Shown piece after piece: positions 1 through 64,000 of a stretch of DNA of 64,000 bases. Each line of letters starts with the position of its first letter. The stretch's first letter is position 1. The stretch lies in the NCBI GenBank assembly GCA_031292575.1, contig JARLGX010000001.1, forward strand, positions 1 through 64,000. Reading direction: 5' to 3'. The position numbers and the translations under genes are program-made. The notes below the pieces were generated by a model. That model did not search any database, was not told the DNA's origin, and was given only the letters and a program-made list of their open reading frames with translations. The stretch comes from Paludibacter sp. (lineage in GTDB: Bacteria > Bacteroidota > Bacteroidia > Bacteroidales > Paludibacteraceae).

Positions 1-197
1 TTAATATCTCGAGAATTTTCTCGTACTTTGTTAGGAAGTTGTTCATGATATTTATGTGATTGGTAGTTAGATAAATATACGGATTTTATCCGACATGAAC
101 AACTTTTTTTATTACTATTTTATAAATGCACTACGGGTATATTTACTTATCAACTACATTTAATTCATCAAAAGAATAATCGACTAACTAAGAACAA

Positions 198-644
198 CTA
201 TACCATTACTTTAACTATTATTTTCTTTACAGTACCTTCAAAAATTTGAGGTTGATGACCATCCGTCGGAAAAAAAACAGCAAATTCTAGTGGTTGTACA
301 ACAATAAAATTAGAAGCCTTATCAGCAAAGAAACTTACATCTTTATCCATGTTATAATGTTCTGTAACCTGTTTCAGCTTAGCACCCGCAATCCAGCCCA
401 TTGTTTCGGGACCCGATACCGGAACCTGTATATCAATATACTTATCATGTGTCTCCATTTTAGCAATATCAGGAGTTCTTCCTTCTGCATCAACTACATT
501 CACAAACAAATTTTTACCATCCAATTCCATTTTACCTAATGGAAGTGCCACTAAATCTGTGTTCCGCAAAAAGTCAAAAGCTTGTTTGAAGCGAGGGTGG
601 ATTGATTCGTACAATCCGGCATTTTCTAATGAATCTAAAATCAT
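198..644 (-). CDS. YhcH/YjgK/YiaL family protein
   Basis: The 148-residue product matches in length and pattern the YhcH/YjgK/YiaL (DUF386) family, small cupin-like proteins linked in enterobacteria to sialic acid and other sugar catabolism. Visible family signs are the ETHDKYIDIQ stretch near residue 65, the GPETMGW segment and the late FFPTDGHQP stretch with the His expected to help bind metal. The start lies 15 bases after the stop of the DUF2461 gene, so the two are probably cotranscribed. No sugar-pathway neighbours are present, so the substrate cannot be named. Family assignment is firm; the biochemical role is inferred from the family only. Confidence 0.85.
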   Translation of the reverse strand: MILDSLENAGLYESIHPRFKQAFDFLRNTDLVALPLGKMELDGKNLFVNVVDAEGRTPDIAKMETHDKYIDIQVPVSGPETMGWIAGAKLKQVTEHYNMDKDVSFFADKASNFIVVQPLEFAVFFPTDGHQPQIFEGTVKKIIVKVMV

Positions 645-659
645 TTCTGTAATTATTAA

Positions 660-1334
660 TTATAAATTTGTTTCGTCGACTGTATAATTTAAAAATTGAT
701 TAAATGGATAAGCACATTTCATTATCCCCCCAATACGAGGAATGAAATTATCAGCTTTGAGTATTGAGTCATCCAGTTTAAAGTCAACCAAATAATGTTT
801 GAGCTTGAGTAATTCAGCATCCTGAAAATCTTTGGGGAAACCGCGTGGAACAGATTTGAGTTTGTCTTCCTCAAAAAAAGAATTGAAATATTGCGAAAAC
901 TCAGTACTATGCCTGATTTCATTCAGCTCGTCAATATTGTCGTACACGCTTTGACGTAGAGCCTTCAATAAATTCGGCTCAGGACACCATACACCCATGG
1001 AAACAAAGCACCCGGTTGGGTCGAGATGTAAATAATATCCAGCACGCTGGCTTTTTCGTCCACCGGCATTGGCTATAAATACTCCAAAATGGGTTTTATA
1101 AGGTGTTTTGTCGTGTGAGAAACGAATATCGCGGTAAATTCTAAAAACGCAATCCTTTACTTCAACGTGTTTGATTTCTTCATCAAATTTGGCGATTTCC
1201 AAAATCAGGTTTTTACTTAATTCTTCAAATTCCATACGAACCTGCTCAAACCAACCTTTATTTTCGGCAAACCATTCACGATTATTATTCTTTTTCAATT
1301 CCCTCAGGAATTGAAGTATATTATCAATGTTCAT
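660..1334 (-). CDS. DUF2461 domain-containing protein
   Basis: A 224-residue protein of the DUF2461 (TIGR02453) family, whose function is unknown. Family marks are the N-terminal FLRELKKNNNREWFAENK segment, the central FRIYRDIRFSHDKTPYKTHFG motif and the HLDPTGCFVSMGVWCPEP segment. I chose the ATG at 1334 because the family starts with this M-x-FL pattern; the frame stays open to 1412 but that extension is not family-like. A CAAATATA element (TATATTTG on the minus strand) at 1356-1363 is a plausible -7 promoter just upstream. First gene of a likely two-gene operon with the YhcH-like gene. Confidence 0.88.
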   Translation of the reverse strand: MNIDNILQFLRELKKNNNREWFAENKGWFEQVRMEFEELSKNLILEIAKFDEEIKHVEVKDCVFRIYRDIRFSHDKTPYKTHFGVFIANAGGRKSQRAGYYLHLDPTGCFVSMGVWCPEPNLLKALRQSVYDNIDELNEIRHSTEFSQYFNSFFEEDKLKSVPRGFPKDFQDAELLKLKHYLVDFKLDDSILKADNFIPRIGGIMKCAYPFNQFLNYTVDETNL

Positions 1335-1355
1335 TGTAATTTTTTTAGCGTTTGA

Positions 1356-1363
1356 CAAATATA
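1356..1363 (-). promoter_or_regulatory. -7 promoter element of the DUF2461 operon
   Basis: Read on the minus strand this is TATATTTG, matching the Bacteroidota consensus TAnnTTTG, 21 bases upstream of the chosen start. No clear TTTG lies at the standard spacing, so confidence is moderate. Confidence 0.45.
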
Positions 1364-1457
1364 AGGCAAAATTCAGACAAAAAGTCATTTGCAATCTTTT
1401 TTTTTTAAACACATTTCAATTTTGATAAATGTGCGTGTAATTTTGGCAAAAAATGAT

Positions 1458-1465
1458 TACTTTTG
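1458..1465 (+). promoter_or_regulatory. -7 promoter element of pheS
   Basis: TACTTTTG matches TAnnTTTG exactly. It lies about 100 bases upstream of pheS, leaving a leader with no feature I recognise. No well-spaced -33 TTTG is visible. Confidence 0.5.
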
Positions 1466-1563
1466 CAGGCTTAATGACGATTAATATCACCTGTAAATGA
1501 AGCTTCAATCACTTATCGTGCAGGTAAATTACAGTCTAAAAAGGATAAAAGTTAAGAAAGAAA

Positions 1564-2580
1564 ATGAAAAATAGGATTAATCAACTGCTGGAAGAAGTAA
1601 GCCAACTGGCTGCTTCAAATCAGGATGAGCTGGAAGCACTTCGTATTAAATATTTGAGTAAAAAAGGACAAATATCAGAACTTTTCAACGATTTCAGAAA
1701 CGTGGCTAATGAGGATAAACGCGAAGTTGGCCAATTGCTGAACGAATTGAAAAACCTTGCTCAGGATAAAATAAACGAACTGAAAGATTCATTTGGCAGC
1801 GTATCGAATGATGATAAGCAGGATTTAACCCGCAGCGCCGACCCTATTAAGCTTGGAACACGCCATCCGCTATCGCTAGTGAAACACGAGATTATTGATA
1901 TTTTCTCGCGCATTGGGTTTACCATTGCCGAGGGACCTGAGATTGAAGACGACTGGCATGTATTCGGTGCACTAAACTTTCCACCCGAACATCCTGCACG
2001 CGATATGCAAGACACATTCTTTATCGAACAGAATCCGGATGTGTTGCTTCGTACGCACACATCGTCGGTACAGTCGCGAGTAATGGCCAACCAAAAACCT
2101 CCTATCCGCATGTTGTTTCCCGGCCGTGTTTACCGCAACGAGGCTATTTCGTACCGTGCCCACTGCTTCTTTCATCAGGTGGAAGGATTGTATATCGACA
2201 AAGATGTATCGTTTGCCAATCTGAAACAAGCCCTAATGTATTTTGCGAAAGAAATGTTTGGCGAAAACACCCAAATCCGTTTGCGTCCATCATATTTCCC
2301 ATTCACCGAACCAAGTGCCGAAATGGATATTTCGTGTAATATATGTGGCGGAAAAGGGTGTCCGTTTTGCAAACATACCGGTTGGGTTGAAATCCTTGGT
2401 TGTGGAATGGTGGATCCTAACGTATTGGAAAACTGTGGCATCGACTCTAAGGTTTATTCCGGTTATGCTTTTGGTATGGGTGTGGAACGCATTACAAACC
2501 TGAAATATCAGGTAAAGGATCTCCGTATGTTCTCCGAAAATGATGTGCGGTTTTTGCAGCAGTTCGAATCTGCATATTAA
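1564..2580 (+). CDS. pheS: phenylalanine--tRNA ligase alpha subunit
   Basis: PheS, the catalytic alpha subunit of the alpha2beta2 enzyme that charges tRNA-Phe. The 338-residue length is typical. Residues 1-85 form the N-terminal coiled coil. The class II core follows: HPLSLVKHEIIDIF, then GPEIEDDWHVFGALNFPPEHPARDMQDTFF, motif 2 around GRVYRNEAISYRAHCFFHQVEG, and motif 3 GYAFGMGVERI. An insert with four Cys (C258, C261, C266, C269; CxxC-x4-CxxC) looks like a zinc knuckle. The pheT partner is not adjacent, as is common in this phylum. The gene stands alone between a minus-strand gene on either side. Confidence 0.97.
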   Translation: MKNRINQLLEEVSQLAASNQDELEALRIKYLSKKGQISELFNDFRNVANEDKREVGQLLNELKNLAQDKINELKDSFGSVSNDDKQDLTRSADPIKLGTRHPLSLVKHEIIDIFSRIGFTIAEGPEIEDDWHVFGALNFPPEHPARDMQDTFFIEQNPDVLLRTHTSSVQSRVMANQKPPIRMLFPGRVYRNEAISYRAHCFFHQVEGLYIDKDVSFANLKQALMYFAKEMFGENTQIRLRPSYFPFTEPSAEMDISCNICGGKGCPFCKHTGWVEILGCGMVDPNVLENCGIDSKVYSGYAFGMGVERITNLKYQVKDLRMFSENDVRFLQQFESAY

Positions 2581-2618
2581 AGAATCAAGACGAATAAATT
2601 AAATTGGGAATTTAGATT

Positions 2619-3158
2619 TCACTGTTTTGCAGTCTTCTTCACCGCATCATACACCGGTACCAGATATCCATGGTCGAAGCGGCAAAGCAAACAGATATTT
2701 CCAATCGGTTTTCCACTCACCCATTCCAGCGGGAGTTCACGGTCATCGTAAATAACTTTCGACAGGAACGAATTGCTTGTTTTAAACAACATACCATGGT
2801 CTTGCGTTTCGAAAAACAGTTTATTCTTATCAAAACTTTCCACCTGAAACTCGCTCGTATAAACAGCCTGCTCGGCACATTCGGTGCGCAGGTACAAAGC
2901 TTTGGATACCAACACCGGTGAGCTACTTTTCTGTTCACGAATATGTGCTGCGGGAATTTTTCCGGTAAAAACCACCGCGTCATCCTGTCTTATCTCTATC
3001 GCAGAAATATGCTCCATCAGCAGTTGCGACTCGTGAAGCAAATCGTTATAATGGAAAAACTCCTCCCAGTTATTGAAAATTGTTGCGTCTTTAGGCATAT
3101 AGTTTCCGAGCACCAATTCGGCTGCCACGCCAGATATATATATTGTTATTTTAGACAT
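2619..3158 (-). CDS. hypothetical protein
   Basis: A 179-residue protein that I do not recognise. It is rich in beta-type alternation, has no signal peptide, no membrane segment and no obvious catalytic motif. It contains three Cys (in RTECAEQ and NICLLCRFDHGY) that do not form a standard zinc motif. The C-terminal WVSGKPIGNICLLCRFDHG stretch might be a conserved core. A CAAATTTA element at 3180-3187 (TAAATTTG on the minus strand) could be its promoter. It is convergent with pheS and divergent from the transaldolase-like gene. Coding is supported by length and by normal codon use. Confidence 0.7.
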   Translation of the reverse strand: MSKITIYISGVAAELVLGNYMPKDATIFNNWEEFFHYNDLLHESQLLMEHISAIEIRQDDAVVFTGKIPAAHIREQKSSSPVLVSKALYLRTECAEQAVYTSEFQVESFDKNKLFFETQDHGMLFKTSNSFLSKVIYDDRELPLEWVSGKPIGNICLLCRFDHGYLVPVYDAVKKTAKQ

Positions 3159-3292
3159 ACGCTTAATTGTATTTGACTACAAATTTATAAAAATTCCATT
3201 AGCATAAATGAGTTTTATTCGAAACAAAAGGAATATCGCTATTTAAAGTATTTTTTTTACAGAATAAAGCAAGTATTTAAAAGCATTTGCCG

Positions 3293-3300
3293 TACTTTTG
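3293..3300 (+). promoter_or_regulatory. -7 promoter element of the transaldolase-like gene
   Basis: TACTTTTG matches TAnnTTTG and lies 26 bases upstream of the ATG at 3327. No TTTG is seen at about 19 bases spacing. Confidence 0.5.
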
Positions 3301-3326
3301 TAATCAAAATATAAAACAATAACATT

Positions 3327-3992
3327 ATGATTTATTTAGCTGATACTGCGAATATTGATGAGCTTAAAGAGCTCTTCTATTACTTTCCGTTAGCTGGTGT
3401 AACCACCAATCCAACAATAATTGCCGCTGAAAAGAGACCACTTTCTAAAGTCTTACCGGATATTATTGAAATAGTCGGTGATAAAATGCTTCATGTGCAA
3501 ATGATAAGCAATACTGCTGAAGGTATGGTTCGTGAAGCAAAGGCTTACAAAACAAAATACAGCTTGGGAGACAATTATTTTGTCAAAATTCCTGTATCAA
3601 AGGAAGGTTACCGCGCCATGCCTATGCTGAAAGATGCCGGATTTAATGTAACTGCAACTGCTATTTTCACCCAACAACAAGCACTCGTTGCCGCCAGAGC
3701 TGGAGCCGACTGGGTTGCACCGTATGTAAACCGACTCGATAATATTTCATCACATGGCATTGAAGTAGTGAAACACATCGTTGAAAATATCGAACAATTC
3801 AAATTAAGTACCAAAGTACTGGCTGCAAGTTTCAAAACTGTCGATCAGGTACATCGTGTCAGCATGGTGGGTAGTCATGCTGCTACCATCAACCATGAAA
3901 TTATTGAACGGCTAAGAAGCCATCCAATGACTGATATGAGCCTCGATTGGTTTGAAAAAGATGCTGAAGGACTTTATGATATCGAATTTTAA
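3327..3992 (+). CDS. fsa: fructose-6-phosphate aldolase / short transaldolase
   Basis: A 221-residue single-domain class I aldolase of the FSA/TalC type, which cleaves fructose 6-phosphate or transfers dihydroxyacetone units between sugar phosphates. The Schiff-base lysine is K87 in the FVKIP motif. Other family marks are the N-terminal D6 in LADTAN, VTTNPTI at 25-31, VTATAIF, and the C-terminal stretch DMSLDWFEKDAEG. Length fits the short family (about 215-220 residues) rather than the roughly 320-residue TalB type. FSA and short transaldolases cannot be separated by reading alone. A strong hairpin terminator follows directly. Confidence 0.9.
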   Translation: MIYLADTANIDELKELFYYFPLAGVTTNPTIIAAEKRPLSKVLPDIIEIVGDKMLHVQMISNTAEGMVREAKAYKTKYSLGDNYFVKIPVSKEGYRAMPMLKDAGFNVTATAIFTQQQALVAARAGADWVAPYVNRLDNISSHGIEVVKHIVENIEQFKLSTKVLAASFKTVDQVHRVSMVGSHAATINHEIIERLRSHPMTDMSLDWFEKDAEGLYDIEF

Positions 3993-3996
3993 ATTG

Positions 3997-4040
3997 AAAA
4001 CAAATAAGGCAGGATTCAACTCCTGCCTTATTTGTTTTTG
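3997..4040. terminator. bidirectional rho-independent terminator
   Basis: A perfect 18-base stem (3997-4014 with 4021-4038) around a 6-base loop, with T-runs on both strands. It separates the convergent transaldolase and aminotransferase genes and can serve both. Confidence 0.9.
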
Positions 4041-4063
4041 TTACCCTACGTTCATTACGCTTT

Positions 4064-5359
4064 TTACCTTTCGGCAAAAGCCTTTAATCGCGCTTCCAAT
4101 AGTTCCATCTGATCCATCCGCACAAACGATACACAGGCACGCAGTCCATTAGGATTTTCGCTGCCTGTTATTGCCAGCGAAATGGCACTGATGCCATAGT
4201 AAAGAAATTCCTTCATTAATTCGCCACTCGTCAAACCCGGATATGCAATTGTAAAGTAAAAGCCATCAGCAAGTTCACGCTCTTCATCATTATACACAAT
4301 ATAAAAACCATATTTCAAGAACAAAGCTTTCATAACCTTAGCCTTTTCGCCGTAAGCATGAAGCTGTTTTACAAAATCAATTTTCCCATCGTTCGCCGCT
4401 TTCAGCATGGCAGCCAATGCATATTGTGCCGAATGAGATGTACCGGCAGTGGTTGCATACAACACCCCATACACCATAAAATGTCCCAGCTCATCACTGG
4501 TTGAATATCTTTTCAAATTCGGATAATGCCTGGTTCGTAACTTTTCCGATGTAATCATCATGCCTATTCGTTGTCCGGCATAACTGAATATCTTTGATGC
4601 CGAAAGTAGTAAGATATAATTGTCGGTATAGTGTGCCACTGTAGGCTGGAATGGTTCAATTGCCGGCGATCCGTAATGCTGGCGAAAATCCATGCCGAAA
4701 TACGCCAGATCTTCAATGACGATTACGTCGTATTTCGTTGCAAGTTCTCCAATCGTTTTCAATTCGCTTTCCGAAAAGCATATCCACGAAGGATTATTTG
4801 GCGACGAATAACAAATGGAACAAATATTTCCTTCTTTCAGAAACGATTCCAGTTTATTCCCAAGTTTCTCGCCACGGAAATTCAAAATATCGAAGGACTT
4901 AAACGGCAAATCTAACAATTGTAATTGCGATTTATTTACGGGGAACCCCGGATCTATAAAAAGAGTATAGGGTTTTTCGGGATTCGTACGACCTGCGGCA
5001 AGCAATGCGGCAAAACTTCCCTGCATGGCTCCCACCGTTGGCACACAACATACCGGAGCAATCTCCAAATTCATAAATGATTTTGCAAAACGAGAAATTT
5101 CAACTTTTACAGGCACAATTCCTTCTATATTTGGATATTGAGTTGCAACTCCTTTATCCAAGGCCTCCTTTTCGGCCTCAATGGCAATGACAGAAGCAGG
5201 CAAACCCGGCACACCCATTTCCATATGAATAAATTCCTGTCCGCTTTTCTCTTCAATTTGTGCAACGAGCCTTCCTACTTCACGAATTGATAAACGGGTA
5301 ATATCTGATTCTCCGAATTGTTTAAAAAGTGAATCTACAAGTTCTTTTTGTATGGTCAT
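4064..5359 (-). CDS. pyridoxal phosphate-dependent aminotransferase (class I/II)
   Basis: A 431-residue fold-type I aminotransferase. The PLP lysine is in SASKIFSYAGQRIG, preceded by the cofactor-binding SSPNNPSW and IEDLAYFGMDFR stretches; GAMQGSFAALLAAG is the phosphate-side glycine-rich loop. The start at 5359 (MTIQKELVDSL) is preferred; an in-frame start at 5395 would add 12 residues. It is the last gene of a minus-strand set with an ACT protein and a phenylacetate-CoA ligase. This suggests that it interconverts an aromatic or branched amino acid and its 2-oxoacid, but substrate specificity cannot be read from the sequence. Confidence 0.88.
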   Translation of the reverse strand: MTIQKELVDSLFKQFGESDITRLSIREVGRLVAQIEEKSGQEFIHMEMGVPGLPASVIAIEAEKEALDKGVATQYPNIEGIVPVKVEISRFAKSFMNLEIAPVCCVPTVGAMQGSFAALLAAGRTNPEKPYTLFIDPGFPVNKSQLQLLDLPFKSFDILNFRGEKLGNKLESFLKEGNICSICYSSPNNPSWICFSESELKTIGELATKYDVIVIEDLAYFGMDFRQHYGSPAIEPFQPTVAHYTDNYILLLSASKIFSYAGQRIGMMITSEKLRTRHYPNLKRYSTSDELGHFMVYGVLYATTAGTSHSAQYALAAMLKAANDGKIDFVKQLHAYGEKAKVMKALFLKYGFYIVYNDEERELADGFYFTIAYPGLTSGELMKEFLYYGISAISLAITGSENPNGLRACVSFVRMDQMELLEARLKAFAER

Positions 5360-5431
5360 GTTGTTTGATTTAGTATTAATAATATCGCGAAACAAATATC
5401 ACTTCCGAAGAAAGTCAACAACCAACGGGAG

Positions 5432-6730
5432 CTACTTCTTCCGGTTATCTACCACTCTCACAGCTTTTCCTTCGCTACGAGCTATAGTCTTTGGTTCTAC
5501 CAACGTAACCTTCACACTTAAACCAATGGCACTATTGAGCGCGTGAGAAATTTTACGGGAAAGATTTTGTAAATCACGTATTGTATCAGTAAGTTGTGTT
5601 TCATCGAGTTCCACTTTCAGCTCCAGGGTGTCGAGGTTATTATCACGGTCCACGTAAAGCATATAATGAGCACTTGTTTCGCCCAATTCAAGCAATACAT
5701 GTTCAATTTGCGATGGGAAAAGGTTGACACCACGTATAATCAGCATATCGTCACTACGCCCTGTAATTTTCTTCATACGTACCGAAGTTCGTCCACAAGC
5801 GCAGGTTTCATGGTTTAGTGTCGAAAGATCACGCGTATTATACCGAAGCAAAGGAATTCCTTCCTTGGTGAGTGTTGTGAAAACTAACTCGCCTTCATTT
5901 CCATCTGCAAGAGGTTCTTTCGTATCAGGATGTACTATTTCGGGAAAGAAATGATCTTCATGCACATGCAATCCGGTGTGATGAACACAATCGTTTGCCA
6001 CTCCCGGTCCCATTATTTCGCTGAGTCCATAAATATCATGGGCATGAATTCCCCATTTCTTCTCTAATTCTAAACGCATATTTTCAGTCCATGGTTCAGC
6101 ACCAAAAACCCCAACCTTCAACTTCATATCTGCCAATGAGTATCCATTTTCATTCAATGCATCGGCCAAATGCAAGGCGTATGATGGGGTACAAGCCAAC
6201 ACGGTTGATCCAAAATCAGACATTAGCTGCAATTGTCGGCGTGTATTTCCACCCGAAATGGGAATTACAGAACAGCCCACAGTTTCAGCGCCATAATGAA
6301 CGCCCAAACCACCTGTAAATAAGCCATAACCGTATGAAATTTGCATAATATCGCTTTGGGAAATTCCGGCCATAGTCAAACAACGTGCAACCACTTCGCG
6401 CCAATTTTCTATATCATTTTTAGTATAACCTACCGTGGTAGGTTTGCCTGTAGTTCCGCTCGAAGCATGAACCCGCACGATGTTTTTCATAGGCACGGCA
6501 AACAAATCGAAAGGATAATTATCACGCAAGTCGGTCTTATACGTAAATGGCAGTTTTACAATATCGTCAATGGATTGGATATCCGAAGGTTTCACACCCA
6601 TATCATCCATTCGTTTGCGATAAAATTTAACATTCACATACACGTGATCTACTAATTTCTTTAATCTTTCACTTTGCAAAGCACGCATTTCAGCACGACT
6701 CATGCACTCAATTTCTTTATTCCAAATCAT
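5432..6730 (-). CDS. paaK: phenylacetate--CoA ligase
   Basis: PaaK-type adenylate-forming ligase (432 residues) that activates phenylacetate or related aryl acetates to the CoA ester using ATP. The P-loop-like SSGTTGKPT is at residues 90-98, YGLSEIMGPGV is the A5-type motif, LRYNTRDL and ITGRSDDMLIIRGVNLFPSQIE are the hinge and C-terminal domain signatures. A Cys pair in HETCACGRT is common in this family. The gene sits between an ACT-domain gene (53 bases upstream) and an aminotransferase (72 bases downstream). In anaerobic Bacteroidota the ligase is usually next to indolepyruvate:ferredoxin oxidoreductase genes, which are absent here. Confidence 0.93.
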   Translation of the reverse strand: MIWNKEIECMSRAEMRALQSERLKKLVDHVYVNVKFYRKRMDDMGVKPSDIQSIDDIVKLPFTYKTDLRDNYPFDLFAVPMKNIVRVHASSGTTGKPTTVGYTKNDIENWREVVARCLTMAGISQSDIMQISYGYGLFTGGLGVHYGAETVGCSVIPISGGNTRRQLQLMSDFGSTVLACTPSYALHLADALNENGYSLADMKLKVGVFGAEPWTENMRLELEKKWGIHAHDIYGLSEIMGPGVANDCVHHTGLHVHEDHFFPEIVHPDTKEPLADGNEGELVFTTLTKEGIPLLRYNTRDLSTLNHETCACGRTSVRMKKITGRSDDMLIIRGVNLFPSQIEHVLLELGETSAHYMLYVDRDNNLDTLELKVELDETQLTDTIRDLQNLSRKISHALNSAIGLSVKVTLVEPKTIARSEGKAVRVVDNRKK

Positions 6731-6783
6731 ATATTCTAAATGATATTTACTCCCTTCGGTCGAGTTATTATATTGATGTGTTG

Positions 6784-7203
6784 TTATTTTAATTCTGCCT
6801 CGTGTATGGACTTAAGATGGTTCGCTTTAATTACCTCAATAGATTTCGTGAGATTATCCGTGCGCAAAATCAAAATTGATTTACTCCCAAAACTGAAGGC
6901 GTAAACATATTCAATACAAATATCGGCTGCTGTAAACAAATCAAGAATGTGCGACATCGTACCGGGTTCCGGAGCCATTTCCAATGAAAGAATATCATGA
7001 ATGCGAACGGAGAAATGTTCGGCGCGAAGCACTTCCAAGGCTTTCTCGGGATCCGACACGATGGCTCGCAAAATACCGTAATCACTGGTATCTGCCACAG
7101 TAAGAGCAATTATATTAATGTTATACCTAGCCAATACAGCTAAAACTTCGTTCAGGTAACCGGTTTTGTTTTCAAGGAAAACGGAGAGTTGTCGGATAGT
7201 CAT
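6784..7203 (-). CDS. tandem ACT-domain protein
   Basis: A 139-residue protein made of two ACT domains (about 1-70 and 71-139) and nothing else. The first begins with IRQLSVFLENKTGYLNEVLAVLARYNINI, a classic ACT start with the glycine turn. ACT domains bind amino acids and act as sensors. Such stand-alone tandem ACT proteins are commonly linked to paaK in anaerobes, where they probably sense aromatic amino acids. It is the first gene of the paaK operon; CAAATTTA (TAAATTTG on the minus strand) at 7237-7244 is a likely -7 element. Confidence 0.9.
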   Translation of the reverse strand: MTIRQLSVFLENKTGYLNEVLAVLARYNINIIALTVADTSDYGILRAIVSDPEKALEVLRAEHFSVRIHDILSLEMAPEPGTMSHILDLFTAADICIEYVYAFSFGSKSILILRTDNLTKSIEVIKANHLKSIHEAELK

Positions 7204-7455
7204 ATTATTAGAATGGTTTGTTTAAATCTTTGTGTGCAAATTTATAAAATTTGACTGAAGAATGAAAAGATTTTGACTGAATTATAAGATAAATTCTATT
7301 TGAGATTAAGCAAAGCAAGCTTTTTTCTAATGTCTAAGCAATTTTTATATCACGGATTTGATAATGCGATGACTTTTCAAACTTTATACAAATGAAATAT
7401 GTTTATAACTAACTATTATGAGTTAAACTACCAAAACATTAACAAAGGAAACATC

Positions 7456-7896
7456 ATGGCAACAATCAACCCTTATTTAACATTTAAAGGAACTTGTGAA
7501 GAGGCTTTTAATTTTTACAAATCCATATTTGGGAACGAATTTCTTTTTATTGGAAGATTCAAAGATATGCCCGAAAATCCAAGTTTTCCAATATCAGAGT
7601 CTGAAAAAGAAAAAATAATGCATATATCATTACCAATCAGCAAAGAAACGGTTTTATCTGGCTGCGACTCTTTTCATGCTTATGAAAAATCGACTATTAT
7701 TGGAAATAACATCTCAATCTCCATTGATACAAAATCATTTGAAGAAGCAACACGCATTTTCAACGGCCTTTCTGCAGGTGGAAATATTACAATGCCTTTA
7801 GATAAAACGTTTTGGGATGCTTATTTTGGAATGTTTACCGACAAGTTCGGGATTAATTGGATGGTAAATTATGATTTATCAAATTCTAAAAGTTAA
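7456..7896 (+). CDS. VOC family protein (PhnB-like)
   Basis: A 146-residue glyoxalase/bleomycin-resistance fold protein of the PhnB/3-demethylubiquinone-like group. Family marks are NPYLTFKGTCEEAFNFYKSIFGNE at the start, IMHISLPI in the middle and the C-terminal FWDAYFGMFTDKFGINWMVNY. I chose ATG 7456 (MATINPYLTF) because homologues begin there; the open frame extends upstream to 7399. The SRPBCC gene begins 20 bases downstream, so the two are probably one transcript ending at the 8461-8505 hairpin. Substrate unknown. Confidence 0.9.
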   Translation: MATINPYLTFKGTCEEAFNFYKSIFGNEFLFIGRFKDMPENPSFPISESEKEKIMHISLPISKETVLSGCDSFHAYEKSTIIGNNISISIDTKSFEEATRIFNGLSAGGNITMPLDKTFWDAYFGMFTDKFGINWMVNYDLSNSKS

Positions 7897-7916
7897 TCAC
7901 CTCTAAATTATTTAAT

Positions 7917-8453
7917 ATGAAAGCACTAAAATTCATTGTAATTGTTCTTGGAACATTGGTTTTTCTTATACTTATTGTTGCACTATTTGTTCCAAAAGAA
8001 TTTAAATACGAAAAAACCATTACTGTAAATGCCCCTATTGACAGCGTTTGGCTTAATGTTAACAGCTTAAGTGCTCTTGACAAGTGGAGTCCATGGAATG
8101 ATCATGACCCTAACATAAAAAAGAAAATGACTGGAACAGATGGTACAGTTGGAGCAATGCAAAGTTGGGAAAGTGAAATTGTAGGCTCAGGTAGCCAAAC
8201 CATTGAAACCGTTATAAAGCCAACATTAATTGAAACTGAACTTAACTTCTACAAACCGCATAAAAGCCAGGGTAAAGCTTTTATAAAATTGATGCCAAAA
8301 GGTATAGAAACAAGAGTTACCTGGGGAATGACCGGAAATATGCCTTACCCATTTAATATTATGACCATCTTTATGAATATGGAAAAAACAATGGGGAAAG
8401 ACTGGGAAAACGGATTAATGAAATTAAAGAAAATGAGCGAAAAAAAACATTAA
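7917..8453 (+). CDS. SRPBCC (polyketide cyclase/START-like) family protein
   Basis: A 178-residue protein with an N-terminal membrane anchor (about residues 4-24) followed by a START/Bet v1-like domain. The domain is recognised by KYEKTITVNAPIDSVWLNVNSLSALDKWSPWN, the usual opening of this family, and the WGMTGNMPYPFNIMTIFMNMEKTMGKDWENGL ending. These proteins bind hydrophobic ligands; no specific role can be given. It follows the VOC gene closely and is followed by a strong terminator. Confidence 0.9.
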   Translation: MKALKFIVIVLGTLVFLILIVALFVPKEFKYEKTITVNAPIDSVWLNVNSLSALDKWSPWNDHDPNIKKKMTGTDGTVGAMQSWESEIVGSGSQTIETVIKPTLIETELNFYKPHKSQGKAFIKLMPKGIETRVTWGMTGNMPYPFNIMTIFMNMEKTMGKDWENGLMKLKKMSEKKH

Positions 8454-8460
8454 AATGACC

Positions 8461-8505
8461 CATAAAAAAAACAAACTTCATAATACGAAGTTTGTTTTTT
8501 TTATG
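8461..8505. terminator. rho-independent terminator after the VOC-SRPBCC pair
   Basis: A 19-base stem (8461-8479 with 8487-8505) around a short loop, containing A- and T-runs, directly after the SRPBCC stop. Confidence 0.88.
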
Positions 8506-8553
8506 GAATACGAAGAAATAAAGCAGAATAATCCGTATTATCGTTTAATTTTC

Positions 8554-8561
8554 TAATTTTG
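8554..8561 (+). promoter_or_regulatory. -7 promoter element of the AraC gene
   Basis: TAATTTTG matches TAnnTTTG and lies 39 bases upstream of the chosen ATG at 8601. No TTTG at the right spacing was found. Confidence 0.4.
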
Positions 8562-8600
8562 TACTCAGGACTTAATAAACCATTATTTTTCAATAATTTC

Positions 8601-9422
8601 ATGGAAAAACTCTTTCATATATTCGAAATAACTGCTGAGGTTGTAGAAATTTTGCGTGCAAAACAAGAAGATGTTCACTTTCATGACTTTGAAGAACTGA
8701 TAATTGTTACCGAAGGAAGTCTTGAACATTATGTCGACTTTCAGGTTGAAATAGTAGAAGCACCTTTTGCCAGTTACGTGTCTTTAGGAAAAATGCATCG
8801 GGTTATTCCACACAACGATTTAAGAGGCTGGGTCATTAATTATCAAAACGAATTCATACCCGACTCAAAATTTAATTTCTACTCCAATTTCTTTACATCT
8901 ACCAGTATTCCAATTTCTCCCAATGGCTGTACAAACAGATTTGTAAGCTTATGTGAAATTATTAATACCGAGTATCTTCAGGAAAATCCAGATTTATCAA
9001 CGATACGACATCTCACTTCCGGACTTATTTCAATGATTGAAGCCGAACGAAAAAGAATAATTCCTATTGAAAACACAGTAAAAAACATGCAAATTATCAC
9101 TTTTAATAATTTCCTTAAAATATTGGAAGAAAATTTCCGTCGAGATGAAGATGTTTCGTTTTATGCTGACAAAATGAATATGTCAGAACGGAATCTGAAC
9201 ATTATTTGCAAAAACAACTTTCAAAAAAGTGTTTCGGAAATCATTGAAACCCGCAAACTCATCGAAGCCAAAAATATGTTGATTCGTTCTGATAAATCTG
9301 TTTCCGAAATTGGTTATGAGCTGGGTTACAATGAGAAATCATATTTCACAAGAGTTTTTCGTAACAAACTTTCAATCACTCCAACCCAATTTCGCGAGAT
9401 GACCCGCGCGATGATTTCCTAA
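8601..9422 (+). CDS. AraC family transcriptional regulator
   Basis: A 273-residue regulator with an N-terminal cupin-like sensing domain (HFHDFEELIIVTEGSLEHYVDF) and a C-terminal AraC/XylS double helix-turn-helix at about residues 175-270. The latter shows VSFYADKMNMSERNL and the signature SVSEIGYELGYNEKSYFTRVFRNKLSITPTQFRE. The ATG at 8601 is preferred; an upstream TTG would overlap the promoter. It is followed 109 bases later by a secreted SnoaL-like gene, with a promoter and a short palindrome between, so the SnoaL-YceI-DODA genes are its most likely targets (inference from position). Confidence 0.92.
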   Translation: MEKLFHIFEITAEVVEILRAKQEDVHFHDFEELIIVTEGSLEHYVDFQVEIVEAPFASYVSLGKMHRVIPHNDLRGWVINYQNEFIPDSKFNFYSNFFTSTSIPISPNGCTNRFVSLCEIINTEYLQENPDLSTIRHLTSGLISMIEAERKRIIPIENTVKNMQIITFNNFLKILEENFRRDEDVSFYADKMNMSERNLNIICKNNFQKSVSEIIETRKLIEAKNMLIRSDKSVSEIGYELGYNEKSYFTRVFRNKLSITPTQFREMTRAMIS

Positions 9423-9454
9423 AAGTACCACCCTTTTTCCGAAAACTGTTACCG

Positions 9455-9471
9455 CTTACCATTTTGGTGAG
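9455..9471. promoter_or_regulatory. short inverted repeat, possible operator
   Basis: CTTACCA-TTT-TGGTGAG, a 7-base inverted repeat with one G:T pair, ends just upstream of the -7 element at 9474. The position between the -33 and -7 regions suits a regulator site. AraC proteins usually bind direct repeats, so ownership is open. Confidence 0.3.
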
Positions 9472-9473
9472 TG

Positions 9474-9481
9474 TATCTTTG
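9474..9481 (+). promoter_or_regulatory. -7 promoter element of the SnoaL-YceI-DODA genes
   Basis: TATCTTTG matches TAnnTTTG, 50 bases upstream of the secreted SnoaL-like gene. Confidence 0.5.
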
Positions 9482-9531
9482 CATCATAATAATCGAAACA
9501 AATTTAAAATCATTTTAAAATTAAAAATCAA

Positions 9532-10101
9532 ATGAAAAAGCTTAGTATCGTTGTCATTGTTGCAACACTTTTAATCTCTACAATGGTAAGTGCAGGAAAC
9601 AATAATTCTGCAAGTCAAAAAGAAATTGCTACTCTACGTGCACAAATCAAAACTCTGACTGCTGGAAACATTCAAGTGGCTCAGTATCTTCAAAAATTTG
9701 ACACTCTCGATTTCACTGTTTTCACTAATCAGGAATGGGTCCGCTTACACGAAAGCCACGCTAAAGACATTAAGGTGAATTGGCCCGACGGACATTTTAC
9801 ATTGGGTATTGAACGACATATTGCTGATTTAAAAGCCATGTTTGTGTACGCTCCAAATACTGCCATTAAAATACATCCAATTCGTTTTGGATCGGGAAAT
9901 ATGACTTGTGTTACAGGAGTTATGACTGGTACATTTACACAACCAATGCCAATTGGCGATGGTAAATTTATACAACCAACGGGTAAATCATTCAGTTTGC
10001 CAATGTGTACCGTAGGAATTTGGAAAGATGGAGTAATGATTGAAGAATACCTATTTTGGGATAATCAAACCTATATGAATCAATTAGGATTAGGCAAATA
10101 A
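9532..10101 (+). CDS. secreted SnoaL-like (ester cyclase family) protein
   Basis: A 189-residue protein with a signal peptide (about 1-21, MKKLSIVVIVATLLISTMVSA) and a SnoaL/NTF2-like fold. The motif WVRLHESHAKDIKVNWPDG followed by HIADLKAMFVYAPNTAIKIHPIRFGSGN and WKDGVMIEEYLFWDNQTYMNQLGL is typical of the so-called ester cyclase branch. Family members bind small hydrophobic molecules; few have known activity. It begins a likely three-gene transcript with yceI-like and dioxygenase genes (gaps 46 and 42 bases). Confidence 0.85.
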   Translation: MKKLSIVVIVATLLISTMVSAGNNNSASQKEIATLRAQIKTLTAGNIQVAQYLQKFDTLDFTVFTNQEWVRLHESHAKDIKVNWPDGHFTLGIERHIADLKAMFVYAPNTAIKIHPIRFGSGNMTCVTGVMTGTFTQPMPIGDGKFIQPTGKSFSLPMCTVGIWKDGVMIEEYLFWDNQTYMNQLGLGK

Positions 10102-10147
10102 TTATTAAACTACAAAAAAACATTTACAAATATAAAAATATAACATT

Positions 10148-10693
10148 ATGAGCACAACAGAAACAAAATTATTGCACGGGGTTATTGACCCTGCACATAG
10201 CAAAGTACAATTTAAAGTAAAACATCTTATGATTTCCAATGTTTTAGGTGTTTTCAGGGAATTTGAAGGTAAAGCAAGTATGATTGAAAATGATTTTTCA
10301 TCTGCGGTTGTAAACTTCTCAATAAACACTGCATCCATCGATACAGAGGTTGCCGACAGAGATGCACATTTAAAAAGTGCTGATTTTTTCGATGTAGAAA
10401 ATTATCCTAAAATCGAATTTGAAGGAAAAGGAATGACTCAAAAAGATGAAGACAACTACGAATTAAAAGGAAATTTAACGATTAAAGGTGTTTCGAAACC
10501 TATAACATTATCAGTTGAATTTGGCGGTTTAATGACGGACCCGTGGGGAAACAAAAAAGCCGGTTTTTCAGTGACAGGAGAAATTAACAGAAAAGACTGG
10601 GGAATGGGTTGGAATGCAGCACTTGAAGCAGGCGGCGTTTTAGTAGGCGAAAAAATCAAATTAATTTGTGATGTTGAATTTGCAATGAGTTAA
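10148..10693 (+). CDS. YceI family protein
   Basis: A 181-residue lipocalin-like YceI protein, known in other bacteria to bind isoprenoids or amphipathic compounds. Family marks are the opening WxxDPAHSKVQFKVKHLMISNVLGVFREFEG, TASIDTEVADRDAHLKSADFFDVENYPKIEFEG, and NRKDWGMGWNAALEAGGVLVGEKI. Unlike the periplasmic E. coli YceI it has no signal peptide, so it should be cytoplasmic. It lies between a SnoaL-like gene and an extradiol dioxygenase, consistent with handling a hydrophobic small molecule, though this is inference. Confidence 0.93.
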   Translation: MSTTETKLLHGVIDPAHSKVQFKVKHLMISNVLGVFREFEGKASMIENDFSSAVVNFSINTASIDTEVADRDAHLKSADFFDVENYPKIEFEGKGMTQKDEDNYELKGNLTIKGVSKPITLSVEFGGLMTDPWGNKKAGFSVTGEINRKDWGMGWNAALEAGGVLVGEKIKLICDVEFAMS

Positions 10694-10735
10694 ATCTCAA
10701 TAGTTTCTTATGAATTGATTCTAATAAATAAAGGT

Positions 10736-11545
10736 ATGAATCTAACTAATTTTGAAAACAGCATGGGACGAATGCCCGTGCTGTTTGTCGGTCATGGAAG
10801 CCCGATGTACGCTATTGAGGATAATGAATTTGTTCAAAGCTGGCAAAATCTGGGTAAAACACTTGCTACTCCCAAAGCCATAATATGTATTTCTGCACAC
10901 TGGGAAACTCAAGGGACTGAAATTACATCCATACAGAACCCTCCAACCATTCATGATTTTGGTGGTTTTCCACGCGAACTGTACGAAATTCAATATCCGG
11001 TATCTGGAGATCCTGATTTAGCAAAAGAAACAATTCGTATACTTTCAGGGACTTCTGTTCAACCTGATTTAAAATGGGGACTTGATCATGGAGCATGGAG
11101 CGTAATTCGACATATTTATCCCAAAGCTAATATTCCTGTAATTCAGCTGAGTCTGGATTATAACAAATCACCTAAAGAGCATTATGAACTGGCAACAGAA
11201 CTGGCTTCGCTTAGAAATAAAGGTGTACTATTTATAGGCAGCGGCAATATAGTTCATAACCTGCGTCACGTAGCCTGGGACAAACATGATGATGAGGAAT
11301 TTGGTTACAATTGGGCAATTGAGGCAAATGAAACGATAAAAAAACTGATTGTGGCAAACAAGCATGACGAACTAATTGATTACAAATCATTAGGAAAAGC
11401 AGTTCAAATGGCTGTACCAACTCCCGATCATTATTTACCTTTACTTTACTCGTTGGCCCTAAAAGATGAGAATGAGGAAGTTTCGTTTTTCAACGATAAG
11501 ACTGTAATGGGTTCGTTGAGTATGACATCTGTACGCATAGGTTGA
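10736..11545 (+). CDS. ygiD: DODA-type extradiol aromatic ring-opening dioxygenase (YgiD-like)
   Basis: A 269-residue class III extradiol dioxygenase related to 4,5-DOPA dioxygenase and E. coli YgiD. Metal-site histidines are expected in VGHGSPMYA, CISAHWET and the DHGAWSVI/NIVHNLRHV segments, all present. The start at ATG 10736 is preferred; an upstream TTG lacks family similarity. The natural substrate of YgiD-type enzymes in non-plant hosts is not settled, so ring cleavage of a catechol is a family-based guess. It is the last gene of the SnoaL-YceI set. Confidence 0.87.
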   Translation: MNLTNFENSMGRMPVLFVGHGSPMYAIEDNEFVQSWQNLGKTLATPKAIICISAHWETQGTEITSIQNPPTIHDFGGFPRELYEIQYPVSGDPDLAKETIRILSGTSVQPDLKWGLDHGAWSVIRHIYPKANIPVIQLSLDYNKSPKEHYELATELASLRNKGVLFIGSGNIVHNLRHVAWDKHDDEEFGYNWAIEANETIKKLIVANKHDELIDYKSLGKAVQMAVPTPDHYLPLLYSLALKDENEEVSFFNDKTVMGSLSMTSVRIG

Positions 11546-11634
11546 ATTTAGCAATTAGTAATGCTTGAGCTAAGTATTTAATTATCAATAGACATACAAA
11601 ATCACAACAAAATGGAAATTATTTTGTGTCAAGG

Positions 11635-11666
11635 TTTTGTATATTAAAAATAAAGTCGTATTTTTG
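11635..11666 (+). promoter_or_regulatory. promoter of rplU-rpmA
   Basis: TTTTG (11635-11639), 19 bases, then TATTTTTG (11659-11666): a complete Bacteroidota sigma-A promoter. The leader to the rplU ATG is about 80 bases. Confidence 0.8.
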
Positions 11667-11749
11667 CAGCTCTTTTCGGATAAGGTAATCAAGAAGCAAT
11701 GCTGCAGGCAACTCACCTTCCCGATGTAATCAGAAAAGTCATTAAAATA

Positions 11750-12064
11750 ATGTACGCAATCGTAGAAATTTTGGGACAACAGTTCAAGGTAGAAGCCGGA
11801 AAAAGACTGTTTATCCATCGCATGGAAGAGGCTGAAAGAGGCTCTCAGGTTGAATTTGACAAAGTGTTGTTAATTGACAACGAAGGAGCTATTACCGTAG
11901 GTGCTCCGGTAGTTGCAGGTGCAAAAGTGGTATGTGAAGTATTATCTCACGTTCGTGGTGAAAAAGTAATTATTTTCCACAAAAAACGTCGTAAAGGATA
12001 CCGCAAACGCAACGGTCACCGTCAAAACTTCACAGAATTATTTATTAAAGAAATTGTTGCTTAA
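11750..12064 (+). CDS. rplU: 50S ribosomal protein L21
   Basis: L21 of the large subunit, binding 23S rRNA. The 104-residue product has the normal length and opens [25 protein letters not shown]; the basic C-terminal stretch [20 protein letters not shown] is the rRNA-binding signature. I chose ATG 11750; the open frame continues upstream to 11699 but that stretch is not L21. Followed after 20 bases by rpmA in the universal rplU-rpmA order. Confidence 0.98.
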
Positions 12065-12084
12065 CCGATAAAAAATAAAAGAAA

Positions 12085-12348
12085 ATGGCACATAAAAAAG
12101 GGGTTGGTAGCTCAAAGAACGGTCGTGAATCGGAAAGTAAACGACTTGGCGTAAAAATATTTGGTGGTCAATTTGCTAAAGCAGGTAACATCATTGTTCG
12201 TCAACGCGGAACTGTACACCACATTGGTGAAAACATTGGAATGGGTAAAGATCATACCTTATTCGCTTTAAAAGACGGAATCGTAGAATTCAGAAAAAAG
12301 AAAGACAACAAGTCATTTGTTTCTGTAAAACCTATCGAAGCTAACTAA
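12085..12348 (+). CDS. rpmA: 50S ribosomal protein L27
   Basis: L27 (87 residues), whose N-terminal tail reaches the peptidyl transferase centre. The sequence starts [24 protein letters not shown], so it lacks the cleaved N-terminal extension found in Firmicutes. Second gene of the rplU-rpmA operon, ended by a hairpin terminator. Confidence 0.98.
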
Positions 12349-12373
12349 GCATTAGCCGATACTCAACACACAT

Positions 12374-12421
12374 AAATCTCCTGTTGTTTTACATGCGTGT
12401 AAAATTGCGGGAGATTTTTTT
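12374..12421 (+). terminator. rho-independent terminator of rplU-rpmA
   Basis: AAATCTCC at 12374-12381 pairs with GGGAGATTT ending in a run of seven T; an inner TTTTACA-TGCG-TGTAAAA hairpin extends the structure. Confidence 0.85.
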
Positions 12422-12487
12422 ATTCGCGAACCGGTAAACAATTATCGGCTCAAAGTTTAAAACAATTCAACGATTAAAACAACATAT

Positions 12488-13759
12488 ATGCTTACACTCA
12501 AATATATCACAGAAAATACTACTGATGTAATTACCCGACTAGCAAAGAAAAACTTCGATGGAGCTTCAATAATTGCTCATGTAGTTGAATTGGACAATTT
12601 GCGTAAAACGACACAAGTGCAAGTAGATACAGCCTCTGCCGAGTTAAATAACTTATCTAAAGAAATCGGTTTGTTCCTTAAGCAAGGGAAACAAGATGAA
12701 GCCGCACAAGCAAAAGAAAAAACGGTGGAATTAAAAGAAAACATCAAAATCCTTGGTGACCAACAAACCGCAGTCGAACAAAAACTGAACGAATTATTGG
12801 TTCAAATTCCAAACCTGCCACACGCGAGCGTCCCTGCAGGAAAACATGCCGAAGATAACCTGATTGAACGTACTGGTGGTTCAATACCAAACTTACCCAC
12901 AGATGCTGTCCCTCATTGGGATTTAGCAAAAAAATATGATTTGATTGATTTTGAATTAGGAGTAAAAATTTCGGGTGCAGGATTTCCTGTTTATAAGGGA
13001 AAAGGTGCCCGGCTGCAACGTGCTTTGATTAATTTTTTTCTTGATAATGCCATGGAAGCTGGCTACTTAGAAGTTCAGCCTCCTTATGTAGTGAATGCAG
13101 CTTCGGGCTATGGAACAGGACAATTGCCAGATAAAGAAGGACAAATGTACCATTGCACCGTGGACGATTTATATTTGATTCCAACAGCTGAAGTTCCGGT
13201 TACAAACATTTACCGCGATGTAATTTTGAATGAAAACGAATTGCCAATTAAAAACACGGCTTATTCGGCTTGTTTCCGACGCGAAGCCGGTTCATACGGA
13301 AAAGATGTGCGCGGATTGAATCGGCTACATCAGTTTGATAAGGTAGAAATTGTTCAAATTCAACATCCGGACAAATCGTACGAAACACTTGATCAAATGG
13401 TGAATTACGTTCAAACTTTAGTTGAGAAACTGGAATTGCCCTGGAGGATTCTTCGTCTATGCGGTGGTGATATGAGTTTTACTTCGGCACTGACTTTCGA
13501 TTTTGAAGTCTTTTCGGCTGCACAAGAACGTTGGTTGGAAGTTAGCTCGGTATCGAACTTTGAAAGTTATCAGGCTAATCGTTTGAAATGCCGTTTTAGG
13601 ACTCCCGATAAAAAGACACAACTTGTGCATACGCTGAATGGAAGTGCCATGGCTCTGCCAAGAATCGTTGCTGCGTTACTCGAAAACAATCAAACTCCGG
13701 AAGGAATACGCATTCCCAAAGCATTGATACCTTATACGGGATTTGATTTGATTGATTGA
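12488..13759 (+). CDS. serS: serine--tRNA ligase
   Basis: SerRS (423 residues, normal length), charging tRNA-Ser. Residues about 30-105 form the long antiparallel coiled-coil arm that grips the tRNA. The class II core shows motif 2 in CFRREAGSYGKDVRGLNRLHQFDKVEIV and motif 3 in GSAMALPRIVAALLENNQTPEGIRIP. It begins 140 bases after rpmA, beyond that operon's terminator, and ends convergent with ruvC. Confidence 0.97.
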   Translation: MLTLKYITENTTDVITRLAKKNFDGASIIAHVVELDNLRKTTQVQVDTASAELNNLSKEIGLFLKQGKQDEAAQAKEKTVELKENIKILGDQQTAVEQKLNELLVQIPNLPHASVPAGKHAEDNLIERTGGSIPNLPTDAVPHWDLAKKYDLIDFELGVKISGAGFPVYKGKGARLQRALINFFLDNAMEAGYLEVQPPYVVNAASGYGTGQLPDKEGQMYHCTVDDLYLIPTAEVPVTNIYRDVILNENELPIKNTAYSACFRREAGSYGKDVRGLNRLHQFDKVEIVQIQHPDKSYETLDQMVNYVQTLVEKLELPWRILRLCGGDMSFTSALTFDFEVFSAAQERWLEVSSVSNFESYQANRLKCRFRTPDKKTQLVHTLNGSAMALPRIVAALLENNQTPEGIRIPKALIPYTGFDLID

Positions 13760-13783
13760 TTTCTGAGATGAAATCTACTGAAC

Positions 13784-13812
13784 AGTAGGGACGGTTATGA
13801 CTTGTCCCTACT
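13784..13812. terminator. inverted repeat between serS and ruvC
   Basis: AGTAGGGAC (13784-13792) and GTCCCTACT (13804-13812) form a 9-base stem with an 11-base loop, followed by a T-rich stretch on the plus strand. It probably terminates serS. Its right arm overlaps the stop codon of ruvC. Confidence 0.55.
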
Positions 13813-14389
13813 CTATTTTTGGTACTTTTGGTTTCTTGACCTTATCCTCGTTTTTAGAAATAAAATCTTTCCACCCCGAATAAGCCTTCTCTGAAACAGG
13901 TCTTCCCAATTGCAGAAAATGACAGTAAGCAGCCGCTAAACCATCGGTGGCATCCAACTGTGGCAACATATCTTCTTTAGGAATTTTCAGATAACGTTGC
14001 AGCATATCAGCCACCTGTTCTTTTGAAGCAGCCCCGCTTCCGGTAATAGCCATTTTAATTTTCAACGGAGCATATTCGGTAATCGGAATATCGCGATACA
14101 AAGCGGCCGCCATGGCTACACCTTGTGCGCGACCAAGCTTGAGCATAGATTGTACATTCTTTCCAAAAAAAGGTGCTTCGATAGCCAAATGATCCGGGTG
14201 AAATTCGTCTATCAGTGAAAGTGTTCTGGCAAAAATCCGTTGCAGTTTCAGATAATGATCTTTGTATTTTTTTAAATCGAGTACACCCATAGCCAGCATT
14301 TCAGTTTTGTTGCCAGTAACTTTCAAAATGCCGTAACCCATGATAGTTGTTCCCGGGTCAATTCCTAATATGATTTGTTCATTTAGCAT
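13808..14389 (-). CDS. ruvC: crossover junction endodeoxyribonuclease RuvC
   Basis: RuvC (193 residues), the Holliday junction resolvase. The RNase H-like fold is marked by [13 protein letters not shown] near the N-terminus (first acidic residue), [29 protein letters not shown] (Glu) and [14 protein letters not shown] (last Asp pair). A lysine-rich tail (residues about 175-193) extends beyond the usual length. It starts three bases after the DUF4286 stop, so the two are cotranscribed. The stop codon lies inside the serS/ruvC inverted repeat. Confidence 0.96.
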
Positions 14390-14392
14390 AAA

Positions 14393-14698
14393 TCAATCTA
14401 TTAACTCCAGCACTGTAGTAAAAAATATGACTTCGGTTCCAAATTGTTGGGAACAGATTTCCTGAAAAGCCACACTATACTCTTGATTCCACAGTTTAAG
14501 AGTTCGCATATCATTAACATGAAACTGAACTGAAAACGAAGTTCCCTCCTGCTGATCGCTTGTAATCACCCTTGCCACTTGAGGATGTGAGAAATAAGTA
14601 GAATCAAGCATAAAAGGAATATGTTGTTCGCGAATCCATTTGAGCCAAGTGCCATGAACTTTGTCGGAAACAAGATAAGTAGTGTTGAAAATAAGCAT
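14393..14698 (-). CDS. DUF4286 family protein
   Basis: A 101-residue protein of the DUF4286 family, small ferredoxin-fold-like proteins of unknown function largely restricted to Bacteroidota. Marks are the opening MLIFNTTYLVSDKVHGTWLKWIREQHIPFML, PQVARVITSDQQEGTSFSVQFHV and the C-terminal FGTEVIFFTTVLELI. The start at 14698 is chosen on family grounds; the frame is open to 14776, which would run into the tRNA-Ala promoter. First gene of the ruvC transcript. Confidence 0.85.
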   Translation of the reverse strand: MLIFNTTYLVSDKVHGTWLKWIREQHIPFMLDSTYFSHPQVARVITSDQQEGTSFSVQFHVNDMRTLKLWNQEYSVAFQEICSQQFGTEVIFFTTVLELID

Positions 14699-14730
14699 TG
14701 AATCGGGGGTTTTGTTTATAAAATCGTAAA

Positions 14731-14738
14731 CAAAAGTA
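14731..14738 (-). promoter_or_regulatory. -7 promoter element of DUF4286-ruvC
   Basis: Minus-strand TACTTTTG, 32 bases upstream of the DUF4286 start and only 22 bases from the oppositely directed tRNA-Ala -7 element. Confidence 0.5.
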
Positions 14739-14760
14739 CGTATAATTTCCAAAACTTCCT

Positions 14761-14768
14761 TATCTTTG
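14761..14768 (+). promoter_or_regulatory. -7 promoter element of tRNA-Ala
   Basis: TATCTTTG, 23 bases upstream of the tRNA. The following CACCGC is identical to the sequence after the tRNA-Met -7 element, giving a shared 14-base block. Confidence 0.65.
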
Positions 14769-14791
14769 CACCGCAATTTAAAATCAAGCTC

Positions 14792-14865
14792 GGGGGTTTA
14801 GCTCATCTGGCTAGAGCGCGACACTGGCAGTGTCGAGGTGACCGGTTCGAGTCCGGTAATCTCCA
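14792..14865 (+). tRNA. tRNA-Ala (anticodon GGC)
   Basis: A full cloverleaf: 7-base acceptor, D arm GCTC/GAGC, anticodon arm CGACA-CTGGCAG-TGTCG giving anticodon GGC, and T arm ACCGG-TTCGAGT-CCGGT. The G3:U70 pair, the alanine identity element, is present (acceptor GGGGGTT with AATCTCC). Discriminator is A. CCA is not encoded, so it must be added by the Cca enzyme, whose gene lies just downstream. Confidence 0.96.
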
Positions 14866-14879
14866 CTTGATAATAAAAA

Positions 14880-14914
14880 CAAAGGCTTATCGGGAAACCG
14901 GTAAGCCTTCTTTG
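14880..14914 (+). terminator. hairpin after tRNA-Ala
   Basis: A 12-base stem (14882-14893 with 14898-14909, one G:T pair) with a GAAA loop and flanking complementary CAAAG/CTTTG. The T-tail is weak, but the place suits a tRNA terminator. Confidence 0.65.
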
Positions 14915-15081
14915 TATCACAAACTAAATTGTATCAATTTATCTAACCATTTAAATAATAAAAATTGAAAACAATTTTACTTGATTTCGTTTTTTAATCC
15001 TGCTCGTCATAGGACATAATTTGGTGCAAGAGTCTTTTGCTTCGTCCCACGGCACAGAAATGCAACACTCTATATTTCAAC

Positions 15082-15112
15082 TTTGATATTTAAATTTATT
15101 CATGTACTTTTG
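15082..15112 (+). promoter_or_regulatory. promoter of cca
   Basis: TTTG (15082-15085), 19 bases, then TACTTTTG (15105-15112): a complete Bacteroidota promoter, 33 bases upstream of the cca start. Confidence 0.75.
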
Positions 15113-15145
15113 TAATGCAAAAAAATAAGTTTTTATACATTTTTG

Positions 15146-16558
15146 ATGAAGGATTTTTTTAAAGATAAGATATTTCAAATTATATCCGAAACAGCCGACG
15201 AACAGAATCAGGAGTGTTATGTAATCGGTGGTTTTGTACGCGATATTTTTCTGAAACGTTCGTCGAAAGACATTGATATAGTGGTGGTTGGAAGCGGTAT
15301 AGCTCTGGCCGAAAAAGTGAGTGCAAAACTTGGTAAAAAAGCAAAGTTGACTGTTTTTAAAACCTATGGAACAGCGCAAGTCAAGTTAAAAGATTTGGAA
15401 GTGGAGTTTGTAGGCGCACGAAAAGAATCGTACAACCGTGATTCGCGAAATCCAATTGTGGAAAATGGAACTCTGGAAGATGACCAGAACCGCCGCGATT
15501 TTACCATCAATGCACTGGCTATTTGCCTGAACAAAGACAGGTTTGGCGAGCTGATTGACCCGTTTGGCGGATTGGATGATTTGAAAAACTTTGTAATCCG
15601 CACTCCGCTCAACCCCGACATTACTTTTTCGGACGATCCACTAAGGATGATGCGCGGAATCAGATTTTCGGCACAACTTGGGTTCTTTTTGGAAACAAAT
15701 ACTTTCGATGCCATAGTGCGGAATAAAGAACGCATTGAAATTATCACGAAAGAAAGAATTGCCGACGAATTGAATAAAATCATGATGTCGCATAAACCTT
15801 CGGTTGGCTTCATTTTACTGGACAAAACAGGTCTGCTTGAGCTCATTTTTCCCGAACTTTTAATGCTCAAAGGTGCAGAAACCAAAGATGGTGTCGGACA
15901 TAAAGATAATTTTTTCCATACACTGGCCGTGCTGGATAACTTATGTAAACATACCGACAATTTATGGCTACGATGGGCTGCTTTGTTGCATGATATTGGC
16001 AAACCGGCTACCAAACGTTTTGATGGACGGTTGGGTTGGACATTTCACAATCATAACTACGTTGGAGAAAAAATGATTCCCGAGATTTTCAAAAGGATGA
16101 AATTGCCAATGAATGAAAAGATGAAATATGTCCAGAAATTGGTGACATTGCATATGCGGCCGATCGTGTTGAGTGAGGAGGAAATCACTGATTCGGCCAT
16201 CCGTCGCTTATTGTTTGATGCCGGAGACGATATTGATGATTTAATGAAACTTTGTGAAGCAGATATTACATCGAAGAATCCTGAAAAAGTAAAGAAGTTC
16301 CGATCCAATTTTCAGCTTGTCCGTCAAAAACTGAAAACTATCGAAGAAAAAGACCGTGTCCGTAATTTCCAACCGCCCATCAGTGGTCAGGAAATAATGG
16401 AAACTTTTAATCTTCCGGCATGTTCGACGGTTGGCGAAATAAAAGCACGCATTAAAGATGCCATCTTAGATGGAGTGATTCCGAACGAATACGAAGCTGC
16501 TCACGCTTTTATGGTCGAAACTGCCAAAGATTTCGGATTAAAGCGAGTCAAACTATAA
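15146..16558 (+). CDS. cca: CCA tRNA nucleotidyltransferase with HD domain
   Basis: A 470-residue class II enzyme that builds or repairs the 3' CCA end of tRNAs. The nucleotidyltransferase head shows VIGGFVRDIFL, the metal-binding DIDIVVVG and RRDFTINALA; the helical neck includes DDPLRMMRGIRFSAQLGF. A C-terminal HD phosphohydrolase-like domain follows (ALLHDIGKPATK, with HNH and HD residues). ATG 15146 is preferred over the TTG just before it. Both tRNA genes in this window lack encoded CCA, so the gene is expected to be essential. Confidence 0.93.
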   Translation: MKDFFKDKIFQIISETADEQNQECYVIGGFVRDIFLKRSSKDIDIVVVGSGIALAEKVSAKLGKKAKLTVFKTYGTAQVKLKDLEVEFVGARKESYNRDSRNPIVENGTLEDDQNRRDFTINALAICLNKDRFGELIDPFGGLDDLKNFVIRTPLNPDITFSDDPLRMMRGIRFSAQLGFFLETNTFDAIVRNKERIEIITKERIADELNKIMMSHKPSVGFILLDKTGLLELIFPELLMLKGAETKDGVGHKDNFFHTLAVLDNLCKHTDNLWLRWAALLHDIGKPATKRFDGRLGWTFHNHNYVGEKMIPEIFKRMKLPMNEKMKYVQKLVTLHMRPIVLSEEEITDSAIRRLLFDAGDDIDDLMKLCEADITSKNPEKVKKFRSNFQLVRQKLKTIEEKDRVRNFQPPISGQEIMETFNLPACSTVGEIKARIKDAILDGVIPNEYEAAHAFMVETAKDFGLKRVKL

Positions 16559-16596
16559 AATAATTATTGCGTGAAACATTCTTAGAAAGCACAAAT

Positions 16597-18711
16597 ATGA
16601 AAAATCTAATCACACTTATTATCAGCATGGTTTTATTATCAGCAAATCAGTCTAAAGCACAAATTATGTATCCTGTAACGACGAAAGATAATGTAGTTGA
16701 CACATATTTTGGTATTCAGGTAAAGGAACCTTACCGATGGTTGGAAAACGACACTTCGAAAGCTACATCAGCCTGGGTAAAAGCACAAAATAGGGTAACT
16801 TTCGATTATTTAACGAAAATTTCATTCCGGAAAGCGTTAAAGAAAAGATTAACCGAATTGATTAATTATCCTAAATACAGCTCTCCCTTTAAAAAGAACG
16901 GACAATATTTTTTTTATAAAAATGATGGACTTCAGAATCAAAGCGTACTTTACCGCCAAGCTACATTAACTTCCGAACCAGAAGTTTTGCTTGATCCAAA
17001 TACACTTTCAAGCGACGGCACAGTGGCTTTGTCGACCATTGCTTTTTCGAAAGACGGAAAATACCTGGGATATTCAATAGCTCGCAGTGGGTCAGACTGG
17101 AACGAGATTTTTGTCATGGATTTGGCAACCCGCAAGGTCCTGACTGACCATATAAAATGGTCAAAATCGTCGCAAATTGCGTGGCAGGGTGATGGATTCT
17201 ACTACAGTGCATACGATACGCCCGAAGCAGGAACAGAATATTCAAATAAAAATGAATACGAAAAAGTATTCTACCACACTGTTGGCCAGGCACAAAATCA
17301 GGACAAACTAATTTATGAAGACAAACAAAATGCATTGAGGGAATGTTATGGTGGCACAACTGAGGATGAGAAATACCTTTTTATTTCTATAACCGAGACT
17401 ACAACCGGAAATAGCTTGTTGATGAAAGATTTGAGCAATCCAAGTGCGTCATTTGTTGAGTTAGCAACCGGTTTCGACAACGACTATTCGGTGATAGATG
17501 ATATGAGTGGAAAGATTTATGTACAAACAAACTGGAAAGCTCCCAAACAACGGTTGATGGAAGTCGACCCTGCAAATCCCGCTCGTGAAAACTGGAAAGA
17601 AATTATCCCAGAAAGCGAAAATGTATTGGAGAATGCAACCATCATTGATGGAAAAATCATAGCTGTTTATATGAAAGATGCTACAAATCATGCTTATGCC
17701 TTTGATTTGGACGGCAAAAAACTGTACGAAGTACAACTGCCGACATTGGGTTCATTGGGTGGTTTCTCAGGCAATAAAGACGATAACGAAGCATTTTATA
17801 CGTTCACATCCTACACCTTCCCTCCTACTATTTACCGGTTTGATGCAGCAAAAAACACTTCGGAAGTTTTTCGAAAATCAGAAGTTTCATTTAATCCTAT
17901 CGATTATGTGAGTGAACAGATCTTCTATACAAGCAAAGATGGAACAAAAGTGCCAATGTCAATCACCTATAAAAAAGGAATGAAGCGGAATGGCAAAAAT
18001 CCTTTGATGCTTTATGGTTACGGGGGGTTCAATATTAGCCTAAACCCTTCATTTAGTATCGTTCGTGTTCCATTTCTAGAAAACGGTGGAATTTATGTCG
18101 TGGCAAATATACGCGGTGGTGGCGAATATGGTGAAGCCTGGCACATGGCCGGTACAAAAATGCATAAACAGAACGTGTTCGATGATTTTATTGCAGCAGC
18201 CGAATTCCTGATTGCAAACGGTTATACATCAGCTAAAAAACTGGCGATTGACGGTGGTTCAAATGGCGGCTTATTGATTGGAGCCTGCATGACACAACGT
18301 CCGGATTTGTACGCGGTGGCTGTGCCCGAAGTTGGTGTACTCGATATGCTTCGTTACAATCAGTTTACCATTGGCTGGTCGTGGACAAGCGATTACGGTA
18401 ATAGCCAGGAAAGCAAAGAAATGTTCGAATACCTGAAAGGATATTCCCCGTTACACAATATCAAACCCGGCGTAAAATATCCTGCAACATTCATTATGAC
18501 TGGTGATCACGACGACCGAGTAGTGCCTGCACATTCATTCAAGTTTGCAGCAACACTTCAGGCTGATAATGCAAGCAAAAAACCGACTTTAATCCGGATT
18601 GACTCAAAAGCAGGACATGGCGCAGGGAAACCAATTGGAAAAATTATCGATGCACAAACTGATATGTGGTCGTTTGTAATGTATAATTTGGGTATGAAAC
18701 CAAAATTTTAG
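16597..18711 (+). CDS. secreted prolyl oligopeptidase (S9A family)
   Basis: A 704-residue serine peptidase cleaving after proline in short peptides. A signal peptide (about 1-21) predicts periplasmic or outer location. After it come the N-terminal YPVTTKDNVVDTYFGIQVKEPYRWLEN segment, the seven-bladed propeller, then the alpha/beta hydrolase domain. The nucleophile is S555 in GGSNGG; the acid lies in DHDDRVV (residues about 637-643); the base is H674 in AGHGAGK. Spacing matches porcine prolyl oligopeptidase. ATG 16597 is preferred because it gives a clean signal peptide. It starts 38 bases after cca and may be transcribed with it. Confidence 0.94.
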   Translation: MKNLITLIISMVLLSANQSKAQIMYPVTTKDNVVDTYFGIQVKEPYRWLENDTSKATSAWVKAQNRVTFDYLTKISFRKALKKRLTELINYPKYSSPFKKNGQYFFYKNDGLQNQSVLYRQATLTSEPEVLLDPNTLSSDGTVALSTIAFSKDGKYLGYSIARSGSDWNEIFVMDLATRKVLTDHIKWSKSSQIAWQGDGFYYSAYDTPEAGTEYSNKNEYEKVFYHTVGQAQNQDKLIYEDKQNALRECYGGTTEDEKYLFISITETTTGNSLLMKDLSNPSASFVELATGFDNDYSVIDDMSGKIYVQTNWKAPKQRLMEVDPANPARENWKEIIPESENVLENATIIDGKIIAVYMKDATNHAYAFDLDGKKLYEVQLPTLGSLGGFSGNKDDNEAFYTFTSYTFPPTIYRFDAAKNTSEVFRKSEVSFNPIDYVSEQIFYTSKDGTKVPMSITYKKGMKRNGKNPLMLYGYGGFNISLNPSFSIVRVPFLENGGIYVVANIRGGGEYGEAWHMAGTKMHKQNVFDDFIAAAEFLIANGYTSAKKLAIDGGSNGGLLIGACMTQRPDLYAVAVPEVGVLDMLRYNQFTIGWSWTSDYGNSQESKEMFEYLKGYSPLHNIKPGVKYPATFIMTGDHDDRVVPAHSFKFAATLQADNASKKPTLIRIDSKAGHGAGKPIGKIIDAQTDMWSFVMYNLGMKPKF

Positions 18712-18819
18712 CTGATAGTTAGAAGTTCTTAGTTGACAGTATTTCAAACATATATCAAATACTTGCAGTAAAAAACACGCAATTTATTTATTCTATTTCC
18801 GAATTTTTCATCGAAAAAA

Positions 18820-18850
18820 TTTGTCAAATGGGCTAAAAAAGCTATCTTTG
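18820..18850 (+). promoter_or_regulatory. promoter of tRNA-Met
   Basis: TTTG (18820-18823), 19 bases, then TATCTTTG (18843-18850), 17 bases upstream of the tRNA. The 14-base block starting at the -7 element equals that at tRNA-Ala. Confidence 0.78.
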
Positions 18851-18867
18851 CACCGCTTTAAAAAAAT

Positions 18868-18941
18868 GGCGAGATAGCTCAGTTGGTTAGAGCGCATGAT
18901 TCATAATCATGAGGTCGCGAGTTCAATTCTCGCTCTCGCTA
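18868..18941 (+). tRNA. tRNA-Met (anticodon CAT)
   Basis: A complete cloverleaf: acceptor GGCGAGA/TCTCGCT, D arm GCTC/GAGC, anticodon arm CATGA-TTCATAA-TCATG, T arm GCGAG-TTCAATT-CTCGC, discriminator A. It resembles elongator tRNA-Met; a lysidine-modified tRNA-Ile2 with the same anticodon cannot be fully excluded. The first acceptor pair is G1:U72. CCA is not encoded. Confidence 0.9.
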
Positions 18942-18984
18942 CAAAAAGAAAGGAAGTTCAGAAATGAGCTTCCTTTCTTTTTGT
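18941..18984. terminator. rho-independent terminator after tRNA-Met
   Basis: A 16-base stem (18941-18956 with 18969-18984) ending in a T-rich run, directly after the tRNA. Confidence 0.9.
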
Positions 18985-18998
18985 AAAGTTATTTCAAT

Positions 18999-19034
18999 AT
19001 TCATTTAAATAATCCAATAATTATTTAAATGAAT
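18999..19034. promoter_or_regulatory. perfect 15-base inverted repeat, putative operator
   Basis: ATTCATTTAAATAAT (18999-19013), six bases, then its exact complement (19020-19034). It covers the -33 region of the outer-membrane barrel promoter and contains TTTAAATGAAT in both orientations. The same 11 bases occur in the putative TetR operator at 24482. Confidence 0.5.
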
Positions 19035-19047
19035 GAAATAAATATTT

Positions 19048-19055
19048 TATCTTTG
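19048..19055 (+). promoter_or_regulatory. -7 promoter element of the barrel gene
   Basis: TATCTTTG, 24 bases upstream of the first ATG. No TTTG is visible at the usual spacing; the inverted repeat occupies that space. Confidence 0.55.
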
Positions 19056-19079
19056 CTCATAATTATTAACTAAATAAAA

Positions 19080-19688
19080 ATGCGTATGAAAAAATTAGTT
19101 TTGTGTTTAATTATTATTGCATTTGCATTAAACACGAATGCACAAGAAAAAGGAAAAGTCAGAGTTGGACTTGATGCAGGGCTTGCATTTCCTAATGCTG
19201 GAGTTGGGATTGGTGGTGACTTGGACATTCGGTACAACATTATGGACAATCTGAATGTAGGTGTTAATTTTGGTCTTGCAGCTTTGGTTAAGGATATTGT
19301 ATCAACCAATGGATCATCTAATTATTCTGCTACTGCAAGTGCTATAACGCACAGCTTGGTTACAGGAGATTACTATTTCAATAAACCCGAAAGCAGTTTT
19401 GCTCCATTCCTTGGAGGCGGTTTTGGTACTTTCTCTATTGGAAATATGCAGGTAACTTCATCTAGTGAATCTACATCTGTACCTTCAAGCTTAACGATTG
19501 ATCATAAATTTGGAGGTCTGTTTCGTGGAGGGTTTGAAGCTGGACGTTTTAGAATGGCTTTGGAATATTATCTTATTCCAAGATCAACATTAGTCAATCT
19601 AAACAATGCAGTTGTTGGCACATCAGGAAATAGTTATTTAAATCTGTCAATTGGATTCTACCTTTGGGGTGGAAAATGGAAAAAATAA
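19080..19688 (+). CDS. outer membrane beta-barrel protein
   Basis: A 202-residue protein with a signal peptide (about 1-22, cleavage after NTNA-Q) and alternating beta strands typical of small OmpA-like or PorT-like barrels: VRVGLDAGLAFPNAGVGIGGDLDIRYNIMDNLNVGVNFGLAAL, then APFLGGGFGTFSIGN, and a terminal strand LNLSIGFYLWGGKWKK. A second ATG at 19086 is equally possible. Function unknown. The gene stands alone, with an inverted repeat over its promoter and a hairpin downstream, so it is probably specifically regulated. Confidence 0.82.
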   Translation: MRMKKLVLCLIIIAFALNTNAQEKGKVRVGLDAGLAFPNAGVGIGGDLDIRYNIMDNLNVGVNFGLAALVKDIVSTNGSSNYSATASAITHSLVTGDYYFNKPESSFAPFLGGGFGTFSIGNMQVTSSSESTSVPSSLTIDHKFGGLFRGGFEAGRFRMALEYYLIPRSTLVNLNNAVVGTSGNSYLNLSIGFYLWGGKWKK

Positions 19689-19710
19689 TACAGGATCAAT
19701 ATAAAAAAAT

Positions 19711-19750
19711 CAAACAAAAAGAACGGATTTGCTAAAATGACAAGTTCGTT
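19711..19750. terminator. probable terminator after the barrel gene
   Basis: ACAAAAAGAAC and GTTCGTTTTTTTTTGT form an A/T-rich stem with a long loop and a run of nine T on the plus strand. Confidence 0.55.
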
Positions 19751-19771
19751 TTTTTTTGTTACCAACCAATA

Positions 19772-19802
19772 TTGGAAATGCGAAATGAAATGAGTATTTT
19801 TG
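19772..19802 (+). promoter_or_regulatory. promoter of yaaA
   Basis: TTG (19772-19774), 20 bases, then TATTTTTG (19795-19802), 24 bases upstream of the yaaA ATG. Confidence 0.65.
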
Positions 19803-19826
19803 GGAATTAATAACTCAATTAAAGTA

Positions 19827-20594
19827 ATGCTTCTACTGCTTTCTCCCGCCAAAATACAAAACTTCGAATCACAAACAGTAGTGAGTGATTATACACAGCC
19901 TCAGTTTATAGATGCTGCCGAGATCCTTATCGACAAAATTCGTCAATTATCCCATTCTGAATTGGCTAAACTGCTTGACATAAACTCAAATTTGGCACAA
20001 CTCAATGTTGACAGGCATTTCAACTGGCAAAAACCGTTTACGCCCAAAAATGCCAAACAAGCTGTTTTTGTATTTAACGGTGAAGTGTTTCATGGATTGG
20101 ATGCCAAAACATTGTTACCCGGGAATCTTACATATCTTCAATCGCATTTGCGCATTTTATCAGGACTTTACGGAGTTCTTCGCCCTTTCGATTTAATACA
20201 ACCTTACCGACTTGATGTTAGTACGCGATTGAAAACCGATGCCGGCAACAATTTGTATGCTTTTTGGGGAAATAAAATAACAGAAGCGTTAAACGAAGCC
20301 ATAAAAGCATCAGGTGGCTCACAAGTATTGCTAAATCTGACTTCGGGCGAGTATATGAAATCAATCAACCGCAAACTTTTACAAGCTAACGTGATTGATT
20401 TTGATTTTCTGGAATATAAAGACGATGTGTACAAACCAATAGTGGTTTATATAAAAAAAGCCCGAGGCATGATGGTAAGATATGTTATTGAAAATCAAAT
20501 TGAGGATGTAGAAGATTTGAAAGGGTTCAGTGCTGAAGGATATTGGTTCAGCCCGAAATTATCGACCGAAAATAAGTTAGTGTTTACAAGATGA
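19827..20594 (+). CDS. yaaA: peroxide stress protein YaaA
   Basis: A 255-residue YaaA (DUF328/UPF0246) protein. In E. coli this DNA-binding protein limits intracellular iron and DNA damage under peroxide stress. Family marks are the opening LLLLSPAKIQNFES, AVFVFNGEVFHGLDAKTL, LRILSGLYGVLRPFDLIQPYRLDVSTRL, NLTSGEYMKSI and the ending GYWFSPKLSTENKLVFTR. ATG 19827 fits the conserved N-terminus; an upstream TTG overlaps the promoter. Convergent with rsmE. Confidence 0.94.
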   Translation: MLLLLSPAKIQNFESQTVVSDYTQPQFIDAAEILIDKIRQLSHSELAKLLDINSNLAQLNVDRHFNWQKPFTPKNAKQAVFVFNGEVFHGLDAKTLLPGNLTYLQSHLRILSGLYGVLRPFDLIQPYRLDVSTRLKTDAGNNLYAFWGNKITEALNEAIKASGGSQVLLNLTSGEYMKSINRKLLQANVIDFDFLEYKDDVYKPIVVYIKKARGMMVRYVIENQIEDVEDLKGFSAEGYWFSPKLSTENKLVFTR

Positions 20595-20670
20595 TAGATA
20601 TTTGCCCTTGACATTATTAGCTTCTCGATATTAACTTCCTTCTCTGTCGCGATGTTAATTGACAATAACC

Positions 20671-21372
20671 TTAAAACTGATTCAAAATGGCTACAGTATG
20701 ACAAGCGACTACACCTGCGGTTTCAGTGCGCAAACGACTGTTTCCCAACGAAACTGGAATAAACCCAAGTGAGGTTGCTTTCTGAACTTCGTCTTTACTG
20801 AAATCGCCTTCTGGACCAACTAAAATCAATACATCCGATGCTTTTTGAATTTCCTTTTGAAGGAGTTTTTTATCATTTTCGTAGCAATGGGCAATGTATT
20901 TCTGCGAAGCCTTATGTTTCTTCATTAATTCGTCAAATGTACAAAGTGGATTTAATGTTGGAAAATAGGCTTTTAGAGATTGTTTGGCAGCTGAAACAAT
21001 AATTTTCTCCAAACGTTCTTCTTTTATAATTTTACGTTCGGAAAATTGACATAAAATTGGAGTAATTTCGTCAATACCAATTTCTGTAGCTTTTTCAATA
21101 AACCATTCCAACCGTTCTACATTTTTGGTGGGAGCGATGGCAATATGAAGCTTATAATCTCGCTTCCCGAATTCCAATATTGTTTCAGTAATTTTAAATG
21201 TACAATGTTTAGGATGCGGATTGGTGATGCTGGCTGTGTAAAATCCTCCTACTCCATCCACAACTGTAATTGTATCACCGACTTGCATGCGCAAAACTTT
21301 TACAGCATGTTGCGATTCTTCCTCGGGAAGAACTGTACCTGAAGCAAGATTTGGAACGTAGAATAAAGCCAT
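20671..21372 (-). CDS. rsmE: 16S rRNA (uracil-1498-N3)-methyltransferase
   Basis: RsmE (233 residues), a SPOUT-fold enzyme that methylates U1498 of 16S rRNA with SAM. The N-terminal PUA-like domain (about 1-70, with EEESQHAVKVLRMQVGDTITVVDG) precedes the knotted domain, which shows ERLEWFIEKATEIGIDEITPILCQFSERKI, LVGPEGDFSKDEV and the C-terminal SLGNSRLRTETAGVVACHTVAIL. Third gene of the ffh-folD-rsmE minus-strand set, 29 bases after folD. Confidence 0.95.
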   Translation of the reverse strand: MALFYVPNLASGTVLPEEESQHAVKVLRMQVGDTITVVDGVGGFYTASITNPHPKHCTFKITETILEFGKRDYKLHIAIAPTKNVERLEWFIEKATEIGIDEITPILCQFSERKIIKEERLEKIIVSAAKQSLKAYFPTLNPLCTFDELMKKHKASQKYIAHCYENDKKLLQKEIQKASDVLILVGPEGDFSKDEVQKATSLGFIPVSLGNSRLRTETAGVVACHTVAILNQF

Positions 21373-21401
21373 AATATCATTGATCAGTTATCAGCCAACA
21401 G

Positions 21402-22286
21402 TTAATAGATTTCTCCTTTTGCAGCTAACAAGGTATTCTTAAGCAACGAAACGATAGTCATTGGACCTACACCACCAGGAACCGGCGTAATGAATGAACA
21501 TTTTGGCGCAACTTCATCAAACTTCACATCGCCACTCAAACGAAAACCACTTTTGGTTTTATCAGAAGGAACACGCGTTGTTCCCACATCAATAACTGCA
21601 GCACCATTTTTCACCATGTCGCCAGTAAGAAATTCAGGCTGCCCCAAAGCAGCTATGATTATATCAGCCTGCAGACAGATTTCTTTCAGATTTTTAGTGC
21701 GACTATGGCAAACAGTAACCGTTGCATCACCCGGATACCCTTTTTGCATCATTAGAGAAGCAACCGGTTTTCCGACGATATTACTACGTCCTATTACCAC
21801 GCAGTTTTTACCTGCTGTTGGAATTTCGTATCGCTTGATTAGCTCTATGATACCCGAAGGTGTTGCGCAAATATAGCAGGGCAAACCGATAGACAAACGA
21901 CCCACATTCACCGGATGAAAACCGTCCACATCTTTACGATAGTCGATTGCCTCAATCACTTTTTGTTCTGAAATATGTTTTGGTAATGGCAATTGAACAA
22001 TAAAACCATCCAACCCTTTATCTTTATTCAATTCATCTATTTTCGCAAGCAGTTCAGCTTCGGATACATCAGCCTCGAAAGTGATCTTTGTTGATTTAAA
22101 GCCAACTTGTTCGCATGATTTTACTTTGTGCGCCACATAGGTTTCGCTACCACCATCGTGACCAACAATAATTACAGCCAAATGCGGAGCTCTTTTACCA
22201 GAGGCAACGATTTGTTTGACTTCTTCTGCAATTTCTGCTTTTACTTGTTCCGAAATGGCTTTGCCATCAATCAGTTTATAGGACAT
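21402..22286 (-). CDS. folD: bifunctional methylenetetrahydrofolate dehydrogenase/cyclohydrolase
   Basis: FolD (294 residues) interconverts 5,10-methylene-, methenyl- and 10-formyl-tetrahydrofolate using NADP. The catalytic pair is Y50 and K54 in [16 protein letters not shown]. Other signatures are [13 protein letters not shown], the Rossmann stretch [18 protein letters not shown] and the C-terminal [15 protein letters not shown]. It is between ffh (40 bases upstream) and rsmE. It provides one-carbon units that also connect to the glycine decarboxylase encoded at 41.5 kb. Confidence 0.97.
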
Positions 22287-22326
22287 TTGGTTGATTAATT
22301 AATTGGTTAATTGGCACGTTATCAAA

Positions 22327-23646
22327 TTATCTATGCTTACCCATTTTCAGTTTTCCCTGACTCATGGTAGCCATTTTCATCATTTTGCTGGTTTGTTCAA
22401 ACTGTTTGAGCAAACGATTTACATCAACTATCGTTGTTCCGCTACCTTTAGCAATGCGTTGTTTGCGACTTCCATTCAACAAACTTGGGTTTTCACGTTC
22501 GTGAGGAGTCATTGAATGAATAATTGCTTCAATTCCTTTAAACGCATTATCGTCAATATCAATATCTTTCAATGCTTTTCCCATACCTGGAATCATGGCA
22601 GCCAAATCTTTGATATTACCCATCTTCTTAATTTGTTGAATTTGGGAAATAAAATCGTTGAAATCAAATTGATTTTTTGCAATACGTTTTTGCAGGCGGC
22701 GTGCATCTTCTTCGTCATATTGTTCCTGAGCACGTTCCACCAACGAAACAATATCACCCATTCCCAAAATGCGGTCGGCCATACGTTCAGGATAGAACAC
22801 ATCAAGCGCATCCATTTTTTCGCCTGTACCTACAAATTTAATTGGCTTATTTACAACCGAGCGAATGGACAAAGCAGCACCTCCACGGGTATCACCATCA
22901 AGTTTAGTCAAAATTACACCGTCGAAGTTAAGACGATCATTGAATTCTTTGGCAGTGTTTACAGCATCTTGCCCGGTCATGGCATCCACCACGAAAAGAA
23001 TTTCCTGAGGATTGATGGCTTTTTTGATGGCGGCAATTTCGTTCATCATCGCTTCATCCACGGCCAACCGACCTGCAGTATCCACAATAACTACATCGTT
23101 TCCATGAAGTTTGGCATATTTGATAGCCGCTTCGGCAATTGCCACAGGGCTTTTACTTTCTAAATCACTATAAACAGGAACTCCAAGTTGTTCTCCAAGC
23201 ACTTTTAATTGCTCGATAGCCGCCGGACGATACACATCGCAAGCAACTAAAAGCGGGTTCTTGCTTCGCTTAGTTTTCAGCAAGTTAGCCAGTTTACCGG
23301 AAAAAGTAGTTTTACCCGAACCTTGCAACCCTGACATTAAAATTACAGTTGGTGAGCCTTTCAGGTTAATATCAACGCTTGCACCTCCCATCAGTTCAGC
23401 AAGTTCATCATGAACTATTTTAACCATCAATTGATTAGGTTTCAGCGAAGTGAGCACATTTTGACCAATGGCTTTATCTTTTACCGTGTCGGTAAATGTT
23501 TTGGCTATTTTAAAATTTACGTCGGCATCCAACAAAGCTTTACGTACATCTTTAAGCGTTTCGGCTACATTTATTTCGGTAATTTTACCTTCCCCTTTCA
23601 GGATTTTAAACGACCGTTCCAGTCTTTCACTAAGAGATTCAAACAT
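22327..23646 (-). CDS. ffh: signal recognition particle protein
   Basis: Ffh/SRP54 (439 residues), the GTPase that with 4.5S RNA brings nascent membrane proteins to FtsY. The N domain is followed by the G domain with GLQGSGKTTFSGKLA, DVYRPAAIEQL, DTAGR and TKLDGDTRGGAALS. The M domain contains the methionine-rich stretches and the RNA-binding SLLNGSRKQRIAKGSGTTIVDVNRLLKQF. It starts the operon with folD and rsmE from a well-formed promoter. No SRP RNA gene was recognised in the window. Confidence 0.97.
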   Translation of the reverse strand: MFESLSERLERSFKILKGEGKITEINVAETLKDVRKALLDADVNFKIAKTFTDTVKDKAIGQNVLTSLKPNQLMVKIVHDELAELMGGASVDINLKGSPTVILMSGLQGSGKTTFSGKLANLLKTKRSKNPLLVACDVYRPAAIEQLKVLGEQLGVPVYSDLESKSPVAIAEAAIKYAKLHGNDVVIVDTAGRLAVDEAMMNEIAAIKKAINPQEILFVVDAMTGQDAVNTAKEFNDRLNFDGVILTKLDGDTRGGAALSIRSVVNKPIKFVGTGEKMDALDVFYPERMADRILGMGDIVSLVERAQEQYDEEDARRLQKRIAKNQFDFNDFISQIQQIKKMGNIKDLAAMIPGMGKALKDIDIDDNAFKGIEAIIHSMTPHERENPSLLNGSRKQRIAKGSGTTIVDVNRLLKQFEQTSKMMKMATMSQGKLKMGKHR

Positions 23647-23678
23647 AACTTCTTAATTATTTATTTTTTTCGAGAGCA

Positions 23679-23709
23679 CAAAGGTACAAAAAAGCAAGTT
23701 ATTATCAAA
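23679..23709 (-). promoter_or_regulatory. promoter of ffh-folD-rsmE
   Basis: On the minus strand TTTG (23709-23706), 19 bases, then TACCTTTG (23686-23679), 32 bases upstream of the ffh start. Confidence 0.78.
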
Positions 23710-23739
23710 CCCAAACAAGATAGCAAATGGAGTTAACGG

Positions 23740-24318
23740 CTAAATTATCTCTGTTTTTACAAATTCAATTAAATCAGGAAAAAACAAATGAAACTTTTTT
23801 TCAAGTTCTTCATGGTTTTGCGTCAAATAAGCAACAGTCAAATCGGGTTGGATAGCAGAAATTTTGTATGTCGACATGATTTCGAGCGAAGCTTTCAATC
23901 CACTGAGTGTTGCGTATTTATTTAAGCGATTGGTAGTTATAAAATGAAAGATGAAACCTTTAACCCGGCTTGGTAAATATTTGTAATGTAGCAAGGTGGA
24001 AAAATAAAACCAAAAAGCAAACACTTTCAATGACTTTCTGGAATAGACAGAGAAAGTGCATGCCAGAAAGTAATCAAAATACATGTCGGCAATAATCCCC
24101 GAATATCTTCCGAATGTAGGTCGGAGTTGAGAAATTGTATCTCTGACAACTTGGTGCGAATCAGTGAAACTGTCAATTTTACGATGTAGAAGAATTCCCT
24201 TTTTTATATTATCGGGATAAATCTCAAACTTACTTCCCTTAACAAAATCACCAATAAAATTCCCTATTTGGATTTGAGAATTTTTTCCGGAAAGAAAAAT
24301 ATGTGCTAAATAATTCAA
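23740..24318 (-). CDS. acyl carrier protein phosphodiesterase (AcpH-like)
   Basis: A 192-residue AcpH (DUF479) family protein. In E. coli AcpH removes the phosphopantetheine group from acyl carrier protein. The family opens MNYLAHIFLSG and has the metal-site motif GNFIGDFVKG and LHRKIDSFTDSH, followed by RYSGIIADMYFDYFLA. All are present and the length is right. A CAAAAGTA element at 24356-24363 (TACTTTTG on the minus strand) may be its promoter. It is separate from the ffh operon downstream. Confidence 0.88.
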   Translation of the reverse strand: MNYLAHIFLSGKNSQIQIGNFIGDFVKGSKFEIYPDNIKKGILLHRKIDSFTDSHQVVRDTISQLRPTFGRYSGIIADMYFDYFLACTFSVYSRKSLKVFAFWFYFSTLLHYKYLPSRVKGFIFHFITTNRLNKYATLSGLKASLEIMSTYKISAIQPDLTVAYLTQNHEELEKKFHLFFPDLIEFVKTEII

Positions 24319-24460
24319 CGTGTGGCTATTCTAATGTATGTATTCCATTTTCAAACAAAAGTAACAAAAAAATATTCAGTCATAATCACTAAGGTTGATT
24401 TAATTCTGAAATTAACCATTAAATCAAAGCAAATCATATCATTTTTATCAATTTATATAC

Positions 24461-24480
24461 AATTATTAACTAAATAAAAA
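24461..24480. repeat. 20-base sequence shared with the barrel leader
   Basis: AATTATTAACTAAATAAAAA here is identical to 19061-19080, which ends at the first base of the barrel start codon. Here it lies directly upstream of the putative TetR operator. Confidence 0.6.
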
Positions 24481-24481
24481 G

Positions 24482-24501
24482 TTTAAATGAATAATCATTC
24501 A
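24482..24501. promoter_or_regulatory. putative TetR operator at tetR
   Basis: TTTAAATGAATAATCATTCA contains TGAAT-N4-ATTCA. It matches 17 of 20 bases with 25104-25123 in front of the nitroreductase and ends just two bases before the tetR -7 element, a typical autoregulatory place. Confidence 0.6.
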
Positions 24502-24503
24502 GT

Positions 24504-24511
24504 TATCTTTG
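24504..24511 (+). promoter_or_regulatory. -7 promoter element of the TetR gene
   Basis: TATCTTTG ends four bases before the ATG at 24516. The expected start of transcription would fall on or next to the start codon, implying a leaderless mRNA. Confidence 0.55.
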
Positions 24512-24515
24512 CCGC

Positions 24516-25088
24516 ATGAGAATAAAAGATGATGATAAAGTAATAAGAATTTACAAGGCGGCCATGCGAGTTGTTAATCGCGAAGGCTTTCAGGGAAGTT
24601 CAATGTCGAAAATTGCAATTGAAGCGAATGTTTCGGCTGCAACAATTTACCTGTATTTCGCGAACAAAGATGATATGATTAAAAAATTGTTTATTCAACT
24701 AAAATCTAAAATGGGAAATTCATTTTTACACTCCGAATCTGAATTATCACCATCAAAAGGCACTTTCCGATCTATTTGGCTCAATCACTATCAATACATT
24801 ATAGAGAATATGGAAGAATATAACTTTCTTGAAAATTTTTCGAATTGTCCGTTGATTGAAAATATTGAAAATGAATATAAACTGGATTATTGCCCTGCAT
24901 TCGAAGCACTTTTTGAAAAAGCAAAATTGGTAAAACTATTACAGCCATTACATAACGACACGATTTATAGCTTGCTTTTTGCGCCTATAAGCTCAATAGT
25001 AAAAAAAACAAAATCAAAAGGGACAACATTATCAACGAATGAATTAGTTCATATTTTTGAAGCTTCGTGGAGAGCAGTGAGCCAATAG
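24516..25088 (+). CDS. TetR/AcrR family transcriptional regulator
   Basis: A 190-residue regulator. The helix-turn-helix (residues about 6-55) reads VIRIYKAAMRVVNREGFQGSSMSKIAIEANVSAATIYLYFANKDDMIKKLF, the standard TetR pattern. The C-terminal ligand domain is not diagnostic. ATG 24516 is needed to include the first helix. It is followed 89 bases later by a nitroreductase with a near-identical operator-like site, so it probably represses both itself and that gene. Ligand unknown. Confidence 0.93.
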   Translation: MRIKDDDKVIRIYKAAMRVVNREGFQGSSMSKIAIEANVSAATIYLYFANKDDMIKKLFIQLKSKMGNSFLHSESELSPSKGTFRSIWLNHYQYIIENMEEYNFLENFSNCPLIENIENEYKLDYCPAFEALFEKAKLVKLLQPLHNDTIYSLLFAPISSIVKKTKSKGTTLSTNELVHIFEASWRAVSQ

Positions 25089-25103
25089 ATAAAATATTTT
25101 TTG

Positions 25104-25123
25104 TTTAAGCGAACAATCATTCA
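25104..25123. promoter_or_regulatory. putative TetR operator at the nitroreductase
   Basis: TTTAAGCGAACAATCATTCA differs at three of 20 bases from the site at 24482-24501. It lies upstream of a weak -7-like TAGTATTG (25135-25142) in front of the nitroreductase. Confidence 0.55.
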
Positions 25124-25177
25124 TTTATAATTGTTAGTATTGATAAAACAAAAATATTACGCTTAATAATAAACAAA

Positions 25178-25804
25178 ATGACATTAACAGACAAACTCAA
25201 TTGGCGATATGCCACTAAAAGAATGAACGGAACAAAAGTTCCTAAGGAAAAATTAGAAAGTATTTTGGAAGCTATTCGGTTGGCTCCAACATCATTTGGT
25301 TTACAACCTTTTAAGGTAATTGTTGTTGAAAATTCCGAGTTACGTGAAAAGATTTTCAACGAAGCCTGCCATCAACCGCAAATAAAAGAAGGTTCACACA
25401 TATTGGTTTTTGCCGCTAACAAAAAAGTAAGTGCTGAACAAGTAGATGATTATATGAATAGAATAGCTTCTGAAAGAGGAATTCCTGTTGAAGCATTGAA
25501 AGATTTCCGCGCTGCTTTTGATGGAATAGTTACCGGAAGCGCTGAACAAAATTTCGTTTGGACTGCCCGTCAGGCTTATCTTGCATTTGGCGTGGGCATA
25601 GTTGCTGCCGCGATGGAAGGAGTTGATGCTACGCCCATGGAAGGATTTGACCCTGCAGCCCTGGATAGAGTGCTCGGATTAACTGAGCAGAATTTAGGAT
25701 CCACAACAATTCTTACTCTAGGATATCGTGACGAAGCAAACGATCAGTTAGTTAAGGCTAAGAAGGTTCGTAAAAGCATTGGAACTTTGTTTGATTTCAG
25801 ATAA
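25178..25804 (+). CDS. nitroreductase family NAD(P)H-dependent oxidoreductase
   Basis: A 208-residue FMN enzyme of the nitroreductase family, similar to NfsB-type proteins reducing nitroaromatics and quinones. Marks are the opening LTDKLNWRYATKRMNGTKVPKEKLESILEAIRLAPTSFGLQPFKVIVV with the FMN-contact RYATKR and SxxxxQP, then ARQAYLAFGVGIVAAAMEGVDATPMEGFD and the late LGYRDEANDQ. The upstream TetR gene and shared operator suggest that it is induced by a toxic or redox-active compound (inference). A hairpin terminator follows. Confidence 0.93.
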   Translation: MTLTDKLNWRYATKRMNGTKVPKEKLESILEAIRLAPTSFGLQPFKVIVVENSELREKIFNEACHQPQIKEGSHILVFAANKKVSAEQVDDYMNRIASERGIPVEALKDFRAAFDGIVTGSAEQNFVWTARQAYLAFGVGIVAAAMEGVDATPMEGFDPAALDRVLGLTEQNLGSTTILTLGYRDEANDQLVKAKKVRKSIGTLFDFR

Positions 25805-25852
25805 TTGTATTACGAGACATATTATAAACTCGTTCGAAAAACATGAGCTTTT

Positions 25853-25891
25853 AAAAGGTTGAATTTCAAATAATTGGAATTCAACCTTTTT
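25853..25891. terminator. rho-independent terminator after nitroreductase
   Basis: AAAAGGTTGAATT (25853-25865) pairs with AATTCAACCTTTT (25878-25890), followed by further T. Confidence 0.85.
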
Positions 25892-26040
25892 GTTTTAATT
25901 TTGATTTTTAAAACTTTAACTTTAAAAAATCCCATTCTGCAAATTTCCAATTTAGTATATCATTGACATATTTAAGCATCACATTCAAGCATTTCAACAA
26001 TTTTTAACCGCATCGCAGATAGTAACTGTGAAAAATGATG

Positions 26041-26048
26041 TACTTTTG
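26041..26048 (+). promoter_or_regulatory. -7 promoter element of the YfhO-like gene
   Basis: TACTTTTG, 45 bases upstream of ATG 26094; it argues against an upstream start at 26028. No clear -33 TTTG. Confidence 0.5.
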
Positions 26049-26093
26049 TATGATTTTTCCGAAAAACTGCTTATCGTAAACCAAGTTACTATC

Positions 26094-28583
26094 ATGAACA
26101 AAACAGTTCTCTCCAAATTCACCCCGCACATTGCTGCATTTATTTTATTCGTTTGCATATCATTCTTGTATTTTTCTCCCGTAATTGAAGGGAAACAATT
26201 AATTGGTCACGATACCCAAAGTTGGATGTGCATGGCTAAAGAGTCCTCAGATTACAATGCAACACACGATGATGTAACTTTGTGGACTAACTCAATGTTT
26301 GGTGGTATGCCAACTTACCAGATATCTTCGACTCAACCATATAATTCATTGAAATTTATCGATGAAGCTTTTCGTATTTTCCCAAATACAACATATTTTC
26401 TAATGTTGTATTTAATTGGATTTTATATATTATTGCTTGCATTTCGAGTTAACCCGTGGTTAGCAATAGTAGGTTCAATTGCATTTGCATTTGCATCATT
26501 TAATTTTATTATAATTGCTGCCGGGCATAATTCCGAAGCCGTCACGATAGCCTATATGGCACCTTTAATCGGGGGTGTTTTTTTGACTTTCCGGCGTAAA
26601 TTATTTCTCGGGGCTTTGTCAACTACGATTTTCCTCGGATTAGCCATCCGGGCTGGCCATGTTCAGATTTTGTATTATACTCTTTTCATCGTTCTAATAC
26701 TTGCACTGGTAGAATTTATTTTTAGTTTGAAGGAAAAAGAATTGCCACAATATTTTAAATCCACCGGGATGTTGTTAGTAGCTGCAGCACTGGCTATTGG
26801 TATAAATGCGACATCATTATTAACAACCTATGATTACAGCAAAGCCACAATGCGTGGTGATTCTAACGGATTGACAACTGATACTCAGAACTCTCAACAA
26901 GGACTAAATAAGGATTATATTACCCAATGGAGCTACGGCATTGATGAAACGATGACATTGCTTATCCCTGATTTTAAAGGTGGTGCCAGCGGTAGCACAT
27001 TAACTGCCGACAGTGAAACCGGTAAAAAACTTGCCAGTTTGGGTGCACCTGACGTTGACAAAATTTTGAAAGAAAATCAATTCCCGCTTTATTGGGGATC
27101 ACAACCATTCACATCAGGACCTGTATATATTGGAGCAATAATTTGTTTCTTATTTGTATTAGGATTTTTTCTGGTAGAAAAGCGGATAAAATGGTGGCTT
27201 GTGCCAATGATTGCATTAACTTTGATGCTTTCGTGGGGAAAAAATTTCATGTGGTTGACTGATTTCTTTATTAATTATATTCCACTTTACAATAAGTTCC
27301 GAACGGTTTCGATGATGTTGGTAGCTACCGGCTTTGGAATAACACTAATGGCAATTCTGGCTCTAAAAGAAGTTTTTGCCGAAAAAACAGACAAACAAAG
27401 GCTAATTAAACCGATACTTATCAGTGCAGCAATTGTAGGTGGTATTGCGTTAATATATGCGTTAATTCCTTCTTTGTCAGGGAACTTTATATCGCCTGCC
27501 GATGCTCAGTTCCAAGGCAACAATGCGTTTTTAAAAGAAACTTTACCTTTAGACCGTGCAGATATGCTTCGTTCCGATGCGTTTCGTTCATTGATGTTTG
27601 TTTTAATGTCGGCAGGTTTAATTTTATTATACGCAAAAAATTACTTGAAACAAAAATTGGTTTTTGCTCTTTTTGGTATTTTGATTTTATTCGATTTAGC
27701 TCCTATTGCGAAACGCTATCTTAATAATAATAATTTCGAACAGCCGCATCAAGCAGTAAGTTTCATTCAACCGTCTAATGCCGATAAAATAATTTTACAA
27801 GATAAATCGCATTATCGTGTTTTAGATGCAACCGTTGATATTTTTCAAAATGCCAGTCCTTCTTATTTCCACGAGAATATTGGTGGGTATCATGCAGCTA
27901 AATTACGTCGTTATCAAGAGCTTATCAATATGCAATTAACTAAAGAAATCGGTCAGTTATTTGCAACTTTTGGCAGAGCCAAATCGGCCGATCAAATTTC
28001 AAACACAATGGATTCGCTTGGTGTCTTGAACATGTTGAATATGAAATACCTGATTTATAACAAAGAAGCTGCACCAATAATTAACCCGTATGCAAATGGT
28101 GCAGTCTGGTTTATTAACAATATTCGAATTGCCGATGATGCAAATCAAGAAATGAAATTAGTTGGCGAAATAAATACCAAAAAGGAAATGGTGGTTGATA
28201 AATCGTTTGCTTCACAATTGCCAACCAAGCTTGTTGCAGATTCTGCAGCACACATTGCTTTAACAAGTTACGAGCCTAATAAGTTACGTTATAGTTTCAG
28301 TTCAAAAACCGATCAGGTAGCCGTATTCTCCGAAATTTATTACAACAAGGGATGGAATGCTTATATTAATGGACAGTTAGCACCTTATGTTCGGGCTGAT
28401 TATTTGTTACGCGCCATGCCACTTAAAGCCGGAAATTATGAGATTGAATTTAGGTTTGAACCTAAATCGTACAGCATAGGTAATACTATAGCACTAATTT
28501 CTTCCATATTATTAATATTGAGCATCATTGTATTTATATTCTGGTACTGGAAAAAGTCCAAAGAAAATCGTTTAAACTCATAA
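26094..28583 (+). CDS. YfhO family membrane protein
   Basis: An 829-residue polytopic membrane protein of the YfhO family (GT-C-like fold). YfhO in Bacillus is linked to glycosylation of cell-wall polymers. A first TM helix near residues 8-28 is followed by a loop with GHDTQSWMCMAKESSDY, about eleven further hydrophobic helices, and a soluble C-terminal part (about 560-795) ending with one more helix. The ATG 26094 (MNKTVLSKF) is preferred over 26028, which overlaps the promoter. Function in Bacteroidota is not established. ftsX starts 29 bases downstream. Confidence 0.87.
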   Translation: MNKTVLSKFTPHIAAFILFVCISFLYFSPVIEGKQLIGHDTQSWMCMAKESSDYNATHDDVTLWTNSMFGGMPTYQISSTQPYNSLKFIDEAFRIFPNTTYFLMLYLIGFYILLLAFRVNPWLAIVGSIAFAFASFNFIIIAAGHNSEAVTIAYMAPLIGGVFLTFRRKLFLGALSTTIFLGLAIRAGHVQILYYTLFIVLILALVEFIFSLKEKELPQYFKSTGMLLVAAALAIGINATSLLTTYDYSKATMRGDSNGLTTDTQNSQQGLNKDYITQWSYGIDETMTLLIPDFKGGASGSTLTADSETGKKLASLGAPDVDKILKENQFPLYWGSQPFTSGPVYIGAIICFLFVLGFFLVEKRIKWWLVPMIALTLMLSWGKNFMWLTDFFINYIPLYNKFRTVSMMLVATGFGITLMAILALKEVFAEKTDKQRLIKPILISAAIVGGIALIYALIPSLSGNFISPADAQFQGNNAFLKETLPLDRADMLRSDAFRSLMFVLMSAGLILLYAKNYLKQKLVFALFGILILFDLAPIAKRYLNNNNFEQPHQAVSFIQPSNADKIILQDKSHYRVLDATVDIFQNASPSYFHENIGGYHAAKLRRYQELINMQLTKEIGQLFATFGRAKSADQISNTMDSLGVLNMLNMKYLIYNKEAAPIINPYANGAVWFINNIRIADDANQEMKLVGEINTKKEMVVDKSFASQLPTKLVADSAAHIALTSYEPNKLRYSFSSKTDQVAVFSEIYYNKGWNAYINGQLAPYVRADYLLRAMPLKAGNYEIEFRFEPKSYSIGNTIALISSILLILSIIVFIFWYWKKSKENRLNS

Positions 28584-28612
28584 TTTTTGAAATTGAAAAT
28601 ATTTAAATAATA

Positions 28613-29494
28613 ATGACACAAGTAAAAGCGAAAGCCCCGAAACAGGGTTTATTGAATATTCACTTAACGTCAACAATCAGTATGTCACTGGTATTGTTCT
28701 TGATAGGCATGGTTTTTTTACTCCTTTTGGTGGCTCATGATACGAGTACTTATGTGAAAGAAAATATTAACCTCTCGGTTATACTCGAAGATGGAGTGGG
28801 GAAACAAGATGTGAAACGAATCGAAAATTTTCTGACAGAATCATCATTTGCAAAATCAGTGGATTATATTTCTAAAGCTGATGCTTTGAAAGATCATATT
28901 GCTAATTTGGGCGAAAATCCACAGGACTTTTTGGGTTATAATCCATTGAAAGCATCTATTGAGGTAAAACTCCATGCAGCTTATGCCAACAATGACAGTG
29001 TAACTGAAATTGAGGCTAAGTTAAAACCTTTTCCGCATATTAACCGGATTATTTATCAGAAAGATATGGTAAGCCTGGTGAATGATAATGTAAAAAAAAT
29101 AAGTTTTATTTTACTTGGGTTAGCTGTTGTTTTGCTTTTCGTTTCAATTGCACTAATCAATAATACCATACGGTTGTCATTATATTCCAATAGGTTTCTG
29201 ATTAATACAATGAAATTAGTAGGGGCAACTCCTTGGTTTATCCGGAAACCTTATCTAATGAGAAGTATGCTAAATGGACTGATTGCGGCATTAATATCTA
29301 TTCTTTTATTAGGTGGCGTGGTCTATTTTGTCCAATATGAATTTGGGATTTCAGGCATGATGTTTTATTCATTAAACTTCCTATTTGTGGCGTTTATCGT
29401 AATTTTATCGGGCGTATTTTTATCAGCAGTTTCATCGTATTTTGCTGTAGGAAAGTATTTACGTATGCATTCAAATGAAATGTTTTCTATGTAA
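28613..29494 (+). CDS. ftsX: cell division permease-like protein FtsX
   Basis: FtsX (293 residues), partner of FtsE in controlling cell-wall hydrolases at the division site. Topology is typical: a cytoplasmic N-terminus, TM1 at about 24-44, a periplasmic domain (LSVILEDGVGKQDVKRIENFL ... INRIIYQKDMV), then three TMs at about 163-187, 220-245 and 255-280, with the MKLVGATPWFIRKPYLMRSML coupling stretch. No ftsE is adjacent; in Bacteroidota the two genes are normally separate. First gene of the ftsX-DUF3098-uppP-truB-queA cluster. Confidence 0.93.
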   Translation: MTQVKAKAPKQGLLNIHLTSTISMSLVLFLIGMVFLLLLVAHDTSTYVKENINLSVILEDGVGKQDVKRIENFLTESSFAKSVDYISKADALKDHIANLGENPQDFLGYNPLKASIEVKLHAAYANNDSVTEIEAKLKPFPHINRIIYQKDMVSLVNDNVKKISFILLGLAVVLLFVSIALINNTIRLSLYSNRFLINTMKLVGATPWFIRKPYLMRSMLNGLIAALISILLLGGVVYFVQYEFGISGMMFYSLNFLFVAFIVILSGVFLSAVSSYFAVGKYLRMHSNEMFSM

Positions 29495-29607
29495 AACACA
29501 AACATATCAAAAAAAAACTTTTTACATAAACTAATAATACATAATACAAACAATTTAAAATAAAACCTTCGCATTACCCCTGGGATGTGGTGGCAACAAT
29601 TAATTTT

Positions 29608-29835
29608 ATGGAAAACGACAAACATTTCACTCTTGGTAAAATCAACATGCTATTGATTGCCATTGGTTTTGTAATTATTGTTTTGGGTTTAGCATTAATG
29701 ACTGGCTCTTCAACCACCAAAGAATTCAACCCTGACATTTTCAGCTTTCGACGTATAACGGTAGGTCCAATGGTTTCGTTGTTTGGCTTTATTTCTATCA
29801 TTTTTGCCATACTTTATAAACCAAAAAGCAAATAG
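29608..29835 (+). CDS. DUF3098 family small membrane protein
   Basis: A 75-residue protein with two TM helices (about 14-34 and 51-69) separated by the polar FNPDIFSFRRITVGP loop, which is the DUF3098 signature. The family is found almost only in Bacteroidota, nearly always between ftsX and uppP, as here. ATG 29608 is preferred to an upstream start at 29587. Only three bases separate its stop from the uppP start, so the two are translationally close. Function unknown; position suggests a role in envelope or division. Confidence 0.86.
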   Translation: MENDKHFTLGKINMLLIAIGFVIIVLGLALMTGSSTTKEFNPDIFSFRRITVGPMVSLFGFISIIFAILYKPKSK

Positions 29836-29838
29836 AAA

Positions 29839-30645
29839 ATGAGTATCCTGCACACAATTATTTTAGCCATAGTTGAAGGTTTAACCGAGTTTCTTCCTAT
29901 TTCTTCAACCGGTCACATGGCTTTGGTAGCTGCTTTCATGGGAATTGAAAAAAACGATTTCACAAAGCTTTTTATTGAGAACATTCAATTTGGCACTATT
30001 ATTTCGGTAATAATCCTTTACTGGCGTAAATTTCTCGATTTCAAAAAATTGCAGTTTTATATTAAATTAATCATTGCATTTATTCCTTCTGCAGTGTTTG
30101 GTCTTTTATTGAAAAAACACATCGATGAATTAATTGGTACTCCGATGTTTATTGCTTGTACCATGTTTTTTGGTGGAATAGTGCTTATCTTCGTTGATAA
30201 TTGGTTTAAAAACCCGACTATCGAAACGGAAGAAAAAATAAGCAACAAAAAGGCTCTGAACATTGGTTTTTTTCAGGTGCTGGCTGTTGTACTTCCCGGT
30301 ATAAGTCGTAGTGCTGCTACTATTATTGGTGGAATGCAACAGAAACTTACGCGCAAAGCTGCTGCTGAATTCTCGTTTTTCCTAGCTGTGCCAACCTTAG
30401 CGGGAGCTTTTGCAAAAAGTTTATGGGACGCTTTCAGACAAACTCCGGAAATAATGACAAAACATAATATCTCAATTTTAGTACTAGGAAATATGATTGG
30501 ACTTTTGGTAGCTATTTTTGCTATCAAAGGGTTTATTGCATTTCTGACTAAAAACGGATTCAAATTATTCGGGTATTATCGTATTATTATTGGTTTGATT
30601 ATCATAGTGATACTACTTACCCGTGGTAATATATTTTTATTTTAA
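29839..30645 (+). CDS. uppP: undecaprenyl-diphosphate phosphatase
   Basis: UppP/BacA (268 residues), the inner-membrane enzyme that recycles undecaprenyl pyrophosphate to the monophosphate carrier for peptidoglycan and other polymers. The two catalytic motifs are present: EGLTEFLPISSTGH near the start and the PGISRSAATIIGG stretch at about residues 153-165. Eight hydrophobic helices fit the known fold. Its stop overlaps the truB start by one base. Confidence 0.97.
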   Translation: MSILHTIILAIVEGLTEFLPISSTGHMALVAAFMGIEKNDFTKLFIENIQFGTIISVIILYWRKFLDFKKLQFYIKLIIAFIPSAVFGLLLKKHIDELIGTPMFIACTMFFGGIVLIFVDNWFKNPTIETEEKISNKKALNIGFFQVLAVVLPGISRSAATIIGGMQQKLTRKAAAEFSFFLAVPTLAGAFAKSLWDAFRQTPEIMTKHNISILVLGNMIGLLVAIFAIKGFIAFLTKNGFKLFGYYRIIIGLIIIVILLTRGNIFLF

Positions 30646-31361
30646 TGAATTTTATTGAAGGAGAGATATTATATGTTGCGAAGCCTTTAAATTGGACTTC
30701 GTTTAATTTGGTAAGTAAATTACGCTGGAAACTCCAAAAAACGCTGAAAGTAAAAAAGCTAAAAGTGGGTCATGCCGGAACGCTTGACCCGCTTGCAACA
30801 GGTGTGATGATTATCTGTACCGGAAAGTCTACCAAGCTCATTGAAAGTTTTCAGTATCAGACAAAAGAATACATAGCCACGTTAGAGTTGGGCTCTACTA
30901 CGCCTTCATTCGATCTGGAATTACCAATTGACGGAACTTATCCAACAGGACACATAACACGTGAATTGGTAAATCAGGTTATACCTCGCTTTTTGGGTGA
31001 AATATGGCAGGTACCGCCCGCGTATTCTGCTGTGAAAGTGGATGGTAAGCGTGCATACGATTATGCCCGTGATGGACAGGAGGTTGAACTAAAACCAAAG
31101 TTGTTGGTTATAGATGACATTGAAGTATTGGATTTTGCTCTCCCTATTCTTAAAATAAGGGTTGTGTGCAGCAAAGGAACATATATTCGTGCTTTAGCCC
31201 GCGATATAGGTTTAGCATTAGCAAGCGGAGCACACCTAACTGCGTTGGAACGCACCCGCATAGGTAATGTTCGGTTGGAAGATTGCTGGCAAATAGATGA
31301 TTTAGTGCTGCACGTTGAAAATGATATTTTAAGTGCTAACCAGCCAGTAATAATCAATTAA
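30645..31361 (+). CDS. truB: tRNA pseudouridine(55) synthase
   Basis: TruB (238 residues) makes pseudouridine 55 in the T loop of tRNAs. The catalytic aspartate is D48 in KVGHAGTLDPLATGVM. Further marks are PPAYSAVKVDGKRAYDYAR and CSKGTYIRALARDIG. The C-terminal PUA domain of the E. coli enzyme is missing, as in many Bacteroidota. Start overlaps the uppP stop by one base; queA follows after 42 bases. Confidence 0.96.
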   Translation: MNFIEGEILYVAKPLNWTSFNLVSKLRWKLQKTLKVKKLKVGHAGTLDPLATGVMIICTGKSTKLIESFQYQTKEYIATLELGSTTPSFDLELPIDGTYPTGHITRELVNQVIPRFLGEIWQVPPAYSAVKVDGKRAYDYARDGQEVELKPKLLVIDDIEVLDFALPILKIRVVCSKGTYIRALARDIGLALASGAHLTALERTRIGNVRLEDCWQIDDLVLHVENDILSANQPVIIN

Positions 31362-31403
31362 ATTAATTATTAAGTTAAAAAAGAAACAATTAAACAATAA
31401 AAT

Positions 31404-32453
31404 ATGAAGTTATCCAAGTTTAAATTCAAATTGCCGGAAGAGCTTATTGCGCAATATCCTTCAAAACATCGTGACGAATCCCGCTTAATGGTTGTTCACC
31501 GCAAAACAGGAGAATTGGAACATAAAACATTTAAGGATGTACTTGAATATTTCAACGAAAACGATTTGTTCATTTTTAATGATACCAAAGTATTTCCTGC
31601 CCGTTTATATGGGAATAAAGAAAAAACCGGTGCCCAAATTGAAGTATTTCTGCTTCGTGAATTAAATCACGAAATGCGGCTTTGGGATGTGTTAGTGGAA
31701 CCTGCGCGTAAAATACGTATTGGAAATAAACTTTATTTTGGTGAAGATGATTCCATCGTGGCTGAAGTAATTGATAATACAACTTCGCGGGGTCGTACAC
31801 TGCGTTTCTTGTTCGATGGAACACATGAAGAATTTAAAAAAGGGCTGTATTCGTTAGGTGAAACGCCACTTCCACGGAACATAACCCGGGACGTTGAACC
31901 GGAAGATGCCGACCGTTTTCAAACTATTTTTGCCAAAAACGAAGGCGCTGTGTCTGCACCGGCTGCCGGAATGCATTTTAGCCGGGAACTGTTGAAAAGA
32001 ATGGAAATAAAAGGAATTGAATCTTCATTTATAACATCGCATATGAGTCTTGGTAATTTCCGCGAAATTGACGTTGAAGATCTTACTAAACACAAAATGG
32101 ATTCAGAACAAATGTCGGTAACTGCCGAAACTGCTGCCAAAGTAAACAAAGCCCATGACGAAAACCGAAATATATGTGCCGTTGGAGTAACCGTTATGCG
32201 CGCGTTGGAAACAGTAGTTGGCACTGAAGGAAAAATAAAACCATACGACGGTTGGACCAATAAATTTATTTTCCCCCCTTACGACTTTACAGTGGCAAAT
32301 TCCATGATTACTAATTTTCACCTCCCCTACTCTACATTGATTATGCTTACTGCTGCTTTTGGCGATTATGATTTAATCATGAAAGCATACGAGGTAGCCA
32401 TCAAAGAAGGCTATAAATTTGGGGTATATGGCGATGCCATGCTAATCATCTAA
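31404..32453 (+). CDS. queA: tRNA preQ1(34) S-adenosylmethionine ribosyltransferase-isomerase
   Basis: QueA (349 residues) transfers and rearranges the ribosyl part of SAM onto preQ1 in tRNA, the penultimate step of queuosine synthesis. Marks are the opening [65 protein letters not shown] and [20 protein letters not shown]. Last gene of the ftsX cluster, followed by a hairpin terminator. Confidence 0.97.
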
Positions 32454-32473
32454 GTTCAACTTTATTTCGCTAT

Positions 32474-32511
32474 AAAAAGCCTGATGCAATTAAATTACAT
32501 CAGGCTTTTTT
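32474..32511. terminator. rho-independent terminator after queA
   Basis: AAAAAGCCTGATG (32474-32486) pairs with CATCAGGCTTTTT (32498-32510), followed by T. Confidence 0.92.
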
Positions 32512-32662
32512 ATTTGGAGTAAAGAAGTTGAACCATTAAAACATAATTGAAATATTATTGTTTTATTTACTGGAAATCAAAACGTGTAAATCAGAAACAT
32601 TGTCATTTTGAATTTATCTATTTAAAAATCAGTATCACCCAAAACATTTATTCAAAGTAATA

Positions 32663-33319
32663 ATGATGCAAAACTGGATAGAATACCTCGAACCTTTAAT
32701 GAAACAATATGATAAACGCAAGCATCCGCTTGATTACAAAAGCCGTTATCAATTGTTAGTCATGGTGATACTTTCAGCGCAGGACTCCGACAAACATATT
32801 AACGAACTGGCTCCCGCATTTTTCGAAGCTTACCCATCCGTAAACAGTCTTGCAAAATCAACTCCAGAAGATTTACACCCCTATATAAACACTGTCAGGA
32901 ATTTTGGGAACAAGTCTGGTTGGCTTATTAACCTGGCACAAATTATAGACGAGAACAATAATATTCCAATAACTCTGACCGAACTAACTAAGCTACCTGG
33001 TATTGGAAGAAAATCAGCTAATGTTATTATCCGTGAATCAGGCAATGAGGCTGAAGGAATTATCGTTGACTTACACGTGGTACGTGTTGCTCCACGAATA
33101 GGAATTGCAATTGGCACACAACCAGAGAAAATTGAAAAACAAATTATGACCATCGTTCCGCGGGAGAGATGGAATGACATCGGAATGGCTATCTCGTTTC
33201 TTGGTCGCGAGATATGTCGCCCGACCAATCCGAAATGCGATATCTGCGTAATGAATAAAGTTTGCTACTTCCACAATGGAATCACTGATAATAATGTTAC
33301 TGATTTAGAATTATTTTAA
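32663..33319 (+). CDS. nth: endonuclease III family DNA glycosylase
   Basis: A 218-residue helix-hairpin-helix base-excision glycosylase/AP lyase. The hairpin LPGIGRKSANV carries the catalytic K117, and D136 in VDLHVVRV is the catalytic aspartate. A [4Fe-4S] cluster site C-x6-C-x2-C-x5-C is formed by C185, C192, C195 and C201. The motifs LSAQDSD and VDLHVVRV differ from the E. coli LSAQATD and VDTHIFRV, so it is a divergent Nth and the lesion spectrum may differ. Two adjacent ATGs (32663, 32666) are both possible starts. Confidence 0.9.
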   Translation: MMQNWIEYLEPLMKQYDKRKHPLDYKSRYQLLVMVILSAQDSDKHINELAPAFFEAYPSVNSLAKSTPEDLHPYINTVRNFGNKSGWLINLAQIIDENNNIPITLTELTKLPGIGRKSANVIIRESGNEAEGIIVDLHVVRVAPRIGIAIGTQPEKIEKQIMTIVPRERWNDIGMAISFLGREICRPTNPKCDICVMNKVCYFHNGITDNNVTDLELF

Positions 33320-33326
33320 AACATAT

Positions 33327-33356
33327 AATCCCCAACGAAATAAATCGTTGGGGATT
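33327..33356. terminator. hairpin between nth and clpB
   Basis: AATCCCCAACGA (33327-33338) and its perfect complement (33345-33356) with a 6-base loop. Lies between convergent genes and is a likely terminator. Confidence 0.75.
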
Positions 33357-33369
33357 GTTGTGTATATTC

Positions 33370-33401
33370 TTGTAAAGACGCACGGCCGTGCGTCTTTACA
33401 A
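33370..33401. repeat. 32-base perfect palindrome (REP-like)
   Basis: TTGTAAAGACGCACGG followed directly by its reverse complement, centred on GGCC. It ends one base before the clpB stop codon. The GACGCACG-CGTGCGTC core recalls dispersed palindromic repeats in Bacteroidota and other phyla; no second copy is seen in this window. Confidence 0.85.
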
Positions 33402-33402
33402 T

Positions 33403-35994
33403 TTAGTTATTTTTAAACACCAACCGATCTTCATCATAATCCACCACAATGGATTGGTCGCTGTGAACAGTTCCACCAATAAGCTGTTTTGACAAATCAT
33501 TCAACACAAACTTTTGAATGGCACGCTTAACCGGACGCGCACCAAACTGCGGATCGAAACCTTCGGCAGCAATATAATGAATGGCAGGTTCGGTTAGTTC
33601 CAGTTGAATTCCGTTTCCAGCCAGCGTCTTTTGAATCAACGAAATTTGCAAACGCACAATCTCTTCAATTTGTGATGCATTGAGTGGCGCAAACATCACC
33701 AGTTCATCAATACGGTTCAGAAACTCGGGACGAATGGTTTGTTTCAACAATTCAAACACCTGCGTTTTGGTTTTTTCAATCACTTCGGCCTGGTTCTTAT
33801 CAGTCATTTTTTCAAAGCTTTCCTGTATTAACGACGAACCAATATTAGAAGTCATAATGATAATGGTATTCTTGAAGTTCACCAAACGCCCTTTATTATC
33901 CGTCAACCGGCCATCATCAAGCACTTGCAGCAACACGTTGAAAACATCGGGATGCGCTTTTTCTATTTCGTCAAACAGCACCACCGAGTAAGGTTTCCGG
34001 CGGATAGCTTCGGTCAGCTGGCCACCTTCATCGTAACCCACATATCCCGGAGGCGAACCAATCAAACGCGTAACAGAGAATTTTTCCTGATATTCGCTCA
34101 TATCAATACGCGTCATCATATTTTCATCGTCGAACAGAAACTCAGCCAACGCCTTTGCCAACTCAGTTTTACCAACACCGGTCGTTCCCAGGAAGATAAA
34201 GGAACCTATCGGACGTTTCGGATCCTGCAATCCGGCACGGCTCCGTCGAACCGCATCCGAAACAGCCTGGATAGCTTCATCTTGTCCAACTACACGCAGG
34301 TGCAATTCATCTTCCAGATGCAGCAACTTATCTTTTTCGCTTTGAAGCATTTTCTTTACCGGTATGCCCGTCCAACGGCTAACCACATCGGCAATATCTT
34401 CGCTATCAACCTCTTCTTTAATTAGCGCATGAGCACCTTGCATGGTAGCCAATTTGGTTTGAAACTGAGCTATTTGTTCTTCGGCAGCCTTTACTTTTCC
34501 GTAGCGAATCTCTGCAACCAATCCGTAATCGCCATCACGTTCGGCCTTATCAGCCTGATATTTCAAATCCTCTATTTCTATTTTTGTTTGCTGAATACTG
34601 TCAATCAGTTGCTTTTCGCTCGACCACTTGGCACGCATTTCCTTGCTTTCTTCTTTCAGATTAGCAATTTCTTCGTTTAACTGAGCCAACTTACGTGTAT
34701 CATTTTCACGCTTGATAGCTTCGCGTTCAATTTCCAATTGCTTGATATTACGATCAATAATATCCAGTTCTTCGGGAACAGAATCTACTTCCAGCCGGAG
34801 TTTAGCTGCAGCTTCGTCCATCAAGTCAATGGCTTTATCGGGTAAAAACCGATTGGTTATATACCGGCTCGACAGTTCCACTGCCGCAATAATCGCATCA
34901 TCTTTAATTCTCACCTTGTGGTGATTCTCGTAACGCTCCTTCAGGCCACGCAAAATAGAGATCGTACTCGGTATATCGGGTTCATCGATATTTACAATCT
35001 GGAACCGACGTTCCAGCGCTTTGTCTTTTTCAAAGTATTTTTGATATTCGTCCAAAGTAGTAGCACCAATGGCCCGCAACTCACCACGAGCCAGAGCCGG
35101 TTTCAGAATGTTGGCAGCATCCATTGCACCTTCACCTTTCCCAGCTCCCACCAAGGTATGAATTTCATCAATAAATAAAATGACCTCACCTTCGGCTTTA
35201 ATTACCTCGTTTATCACCGCTTTCAATCGCTCTTCAAATTCTCCTTTGTATTTAGCTCCGGCAATTAATGCACCCATATCCAACGAAAAAATCTGTTTCG
35301 ATTTCAGGTTCTCGGGCACATCACCGCGTACAATACGATGCGCCAGTCCTTCGGCAATGGCTGTTTTACCTACCCCGGGCTCACCAATTAAAATCGGATT
35401 ATTCTTGGTACGACGACTCAAAATTTGTAATACCCGACGAATTTCTTCATCACGTCCAATCACAGGATCGAGTTTGCCGGCCCTGGCTTGTTCGTTCAGA
35501 TTAATGGCGTATTTATTCAATGCATTGTAGCTTTCTTCGGCTGAGGCTGAGTCGGCTTTTGCTCCTTTTCTAAGTTCAACAATAGCTTTTTGCAATTCGC
35601 TTTCCAAAATTCCGGCATCTTTCAGCACTTTGGTCAGCGCGTTTTTCTCAGCCGTAAAAGCCAACAGTAAATACTCCAACGACACAAACTGGTCGCCGGC
35701 TTTCGATGAAAGCGCAGCAGCTTTTTGCAAAACAGCATTTGATTCACGACTCAGGTAAGGCTCACCTCCCGACACGCGCGGAAAACCGACAATCATAGTA
35801 TCAACAACAGCTTGTAGCGTTGAAATATTGACACCCAATTTTCCAAACAGAAACTGAGTAAGGTCTTCGCCTTTCGTAAGCAAGGCTTTAAACAAGTGCG
35901 GCGTTTCAACTACTTGCTGACCATTGGATTGTACTAATTCAATGGCTTCCTGAATAGCTTCCTGCGATTTTAGCGTAAAGTTATTAAAGTTCAT
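33403..35994 (-). CDS. clpB: ATP-dependent chaperone ClpB
   Basis: ClpB (863 residues), the hexameric AAA+ disaggregase that works with DnaK. Order of domains: N domain (1-145) with [14 protein letters not shown]; first AAA+ (about 160-400) with Walker A GEPGVGKT and Walker [12 protein letters not shown]; coiled-coil middle domain (about 400-530), which separates it from ClpA/ClpC; second AAA+ with GTTGVGKT and [14 protein letters not shown]. The gene stands alone, divergent from ppdK over a 340-base spacer. No CIRCE-like repeat or standard promoter could be found upstream. Confidence 0.97.
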
Positions 35995-36334
35995 GATTCG
36001 TAATTTATTAATTCTTTATTTTTCAACTACTTATTTAAATAACAAATAGATTCTCGAATATTTATTTCTATCATTTTGATATTTGTGTCAAATTTCTTAC
36101 CAAGTCAAAAAAACGGTTATATTGGCAAACGAATTATCTATAAAACTGATAAACAAGACATTATTTCATGTTTTCAGAAATTATGTCAGATAACTTCAAA
36201 TTACAAATTGGCATTTTAAGTAATTAAGCTTGCATTTACTTGTTTTTTTGATTTTTCATTTTGATTTTTCGTAAAAAAAACTAACTTTGCAACCTTATTA
36301 ATGAAATCACAAACTTCAATTTTAATAATCTAAT
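35995..36334. other. divergent spacer between clpB and ppdK
   Basis: 340 bases of AT-rich noncoding DNA. It holds the ppdK promoter at its right end. On the clpB side no sequence matching the standard -7 consensus was found, so clpB may use an alternative (stress) sigma factor, but this is only suggested by absence. Confidence 0.5.
36260..36289 (+). promoter_or_regulatory. promoter of ppdK
   Basis: TTTG (36260-36263), 18 bases, then TAACTTTG (36282-36289), 45 bases upstream of the start. Confidence 0.65.
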
Positions 36335-39058
36335 ATGAGTAACACAAAAAGAGTCTATACTTTTGGCAATGGACAAGCCGAAGGTAAAGCTGACATGAAA
36401 AACTTGCTCGGGGGTAAAGGAGCAAATCTCGCTGAAATGAATTTAATTGGCGTACCGGTTCCTCCCGGATTCACTATTACAACCGATGTATGTACTGAAT
36501 ACTATGCATTGGGGAAAGATCAGGTAGTTGAACTTTTAAGACCTGAAGTTGAAAAAGCTATTGCAGGTGTTGAAAAATTAATGAATTCCAAATTCGGCGA
36601 TATAGAAAATCCACTTTTAGTATCTGTTCGTTCAGGTGCCCGTGCCTCCATGCCCGGAATGATGGACACTATTTTGAACCTTGGCTTGAATGATGCTGTA
36701 GTTGAAGGTTTAATTCGTAAAACCGGAAATGCCCGCTTTGCATGGGACTCTTACCGCCGCTTTGTGCAAATGTACGGCGACGTGGTGTTAGGCTTAAAAC
36801 CTGCCAACAAAAATGATATAGATCCATTTGAAGAAATAATTGAACAGGTAAAACATGCTAAAGGCGTTGAATTAGACACACAACTTTCGGTTGACGATTT
36901 GAAAGAACTGGTTACTAAATTTAAAGCTGCTGTATTAAAACAGACCGGACACAATTTTCCTGATTCAGCATACGAACAACTTTGGGGTGCGATATGCTCG
37001 GTATTTGATTCTTGGATGAACGACCGTGCTATTCTTTATCGTAAAATGGAAGGAATTCCTGCCGAATGGGGAACAGCGGTAAGTGTGCAGTCGATGGTAT
37101 TCGGGAATATGGGCGAAACTTCTGCTACAGGCGTTTGCTTTAGTCGAGATGCCGCAACAGGCGAAGACTTATTTATCGGTGAATACCTGATTAATGCTCA
37201 GGGAGAAGATGTTGTGGCCGGAATCCGTACTCCACAGCAAATTACCAAAGTAGGTTCCCAACGTTGGGCCGTGTTAGCCGGTATTTCAGAAGCCGACCGG
37301 TTGGCAAAATATCCTTCGATGGAAGAGGCTATGCCTGCAATATACAAAGAACTTGATTCTATCCAGACGAAACTGGAAAACCATTACAAAGATATGCAGG
37401 ATATGGAATTTACTGTACAAGAAGGTAAATTGTGGTTCCTGCAAACCCGTAACGGAAAACGTACCGGTGCCGCCATGGTAAAAATTGCTATCGACATGTT
37501 CCATCAGGGAATTATCGATGAAAAATCGGCCATCCTACGCATCGATCCAAACCGTTTGGACGAACTTCTACACCCTATCTTTGACAAAACAGCCATCAAA
37601 AATGCCAAACTGGTTGCCAAAGGACTCGCTGCCTCTCCGGGAGCTGCTTCCGGTCGTGTTGTTTTCAATGCTGACGATGCGGCTGATTGGGCTGCAAGTG
37701 GTGAAAAAGTTATCATGGTTCGTGTTGAAACTTCGCCCGAAGATTTAGCCGGTATGGCTGCCGCCCAGGGAATTCTGACGGCACGCGGCGGTATGACATC
37801 TCACGCGGCAGTAGTTGCCCGGGGTATGGGTAAATGCTGTGTATCAGGTGCCGGAACATTAAAAATTGACTATGTAACGAAGACAATGGAAGTAGATGGT
37901 TTGGTTGTAAAAGAAGGTGATTATATCTCATTGAACGGATCAACAGGCGATATTTTCTTAGGCAAAGTTGGAACTACAGAGGCCGAATTGGATGCAGATT
38001 TTGCCGAATTAATGACTTTGGCTGACAAACATACCCGAATGACTGTTCGTACAAATGCTGATACTCCACACGATGCACAGGTTGCCCGCAAATTTGGTGC
38101 AACAGGAATTGGACTTTGCCGCACGGAACATATGTTCTTTGAAGGTGAAAAAATAAAAGCCATGCGTGAAATGATTTTGGCAGAAGACGAAGCCGGTCGT
38201 CGTATTGCGTTGGCAAAAATTTTACCTTATCAAGAAGCTGATTTTGAAGGCATTTTCACAGCTATGGAGAGTTGCCCTGTAACCGTTCGTTTGCTCGATC
38301 CACCGTTGCACGAATTTGTTCCTCATGATGAGAAAGGACAGCGCGAAATGGCTGAAGCAATGGGAGTTACCGCCAAAGCCATCAAACAACGTGTTGATGC
38401 ACTTCACGAACAGAACCCCATGTTGGGACACCGTGGTTGCCGTTTAGGAAACACTTTCCCTGAAATTACCGAAATGCAAACTCGTGCCATTTTAGGTGCC
38501 GCGTTGAATTTAAAGAAAAAAGGGATTAAAGTGCTTCCCGAAATTATGGTTCCGTTAGTGGGTATTGTGTTCGAATTCAACGAACAGGACAATATTATCC
38601 GCAGCACAGCCGACACATTATTCAAAGAAAGAGGCGAAAGCATTGAATATAAAGTGGGAACAATGATTGAAATTCCGCGCGCCGCCCTTACTGCTGCCAA
38701 GATTGCTGCCAAAGCTGAATTTTTCTCATTTGGTACTAATGACTTAACTCAAATGACTTTCGGTTACTCTCGTGACGATATTGCTTCGTTCTTACCAATT
38801 TATCTGGAAAAGAAAATACTGAAAGCAGATCCATTTCAGGTGTTGGATCAAAACGGGGTTGGACAGTTGGTAAAAATGGCTACCGAAAATGGACGTGTAG
38901 TAAATCCTAACTTAAAAGTAGGTATTTGTGGAGAACATGGGGGCGAACCATCATCAGTCGAATTCTGCCACCGAGTAGGTTTGAACTACGTAAGTTGTTC
39001 TCCGTTCCGTGTGCCTATAGCTCGATTGGCTGCCGCACAGGCTGCATTAAGAGACTAA
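36335..39058 (+). CDS. ppdK: pyruvate, phosphate dikinase
   Basis: PPDK (907 residues) reversibly converts pyruvate, ATP and phosphate into PEP, AMP and pyrophosphate. The N-terminal ATP-grasp domain starts KRVYTFGNGQAEGKADMKNLLGGKGANLAEM. The central swivelling domain holds the phospho-histidine in GGMTSHAAVVARGMGKCCVSG. The C-terminal PEP-binding TIM barrel shows GLCRTEHMFF, LGHRGCRLG, SFGTNDLTQMTFGYSRDD and GICGEHGGEPSSVEFC. Common in anaerobic Bacteroidota, where it works in pyrophosphate-linked glycolysis or gluconeogenesis. Single gene with its own promoter and terminator. Confidence 0.97.
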   Translation: MSNTKRVYTFGNGQAEGKADMKNLLGGKGANLAEMNLIGVPVPPGFTITTDVCTEYYALGKDQVVELLRPEVEKAIAGVEKLMNSKFGDIENPLLVSVRSGARASMPGMMDTILNLGLNDAVVEGLIRKTGNARFAWDSYRRFVQMYGDVVLGLKPANKNDIDPFEEIIEQVKHAKGVELDTQLSVDDLKELVTKFKAAVLKQTGHNFPDSAYEQLWGAICSVFDSWMNDRAILYRKMEGIPAEWGTAVSVQSMVFGNMGETSATGVCFSRDAATGEDLFIGEYLINAQGEDVVAGIRTPQQITKVGSQRWAVLAGISEADRLAKYPSMEEAMPAIYKELDSIQTKLENHYKDMQDMEFTVQEGKLWFLQTRNGKRTGAAMVKIAIDMFHQGIIDEKSAILRIDPNRLDELLHPIFDKTAIKNAKLVAKGLAASPGAASGRVVFNADDAADWAASGEKVIMVRVETSPEDLAGMAAAQGILTARGGMTSHAAVVARGMGKCCVSGAGTLKIDYVTKTMEVDGLVVKEGDYISLNGSTGDIFLGKVGTTEAELDADFAELMTLADKHTRMTVRTNADTPHDAQVARKFGATGIGLCRTEHMFFEGEKIKAMREMILAEDEAGRRIALAKILPYQEADFEGIFTAMESCPVTVRLLDPPLHEFVPHDEKGQREMAEAMGVTAKAIKQRVDALHEQNPMLGHRGCRLGNTFPEITEMQTRAILGAALNLKKKGIKVLPEIMVPLVGIVFEFNEQDNIIRSTADTLFKERGESIEYKVGTMIEIPRAALTAAKIAAKAEFFSFGTNDLTQMTFGYSRDDIASFLPIYLEKKILKADPFQVLDQNGVGQLVKMATENGRVVNPNLKVGICGEHGGEPSSVEFCHRVGLNYVSCSPFRVPIARLAAAQAALRD

Positions 39059-39102
39059 GAGTTAATCTGCAAAAGAAGAAATGAGAAATTATTTCTACGA
39101 AA

Positions 39103-39138
39103 AAGAGAGGATGTTTCGTCATTGAAACATCCTCTCTT
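39103..39138. terminator. bidirectional terminator between ppdK and the helicase
   Basis: AAGAGAGGATGTTTC (39103-39117) and its perfect complement (39124-39138) with a 6-base loop. Confidence 0.9.
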
Positions 39139-39181
39139 CATTTTATTCACAATTTACTATTAATCATTGACAATTGATTAA

Positions 39182-40513
39182 TTATTTCTTTTGCCCTCTG
39201 GTTTTTGGCTTTTTATATTTAATTTTCATTGCTTCAGCCCTACGCACCTTCATATTCACCTTTTTGTTTTTACCAATCTTTTCGTGAAATGCTTCCCCTC
39301 CACCTTCTTCTTTCTTCGGGATTGAAACCAAGGTATTTTTCATTTTCACCTGAGGTATTTCATCTTCAGTCAATTCTTTTGAAACCTGCACCTCTTCGGG
39401 CATTGCTGACATCGGAATTTTGCGATTCATCAAGTTCTCTATCGCCTCACGGTTTTCTTTATCTGCTTTGGTTATAAAAGTCAGCGCTACACCTTTTTTA
39501 TCGGCACGACCGGTGCGGCCAATACGGTGCATATAATTTTCGGGCACATCGGGCACATCAAAATTGAGCACGTGGGATACATCAGAAATATCCAGGCCAC
39601 GTGCCACAATATCAGTAGCAATAAGAACCCTGTATTCACTTTCTTTGAAACCTCGCATGGATTCAAAGCGGTTATTTTGACTTTTATTGGAATGAATCAA
39701 ACCAAACTGATCGGGAAATTTAGGCGAAATTTCATCGTACAAGGCATCCGCAAGTTTCTTTGTAGAGGTAAAAACCAGCACTTTTGAGAATTCCGGTTGA
39801 TTATTTAATAAAAATTCCAACATATTTACCTTCGTGTAAAAGTTTGGAACCCTGAATCCAATTTGCTTTATATTTTCAAGAGGCGTACCGGTTGGAGCAG
39901 CTTCTATTTCGAGCGGTTCTATAAAGAAATCATGAACTAAATCTTTTAATTCCTCGGAAATGGTTGCCGAAAACATAAGATTCTGGCGCTTGGGTGGCAA
40001 TAAATCAATAATACGAACCAATTGCGGACGAAAACCGAGATTCAACATTTCATCAACCTCGTCAATGACAAAGCGTTTAATCGACTTTAACTTTAAACTT
40101 CCATTTAAGGCAAAATCCAGTAATCGTCCTGGAGTTGCCACCAACACGTCAACACCTGCAACTAAAAGCGGAGTTTGACGAATCATATTTACCCCTCCAT
40201 ATACTCCGGCAACGCGTACATTCATATACTTCGTGAGCTTCTCAATCTGCTCCACCACCTGAATAACCAATTCTCGCGTTGGTACAACGACTAATATCTG
40301 GGGATGCTTTTCTTTTGTAAATTTCCACTGACGTAAACAAGGAAGCAAGTAGGCAATGGTTTTTCCTGTTCCAGTTTGTGCAATACCCACCATATCGCGA
40401 CCAGACATAACAACTGGATAAGCTTTTTCCTGAATAGTGGTAGGTATAGTCAAACCTAAATCAGCGAGTGCATTAAGAAGTGGTGAGTTAATATTAAAGT
40501 CGGTAAAAGTCAT
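39182..40513 (-). CDS. DEAD-box RNA helicase (RhlE-like)
   Basis: A 443-residue ATP-dependent RNA helicase. Motifs in order: the Q motif PTTIQEKAYP, motif I AQTGTGKT, Ia PTRELV, Ib TPGR, motif II as DEVD (in VIDEVDEMLNLGF) instead of DEAD, motif III SAT, IV LVFTSTKKLADAL, V ATDIVARGLDI and VI HRIGRTGR. The C-terminal tail (about 375-443) is highly basic and should bind RNA. Likely roles are ribosome assembly or RNA turnover. It has a good promoter of its own, separate from pdxH upstream. Confidence 0.93.
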   Translation of the reverse strand: MTFTDFNINSPLLNALADLGLTIPTTIQEKAYPVVMSGRDMVGIAQTGTGKTIAYLLPCLRQWKFTKEKHPQILVVVPTRELVIQVVEQIEKLTKYMNVRVAGVYGGVNMIRQTPLLVAGVDVLVATPGRLLDFALNGSLKLKSIKRFVIDEVDEMLNLGFRPQLVRIIDLLPPKRQNLMFSATISEELKDLVHDFFIEPLEIEAAPTGTPLENIKQIGFRVPNFYTKVNMLEFLLNNQPEFSKVLVFTSTKKLADALYDEISPKFPDQFGLIHSNKSQNNRFESMRGFKESEYRVLIATDIVARGLDISDVSHVLNFDVPDVPENYMHRIGRTGRADKKGVALTFITKADKENREAIENLMNRKIPMSAMPEEVQVSKELTEDEIPQVKMKNTLVSIPKKEEGGGEAFHEKIGKNKKVNMKVRRAEAMKIKYKKPKTRGQKK

Positions 40514-40567
40514 GAGAATAATTTATAATTTGCTAGCGCTGAACTTCGTTTCAAAATTAAAAGTGTG

Positions 40568-40599
40568 CAAAGGTACTTCAAAACTATCAGATACTCAAA
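40568..40599 (-). promoter_or_regulatory. promoter of the DEAD-box helicase gene
   Basis: On the minus strand TTTG (40599-40596), 20 bases, then TACCTTTG (40575-40568), 54 bases upstream of the start. Confidence 0.72.
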
Positions 40600-40647
40600 C
40601 CAATGATTGAGAAAAGAAAAATTTATGAATAATGCATTTTTAATTGA

Positions 40648-41277
40648 TTACGGTGCTAACCTGGAAATTTCCCAATCACCAGACTCTTTCGAAAAAAGTA
40701 AACGATCGTGTAACCGATTAGCCCTGCCTTGCCAAAACTCAATGGAGGTTGGTTTGACGGCATAACCGCCCCAGTGCGGAGGTTTTGGTATATCATTTCC
40801 AAATTTTTGCTTATAATACTGAAATTGTTTTTCCAAAAAATCTTTTGAACGAATAAGTTGGCTTTGCGGAGAAGCCCATGCACCCAACTGATTCTCTATA
40901 GGACGAGATTTAAAATAATGGGTAGAAAGTACTTCACTGATTTTCTCAACGATACCTTCAACCCGAACCTGACGTTCCAATGTAGGCCAAAAGAAAACAA
41001 GTGAAACCCGATTATTCTGAGCCATTTGTTGTGCTTTATGACCCTCATAATTTGTATAAAACACAAAAGTTTCGTGAATAAATTCTTTAAGTAAAACAAT
41101 TCTGGAATGTGGCTGTAAATGTTCATCAACGGTAGAAAGAATCATTGCCGTAGGTTCTAACTGGTCACTTTCAATAGCATCCTGAAGCCACAGTTCAAAT
41201 TGATCGAACGGATTTGGAAGTACATTATTTTCATCCAAAGTTGAAAACAGATATTGTTTACGAATATCACGAAGCAT
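40648..41277 (-). CDS. pdxH: pyridoxamine 5'-phosphate oxidase
   Basis: PdxH (209 residues), an FMN enzyme that oxidises pyridoxamine or pyridoxine phosphate to PLP. Marks are LRDIRKQY at the start, PHSRIVLLKEF and VFYTNYEGHKAQQM (FMN and substrate contacts), VRVEG, RPIENQLGAWASPQSQLI, and the C-terminal EFWQGRANRLHDRLLF and SRLAP. Length and motifs are standard. PLP made here would be used by gcvP next door and by the aminotransferase at 4.1 kb. No obvious promoter match upstream. Confidence 0.95.
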   Translation of the reverse strand: MLRDIRKQYLFSTLDENNVLPNPFDQFELWLQDAIESDQLEPTAMILSTVDEHLQPHSRIVLLKEFIHETFVFYTNYEGHKAQQMAQNNRVSLVFFWPTLERQVRVEGIVEKISEVLSTHYFKSRPIENQLGAWASPQSQLIRSKDFLEKQFQYYKQKFGNDIPKPPHWGGYAVKPTSIEFWQGRANRLHDRLLFSKESGDWEISRLAP

Positions 41278-41504
41278 TTATATCAAGTATTTAAAATGGT
41301 ACTATTTATAATTTTACATCAAATTAAACAACCAACTGCTCAATTGGTTTAGAAAATAGTTTTAAAATTGATTTTATTAGGACGCTTTTTCATCCAGATT
41401 ATCACTTAAATTGAAGAAAAGTACTGACTTAAAAGTTCGTTGTTGATGATAAAATTTGTTGATATATTTTCATTGATTCATAGTCATTTTACAAAAGAAA
41501 AAAG

Positions 41505-41512
41505 TACTTTTG
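41505..41512 (+). promoter_or_regulatory. -7 promoter element of gcvP
   Basis: TACTTTTG, 30 bases upstream of ATG 41543. No -33 element and no glycine riboswitch-like structure is evident in the 265-base spacer before gcvP. Confidence 0.5.
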
Positions 41513-41542
41513 GGGCACGAAAAATTAAAAACTCTCCTCGTT

Positions 41543-44374
41543 ATGAAAGACTTGCTGCAAGCCCGACACATAGGCGTTTCAGAACAAGACGAAGCTGTTA
41601 TGCTTCAAACCCTTGGTGTAAAAAACTTAGACGAATTAATAGCCCAAACTATTCCGGCAAATATTCGGTTGAATGAGCCTATTGAACTGCCCGAACCGCT
41701 AACGGAGCGACAATATGCCAAACATATTTCGGAAATTGCTTCTAAAAATAACCTTTTTACGTCCTATATCGGTCAAGGTTGGTACGACACCATTACTCCA
41801 GCTGTGATTCAACGCAATATTTTTGAAAATCCATCATGGTACACTTCATACACGCCCTATCAGGCTGAAATTTCGCAAGGGAGACTGGAAGCATTGTTGA
41901 ATTTTCAGACTGCAGTTTGTGATTTTACGGGAATGCCACTTGCCAATGCTTCACTTCTGGACGAAGCCACTGCCGCTGCTGAAGCTGCAACGATGATGAT
42001 GAATCTTCGGAGCCGTGAACAAGTAAAGAATGACGCGAATATTTTATTGGTTGATGAAAATATCTTTCCACAAATTCTGGCCGTTTTAAAAACGCGTTCC
42101 GAAGGGCAAAACATCCAATTAGAGATTGGAAATTATGCAAATTGGAAATTTACAAATCGTCATTTCGGAGCTATTGTTCAATATCCAAATGGAAACGGAA
42201 ATATCGAGAATTATGCCGATTTAGTTACCGAAGCACATACAGCAGGCTGCAAGGTGTCTGTGGCAGCTGATATTCTTAGTTTGGGTTTGTTAACACCTCC
42301 GGGTGAATGGGGTGCTGATATTGTTTTTGGTTCTACTCAACGTTGGGGAATTCCTATGGGATTTGGCGGACCTTCGGCAGCTTATTTTGCTACACGCGAC
42401 GAATTTAAACGCGATATGCCCGGACGAATTATTGGCATAAGCAAAGATGTGAATGGAAAAACGGCGTTACGCATGGCTTTGCAAACCCGCGAACAACATA
42501 TAAAACGTGAAAAAGCAACTTCAAACATTTGTACAGCACAGGCTTTATTGGCTTCGATGGCCGGAATGTATACAGTTTACCATGGTGCTGGCGGAATTAA
42601 AACAATTGCTCAACGTATTCACGCTATTGCCACTTATATTAACGAAATTTTACCAGTTTACGGATATGCACAGGAAAACGAAAATTTCTTCGACACCTTG
42701 AAAATCTCTTTGCCAGAAGAAGTTTCGATAGAAAAATTAAAAACTATTGCCTTGGAATATGAAGTCAATTTCCGTTATTTTGAAACAGGTGAAATTGGAA
42801 TCAGTTTTGATGAAACAACGGATATTGATGATGTAAATGCACTGATTGAAATACTGGCTTCGGCAGTTGATAACGTAGCTGTTTACGCTGAGGAAGAAGA
42901 TATGGAAGACCTTAAATCGTACGATGAAAGCCTGGAGCGCACTTCAGGTTATCTGACTCACGAAGTTTTCAACCGGTACCACAGCGAAACAGAAATGATG
43001 CGCTACATTAAAAAACTTGAACGCCGCGATATTTCGCTGACGCACTCCATGATTTCGTTGGGATCGTGCACCATGAAGTTGAATGCCGCTTCTGAAATGC
43101 TGCCAATGAGCCGTGCTGAATTTGGGGGAATACATCCGCTTGCACCAACCAATCAAACAGAAGGCTATAACGAAATGATTTCTGAACTGGAAAAATACCT
43201 GACTGCCATTACCGGTTTTGCAGCTTGCAGTTTACAACCAAGCTCTGGTGCTGCCGGTGAGTATGCAGGATTAATGACTATTCGGGCATATTTCAAATCG
43301 AAAGGCGAAACACGAAGAAATACTTTGTTAATTCCTGCTTCAGCTCACGGAACAAATCCCGCTTCGGCACATCAGGCCGGATTTGAAATAGTAGTGATAA
43401 AGTGTGATGAAGGTGGAAATACTGATTTGAATGACTGGAACGAAAAAGCTGAGTTGAACAAAGATACTTTAGCCGGTTGTATGATAACTTATCCTTCAAC
43501 ACATGGTATTTTTGAAGCTCATATCAAGGAAATGTGTGAAACCATTCATCAAAATGGCGGACAGGTATACATGGATGGTGCAAATATGAATGCACAAGTT
43601 GGACTAACAAACCCGGGAACAATCGGTGCCGATGTTTGTCATTTAAACTTACATAAAACCTTTGCTATTCCACACGGCGGCGGCGGTCCGGGCGTTGGAC
43701 CCATCTGCGTAGCTGAACATTTAGTTGAGTTTCTCCCAAGTAAAATCTTTGGAAAAAATACGGTTTCTGCAGCACCTTATGGTAGTGCAAGCGTAACAAC
43801 TATCACGTATGGTTATATTAGAATGTTGGGAGAAGCAGGTTTGACACATTCAACCAAAATAGCTATTTTGAATGCTAATTATTTGGCAGCAAGACTGAAT
43901 GAAAGTTATGGCGTGCTTTACACCGGTGAAAATGGACGTGTTGGACATGAATTAATTTTAGAATGCCGTAATTTTAAAGCGACTTCAGGTGTAACCGAAA
44001 CAGACATTGCTAAACGCTTGATGGATTATGGCTTCCATGCTCCTACACTTTCGTTTCCTGTGCATGGCACATTGATGATTGAACCAACCGAAAGTGAATC
44101 GCTGGCAGAATTAGATCGGTTTGCAGATGCTATGCTACAAATTTTCGAAGAAATAAAAGAAGTGGAAAATGGAATTGCAGATGCAACTGATAATGTGTTG
44201 CTGAACGCTCCGCATCCTGAATATTCAATTGTCTCAGAAGAATGGCATCATCCTTATAGCAGAGTAAAAGCCGCTTACCCAACCGCGTGGGTTGCTGAAA
44301 ATAAATTTTGGGTAAACGTTGCACGCGTGGATAATGCTTATGGCGACAGGAATTTGTTTTGTACCTGTGTGTAA
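41543..44374 (+). CDS. gcvP: glycine dehydrogenase (decarboxylating), P protein
   Basis: The P protein of the glycine cleavage system, 943 residues, the fused form in which both halves are one chain. It decarboxylates glycine and passes the aminomethyl group to the lipoyl H protein. The N-terminal half (HIGVSEQDE ... SYIGQGWYDTITPAVIQRNIFENPSWYTSYTPYQAEISQGRLEALLNFQT) lacks the PLP lysine; the C-terminal half carries K705 in NLHKTFAIPHGGGGPG. ATG 41543 is preferred, since a TTG at 41510 overlaps the promoter. gcvH and gcvT are not nearby. Confidence 0.97.
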   Translation: MKDLLQARHIGVSEQDEAVMLQTLGVKNLDELIAQTIPANIRLNEPIELPEPLTERQYAKHISEIASKNNLFTSYIGQGWYDTITPAVIQRNIFENPSWYTSYTPYQAEISQGRLEALLNFQTAVCDFTGMPLANASLLDEATAAAEAATMMMNLRSREQVKNDANILLVDENIFPQILAVLKTRSEGQNIQLEIGNYANWKFTNRHFGAIVQYPNGNGNIENYADLVTEAHTAGCKVSVAADILSLGLLTPPGEWGADIVFGSTQRWGIPMGFGGPSAAYFATRDEFKRDMPGRIIGISKDVNGKTALRMALQTREQHIKREKATSNICTAQALLASMAGMYTVYHGAGGIKTIAQRIHAIATYINEILPVYGYAQENENFFDTLKISLPEEVSIEKLKTIALEYEVNFRYFETGEIGISFDETTDIDDVNALIEILASAVDNVAVYAEEEDMEDLKSYDESLERTSGYLTHEVFNRYHSETEMMRYIKKLERRDISLTHSMISLGSCTMKLNAASEMLPMSRAEFGGIHPLAPTNQTEGYNEMISELEKYLTAITGFAACSLQPSSGAAGEYAGLMTIRAYFKSKGETRRNTLLIPASAHGTNPASAHQAGFEIVVIKCDEGGNTDLNDWNEKAELNKDTLAGCMITYPSTHGIFEAHIKEMCETIHQNGGQVYMDGANMNAQVGLTNPGTIGADVCHLNLHKTFAIPHGGGGPGVGPICVAEHLVEFLPSKIFGKNTVSAAPYGSASVTTITYGYIRMLGEAGLTHSTKIAILNANYLAARLNESYGVLYTGENGRVGHELILECRNFKATSGVTETDIAKRLMDYGFHAPTLSFPVHGTLMIEPTESESLAELDRFADAMLQIFEEIKEVENGIADATDNVLLNAPHPEYSIVSEEWHHPYSRVKAAYPTAWVAENKFWVNVARVDNAYGDRNLFCTCV

Positions 44375-44394
44375 CATTTCAACTATACAAGAAA

Positions 44395-44441
44395 AAAACA
44401 GGAACCTCCTTTTTTGATATCCAAAAATGGGTTCCTGTTTT
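44395..44441. terminator. terminator between gcvP and the T9SS cassette
   Basis: AAAACAGGAACC (44395-44406) pairs with GGTTCCTGTTTT (44430-44441) around a 23-base loop. It probably ends gcvP and may also stop the minus-strand PorP/SprF operon. Confidence 0.72.
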
Positions 44442-44525
44442 ACTCATTTAACTCAAAATTTTCTTCATAGAACTCAGTTTTCGCAGAATCTTATCAAAGT
44501 TTTCTTGAAACTCATCCAGCATCGA

Positions 44526-45449
44526 TCAGTACCAACAATTATGACATGAAGGTTCTTTAATCAGATTATAAGTGATTATTAATTCATTTGTCCCCATTGA
44601 ACCATGGCTCAAACTTCCAAAATTATAATCGTAGCTGTATGACAAACGAATAGACTCGCTTATGTTGAACCCTATAATTGCTCCAATTTCACTTTCAGTT
44701 CGGTAAAACAGACCTAAATCGAACAAAATAGATTTATCATTAAACCTTGAAAATTGATCTATCTTAAAATAACTGGTCACATTAAATTCGGCCTGATAGA
44801 TATTGGAGTATTGAATTCCACAAACTCCAAATCCCCAATTTATATTATCATCATTATATTTCCTGTACTTGGCATATAAAAAATTTGTATTCGTTTGATA
44901 TTGATGATTTTTAGCCATAATTGAAAATAAATTTTGGCTGGCAGCTCCAATTTTCAACGACTTGTTAGTTACTTCAAATCCAAAATCAGCATTATAATTA
45001 CTTGTAGACAACAAACCCTGATATGCACTTGGATCATTGTAAGAAGATAAAGTTACCTGCGAAATATCGTAACTTAACTTTTGATAATTAACTCCCAATC
45101 CAAAATGTAATTGCCAGTCTTGTTCTAATTTCAATGCATAGGCATATGTAAAATCTATGTTTGTTAATGATGTATATCCAATTTTATCTTGCAAGGCAAT
45201 TAATCCAAGTTGCATATTTAAATTATCAATATAAGTACTTCCCGAAACAAAATAAGTAACCGGGGCTCCCTTAATTCCACTCCATTGATTGCGAGCCGCC
45301 ATGCTAAAAACGGCCTGATATTTATCGTAAACAGTAGCAGGGTTAATGTATTGAGTATTTCCCCAATAATTATCTAACCGGATATTTGATTGGGCAATAC
45401 TAAAAAAAGTTATTGGAATAAATAAAAACAGGAATATAAACTTTTTCAA
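44526..45449 (-). CDS. PorP/SprF family type IX secretion system membrane protein
   Basis: A 307-residue outer-membrane barrel of the PorP/SprF family. It has a signal peptide (about 1-19, ending SIAQ) and the family opening SNIRLDNYWGNTQYINPATVYDKYQAVFSMAARNQWSGIKGAPVTYFVSGST, then barrel strands to the end. PorP and SprF are needed for T9SS secretion or attachment of particular surface proteins, such as SprB. Its start is 15 bases after the 2209-residue cargo gene, so it should be that protein's partner. The paralogue at 52977-53900 has the same length and is very similar throughout. Both end in PxCHNCWY. Confidence 0.9.
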   Translation of the reverse strand: MKKFIFLFLFIPITFFSIAQSNIRLDNYWGNTQYINPATVYDKYQAVFSMAARNQWSGIKGAPVTYFVSGSTYIDNLNMQLGLIALQDKIGYTSLTNIDFTYAYALKLEQDWQLHFGLGVNYQKLSYDISQVTLSSYNDPSAYQGLLSTSNYNADFGFEVTNKSLKIGAASQNLFSIMAKNHQYQTNTNFLYAKYRKYNDDNINWGFGVCGIQYSNIYQAEFNVTSYFKIDQFSRFNDKSILFDLGLFYRTESEIGAIIGFNISESIRLSYSYDYNFGSLSHGSMGTNELIITYNLIKEPSCHNCWY

Positions 45450-45464
45450 AATATTTTTTGCGTT

Positions 45465-48400
45465 TTATCGTATAACCGTCAAGTAGCCTTCTTTTGTCTT
45501 AATCAGATATCCAGACTTATAAAATAATACATAAAAATATGTATCCATTGAAACAGGGTTATTATTATACTTACAATCCCAACCCTGCGTTCCATTATAC
45601 AATAAGATTCCGTTTCTATTGTATATTTTCACGTGCCAACCTCTCATAAAAACATCATTCACTCCATCACCGTTGGGGGTAATCGTATTTGGCACATCAA
45701 CAACCAAAACCTCTGTAACAACCGTACTGTCACATCCATTTACTGTTTTTAAAACATCAGTATATGTTCCAGATTGATCATATACATTCCCATTAATTGA
45801 GTACTTCTCACCCGAAACAAGTAGCACTTTATTGGTGGTATGATATACAGAATCTACTTTTAAGTTCAATATGGCAGTGCTGTCAATTCCATAGGAGTCT
45901 ACCAAGTGAGATGCGTAAATTCCTGTATTAAAATAATTTACTCCATTAAACCAGTAGTTTTCTCCATCACATATCGAAGCATAAGTATTTGAAGTAGAAG
46001 GCGTTTTTATTTTCAGTATTAAGATGGCAGTACTATCACAGCCCGCTGCATTAACAAAATGGATAGGGCTTGTATAAGTGCCTTCTTCGGAATACGATGT
46101 ATTATTCCAAATGAATGGCAATTTAGCAGAACTTACAACTAAATGAGTAGTGGATGAAGATGATTGATTAACATACAAATTTAAAGTGGCTAAACTATCA
46201 CAACCGACTGCATTGACCAAATGAACAGAATGAATTCCGGCCGTTGTGTAATTTTCTCCGTTAAAAATATAAGTCTCGCCCTGACAAATTGTGGCATTAG
46301 TTGTTGAAACTGAAGACTTTTTCACAGTTAAATGTAATGTGGCTGTGCTATCGCAACCTGCCACATTTGTCAAATGTGCAATATAAGTTCCCGCCGAAGT
46401 ATATTGTACTCCATTCATGGTGTATGAATCGCCCTGACATATTGAAGCATTAATGGTCGATACTGAAGGTAGTTTTAACGATAAATTTAAAATGGCAGTA
46501 CTATCACAACCGTATTCATCTTTTAAATGAGCGGTATATGTTCCGGCAAGATTATACAGTTTTCCGCCAAATTTATAGCTATCTCCAAAGCAAATTGCAG
46601 CATTTGTATTTGAAGTTGTTGGTTGTTTTACCCTCAAGTTTAAGATTGCTGTACTATCACATCCGCCTTTATTTACTAACAACGTTGAATAAGTTCCGCT
46701 TGAATTATACGTAGTGCCATTAAAGGTATATGATTCACTTTGACATATCGTTACATTAGTGGTAGAACTTGTTTTTGGTTTTACTTTTAAAACCAGGGTA
46801 GCAACGCTGTCGCAACCAGCTGCATTAGTCAAATGTTTAATATAAGAACCTGTAGCATTATAGGTAACTCCATTAAAAGTATAAGTATCCCCCTGACATA
46901 TCGAAGCATTTGTTGTTGAACTTGTTGGTTGCACCAAGGTTAAATTTAAAGTAATAACACTATCACATCCAAGTACATTAGTCAAATGAACTTTATAAGT
47001 ACCTCCTGATGTATAAGTTGTTCCATTAAAAACATACGGAGTTCCCTGGCAAATAATTTCATTAACCGAAGAAGCAGTTGGAAGATTGACGGTGAGATGT
47101 AATGTTGCAGTGCTATCACAACCAACTTTATTTGTCAAATGAGCTATGTATGTTCCTGTTGAATTATAAGTTACGCTGTTAAAAGTATATGTATCTCCCT
47201 GGCAAATAGATTTGTTAGTAATGGAAGAACTTGGTAATTTAATAGTTAAGTTTAAAGTGACGGTGCTGTCACAGCCTTGCGAGTTCACAAGATGTGCTTT
47301 ATATATGCCAGCCAAACTATAAGCAGTACCATTAAACATATAAGTGGTTCCCTGACAAATTGATTGATTTATTGTTGAAGATGAAGGCAACTTTACTGTC
47401 AATTTCAAAACAGCAGTACTATCACAGCCTGCAGCATTTGTCAGGTGAGTTGTATATGTCCCTGCTGTTTTACAAATTGTTCCGTTGAACATAATTGAGT
47501 CTCCCTGGCATATTGCCTGGTTTCTGGTAGAGGTAGTTGGTAACTTAATTGACAGATTTAATGTTGCAGTACTATCACACCCAGCCACATTGGTCAGGTG
47601 AGCAACATATGATCCAGCGGAATTATAGGTTGTTCCGTTGAAAACATACGACTCACCCTGACATATTGCGGCGTTTGTTACTGAAGTTGTTGGCAATTTA
47701 ATTGTTAATTTCAGAGTTGCAGTGCTATCACACCCAGCTGCATTGTTAAAATGAAAAGAATACGTTCCGGCCGTATTATAAGTCGTTCCACTAAATGTAT
47801 AGGATTCGCCCGGGCATATCGCAGCATTTGTTATAGATGAGGTTGGCAACTTCATTGTCAATTTCAATATGGAAGTACTGTCACATCCAGTAGAATTAAC
47901 TAAATGAGAAGTGTATGTACCAGGTGTAGAATATGTTATTCCACCTAATGTATAAGTCTCACCCGGACAAATTGATGCATTAGTAGTATGAACCGTAGTA
48001 TTGTTTACAGATAATATTAACACATCGGTACTGTCACATCCAAGTTTACCAATTAAATGAGAAGTGTATGTTCCTGAACTAGTATAAACTGTTCCATTAA
48101 ATGTATAAGAACTACCAATACAAACTGAAGCGTTAGTAACGTGATAGCCTGGTAGAATCACCGTCAAATCCAGCTTTGCAATACTATCACAACCTGTTGC
48201 ATTTGTAAAATGTTTACTGTAAACACCTGTTGAACTATATGTTGTTCCATTAAATACGTAAGATTGACCCTGGCAAATATTAACTTTAAGAGTAGAACTT
48301 GTAGGCGAATTAACAGTTATAACTGCATTGCCGGATTGTGCGTTAGGACAACTCTTTGAATCAACCACACTTATAAGCTTATATGTAAATAGTCCTGCCA

Positions 48401-51400
48401 CATTTGTTGGTGCTGAAACAGTAACGCTATTACCCACAGTGGTTGAAATAACTTTATTAACTCCATTAATCTGATAACTAAATGTGTATGGAGCGGTACC
48501 ACCCAAACCTGTAAAAGTAACATTTGGACTTACATCATTTAAGCAAACTGAGGTTGTACCATTAATTGTAGCTGTAGGCAAAGAAATAACCATAACGGTA
48601 GCAGTGCCGGATTGTAAATTTAAACAACTTGTTGAACTGGCATCTTTTACACTCACCAATGAATATACGAAAGTTCCCGAAATTGTGGTTGGGGCTGCCA
48701 CAGTCGCACTATTGCCAACACTTGTCACAACCGGTTGGTTAATACCATTTATTTTATACGTAAAAGTATACGGAGCGGTACCACCGGAACCAGTGAAAGT
48801 TATTATCGGGTTTGCACCATTCTGGCAAACAGTTGCTGTTCCACTTATTACAGCTGTAGGTAAAGGATTGATAGTAACAGAAACCGAACCTGATTGCGGA
48901 TTAGAGCAAGTCGTTGTACTTGCATCTTTTACACTTACCAGGGAATAAATGAACGTTCCTGCCACATTGGTTGGTACTGTGACTGTTACACTATTTCCAA
49001 CAGTTGTTGTTACGGTTTGATTAACTCCATTTATGAGATAATTAAAGGTATACGGAGCAGTACCCCCCGAACCGGTAAAAGTTATAATTGGACTTACATC
49101 ATTTTGACAGACTGTAGATGTTCCAACAATTGTAGCAGAAGGCAAAGGGTTTATAGTAACTGTGGCATTACCATTTTGCAAATTCGAACAACTAACACTA
49201 CTTGCATCTTTGACACTTACCAACGAGTATATGAAAGTTCCGGCAGTATTTGTTGGAACTGCTATGGTTATGCTATTGCCAGCACTGGTCAGAATAGGCT
49301 GAATGATTCCATTTATTTTATACGTAAAAGTATATGGAGCAGTACTGCCAGCACCTGTAAAAGTAATTACCGGGCTTGGATCATTTTGACAAACCGTTGT
49401 TGTTCCGTTAATTATAGCTGTAGGCAATGGATTGATTATAACTGTTGCAATTCCCGATTGTAAATTCGTGCACCCAGTAGTACTTGCATCTTTTACACTT
49501 ACCAACGAATAGGTAAAAGTACCAGAAACAAAGGTTGGTACAGATACAGTAGCACTATTACCAACACTGGTCACAACCGGTTGGTTAACTCCATTTATTT
49601 TATAAGTAAAAGTATACGGAGCGGTGCCACCTGAGCCTGTTAAAGTTATTATTGGATTTGCATCATTTTGACAAACTGTTGTGTTTCCTGCAATTATAGC
49701 TGTGGGTAATGGATTAACGGTAACAGTAGCAGTACCTGCTTGAAAATTTGAGCAACCTGCACTAACTGCATCTTTTACACTAACCAATGAATAAACAAAA
49801 ATACCCTGAGTAGCTGTTGGTACAGCCACTGTAATACTATTGCCAACACTGGTAACAACCGGTTGTGCCACGCCATTAATCGTATAGGTAAACGTATACG
49901 GGGCAGTACCGCCAGAACCTGTAAAAGTAATATTTGGGCTAACATCATTCTGACAAACAGTAGTAGTTCCGTTAATTGTAGCTAAGGCTAATGGCAGGAC
50001 AGTAACAGTTGCTGTTCCCGATTGTATATTTGAACAAGCTGAACTTCCTGAATTTTTAACACTCACTAAAGAATATGCAAAATTTCCAGCAACATTAGTT
50101 GGAACTGATAGCGTAATGCTATTTCCAGGACTGGTTATAATCGGTTGCAAAACACCGTTAATTGTATAATTAAATGTATAGGGAGCTGTGCCACCGGAGC
50201 CAGTTAAAGTTATCAGAGGGCTAACATCATTTTGGCAAACAGTAGCAGTTCCAGTGATTGTAGCTGTAGGCAAAGGATTTACAGTAACAGTAGCAGTACC
50301 TGATTGTGGATTAGAACAACTTAGGCTGCTTGCATCTTTGACACTTACCAATGAATAAATAAAATTTCCGGAAACATTTGTTGGAGCAGCTACAGTGGCA
50401 ATATTGCCTACACTGGTCACGACCGGCTGCATAATACCGTTAATTTTATATGTAAAAGTATATGGAGCAGTTCCACCGGAACCGGTGAAACTAATATTTT
50501 GGCTTGGATCATTTTGACACACAGTAGTTGTGCCACCAATAGTGGCAGTAGGTAACGGAATTATAACAACTGTGGCTATGCCTGATTGTGGATTTAAACA
50601 ACTTGTAGTACTTGCATCCTGAACACTGACCAGCGAATAAACAAAAGTTCCTGAAACATTTGTTGGCGCTGAAACAGTAACACTATTACCTACAGTAGTT
50701 GTAACAAACTGACTGACTCCATTCACTTTGTAACTAAATGTATAAGGAGCAGTGCCATCTGAACCAGTGAAAGTAATTAAGGGGTTTATACTGTTTTGAC
50801 AGACTGTGGTTGTACCAGAAATTGCGGCTGTAGGCAAAGGATTAACTGTCAGGTTTAAAGTGGATGTACTATCGCAACCAGCTTTATTTGTTGTATGATA
50901 ATCATACAGTCCGGGTGAACTATAAGTGTTTCCATTAAAAACGTAGCTACTGCCTTGGCATATAGAAACATTAGTAATATGGGAGGTTGGTTGATTGACA
51001 ATAATTTTTGAAAAGGCTGTATCCCTACATCCAAACCCTGAATATGGAACCAAATCAACATTAACTGTTGTTGAAGACGTTGGTGCAGGAGTTAATGTTA
51101 CTGTTTTTCCGGTTCCAAGGTTTTGGGAATAATCGTTGTTCCACCAAGTGTAAGTTTGATATCCATCGGGTGCAGTCAACGTTAATGAAGGAGTCCCTTC
51201 ACAGTAAGAATAATTACTTACAAGTGAAGAGCAATTGGAACTCACATCAACGTAAGCATAGCCAAAATGGCCGCCTAACGTGCAATCTTCTGCTGTAAAT
51301 TCTAAAGTTACTGTATGCCCTGCATATCCCGAAAGGTTTATGGTAACAGCTGACCATGGTTTGTATAAAACAGGTTTACCTCCAGCCTGAAGTGCACTTG

Positions 51401-52094
51401 TATAAAATCCCGGTAAACCGGATGTTGAAGTATAATCATAACTTGCGCAAGCTATAACATTTGAACTATTATTTGCATCATATACTTTTGCCTGAAATCG
51501 AGGTTGTTCATCCTGAGGATGATTAGGATCCTGAAATACAACCGCATAATAATAAGTTATTGAATAATTTAATGCAGTAGCTGGGATTACGAAAGTACAA
51601 GCCGCTTTTTCAGCCAGCTTATTAGTTGCTTCACTGCCCAATTGAAGAGTATAATTACCTCCAGTAGGGCAAAGGCGTGGAAAATTTCCATATTTATCAA
51701 GTACTGGTATTGAGGCTGCTGAAATTAACTGGATTCTGTTTGCAATGGGTACAGCTACCGGCGTAGTCGGAGTCCAGGTCACATAATTTGTGGTACCATT
51801 TGTCATCGCAGTACCTGTGTAACATAACCAATTTGTAAAATTTCCAAATTCAAAATCCAAATTATCTACACAACCTGTTGCGTTATAATTTGTTTCAGAT
51901 TTTGCTCTTTGAGGATTACTTGCAGCAACCTGAGTTGTTAAGTAGGTAGAAGTAGTGTTAGGATCAATTACATTATTAGGAATCGGGGCCAGATTAGATA
52001 CCTGTACAAGGGGCTTTTGTTTAAAAGTCCAATATGATTGACTGAAAATACTATTGGTTATCAAAAGATAAATTAATAATCTGGTCAGTTTCAT
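45465..52094 (-). CDS. giant T9SS type B sorting-signal repeat protein (putative adhesin)
   Basis: A 2209-residue secreted protein. Signal peptide about 1-18; a lectin/jelly-roll-like N-terminal domain (about 75-295, NCDNLDFEFGNFTNW-type opening and FQDPNHPQDEQPRFQAKVYDAN); one 51-residue unit; nine ~94-residue modules (about 416-1263) each with VCQN and GTAPYTFxYxINGV; seventeen further 51-residue units (about 1263-2130) with a paired ICQG...GCDS; and a C-terminal gliding-motility-type (type B) sorting domain starting TITPNGDGVNDVF. It should be exported by the T9SS and displayed or released. Its partner PorP/SprF gene is directly downstream. Adhesion is inferred from architecture, not shown. 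Confidence 0.9.
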   Translation of the reverse strand: MKLTRLLIYLLITNSIFSQSYWTFKQKPLVQVSNLAPIPNNVIDPNTTSTYLTTQVAASNPQRAKSETNYNATGCVDNLDFEFGNFTNWLCYTGTAMTNGTTNYVTWTPTTPVAVPIANRIQLISAASIPVLDKYGNFPRLCPTGGNYTLQLGSEATNKLAEKAACTFVIPATALNYSITYYYAVVFQDPNHPQDEQPRFQAKVYDANNSSNVIACASYDYTSTSGLPGFYTSALQAGGKPVLYKPWSAVTINLSGYAGHTVTLEFTAEDCTLGGHFGYAYVDVSSNCSSLVSNYSYCEGTPSLTLTAPDGYQTYTWWNNDYSQNLGTGKTVTLTPAPTSSTTVNVDLVPYSGFGCRDTAFSKIIVNQPTSHITNVSICQGSSYVFNGNTYSSPGLYDYHTTNKAGCDSTSTLNLTVNPLPTAAISGTTTVCQNSINPLITFTGSDGTAPYTFSYKVNGVSQFVTTTVGNSVTVSAPTNVSGTFVYSLVSVQDASTTSCLNPQSGIATVVIIPLPTATIGGTTTVCQNDPSQNISFTGSGGTAPYTFTYKINGIMQPVVTSVGNIATVAAPTNVSGNFIYSLVSVKDASSLSCSNPQSGTATVTVNPLPTATITGTATVCQNDVSPLITLTGSGGTAPYTFNYTINGVLQPIITSPGNSITLSVPTNVAGNFAYSLVSVKNSGSSACSNIQSGTATVTVLPLALATINGTTTVCQNDVSPNITFTGSGGTAPYTFTYTINGVAQPVVTSVGNSITVAVPTATQGIFVYSLVSVKDAVSAGCSNFQAGTATVTVNPLPTAIIAGNTTVCQNDANPIITLTGSGGTAPYTFTYKINGVNQPVVTSVGNSATVSVPTFVSGTFTYSLVSVKDASTTGCTNLQSGIATVIINPLPTAIINGTTTVCQNDPSPVITFTGAGSTAPYTFTYKINGIIQPILTSAGNSITIAVPTNTAGTFIYSLVSVKDASSVSCSNLQNGNATVTINPLPSATIVGTSTVCQNDVSPIITFTGSGGTAPYTFNYLINGVNQTVTTTVGNSVTVTVPTNVAGTFIYSLVSVKDASTTTCSNPQSGSVSVTINPLPTAVISGTATVCQNGANPIITFTGSGGTAPYTFTYKINGINQPVVTSVGNSATVAAPTTISGTFVYSLVSVKDASSTSCLNLQSGTATVMVISLPTATINGTTSVCLNDVSPNVTFTGLGGTAPYTFSYQINGVNKVISTTVGNSVTVSAPTNVAGLFTYKLISVVDSKSCPNAQSGNAVITVNSPTSSTLKVNICQGQSYVFNGTTYSSTGVYSKHFTNATGCDSIAKLDLTVILPGYHVTNASVCIGSSYTFNGTVYTSSGTYTSHLIGKLGCDSTDVLILSVNNTTVHTTNASICPGETYTLGGITYSTPGTYTSHLVNSTGCDSTSILKLTMKLPTSSITNAAICPGESYTFSGTTYNTAGTYSFHFNNAAGCDSTATLKLTIKLPTTSVTNAAICQGESYVFNGTTYNSAGSYVAHLTNVAGCDSTATLNLSIKLPTTSTRNQAICQGDSIMFNGTICKTAGTYTTHLTNAAGCDSTAVLKLTVKLPSSSTINQSICQGTTYMFNGTAYSLAGIYKAHLVNSQGCDSTVTLNLTIKLPSSSITNKSICQGDTYTFNSVTYNSTGTYIAHLTNKVGCDSTATLHLTVNLPTASSVNEIICQGTPYVFNGTTYTSGGTYKVHLTNVLGCDSVITLNLTLVQPTSSTTNASICQGDTYTFNGVTYNATGSYIKHLTNAAGCDSVATLVLKVKPKTSSTTNVTICQSESYTFNGTTYNSSGTYSTLLVNKGGCDSTAILNLRVKQPTTSNTNAAICFGDSYKFGGKLYNLAGTYTAHLKDEYGCDSTAILNLSLKLPSVSTINASICQGDSYTMNGVQYTSAGTYIAHLTNVAGCDSTATLHLTVKKSSVSTTNATICQGETYIFNGENYTTAGIHSVHLVNAVGCDSLATLNLYVNQSSSSTTHLVVSSAKLPFIWNNTSYSEEGTYTSPIHFVNAAGCDSTAILILKIKTPSTSNTYASICDGENYWFNGVNYFNTGIYASHLVDSYGIDSTAILNLKVDSVYHTTNKVLLVSGEKYSINGNVYDQSGTYTDVLKTVNGCDSTVVTEVLVVDVPNTITPNGDGVNDVFMRGWHVKIYNRNGILLYNGTQGWDCKYNNNPVSMDTYFYVLFYKSGYLIKTKEGYLTVIR
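45690..48305 (-). repeat. array of 51-residue Cys-pair units in the 2209-residue protein
   Basis: Seventeen consecutive units of about 153 bases, plus one isolated unit before the nine longer modules. Each has the pattern TNxxICQGxxYxFNGxxY and later GCDS, so one Cys near unit position 9 and one near position 37. The third-last unit and the last are divergent; the last three match the last three of the 1005-residue paralogue. Confidence 0.9.
48305..50845 (-). repeat. nine tandem ~282-base modules in the 2209-residue protein
   Basis: Nine copies of about 94 residues, each beginning TATIxGTTTVCQND and containing SGGTAPYTFTYKINGV, VTSVGNSxTVxVPTNVxGTFxYSLVSVKDAS and SGTATVTV. The pattern resembles an Ig-like or PKD-like beta sandwich. 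Absent from the 1005-residue paralogue. Confidence 0.92.
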
Positions 52095-52133
52095 GAGTTC
52101 TTTATATCCAATTCTAAAATGTTAATTTTATCA

Positions 52134-52141
52134 CAAAGATA
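52134..52141 (-). promoter_or_regulatory. -7 promoter element of the 2209-residue protein gene
   Basis: Minus-strand TATCTTTG, 39 bases upstream of the start. The paralogous gene has the same octamer at 57096-57103. Confidence 0.55.
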
Positions 52142-52889
52142 GTAAGAAAAATTTATATACTGAAAATAATTATTTGTATTAATTCGCTCATTTTAAGCTT
52201 ATTTGTGACACTTTTTTTGCAGGAATTTTTTCTTTTTTTTTGGCGTTAATTTATTTTATATCTTATCTTATTTTATATTGGCAAATGCTAAAACTATCAT
52301 TTCAGTCCATAATATTAATCATGAAAACCTAATTCAAATTTATATTTATAAAATAATGTCTTAAACTATATTATTTCTATAAAATTGATTTATAAGCATT
52401 TGTAGCAATTAGTATTACGTTCGTAATATATATTACAAATTTAATCCTAAATAAACTTAAGACTATTTCAATATAAATTACCATCGATTTGTAAATTTTA
52501 TTACGTATAACGATAATAAACTAATCAGTTCTACCAAGATTATAAACAACATTTTTTAATTTAAATATATATTATTACATATTATTTTACAGTATAGAAA
52601 ACAAACACAAATTAAGTTTATTTATAATTTAAATATATTATTTATATATTATTGTATTATTTGATAGTAATTTTCTCTATTTTAATGTGCATTTTTATTT
52701 GTTATGAGTTTTAAAGTTTAATTCAAAAGTCCTACTAAAAACCTGAATATTTTAATATTCACTATTTTCGTAAAATTATACATATTATAAATATGAGAAA
52801 TATATAAATTTAGATACTTGGTTTTATTCCATATTTTTTAAAATATAGCAGTCATATTTTATGTAGTTTTTTCGTAATTAGTGTAGCGC

Positions 52890-52927
52890 AAAAAACCACC
52901 TCAACCTAATCTTGAAATGGTTTTTTT
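52890..52927 (-). terminator. terminator of the second T9SS cassette
   Basis: AAAAAACCA (52890-52898) and TGGTTTTTT (52918-52926); read on the minus strand the hairpin ends in a T-run, just after the PorP/SprF stop. Confidence 0.7.
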
Positions 52928-52976
52928 AAGACTATTTTCAATTAATTGTAAATAGCTCGAATCTGTTTTATGAGAT

Positions 52977-53900
52977 TTAGTACCAACAATTGTGGCACAC
53001 AGGCTCTTTAATTAGATTATAAGTGATTATTAACTCATTCGTACCAATTGAGCCCCTGTTTAAACTACCCACATTGTAATCATAACTATACGATAAGTGA
53101 ATTGATTCGCTTAAATCAAAACCGAGTATCACTCCTATTTCACTTCCTGTCCGAAAAAATAGTCCCAAATCAAATAAATCGGGTTTTTCTTCTAATCCTG
53201 ATTTTTGATTAACCTTAAAATATCCAGTTAAATTAAATTCTGCCTGATACATATTTGAATATTGAATCCCACATACACCAAATCCGATATTAATGGGATC
53301 GTTTGTATATTGTCGATATCTTGAGTACAAAAAATTGGTATTCGTTTGATATTTATGGTCGGTCGAAAAAATTGAGAATAGATTTTGACTTGAAGCTCCG
53401 ATTTTCCAGTATTTATTCGTCACTTCAACACCAAAGTCTGCATTGTAATTATTCGAAGTTGCTAAGTTCTGATATGCCTGAGGGTCATAATCTGACGCCA
53501 AACTGACCTGAGAAATATCGTAACTAAGACTCTGATAATTTACTCCTAATCCGAGATGTAATTGCCATTCTTGCTGCATTTTTATTGCATAAGCATATGT
53601 AAAATCGAGATTAGTAATTGATGTATAACCAATCTTATCCTGCACAGCAATTAGTCCAAGTTGCGTATTCAAATTATCAATATAAGTGCTTCCGGAAGCA
53701 AAATAGGTCATTGGAGCGCCGTTAATTCCTATCCATTGCTTGCGCGCAGCCATACTAAAAACGGCTACATATTTGTCATAAATTGTTGCAGGATTTATAT
53801 AATGAGCATTTCCCCAATAGTTATTCAAGCGGATATTCGATTGAGCAACAATTAGAAAACTTATTAAATTCAAACCAACTATAAAAATGATTTTTTTCAT
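52977..53900 (-). CDS. PorP/SprF family type IX secretion system membrane protein (paralogue)
   Basis: A 307-residue PorP/SprF protein. It has a signal peptide (about 1-19, ending IVAQ), then SNIRLNNYWGNAHYINPATIYDKYVAVFSMAARKQWIGINGAPMTYFASGSTYIDNLNTQLGLIAVQDKIGYTS, and the barrel ends in IKEPVCHNCWY. Length and most positions match the protein at 44526-45449. The start is 14 bases after the 1005-residue cargo gene, so cargo and partner are translated in tandem. The most variable stretch is in the second half (EEKPDLFDLGLFFRTGSEIG region and before it). Confidence 0.9.
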   Translation of the reverse strand: MKKIIFIVGLNLISFLIVAQSNIRLNNYWGNAHYINPATIYDKYVAVFSMAARKQWIGINGAPMTYFASGSTYIDNLNTQLGLIAVQDKIGYTSITNLDFTYAYAIKMQQEWQLHLGLGVNYQSLSYDISQVSLASDYDPQAYQNLATSNNYNADFGVEVTNKYWKIGASSQNLFSIFSTDHKYQTNTNFLYSRYRQYTNDPINIGFGVCGIQYSNMYQAEFNLTGYFKVNQKSGLEEKPDLFDLGLFFRTGSEIGVILGFDLSESIHLSYSYDYNVGSLNRGSIGTNELIITYNLIKEPVCHNCWY

Positions 53901-53914
53901 CTTAAATCTTTGTT

Positions 53915-56900
53915 TTATCTGATAACCATCAGATATCCTTCTTTTGTCTTTACCTGGGAATCGGAAGTGTAATATAAAACATAAAAATAGGTGTCTTTTG
54001 AAACAGGTCGGTTATTGTACGTACCATCCCAACCATCTTGCCCTTCAAATAAAAGAATCCCATTTCGATTGTATATTTTCACATGCCAGTTCTTCATAAA
54101 CACATCATTATAGCCATCTCCATTGGGCGTAATGGTGTTTGGAATTTTGATTGTGGAAATATCGGTAACCACAGTACTATCACATCCGTAAGTAGTTTTC
54201 AGGATATCGGTATATGTACCGGCTTGAGTATATACGTGCCCGTTAATGGTATAGGATTCTCCCAAAATTAAAAGTATATTATTATACGAATTTACAGTTG
54301 AATTCACTGTTAAGTTTAATGTTGCAATACTATCAATTCCTTGTGAACTTATTAGGTGCGCATCATAAATTCCGGTTTTAGAATAGTTTACTCCGTTAAA
54401 CAAGTAACTATCACCTTCGCAAATCGAGGCAGTTGTAACTGTATTCGGTGTTGTTTTGACAGTGAGGACTAAAGTTGCTGTGCTATCACATCCTAAAGAA
54501 TTGACAAAATGAACCGGACAAGTATGAATTCCCGTTTCATTGAAAGACATTTTATTCCAAACATATGGTAATTGAGTTGAGCTTACAATTAAATTCGTTG
54601 TAGAAGTTGTTGGCTTATTAATCTTAAGTACCAATAATGCTAAGCTATCACATCCAACCGAATTTACTAAATGAGCCAAATATGATCCAGACTTGGTATA
54701 AGTAACATCATTAAATCGATATGATTCACCTTGACAAACCATTGCATTAGAAATTGATAAAGTTGGGAGTTTAACCGTTAAATTTAGAATTTCAAGACTA
54801 TCACTACCTACTGAGTTAAGCAAATGAGCTGAATATGTACCACTTGAGGAGTATGTTTTTCCGTTGAACGAATAAGCTTCATTTTTACATATTGAAGCAT
54901 TGATAACTGAACTCGTTGGCAGTTTCAGCGATAAATTCAACGTGGCTATACTATCACAACCGGCAATATTAAGCAAATGTGCAGTGTATGTTCCGGCTGC
55001 ACTGTAAACTATTCCATTGAACGTATAGGTATAACCCTGACTAATGGAAGCATTGGTAATGGAAGTTGTCGGAAGCTTTACTGACAAGTTCAAGGTGGCA
55101 GTGCTGTCGCAACCGGCAACATTGACCAAATGTACTGTGTATGTTCCGGATGCATTGTAAACTGTTCCATTGAACGTATAGGTATCGCCCTGACAAATTA
55201 ATGCGTTGCTTGTGGATGTCGTTGGAAGCTTTACTAACAAGTTCAAGGTGGCGGTGCTGTCACAACCGGCAACATTGACCAAATGTACTGTGTATGTTCC
55301 GGCTGTATTATAAGTAGTTCCATTGAACGTATAGGTATCGCCCTTGCAAATTGATGCGTTGGTAATAGAATTTGTATTTACAATTGTATTTATAAAAAAA
55401 GAAACAGAATCTGTACAGCCATATTTATTAGAAACAATATATCGTATTGTATCAATTCCACCCGAAACTGCTGTTAATAGTCCGGCATCAGTAATAGTCG
55501 CAACAGATGGATTCGTGCTTCTCCATGTACCTCCTGTAGTTGCTTCAAATAAACTCTCATTTTGTCCTACACAAATATTCTTATTACCTACAATTGGATT
55601 TATAACAGCCAAATTACCTACAGTAACATATCTTATTATACTATCTGTACACCCGTTAATTGATGTGGAAATCAGTCTGACTTTATAAGTTCCCGTCGAA
55701 TTATAGGTTTTTGTATAATTTGTTGAAGTTGAAGTTGTATTATCTCCGAAATCCCAAAAATACGATAATGTCGAATTATCACTTATTGAAGAGTTGTTTG
55801 TAAAACTAATGGGTTTACCTACACAAACTGTTGAATCTGAATTAAAAGCTACAATTGGAGATGGATTAACTTTTAACACAGTGTACGCGGTATCTCTGCA
55901 CCCAAACCCTGGATAAGGAACTAAATCAACGTTTACAACATCATCACTCGTTGGAGGTGGAGTCAACGTTAGAGTCTGTCCGGTTCCAAGCAATTTTGTG
56001 TAAGAACTATTGTACCAATTATATTCTTCGTAGCCCGATGGTGCATTTAAAGTTAATGATGGGGTATTTTTACAATAGGTAGAACTACTTGTTAAAGACA
56101 CACAAGTTGAACTAACATCAATGTATGCGTATCCAAAGTGGGCTCCAAGGGTGCAGTCTTCAGTCGTAAATTCCAAAATTACTGTATGACCTGCATATCC
56201 GGAAAGATTAATTGTAACAGCCGACCAAGGTTTATATAAAACAGAAGGATCAACCCCTGAAACTTTAAAACCGGGCAAGCCCGACGCAGCAGTAAAATCG
56301 TAACTTGCGCAATTGATAATATTGGAACTATTATTAGCGTCATATACTTTAGCCTGAAAACGTGGCTGTTCATCAAAAGGGTGGTTAGGATCTTGAAATA
56401 CGACAGCATAATAATACTCAATTTGAAAATTATTTTGATCAGCAGGTATTGTAAAACTGCAACTTATTTTTTCAGCCTGAGCACCTGTTGCGTTATTACC
56501 TAATTGTACCGAATAATTTCCTCCATTGGGGCATAGACGGGGAAAACCACCATACATATCGTTGACAGGTAATGATGCTGCAGAGATAATTTGATGTCTA
56601 TTTGCAACCGGTGCAACTGGGGTTGTAGGACTCCAGACTGTATAATTAGTTGTTCCTGTTGTTTTGGCAGAGCCTTTATAACATTTCCAGTTAGTAAAGT
56701 TACCCATTTCGAAGTCAATATTATCAATACAACCACTTGTATTGATAGCAGCTCTGGCATTTAATCTTTTAGGTGTGGAAGTATTTAATAAATTAGTTGT
56801 AGATACTGTGTCATCAGGTTCAACTGCTAAATTAGAAATAGGAACTAGGGGCTTCTGCTTAAAAGTCCAATATGACTGACCTAAAATTGTATTAGTAACC

Positions 56901-56932
56901 AGTAGAAATAATATTAATTTAAAAAATTTCAT
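53915..56932 (-). CDS. T9SS type B sorting-signal repeat protein (short paralogue)
   Basis: A 1005-residue secreted protein with the same frame as its larger neighbour: signal peptide about 1-18, the N-terminal domain (about 65-275, SGCIDNIDFEMGNFTNWKCYKG), then different middle modules. These are a PKD-like domain (about 355-440, YFWDFGDNTTS) and an Ig-like (BIG2-type) domain (about 440-515, TWRSTNPSVATITDAGLLTAVSGG). Eight 51-residue Cys-pair units follow (about 517-928), then the type B sorting domain (TITPNGDGYNDVF ... GYLMVIR). In unit three the first Cys is replaced by Ser, in unit four the second is. The PorP/SprF gene is 14 bases downstream. Confidence 0.9.
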   Translation of the reverse strand: MKFFKLILFLLVTNTILGQSYWTFKQKPLVPISNLAVEPDDTVSTTNLLNTSTPKRLNARAAINTSGCIDNIDFEMGNFTNWKCYKGSAKTTGTTNYTVWSPTTPVAPVANRHQIISAASLPVNDMYGGFPRLCPNGGNYSVQLGNNATGAQAEKISCSFTIPADQNNFQIEYYYAVVFQDPNHPFDEQPRFQAKVYDANNSSNIINCASYDFTAASGLPGFKVSGVDPSVLYKPWSAVTINLSGYAGHTVILEFTTEDCTLGAHFGYAYIDVSSTCVSLTSSSTYCKNTPSLTLNAPSGYEEYNWYNSSYTKLLGTGQTLTLTPPPTSDDVVNVDLVPYPGFGCRDTAYTVLKVNPSPIVAFNSDSTVCVGKPISFTNNSSISDNSTLSYFWDFGDNTTSTSTNYTKTYNSTGTYKVRLISTSINGCTDSIIRYVTVGNLAVINPIVGNKNICVGQNESLFEATTGGTWRSTNPSVATITDAGLLTAVSGGIDTIRYIVSNKYGCTDSVSFFINTIVNTNSITNASICKGDTYTFNGTTYNTAGTYTVHLVNVAGCDSTATLNLLVKLPTTSTSNALICQGDTYTFNGTVYNASGTYTVHLVNVAGCDSTATLNLSVKLPTTSITNASISQGYTYTFNGIVYSAAGTYTAHLLNIAGCDSIATLNLSLKLPTSSVINASICKNEAYSFNGKTYSSSGTYSAHLLNSVGSDSLEILNLTVKLPTLSISNAMVCQGESYRFNDVTYTKSGSYLAHLVNSVGCDSLALLVLKINKPTTSTTNLIVSSTQLPYVWNKMSFNETGIHTCPVHFVNSLGCDSTATLVLTVKTTPNTVTTASICEGDSYLFNGVNYSKTGIYDAHLISSQGIDSIATLNLTVNSTVNSYNNILLILGESYTINGHVYTQAGTYTDILKTTYGCDSTVVTDISTIKIPNTITPNGDGYNDVFMKNWHVKIYNRNGILLFEGQDGWDGTYNNRPVSKDTYFYVLYYTSDSQVKTKEGYLMVIR
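54148..55381 (-). repeat. eight 51-residue units in the 1005-residue protein
   Basis: Units of about 153 bases. The first two, at about 55075-55380 in window coordinates, share long stretches of identical DNA, which points to a recent duplication or gene conversion. Confidence 0.88.
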
Positions 56933-57095
56933 TTAGTTACGAGTTTTAATCTCAATTCTCAAATTCGAAGCATCAAATATTTTAATGTAAAATTACCTTT
57001 CAAAAGTGGCTCAATCTGGTATCTGAATTTTTTGAATTATCTGTAGAATATTCTCATTCACATAAATTAAATTAGGATGCTTTTCAATAACGTTT

Positions 57096-57103
57096 CAAAG
57101 ATA
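57096..57103 (-). promoter_or_regulatory. -7 promoter element of the 1005-residue protein gene
   Basis: Minus-strand TATCTTTG, 163 bases upstream of the start. No good -33 element is seen. Confidence 0.45.
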
Positions 57104-57134
57104 ATATTTTTTTTAAAATGTTGATTAATAGGTA

Positions 57135-57157
57135 TTTGTAGTAATTATTACTACAAA
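57135..57157. promoter_or_regulatory. 11-base inverted repeat upstream of the short T9SS cassette
   Basis: TTTGTAGTAAT-T-ATTACTACAAA. Part of it (ATTTGTAGTAATTA) recurs with one change at 52398-52411 upstream of the other cassette, so it may be a common regulatory site. Confidence 0.45.
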
Positions 57158-57524
57158 CATAATACAAACTACAACTAGAAAAATTGAGTAAATATTGTAA
57201 TATTGAGATTTTGAGGTTTAAAAGTCATTTATATCAATTTTAAGTTTCAATTGAACTTAGAAATTGTAATTATATTAGGATGGATGTTATAATTTATACG
57301 GGGGATTGTGGCAATTAATTTTGTTAATAATCATTGCTAATTAATTGCAAAATAAATAAATTAATATTATTTAATATATAATTGTATTTATTATTGTTAT
57401 TTATATATTATTTATCCGTTTTATGTGGTTTGAATAGCCATTTTAAGGTTATTTTGGACATCAATAATACTAATTTGGTATGGGTTTATAAAATTCAATC
57501 CAATTTCACACATAACACTACAAA

Positions 57525-57564
57525 TAAAAAGACCCCACTTTGCAAAATCGCAAAGCAGGGTTTT
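57525..57564 (-). terminator. terminator of the PadR-PspC operon
   Basis: CCC-A-CTTTGC and GCAAAG-CA-GGG form an imperfect stem (about 57533-57560), with A-run on the plus strand giving a T-run after the hairpin on the minus strand. Confidence 0.75.
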
Positions 57565-57588
57565 ACCTTAATTATTTATAAATTTTCT

Positions 57589-59268
57589 TTATTCTATATT
57601 TATGTTTGAAGCACCACCGTCAGTCTTCTTAATTACCTTGGGATTCCCTTTGCAATTAATTTCACTAGCACCATAAGCTTCAGCAATAATCGTTTTAGTT
57701 GCAAATAGTTTTGCATGACTGGCACCAGCAACATAAACTTCGGCATTTTCGGCAATAAGGTTAGTTGCGTCTATATCACTTGCACCAAGTCCGTTTACCT
57801 TAATTACTTTACACGCTCCAGCCAAGTCAACTTTAGATGCTCCTTTAACATCAAGGCTTAATAGATTTGACACTTTCATATTCAGTTTGGCCTCGCTTGC
57901 ACCCAATAACTGAAGTGAAAAATCGTGGGCAACCAACAGGGAGTCTGTTTCAATTTTACATGCTCCTTTTGCCTCTATGCTTGTTAGAGAGTCTGCCGAA
58001 ATAGTGACCTTCAATGTTCTGTTCAGCAAAAATTCATCGGAATAAATATGAAGAACGCCATTTTCAACCTTTGTAACTACCTTAGACATAAAATCATCCG
58101 GGCTTGATACAGTGATTTTTTGAACTGAATCTTTTACAATATTCAACTCGAAATTTCCAGAAATATCAATAGCGTGAAATGGTTCGCATTTTCTGACCTC
58201 ATCATTAAAAGGTTTATTATCATCACTCCAATTTATCGAAAAAGGATGTCCGTTATTGTGAAAATGAATTAAGGAATTGGCTCCAACGCTATAAAACATA
58301 AATAATCCGGCAAGCCATAAAATTAGCACCACCCATGATGCAGTTCTTGGCGTATTGTGTCTTCCTGAAATAATTCTGACAGCCCAATATATGAGTAAAA
58401 AAATCGGACAACCAACAACTAAAATCAGTGAAATTATTAGCATGACCATTTTTTCGGGAGTTATAACCGACCAATTTGTGAATAAATCGGGAGCAAAACC
58501 ATTAATTACTGTTGGCTCAAAAATCAAGAAGAATAGCACCAAAATAAGGACACCTATTATTACAAAACCCACAATGCCAAGTACAGCACCTATAAAACCA
58601 AAGAAAATTTTTGAAAACCAAATCAAAACTTCGCCTAAACGTTTCCCAACTGAAGAGGCAGATTGTTTGAATTTCTCACTCTCCATATAGTTTTTAACAT
58701 TATTTACTTCAGTCTTAATGCTTTCAACTGTTACGTCTTCACCCTGCATTTCAAGGCGTTGCGAAGCTGTAAGTGCTGCCGGAGCAACGAACCAAACTAC
58801 GATATAAATGGGGATAATAAATCCAACTCCAAGGAAAACCAATAAAATCAGAATAATTCTGATCCAGGTAACGTCAATATTAAAATATGCAGCTAATCCT
58901 CCTGCAATACCGCCTAAAATGGCATTTTCCGGATCGCGATAAAAGCGACGCGATTTTTGTTGCTTTTTATCCTGTTTTGGTGGTGTTTTCGTATCAGTTT
59001 CGTCTTCGTCAGCATATTGGCTTGGTTTACCCATTATTTCAATAATTTCCTGAACGTCAGCAAGATTAACTACATTTTTATTTTTTTGAAGCTTTTCGTT
59101 GAAAAGTTCAGCTATTCTGGCTTCAATATCGTTCATTATTTCCTTACGCTCATCGTCCAATTGAAAATGATCTGCAATTTCGGAAAGATACGTGTGGAGC
59201 ATTTCATAAGCATCGTCGTCGATATGAAAAACGATGTTATTCAAATTTACCGTTAATGTCTTTTTCAT
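57589..59268 (-). CDS. PspC domain protein with C-terminal GIN (DUF2807) domain
   Basis: A 559-residue membrane protein. N-terminal soluble region (1-100) with HIDDDAYEMLHTYLSEIADHF and EIMNDIEARIAELFNEKL; a PspC domain (about 108-170, RRFYRDPENAILGGIAGGLAAYFNIDVTWIRIILILLVFLGVGFIIPIYIVVWFVAP); three or more further TM helices (about 215-345); and a C-terminal GIN beta-helix domain (about 365-559) with recurring GAS steps (LLGASEAKL, VKGASKVDL, GLGASDIDAT, VAGASHAKL, AYGASEINC, GGASNINIE). PspC proteins sense or respond to envelope stress. It follows a PadR gene after 23 bases, which probably controls it. Confidence 0.9.
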   Translation of the reverse strand: MKKTLTVNLNNIVFHIDDDAYEMLHTYLSEIADHFQLDDERKEIMNDIEARIAELFNEKLQKNKNVVNLADVQEIIEIMGKPSQYADEDETDTKTPPKQDKKQQKSRRFYRDPENAILGGIAGGLAAYFNIDVTWIRIILILLVFLGVGFIIPIYIVVWFVAPAALTASQRLEMQGEDVTVESIKTEVNNVKNYMESEKFKQSASSVGKRLGEVLIWFSKIFFGFIGAVLGIVGFVIIGVLILVLFFLIFEPTVINGFAPDLFTNWSVITPEKMVMLIISLILVVGCPIFLLIYWAVRIISGRHNTPRTASWVVLILWLAGLFMFYSVGANSLIHFHNNGHPFSINWSDDNKPFNDEVRKCEPFHAIDISGNFELNIVKDSVQKITVSSPDDFMSKVVTKVENGVLHIYSDEFLLNRTLKVTISADSLTSIEAKGACKIETDSLLVAHDFSLQLLGASEAKLNMKVSNLLSLDVKGASKVDLAGACKVIKVNGLGASDIDATNLIAENAEVYVAGASHAKLFATKTIIAEAYGASEINCKGNPKVIKKTDGGASNINIE

Positions 59269-59291
59269 AATGTAAATTATTATTTTCGGTT

Positions 59292-59621
59292 CTATACTTC
59301 TTCTTTAATTTTCCGTACAACATTATTAATTTCATTCCATGAACTTTCCAATTCTTCCAAAAATGCAGCACCATGTGCTGTCATTTCGTAATATTTACGT
59401 GGTGGACCTTGGTTAGATTCTTCCCATTTATAATCAAGCAAATCGCCATTCTTCAGTCTGGTAAGCAACGGATACAAAGTTCCCTCCACAACAATTAATT
59501 TTGCCTCTTTTAGCTCGGAAATAATATCCGAAGTATAGGCAGGTTTTTTCCTAAGAATAAGTAGAATGCAATATTCCAGGTAACCTTTTCGCATTTGCGA
59601 TTTAATATTGTCTGCATTCAT
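59292..59621 (-). CDS. PadR family transcriptional regulator
   Basis: A 109-residue PadR-type winged-helix repressor. The typical pattern is complete: KSQMRKGYLEYCILLILRKKPAYTSDIISELKEAKLIVVEGTLYPLLTRLKNGDLLDYKWEESNQGPPRKYYEMTAHGAAFLEELESSWNEI. It is 23 bases upstream of the PspC/GIN gene, a pair seen widely in Bacteroidota, and probably regulates it and itself. It could also affect the efflux genes 130 bases upstream. Confidence 0.95.
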   Translation of the reverse strand: MNADNIKSQMRKGYLEYCILLILRKKPAYTSDIISELKEAKLIVVEGTLYPLLTRLKNGDLLDYKWEESNQGPPRKYYEMTAHGAAFLEELESSWNEINNVVRKIKEEV

Positions 59622-59751
59622 ATTTTTAATCTTTTAATAAGAAGAAAGTTAAATCTGAAAAGTTAAACATACGAAATAACGGCATCTAAACTCTATCAGG
59701 CACATCCATTATCTCTATCTTTATCAGCAAATTTACATCCAAATCGGCAAC

Positions 59752-61053
59752 TTATTTCAACAGTTCGAGAAGTTTGATTCTGAAAAAATACTCGTATTTA
59801 GCCTGTGCCTGTTCAGACAATACCTGTGTCAGATTACTTTTAGCCTGATACAATTCATACAGCGTTGCTCTCCCAGCTTCAAACTTTTGATTTGTAAACC
59901 GATATGCTTCACGACTTGCTGTCTCTGATTTTAAAGCTGCATCCCAACGGCTTTTTGCCCCCAATGCATTATAATATGCTTGCTGGATAGTCTTTTTTAA
60001 TTCAAGTTTGGCATTTTCTACACTCAACTTGCTACTTAGTACCGAGATTTCAGCCATTTTAACACGATTATGCACATCAAACTTATTGAAAATTGGGATA
60101 TTTAAACTAAAGCCCAATTGTGTACTCATATTGCCAGACAACTGATCGTTAAAACTTTTATTCGCATAATTATTAAAATATGAATACCCAGTTCCAAATT
60201 GAGCACCGAAAGTTAATTTTGGATAAAAATCAGCTTTATTGATTAAAATATTGTTCTCATTGCTTTTCAAACGATATTCAGCTCCTCTAATTTCGGGACG
60301 ATGAGTTATAGCACTATTATAAACTTCATCTGCCGAAAGAAGAAGTAAGTCAGATTCAGATAAATTTTCAGGAGCTACAATGTCCAGATTTTGAAAGTTG
60401 TCGAGTTCAAGTATTTGTGCTAAATCCAGAAATGAAAGGTTCAAGGTATTTTGTGCCTGAATTTTACTTTGTTCTTCTTTTGCTTCTTCAGCTAACAAAT
60501 CGTACATTTCTCCTTCCGCCATTTTACCGGCAGCAACGAGTCCTTTTCGTTGTTCAATTTTTGTTTTTGTCAATTCTAGTTGATCAATAGCAATTTGCAA
60601 CAATTCTTTATTTAGTAAAATCTGCAAGAAACCTGCGGCAACACTAGTTGTAATATCACTTTTAATTTTTTCCAAATCAGCATCTGAAGCATACATATCT
60701 GCTTTACTTGCATCAATATTATATTTCATTTTCAGACCATCAAATAAAGTTAACGAACTTCCGATTCCAATCGACGACTGAGATGAATTGGTGTTTTGAT
60801 ACGTATTATTCAAAGTCGTCGAACGTCCGAAATAGAAATTTTGGCTAGCGGAAGCATTCAGATTTGGCAAAAGGTTTTTTCTGGCCTGATCATATAAAAT
60901 ATCTTTTGTCTTTTTTGTCAACGCTTGTTGCTTTATGTTTCGGTTATTTGCCAAGGCTGTATCTACGCACTGTTGAAGTGTCCAGGGTTTTTGCGCATTT
61001 ACCAGTAATGTCACCAGCAATGCCCCCACAATCATATATATTTTTGTCTTCAT
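59752..61053 (-). CDS. TolC family outer membrane efflux protein
   Basis: A 433-residue outer-membrane channel with a signal peptide (about 1-20, ending VNA-Q). It shows the TolC repeat pattern: WTLQQCVDTALANNRNIKQQALTKKTKDILYDQARKNLLPNLNASAS in the first half and RPEIRGAEYRLKSNENNILINKADFYPKLTFGAQFG in the second, with long coiled-coil helices between. Last gene of an export operon with a periplasmic adaptor and MacB-type permeases, which together form a tripartite pump. Confidence 0.93.
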   Translation of the reverse strand: MKTKIYMIVGALLVTLLVNAQKPWTLQQCVDTALANNRNIKQQALTKKTKDILYDQARKNLLPNLNASASQNFYFGRSTTLNNTYQNTNSSQSSIGIGSSLTLFDGLKMKYNIDASKADMYASDADLEKIKSDITTSVAAGFLQILLNKELLQIAIDQLELTKTKIEQRKGLVAAGKMAEGEMYDLLAEEAKEEQSKIQAQNTLNLSFLDLAQILELDNFQNLDIVAPENLSESDLLLLSADEVYNSAITHRPEIRGAEYRLKSNENNILINKADFYPKLTFGAQFGTGYSYFNNYANKSFNDQLSGNMSTQLGFSLNIPIFNKFDVHNRVKMAEISVLSSKLSVENAKLELKKTIQQAYYNALGAKSRWDAALKSETASREAYRFTNQKFEAGRATLYELYQAKSNLTQVLSEQAQAKYEYFFRIKLLELLK

Positions 61054-61115
61054 TTTTTACAGATTATTCGAATTAATAGGTTTCTCATTAATTAATATTC
61101 CTGAGAATAAATCAA

Positions 61116-62246
61116 TTAATTATTGTTGTCTTTCTTAACTTCTTCAGGTTTCTTATCCAGAATTTCTGCACCGCGTATTTTATTCTTGAGAGTTAACCCG
61201 CTCTTAACTTCAATCTTAACTCCGTCAGACAAGCCAATTTTTATTTGTTTTTTTACAAATGTCTGAGGTTCTTTGGTTTTCAATACATAAACAAAAGCCG
61301 TATCACCACCAAATTCAATGCAACTTTCAGGAATTGTAAGCACATTTTCGGCTTTTGAAAATACTATTTCTGCATTGGCACTGTAACCTGCACGGATAAA
61401 TATATCCTTTGGTATTTTTACGGCTGCTTTCATTTCGAACGTAATGGCTCCATTTTCTGTCTTTCCTTTTGGTGAAATATACTCAAGTTTGGCCGTAAGT
61501 TTTTGATCCTGCAATGCTCCAATAGTGATATCCATAGGCATACCAACTTTAATACGGCCTACTTCAGTTTCGTCCAATTTTCCAACAAAAAGCATATCGC
61601 TCATATTAGCAACTGTTGCAATTGTAGTTCCATCGTTAAAGTTATTCGACTGAATCACAGAATTACCTACTTTGACAGGCACATCCAAAATAGTTCCGTT
61701 AATTGTTGATCGTACCAACGTATTACTGATGGCAGCACTGTTAGTACTTATTCCATCACGTGTAAGACTTAGATTGTCTTTTGCCGATTTAAGTTCCTCA
61801 TTGTCATTATGATATTGCAGCTCCGTTTTTTCAAAGTCTTCTTTTGAAATTACTTTGTCGCTAAACAATTTAGTATCACGCTCGTAGTTCTTTTTACTTT
61901 GATCGAATGAAATTTGCGCTCTTGTTACACGCGATTCGGCAGCATTTAAGCTAACCATATCCGGTATCACTTTAATTTTAGCAATAATATCACCGGCTTT
62001 GACCATATCGCCGGCTTGTTTGTACACAGCCGCAATAATACCGGACATTTGAGGTTTAATCAAAATTTCGTTTCTGGGATCTACTTCCCCGGTTGCCACA
62101 GTTTTTTTATCTATACTGCCAATTGAAACATTTTCAATCGTGTATTTTTTTACTTTTGGACGTGATTTTTGCCATAAGAACCAGAATGTCCAGATTACCA
62201 GAAGTGCTCCAATGATTAGCAACGCAAATTTTAAAATTTTCTTCAT
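61116..62246 (-). CDS. efflux periplasmic adaptor subunit (HlyD/MacA family)
   Basis: A 376-residue membrane-fusion protein: N-terminal anchor (about 5-26), then the lipoyl-like halves (GEVDPRNEILIKPQMSGIIAAVYKQAGDMVKAGDIIAKI and NTLVRSTINGTILDVPVKVGNSVIQ) either side of a coiled-coil hairpin, then the beta-barrel (LFVGKLDETEVGRIKVGMPMDITIGAL) and membrane-proximal domains. It resembles MacA and links the ABC permease with the TolC channel. 62 bases separate it from the tolC-like gene. Confidence 0.93.
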   Translation of the reverse strand: MKKILKFALLIIGALLVIWTFWFLWQKSRPKVKKYTIENVSIGSIDKKTVATGEVDPRNEILIKPQMSGIIAAVYKQAGDMVKAGDIIAKIKVIPDMVSLNAAESRVTRAQISFDQSKKNYERDTKLFSDKVISKEDFEKTELQYHNDNEELKSAKDNLSLTRDGISTNSAAISNTLVRSTINGTILDVPVKVGNSVIQSNNFNDGTTIATVANMSDMLFVGKLDETEVGRIKVGMPMDITIGALQDQKLTAKLEYISPKGKTENGAITFEMKAAVKIPKDIFIRAGYSANAEIVFSKAENVLTIPESCIEFGGDTAFVYVLKTKEPQTFVKKQIKIGLSDGVKIEVKSGLTLKNKIRGAEILDKKPEEVKKDNNN

Positions 62247-62365
62247 AATGACTTTTTTTAGTTATGAGTTACAGTTTACTCGTAGTAAACCGGTCAACTG
62301 TATTTGTTATTGGATTTATTTTATATACGTTATTTTTTAATTTACTAATTGAATTGTTGATATAT

Positions 62366-63613
62366 TTATTCTTCTCTTATCGCTTCAATCGGCTTGATAT
62401 TCATGGCTCTGTTTGCTGGCATGAATCCAGCTAATGTGCCAATAATAAGCAATATAAGCAATGCTGCTATAGCGACAACAAAACTTATTTGAGGGTCTCT
62501 GAAAAACGAATTGTTTTTTTCCAAAAAATAACCAACTAATGACAATAATCCAACTCCAAACATTAAGCCTGTTACTCCAGCAATTAAAGTCAGGATAATA
62601 CTTTCGCTTAGTATTTGAGTTATAATATTGCTGGGAGTTGCACCTAAAGCCCTTCGAATTCCAATTTCCTTCGTTCGTTCGCGTACAGTCACCAACATAA
62701 TGTTACTTACCCCAATGGCACCAGCAAACAAAGTTCCCAACCCGACAAACCATATTAATGTAGCAATACCTATCCCTAGATATAAAAAGATATTAAAGAT
62801 ATCTTCCATATTAAATCCCCCAATCGCTTTTTTATCATCGGGCGAGATACTGTGTTTTTCACTTAAAACAGCGTGCACTTTATCCTCAATGACTTTAACC
62901 TTAATTCCCGGTTTGGCTGTTATTGCCATAAAATGGACTATATTACCCTGATTAAATGCCTGTTGCATAGTACTGAATGGTAACACCACAGTTTCTTCAG
63001 CATTTCCACCGATATTAATATCTGATGTATGACGAGCTACTCCTACAACCTGAAAATAAATGCCGTTTACCTGAATATCCTTGCCAATTGGATTTTCATC
63101 TTTTGGAAACAAAACCTGATAAACCCGCTCGCCAATCACGCAAACTTTCCGTTTTTCGGCAATATCAATATCGTTGATATACCGGCCATAAATCATTTTA
63201 CTTTCATCAATCTGATTGTAGGCCGGATAATTCCCTTTGACTCCATAACTTCCCGATTTATCATTCCGGGTTACATTATTTGGAGTGCCGCCACCAAATA
63301 AAACCGGAGCCAGATACTGAATTTCGGGTATTTTATTGATAAGTAATGGAATGTCTTCATTGTTCATGTTCCAGTTTCGCCCTTTTATAAAACCTTTATA
63401 AGGTACAGATGTTTGTTGTGACCAAACAAACATTGAATTTGTGGCAAAGCCTTCAATGTTTTTACTCATGCCTTTCTTTAATGCCACTCCGGCTCCTACC
63501 ATCACTACCAGCATAAACATTCCCCAAAAAACCCCAAAAGCGGTTAATACACTTCGTGATTTATTGTGTGTTATGGTAAACCATATTTCCTGCCAACGAT
63601 CTATATCAAACAT
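62366..63613 (-). CDS. MacB-type ABC transporter permease
   Basis: A 415-residue permease with one N-terminal TM (about 18-42, SVLTAFGVFWGMFMLVVMVGAGVALKKGM), a large periplasmic MacB-PCD domain (to about 270) and three C-terminal TMs with the FtsX signature ERTKEIGIRRALGATPSNIITQILSESIILTLIAG, ending ANRAMNIKPIEAIREE. It contains no ATPase, so it depends on a separate MacB/LolD-type ATPase that is not in the window. A second permease of the same type lies directly upstream, so the pair probably forms a heterodimer. Confidence 0.94.
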   Translation of the reverse strand: MFDIDRWQEIWFTITHNKSRSVLTAFGVFWGMFMLVVMVGAGVALKKGMSKNIEGFATNSMFVWSQQTSVPYKGFIKGRNWNMNNEDIPLLINKIPEIQYLAPVLFGGGTPNNVTRNDKSGSYGVKGNYPAYNQIDESKMIYGRYINDIDIAEKRKVCVIGERVYQVLFPKDENPIGKDIQVNGIYFQVVGVARHTSDINIGGNAEETVVLPFSTMQQAFNQGNIVHFMAITAKPGIKVKVIEDKVHAVLSEKHSISPDDKKAIGGFNMEDIFNIFLYLGIGIATLIWFVGLGTLFAGAIGVSNIMLVTVRERTKEIGIRRALGATPSNIITQILSESIILTLIAGVTGLMFGVGLLSLVGYFLEKNNSFFRDPQISFVVAIAALLILLIIGTLAGFMPANRAMNIKPIEAIREE

Positions 63614-63725
63614 AATATCAGTTAATTAGTTACGAGTTACAAATAATGAACGAGTGAATTTGCAACAAAATTTTTTATTAAATCAATTTTAAACAGTCAG
63701 TATCAATTGTCAACTTTCAATTAAA

Positions 63726-64000
63726 CTATTCTTCACGCATTGCTTCAATAGGTTTAATTCGTATTGCCCTTCGGGCAGGCATATATCCGGCTATTACCCC
63801 CGAAATAATTAATATGGCAGTGGAAATTAAAACGTATGAAAGTTCAACCGTTGGATTTTTAAAAACAGTAGGACCATTTGGATTTCCGGCGGCCGATTGC
63901 AACATGATGTAATTGACTAATTCTGTAAGTCCGATTCCCGCCATCATTCCTATGTATCCGAAAATTGTAGTAATAATGATAGATTCAGTGATAATTGACT
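63726..64000 (-). CDS. MacB-type ABC transporter permease (partial, runs off the right edge)
   Basis: Only the C-terminal ~91 residues are inside the window. The frame stays open to the edge and reads SIITESIIITTIFGYIGMM, then AGIGLTELVNYIM, a periplasmic loop, the last TM (ISTAILIISGVIAGYMP) and the ending ARRAIRIKPIEAMREE. This is the FtsX-domain end of a MacB-like permease, parallel to the gene at 62366-63613. The N-terminal part, and probably the ATPase gene, lie beyond the window. Confidence 0.9.
   Translation of the reverse strand, partial: SIITESIIITTIFGYIGMMAGIGLTELVNYIMLQSAAGNPNGPTVFKNPTVELSYVLISTAILIISGVIAGYMPARRAIRIKPIEAMREE

Follow-up and report, generated by a model that had tools for sequence, protein, structure and literature searches.

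Tandem repeat-stalk adhesin cassettes in Paludibacter with cysteine-tailed PorP/SprF shuttles and a possible link to GldK

In F. johnsoniae, the twin-cysteine tail of SprF, the shuttle of the SprB-SprF pair, bonds to the track protein GldK. Static anchoring of type B adhesins is represented by Fjoh_3952-3951-3950 of F. johnsoniae and PG1035-PorP-PorE of P. gingivalis, in which a type B cargo and a PorP-like shuttle are accompanied by PorE. The distinction between moving and fixed type B adhesins has been shown for a few F. johnsoniae proteins. In the same organism, type B C-terminal domains (CTDs) and shuttles form cognate pairs, and CTDs that are 68% identical are cross-accepted while those at 43% and 26% are not (PMC12618676).

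The window, the whole 64,000-nucleotide stretch analysed here (Paludibacter sp., assembly GCA_031292575.1, contig JARLGX010000001.1, positions 1 to 64,000; genome G000), contains two neighbouring minus-strand pairs, each of a type B T9SS cargo and a PorP/SprF shuttle. The four genes are flanked by a PspC-domain gene on one side and gcvP on the other, and the features are as follows.

44526..45449, minus strand: PorP_A, PorP/SprF-family shuttle, 307 aa, C-tail CHNCWY (TIGR03519 155.5 bits, PF11751, alignment A1)
44529..44546, minus strand: CHNCWY tail codons of PorP_A (alignment of 10 shuttles)
45465..52094, minus strand: cargo_A, 2209 aa (TIGR04131 and CHU_C matches, repeat anatomy); signal peptide (by eye), N-domain, one 51-aa repeat, nine 94-aa modules, seventeen 51-aa repeats, type B CTD
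52095..52976, no strand: region upstream of cassette A, 882 bp
52977..53900, minus strand: PorP_B, PorP/SprF-family shuttle, 307 aa, C-tail CHNCWY (TIGR03519 143.8 bits)
52980..52997, minus strand: CHNCWY tail codons of PorP_B (alignment of 10 shuttles)
53915..56932, minus strand: cargo_B, 1005 aa (TIGR04131 and CHU_C matches, repeat anatomy); signal peptide (by eye), N-domain, PKD, weak Big_2, eight 51-aa repeats, type B CTD

An earlier note on this DNA had given the coordinates, strands, lengths and 14-15-base spacing correctly; the gap is 15 bases between cargo_A and PorP_A, which has a TTG start, and 14 bases between cargo_B and PorP_B. Its reading of both pairs as type B cargo plus PorP/SprF protein is also confirmed: over residues 1-295 the two shuttles exceed the TIGR03519 cut-off of 90.55 bits, and cargo_A and cargo_B score 36.9 and 45.8 bits against the TIGR04131 cut-off of 35, and 40.1 and 50.4 against the CHU_C cut-off of 27. 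The model of PorP_B (mean pLDDT 75, with residues 301-307 under 50) is a barrel, for which Foldseek returned OmpG, FadL and chain F of the T9SS entries 8gl6 and 6h3i. Sequence searches of the PDB with the shuttle gave no relative (a single match at E 0.63 in one search, none in the second). The cargo N-domain is covered by no Pfam match and its model has a pLDDT of 54. In cargo_B, PKD_4 lies above its cut-off (65.6 versus 27) and Big_2 below (18.2 versus 22.8). Unlike SprB, both cargos lack the SprB repeat PF13573 at E up to 1; a related cargo on contig 1 has five stretches of it.

PorP_A and PorP_B are 73% identical, the N-terminal domains of the two cargos 66.8% (237/355) and their last 100 residues, the sorting domains, 72%. 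The best match between the upstream regions of the cassettes is a 71-bp stretch at 75%. With a dN of 0.16 and synonymous sites near saturation (pS 0.67), purifying selection seems to have maintained both PorP copies, and the duplication is old. The nine modules described earlier in cargo_A are real, each being exactly 94 aa with a mean pairwise identity of 69%. The accompanying claim that the cargo middles differ holds for these modules versus the PKD/Ig-like domains of cargo_B, but not for a 51-aa repeat stalk common to both, which had been overlooked (18 copies in cargo_A, 8 in cargo_B). Both stalks have a single 54-aa spacing at equal distance from the C-terminus, and their last three repeats match by position, with 57-64% identity between A and B versus means of 32-44% to other B repeats. 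The middles are thus not wholly different.

Relatives of the cassettes are found in Paludibacter. G016, which we take to be Paludibacter propionicigenes WB4, has exactly one cassette (G016:C1:100995-107204) between the PspC-domain gene and gcvP. It shares the locus, N-domain, 51-aa stalk, CTD and shuttle (77% to PorP_B, tail CHNCWW), and differs in being a single copy with one 94-aa module, 24 stalk repeats (HMM count) and a cargo of 1755 aa. A cassette also adjoins gcvP in G007, G005 and G033, and a second genome, represented by L189, carries its own tandem beside gcvP. Since only a single 94-aa module lies between head and stalk in G016, G007 and G009, cargo_A probably amplified its module from one to nine, with cargo_B holding a PKD plus Ig-like stretch instead, which bears out the independent remodelling proposed before.

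PorP_A and PorP_B are sisters in the PorP tree (support 95/93; 95/89 with more taxa), whereas the cargo tree, on 260 aa, groups cargo_B with G016 (90/81). By the AU test, the cargo A+B grouping has a p of 0.20 (0.41 with more taxa), the PorP B+G016 grouping is not rejected (p 0.145), and only the PorP A+G016 grouping is (p 0.028). Site patterns bearing on the timing relative to G016 split evenly in the PorPs and favour B+G016 in the N-domain. Tandem duplication at a conserved locus is well supported. That the unit was copied whole, as suggested earlier, is mostly supported: synteny and the sister PorPs agree with it, but the cargo genes are not recovered as sisters.

In the L189 tandem the PorPs pair weakly (81/59), yet sister status of its cargos is rejected on the last 260 aa (p 4.4e-6) and on 152 aa (p 0.012); when the alignment is restricted to the final 100 aa, it is not rejected (p 0.16). 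Strict partner co-evolution, for which trees had been recommended as a check, is therefore not observed. We also considered the G000 and L189 tandems as orthologues and rejected this: in the PorP tree, a grouping of B with L189_1 is rejected (p 0.0044) and one of A with L189_2 comes close to rejection (p 0.051), making a common ancestral tandem without gene conversion unlikely.

Both shuttles end in CHNCWY, a feature newly noted here. CxNCW is present in 10/10 aligned shuttles of 51-aa-stalk cargos (alignment A1, PorP_A and PorP_B included), with C302, N304, C305 and W306 (PorP_B numbering) invariant, and four further members of the clade end in CHNCWY or CHNCWW. The invariant cysteines of a second, 17-row alignment (A2) were kept out of the evidence because its rows were hand-picked mostly from cysteine-tailed shuttles. 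The twin cysteines are separated by two residues and followed by Trp (CxxC), in contrast to the Cys-Xaa-Cys of SprF. On the GldK side, the G000 protein scores 544.6 bits against a cut-off of 350, and its Cys335 aligns with PorK Cys356 (position hand-counted on the PDB 9ots/9mzu alignment), the PorG-reactive residue (PMC12635249). This column is Cys in 30/30 GldKs retrieved. The PorG candidate of G000 (PF19573) carries CNC in its end tail.

Unlike in the static F. johnsoniae and P. gingivalis cassettes, neither shuttle gene has a PorE-like gene behind it (after PorP_A comes gcvP on the opposite strand, after PorP_B comes cargo_A), and neither shuttle has a PR[YF]F-like tail. This was placed in a survey of 195 loci, 75 chosen by resemblance to the A/B shuttles, 82 from among the best-scoring of the class, and 38 from the phylum. 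Their 203 shuttle genes were reduced to 193 without identical sequences; 189 of these had 800 or more bases of downstream sequence, and excluding frames of at least 620 aa left 187. PorP_A itself is outside the 187. In this related, not random sample, and with limits (last 20 aa, 600 bases, E 1e-20) chosen after seeing the data, CxC or CxxC occurred within the last 20 aa of 44/187 shuttles versus 0/2593 other 20-aa blocks, and a PorE/OmpA neighbour or fusion accompanied 0/58 shuttles with two tail cysteines versus 45/129 others. Among the 58, 44 have close-spaced cysteines and 12 a gldK-sized gene downstream (a gldK candidate by size only). After removal of Paludibacter loci, the PorE/OmpA counts were 0/7 versus 44/133 for close-spaced cysteines (p 0.098) and 0/21 versus 44/119 when two tail cysteines at any spacing were counted (p 2e-4), the latter mixing in core shuttles. 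When tail cysteines and PorE were compared by independent pairs, 5 pairs were supported and the test had no power.

Our preferred explanation, held with evenly balanced confidence, is that these are two paralogous repeat-stalk adhesin/shuttle cassettes linked to the track via cysteine tails and GldK. On this reading, tandem duplication at the conserved locus produced two cassettes, each encoding a PorP/SprF shuttle and a long adhesin that has a repeat stalk and a type B sorting domain. The adhesin would pass the outer membrane via the T9SS translocon and be collected by a shuttle through its CTD, whereupon the cysteine pair in the periplasmic tail of the loaded shuttle may bond to the conserved GldK cysteine. 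The fibre would then ride a GldK-containing track or ring and not be pinned to peptidoglycan through PorE; the disulfide and the movement, established for SprB-SprF, are predictions here, as are secretion, pairing and adhesion, while the sequences directly show the cassette structure, the duplication, the synteny, the conserved tails, the GldK cysteine and the lack of a neighbouring PorE gene. What sets the copies apart is mainly the length of the fibre and the domains of its middle, and either cargo is probably served by both shuttles.

Static anchoring, in which the shuttles fix the adhesins with PorE supplied from elsewhere or not at all and the two tail cysteines bond to each other within the shuttle or assist folding, is possible but rather unlikely. 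A candidate source of PorE exists, as the contig-40 PorP of G000, which in contrast to A and B ends in SPRYY, has a PorE-like gene after it, and the five shuttles of a related Paludibacter cassette (L039, L040, L041, L072 and L075) have neither tail cysteines nor a PorE neighbour. WB4 is moreover described as nonmotile (PMC3072083), which, like those cysteine-less shuttles, counts against track linkage. Against static anchoring, PR[YF] followed by F, L, Y or I, the tail of 35/40 PorE-linked shuttles versus 2/142, is missing from A and B; across their clade the cysteines of the tail do not vary, and GldK holds the target cysteine.

In favour of track linkage, PorP_B-like shuttles (E below 1e-20, a limit set after seeing the scores, with tails ignored) occur in 23/28 genus relatives with a longer GldJ-like protein versus 0/7 with a shorter one or none (Fisher 1.2e-4, 35 relatives), although the 7 may represent one lineage. 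However, the GldJ-like proteins of the genus fall under the cut-offs of both GldJ models (in G016, 360 versus 458 bits and 297 versus 383; that of GldJ_short is exceeded in 0/18 genomes), which speaks for static anchoring, so the track-linked explanation is held less confidently. G000 itself yielded no GldJ-like gene; GldJ loss, or a GldJ-less ring, was dropped as an interpretation because the neighbouring asnS is missing from the assembly too.

It is unlikely, though compatible with track linkage, that the tandem serves mainly as a reservoir of variation, in which recombination between the repeats of adjacent cassettes yields new fibre lengths and tips and the second shuttle provides dosage. 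Repeat number in relatives ranges from 5 to at least 50, interior repeats are 56 and 59% alike within the cargos versus 57% between them, the same kind of cassette bears differing heads in G007, G009 and G033, and tandems occur in two genomes; yet the apparent purifying selection on the PorPs and the retained position-specific terminal repeats argue against it. Least probable is the earlier proposal of two private pairs with interfaces diverged after duplication into matched partners of two distinct structures: each cargo has retained its adjacent shuttle and cognate pairs exist in F. johnsoniae, but the CTD identity exceeds that of the cross-talking pair there and the cargo-end and shuttle trees of L189 conflict, so matched specificity is doubtful and the locus, suggested earlier as a natural test of it, is not a clean one.

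Returning to track linkage, we tentatively propose that the C-terminal residues of a shuttle act as an address label for type B adhesins. Twin cysteines would direct the fibre to the moving GldK track, whereas a PR[YF]F-like ending would direct it to PorE and so to the cell wall, and Paludibacter with several twin-cysteine cassettes, in tandem here, may glide under some conditions or move adhesins for another purpose. The genus would offer a sharp test, as the records of its type strain give a nonmotile strict anaerobe although the strain carries a GldJ-like gene and three twin-cysteine shuttles, and the tandem would be useful for asking to what extent two shuttle paralogues share cargo. If the tail predicts destination, whether a type B adhesin moves or stays fixed would be readable from sequence across Bacteroidota.

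The layout reported in the earlier note, four minus-strand genes, was reproduced. By curated cut-offs, both short genes encode PorP/SprF-family outer-membrane proteins (shuttles) and both long genes encode type B T9SS cargos:

44526-45449, minus strand: PorP_A, shuttle of cassette A
45465-52094, minus strand: cargo_A
52977-53900, minus strand: PorP_B, shuttle of cassette B
53915-56932, minus strand: cargo_B

Cargo_A runs from a signal peptide and N-domain through one 51-aa repeat, nine 94-aa modules and seventeen 51-aa repeats to the sorting domain (CTD), whereas in cargo_B the signal peptide and N-domain are followed by a PKD domain, a weak Big_2 match, eight 51-aa repeats and the CTD. The modules thus differ as claimed earlier, but the cargo middles are not wholly different, as both share a stalk of 51-aa repeats that had been overlooked. 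The final three repeats pair by position between the cargos (57–64% identity, versus 32–44% to other B repeats), and one of them carries an identical 3-aa spacing change in both, which shows that the C-terminal stalk block was inherited as a unit. No positional correspondence was found between the interior repeats of A and B. In the PspC-domain gene adjoining the cassettes (57589-59268), a DUF2807 head GIN domain is present as well.

The tandem duplication is real and old, and the unit it copied is of a known kind. Sister status of the two copies, as proposed earlier, was recovered for the shuttles (PorP trees 95/93; 95/89 with more taxa) but not for the cargos, where a 260-aa tree favours B with the copy in G016, taken to be P. 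propionicigenes WB4 (90/81). For PorP, the B+G016 grouping was not rejected by the AU test (p 0.145), and site patterns were split. Given these conflicting groupings and third codon positions that are ~50% identical in each of the three pairs (A, B and G016), the duplication probably dates to around the time of the split from G016. Locus L189 holds its own tandem at the same location. There, the shuttles pair weakly (81/59) but the cargo ends do not: sister status was rejected over their last 260 aa (p 4.4e-6) and their last 152 aa (p 0.012), and not over their last 100 aa (p 0.16). Partners thus do not strictly co-evolve, and stalk ends seem to have been exchanged independently of shuttles. 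In G016, G007 and G009, a single 94-aa module separates the head from the stalk, which suggests that one module was the ancestral plan, amplified in cargo_A and replaced in cargo_B.

The close relatives are assigned to Paludibacter or Paludibacteraceae or, less precisely, to Bacteroidales or Bacteroidota. Cargos with the 51-aa stalk accompany the PorP_A/PorP_B shuttle clade in eight relatives beyond the present genome (G001, G005, G007, G009, G016, G018, G031 and G033). Their repeat number ranges from 5 to at least 50, and some have different heads. G016 has a single cassette between a PspC-domain gene and gcvP, and a cassette adjoins gcvP in G007, G005 and G033. The remaining loci break off inside the cassette or where their contig stops; tandem and single arrangements can therefore be told apart in few genomes. 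In L190 (3879-9086), the cassette is separated from gcvP by two different predicted proteins, of 442 and 1076 aa, where the present genome holds its second cassette. The G033 cargo (L068:11098-17948) is read in two frames that overlap at a run of N, which makes its state uncertain. In L260 (3509-5543), where a 497-aa gene comes next, and in L047 (809-3621), PorP genes are neighbours with no intervening cargo.

CTD_A and CTD_B are 72% identical over 100 residues. In F. johnsoniae, type B CTDs require PorP/SprF shuttles, and CTDs of 68% identity are cross-accepted whereas pairs of 43% and 26% are not (PMC12618676). By this comparison, the two cargos more likely use the shuttles in common than pair privately.

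Both PorP_A and PorP_B end in CHNCWY, beyond the last predicted strand. C302, N304, C305 and W306 are unchanged in all ten aligned shuttles of the 51-aa-stalk cassette, and the motif recurs in four other members of the clade. The best match in a fold search was OmpG; chain F (PorV) of the T9SS translocon structures 8gl6 and 6h3i also matched (TM 0.62 and 0.57 by query length). The target cysteine is present in GldK of this genome, and no PorE-like gene lies directly downstream of PorP_A or PorP_B. Four shuttles of the genome have twin cysteines, namely A, B and those on contigs 1 and 29; contig 20 has one shuttle upstream of gldK. The related contig-1 cassette (L057:4414-10862), with an 1843-aa cargo bearing SprB repeats and PKD domains and a shuttle ending CQNCWY, is perhaps the SprB–SprF counterpart. 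On contig 40 (L060:4264-7964), a type B cargo lies upstream of a PorP ending SPRYY, followed after 38 bases by an 899-aa PorE-like gene with OmpA, PD40 and CarboxypepD_reg; this PorE-linked cassette is of the static type, within the same genome as A and B. A type B sorting domain on contig 5 (78500-78703), where no PorP-family match is listed, is possibly an orphan cargo.

We surveyed 187 shuttles with room downstream, using a 600-base window for PorE/OmpA neighbours. A neighbour or fusion accompanied 0/58 shuttles with at least two cysteines in the last 20 residues, versus 45/129 others (Fisher 4e-9); the sequences are related, and an independent-pairs test lacks power on them. For shuttles preceded by a type B cargo, the contrast was 0/38 versus 41/92. 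CxC or CxxC occurred in 44 of the 187 tails and in none of 2593 other 20-aa blocks, and a terminal PR[YF] followed by any of F, L, Y and I was seen in 35/40 PorE-linked but 2/142 unlinked shuttles. In Paludibacter loci, only 1 of 47 shuttles was PorE-linked. Outside them, linkage was 0/21 versus 44/119 for any two tail cysteines, and 0/7 versus 44/133 for close cysteines (p 0.098), all seven being from two genomes of one genus. Three PorE/OmpA neighbours scanned with Pfam all had OmpA and PD40, and two had CarboxypepD_reg above cut-off. Five proteins of 528–549 aa (L215, L217, L218, L219 and L280), from Crocinitomicaceae, Flavobacteriales and one further genome, join a PorP barrel and OmpA domain; none has tail cysteines. 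An open-access literature search found no paper tying the shuttle tail to a PorE neighbour.

Among 35 genus relatives, 28 have a longer GldJ-like protein (broken by contig ends in G015 and G035), and 23 of these have PorP_B-like shuttles (best E below 1e-20). None of the other seven, which may be one lineage, has such a shuttle; six carry a shorter GldJ-like form and one (G010, 75% complete) carries neither form. GldJ is the best match of the GldJ-like proteins, yet they score under the GldJ and GldJ_short cut-offs. Neither a GldJ-like gene nor asnS, its neighbour in G016, was found in the 99.6% complete assembly studied here, probably reflecting one assembly gap.

According to PMC12635249, the C-tail cysteines of SprF bond Cys343 of GldK and are necessary for sustained adhesin movement, though dispensable for export. 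Gorasia et al. (PMC9143113) had already postulated that PorE anchors nonmobile type B proteins and that mobile ones lack it as a partner, and Paillat et al. made the same argument for Fjoh_3952. Given the variant twin-cysteine tail, the leading reading is that both adhesins would move on the gliding track.
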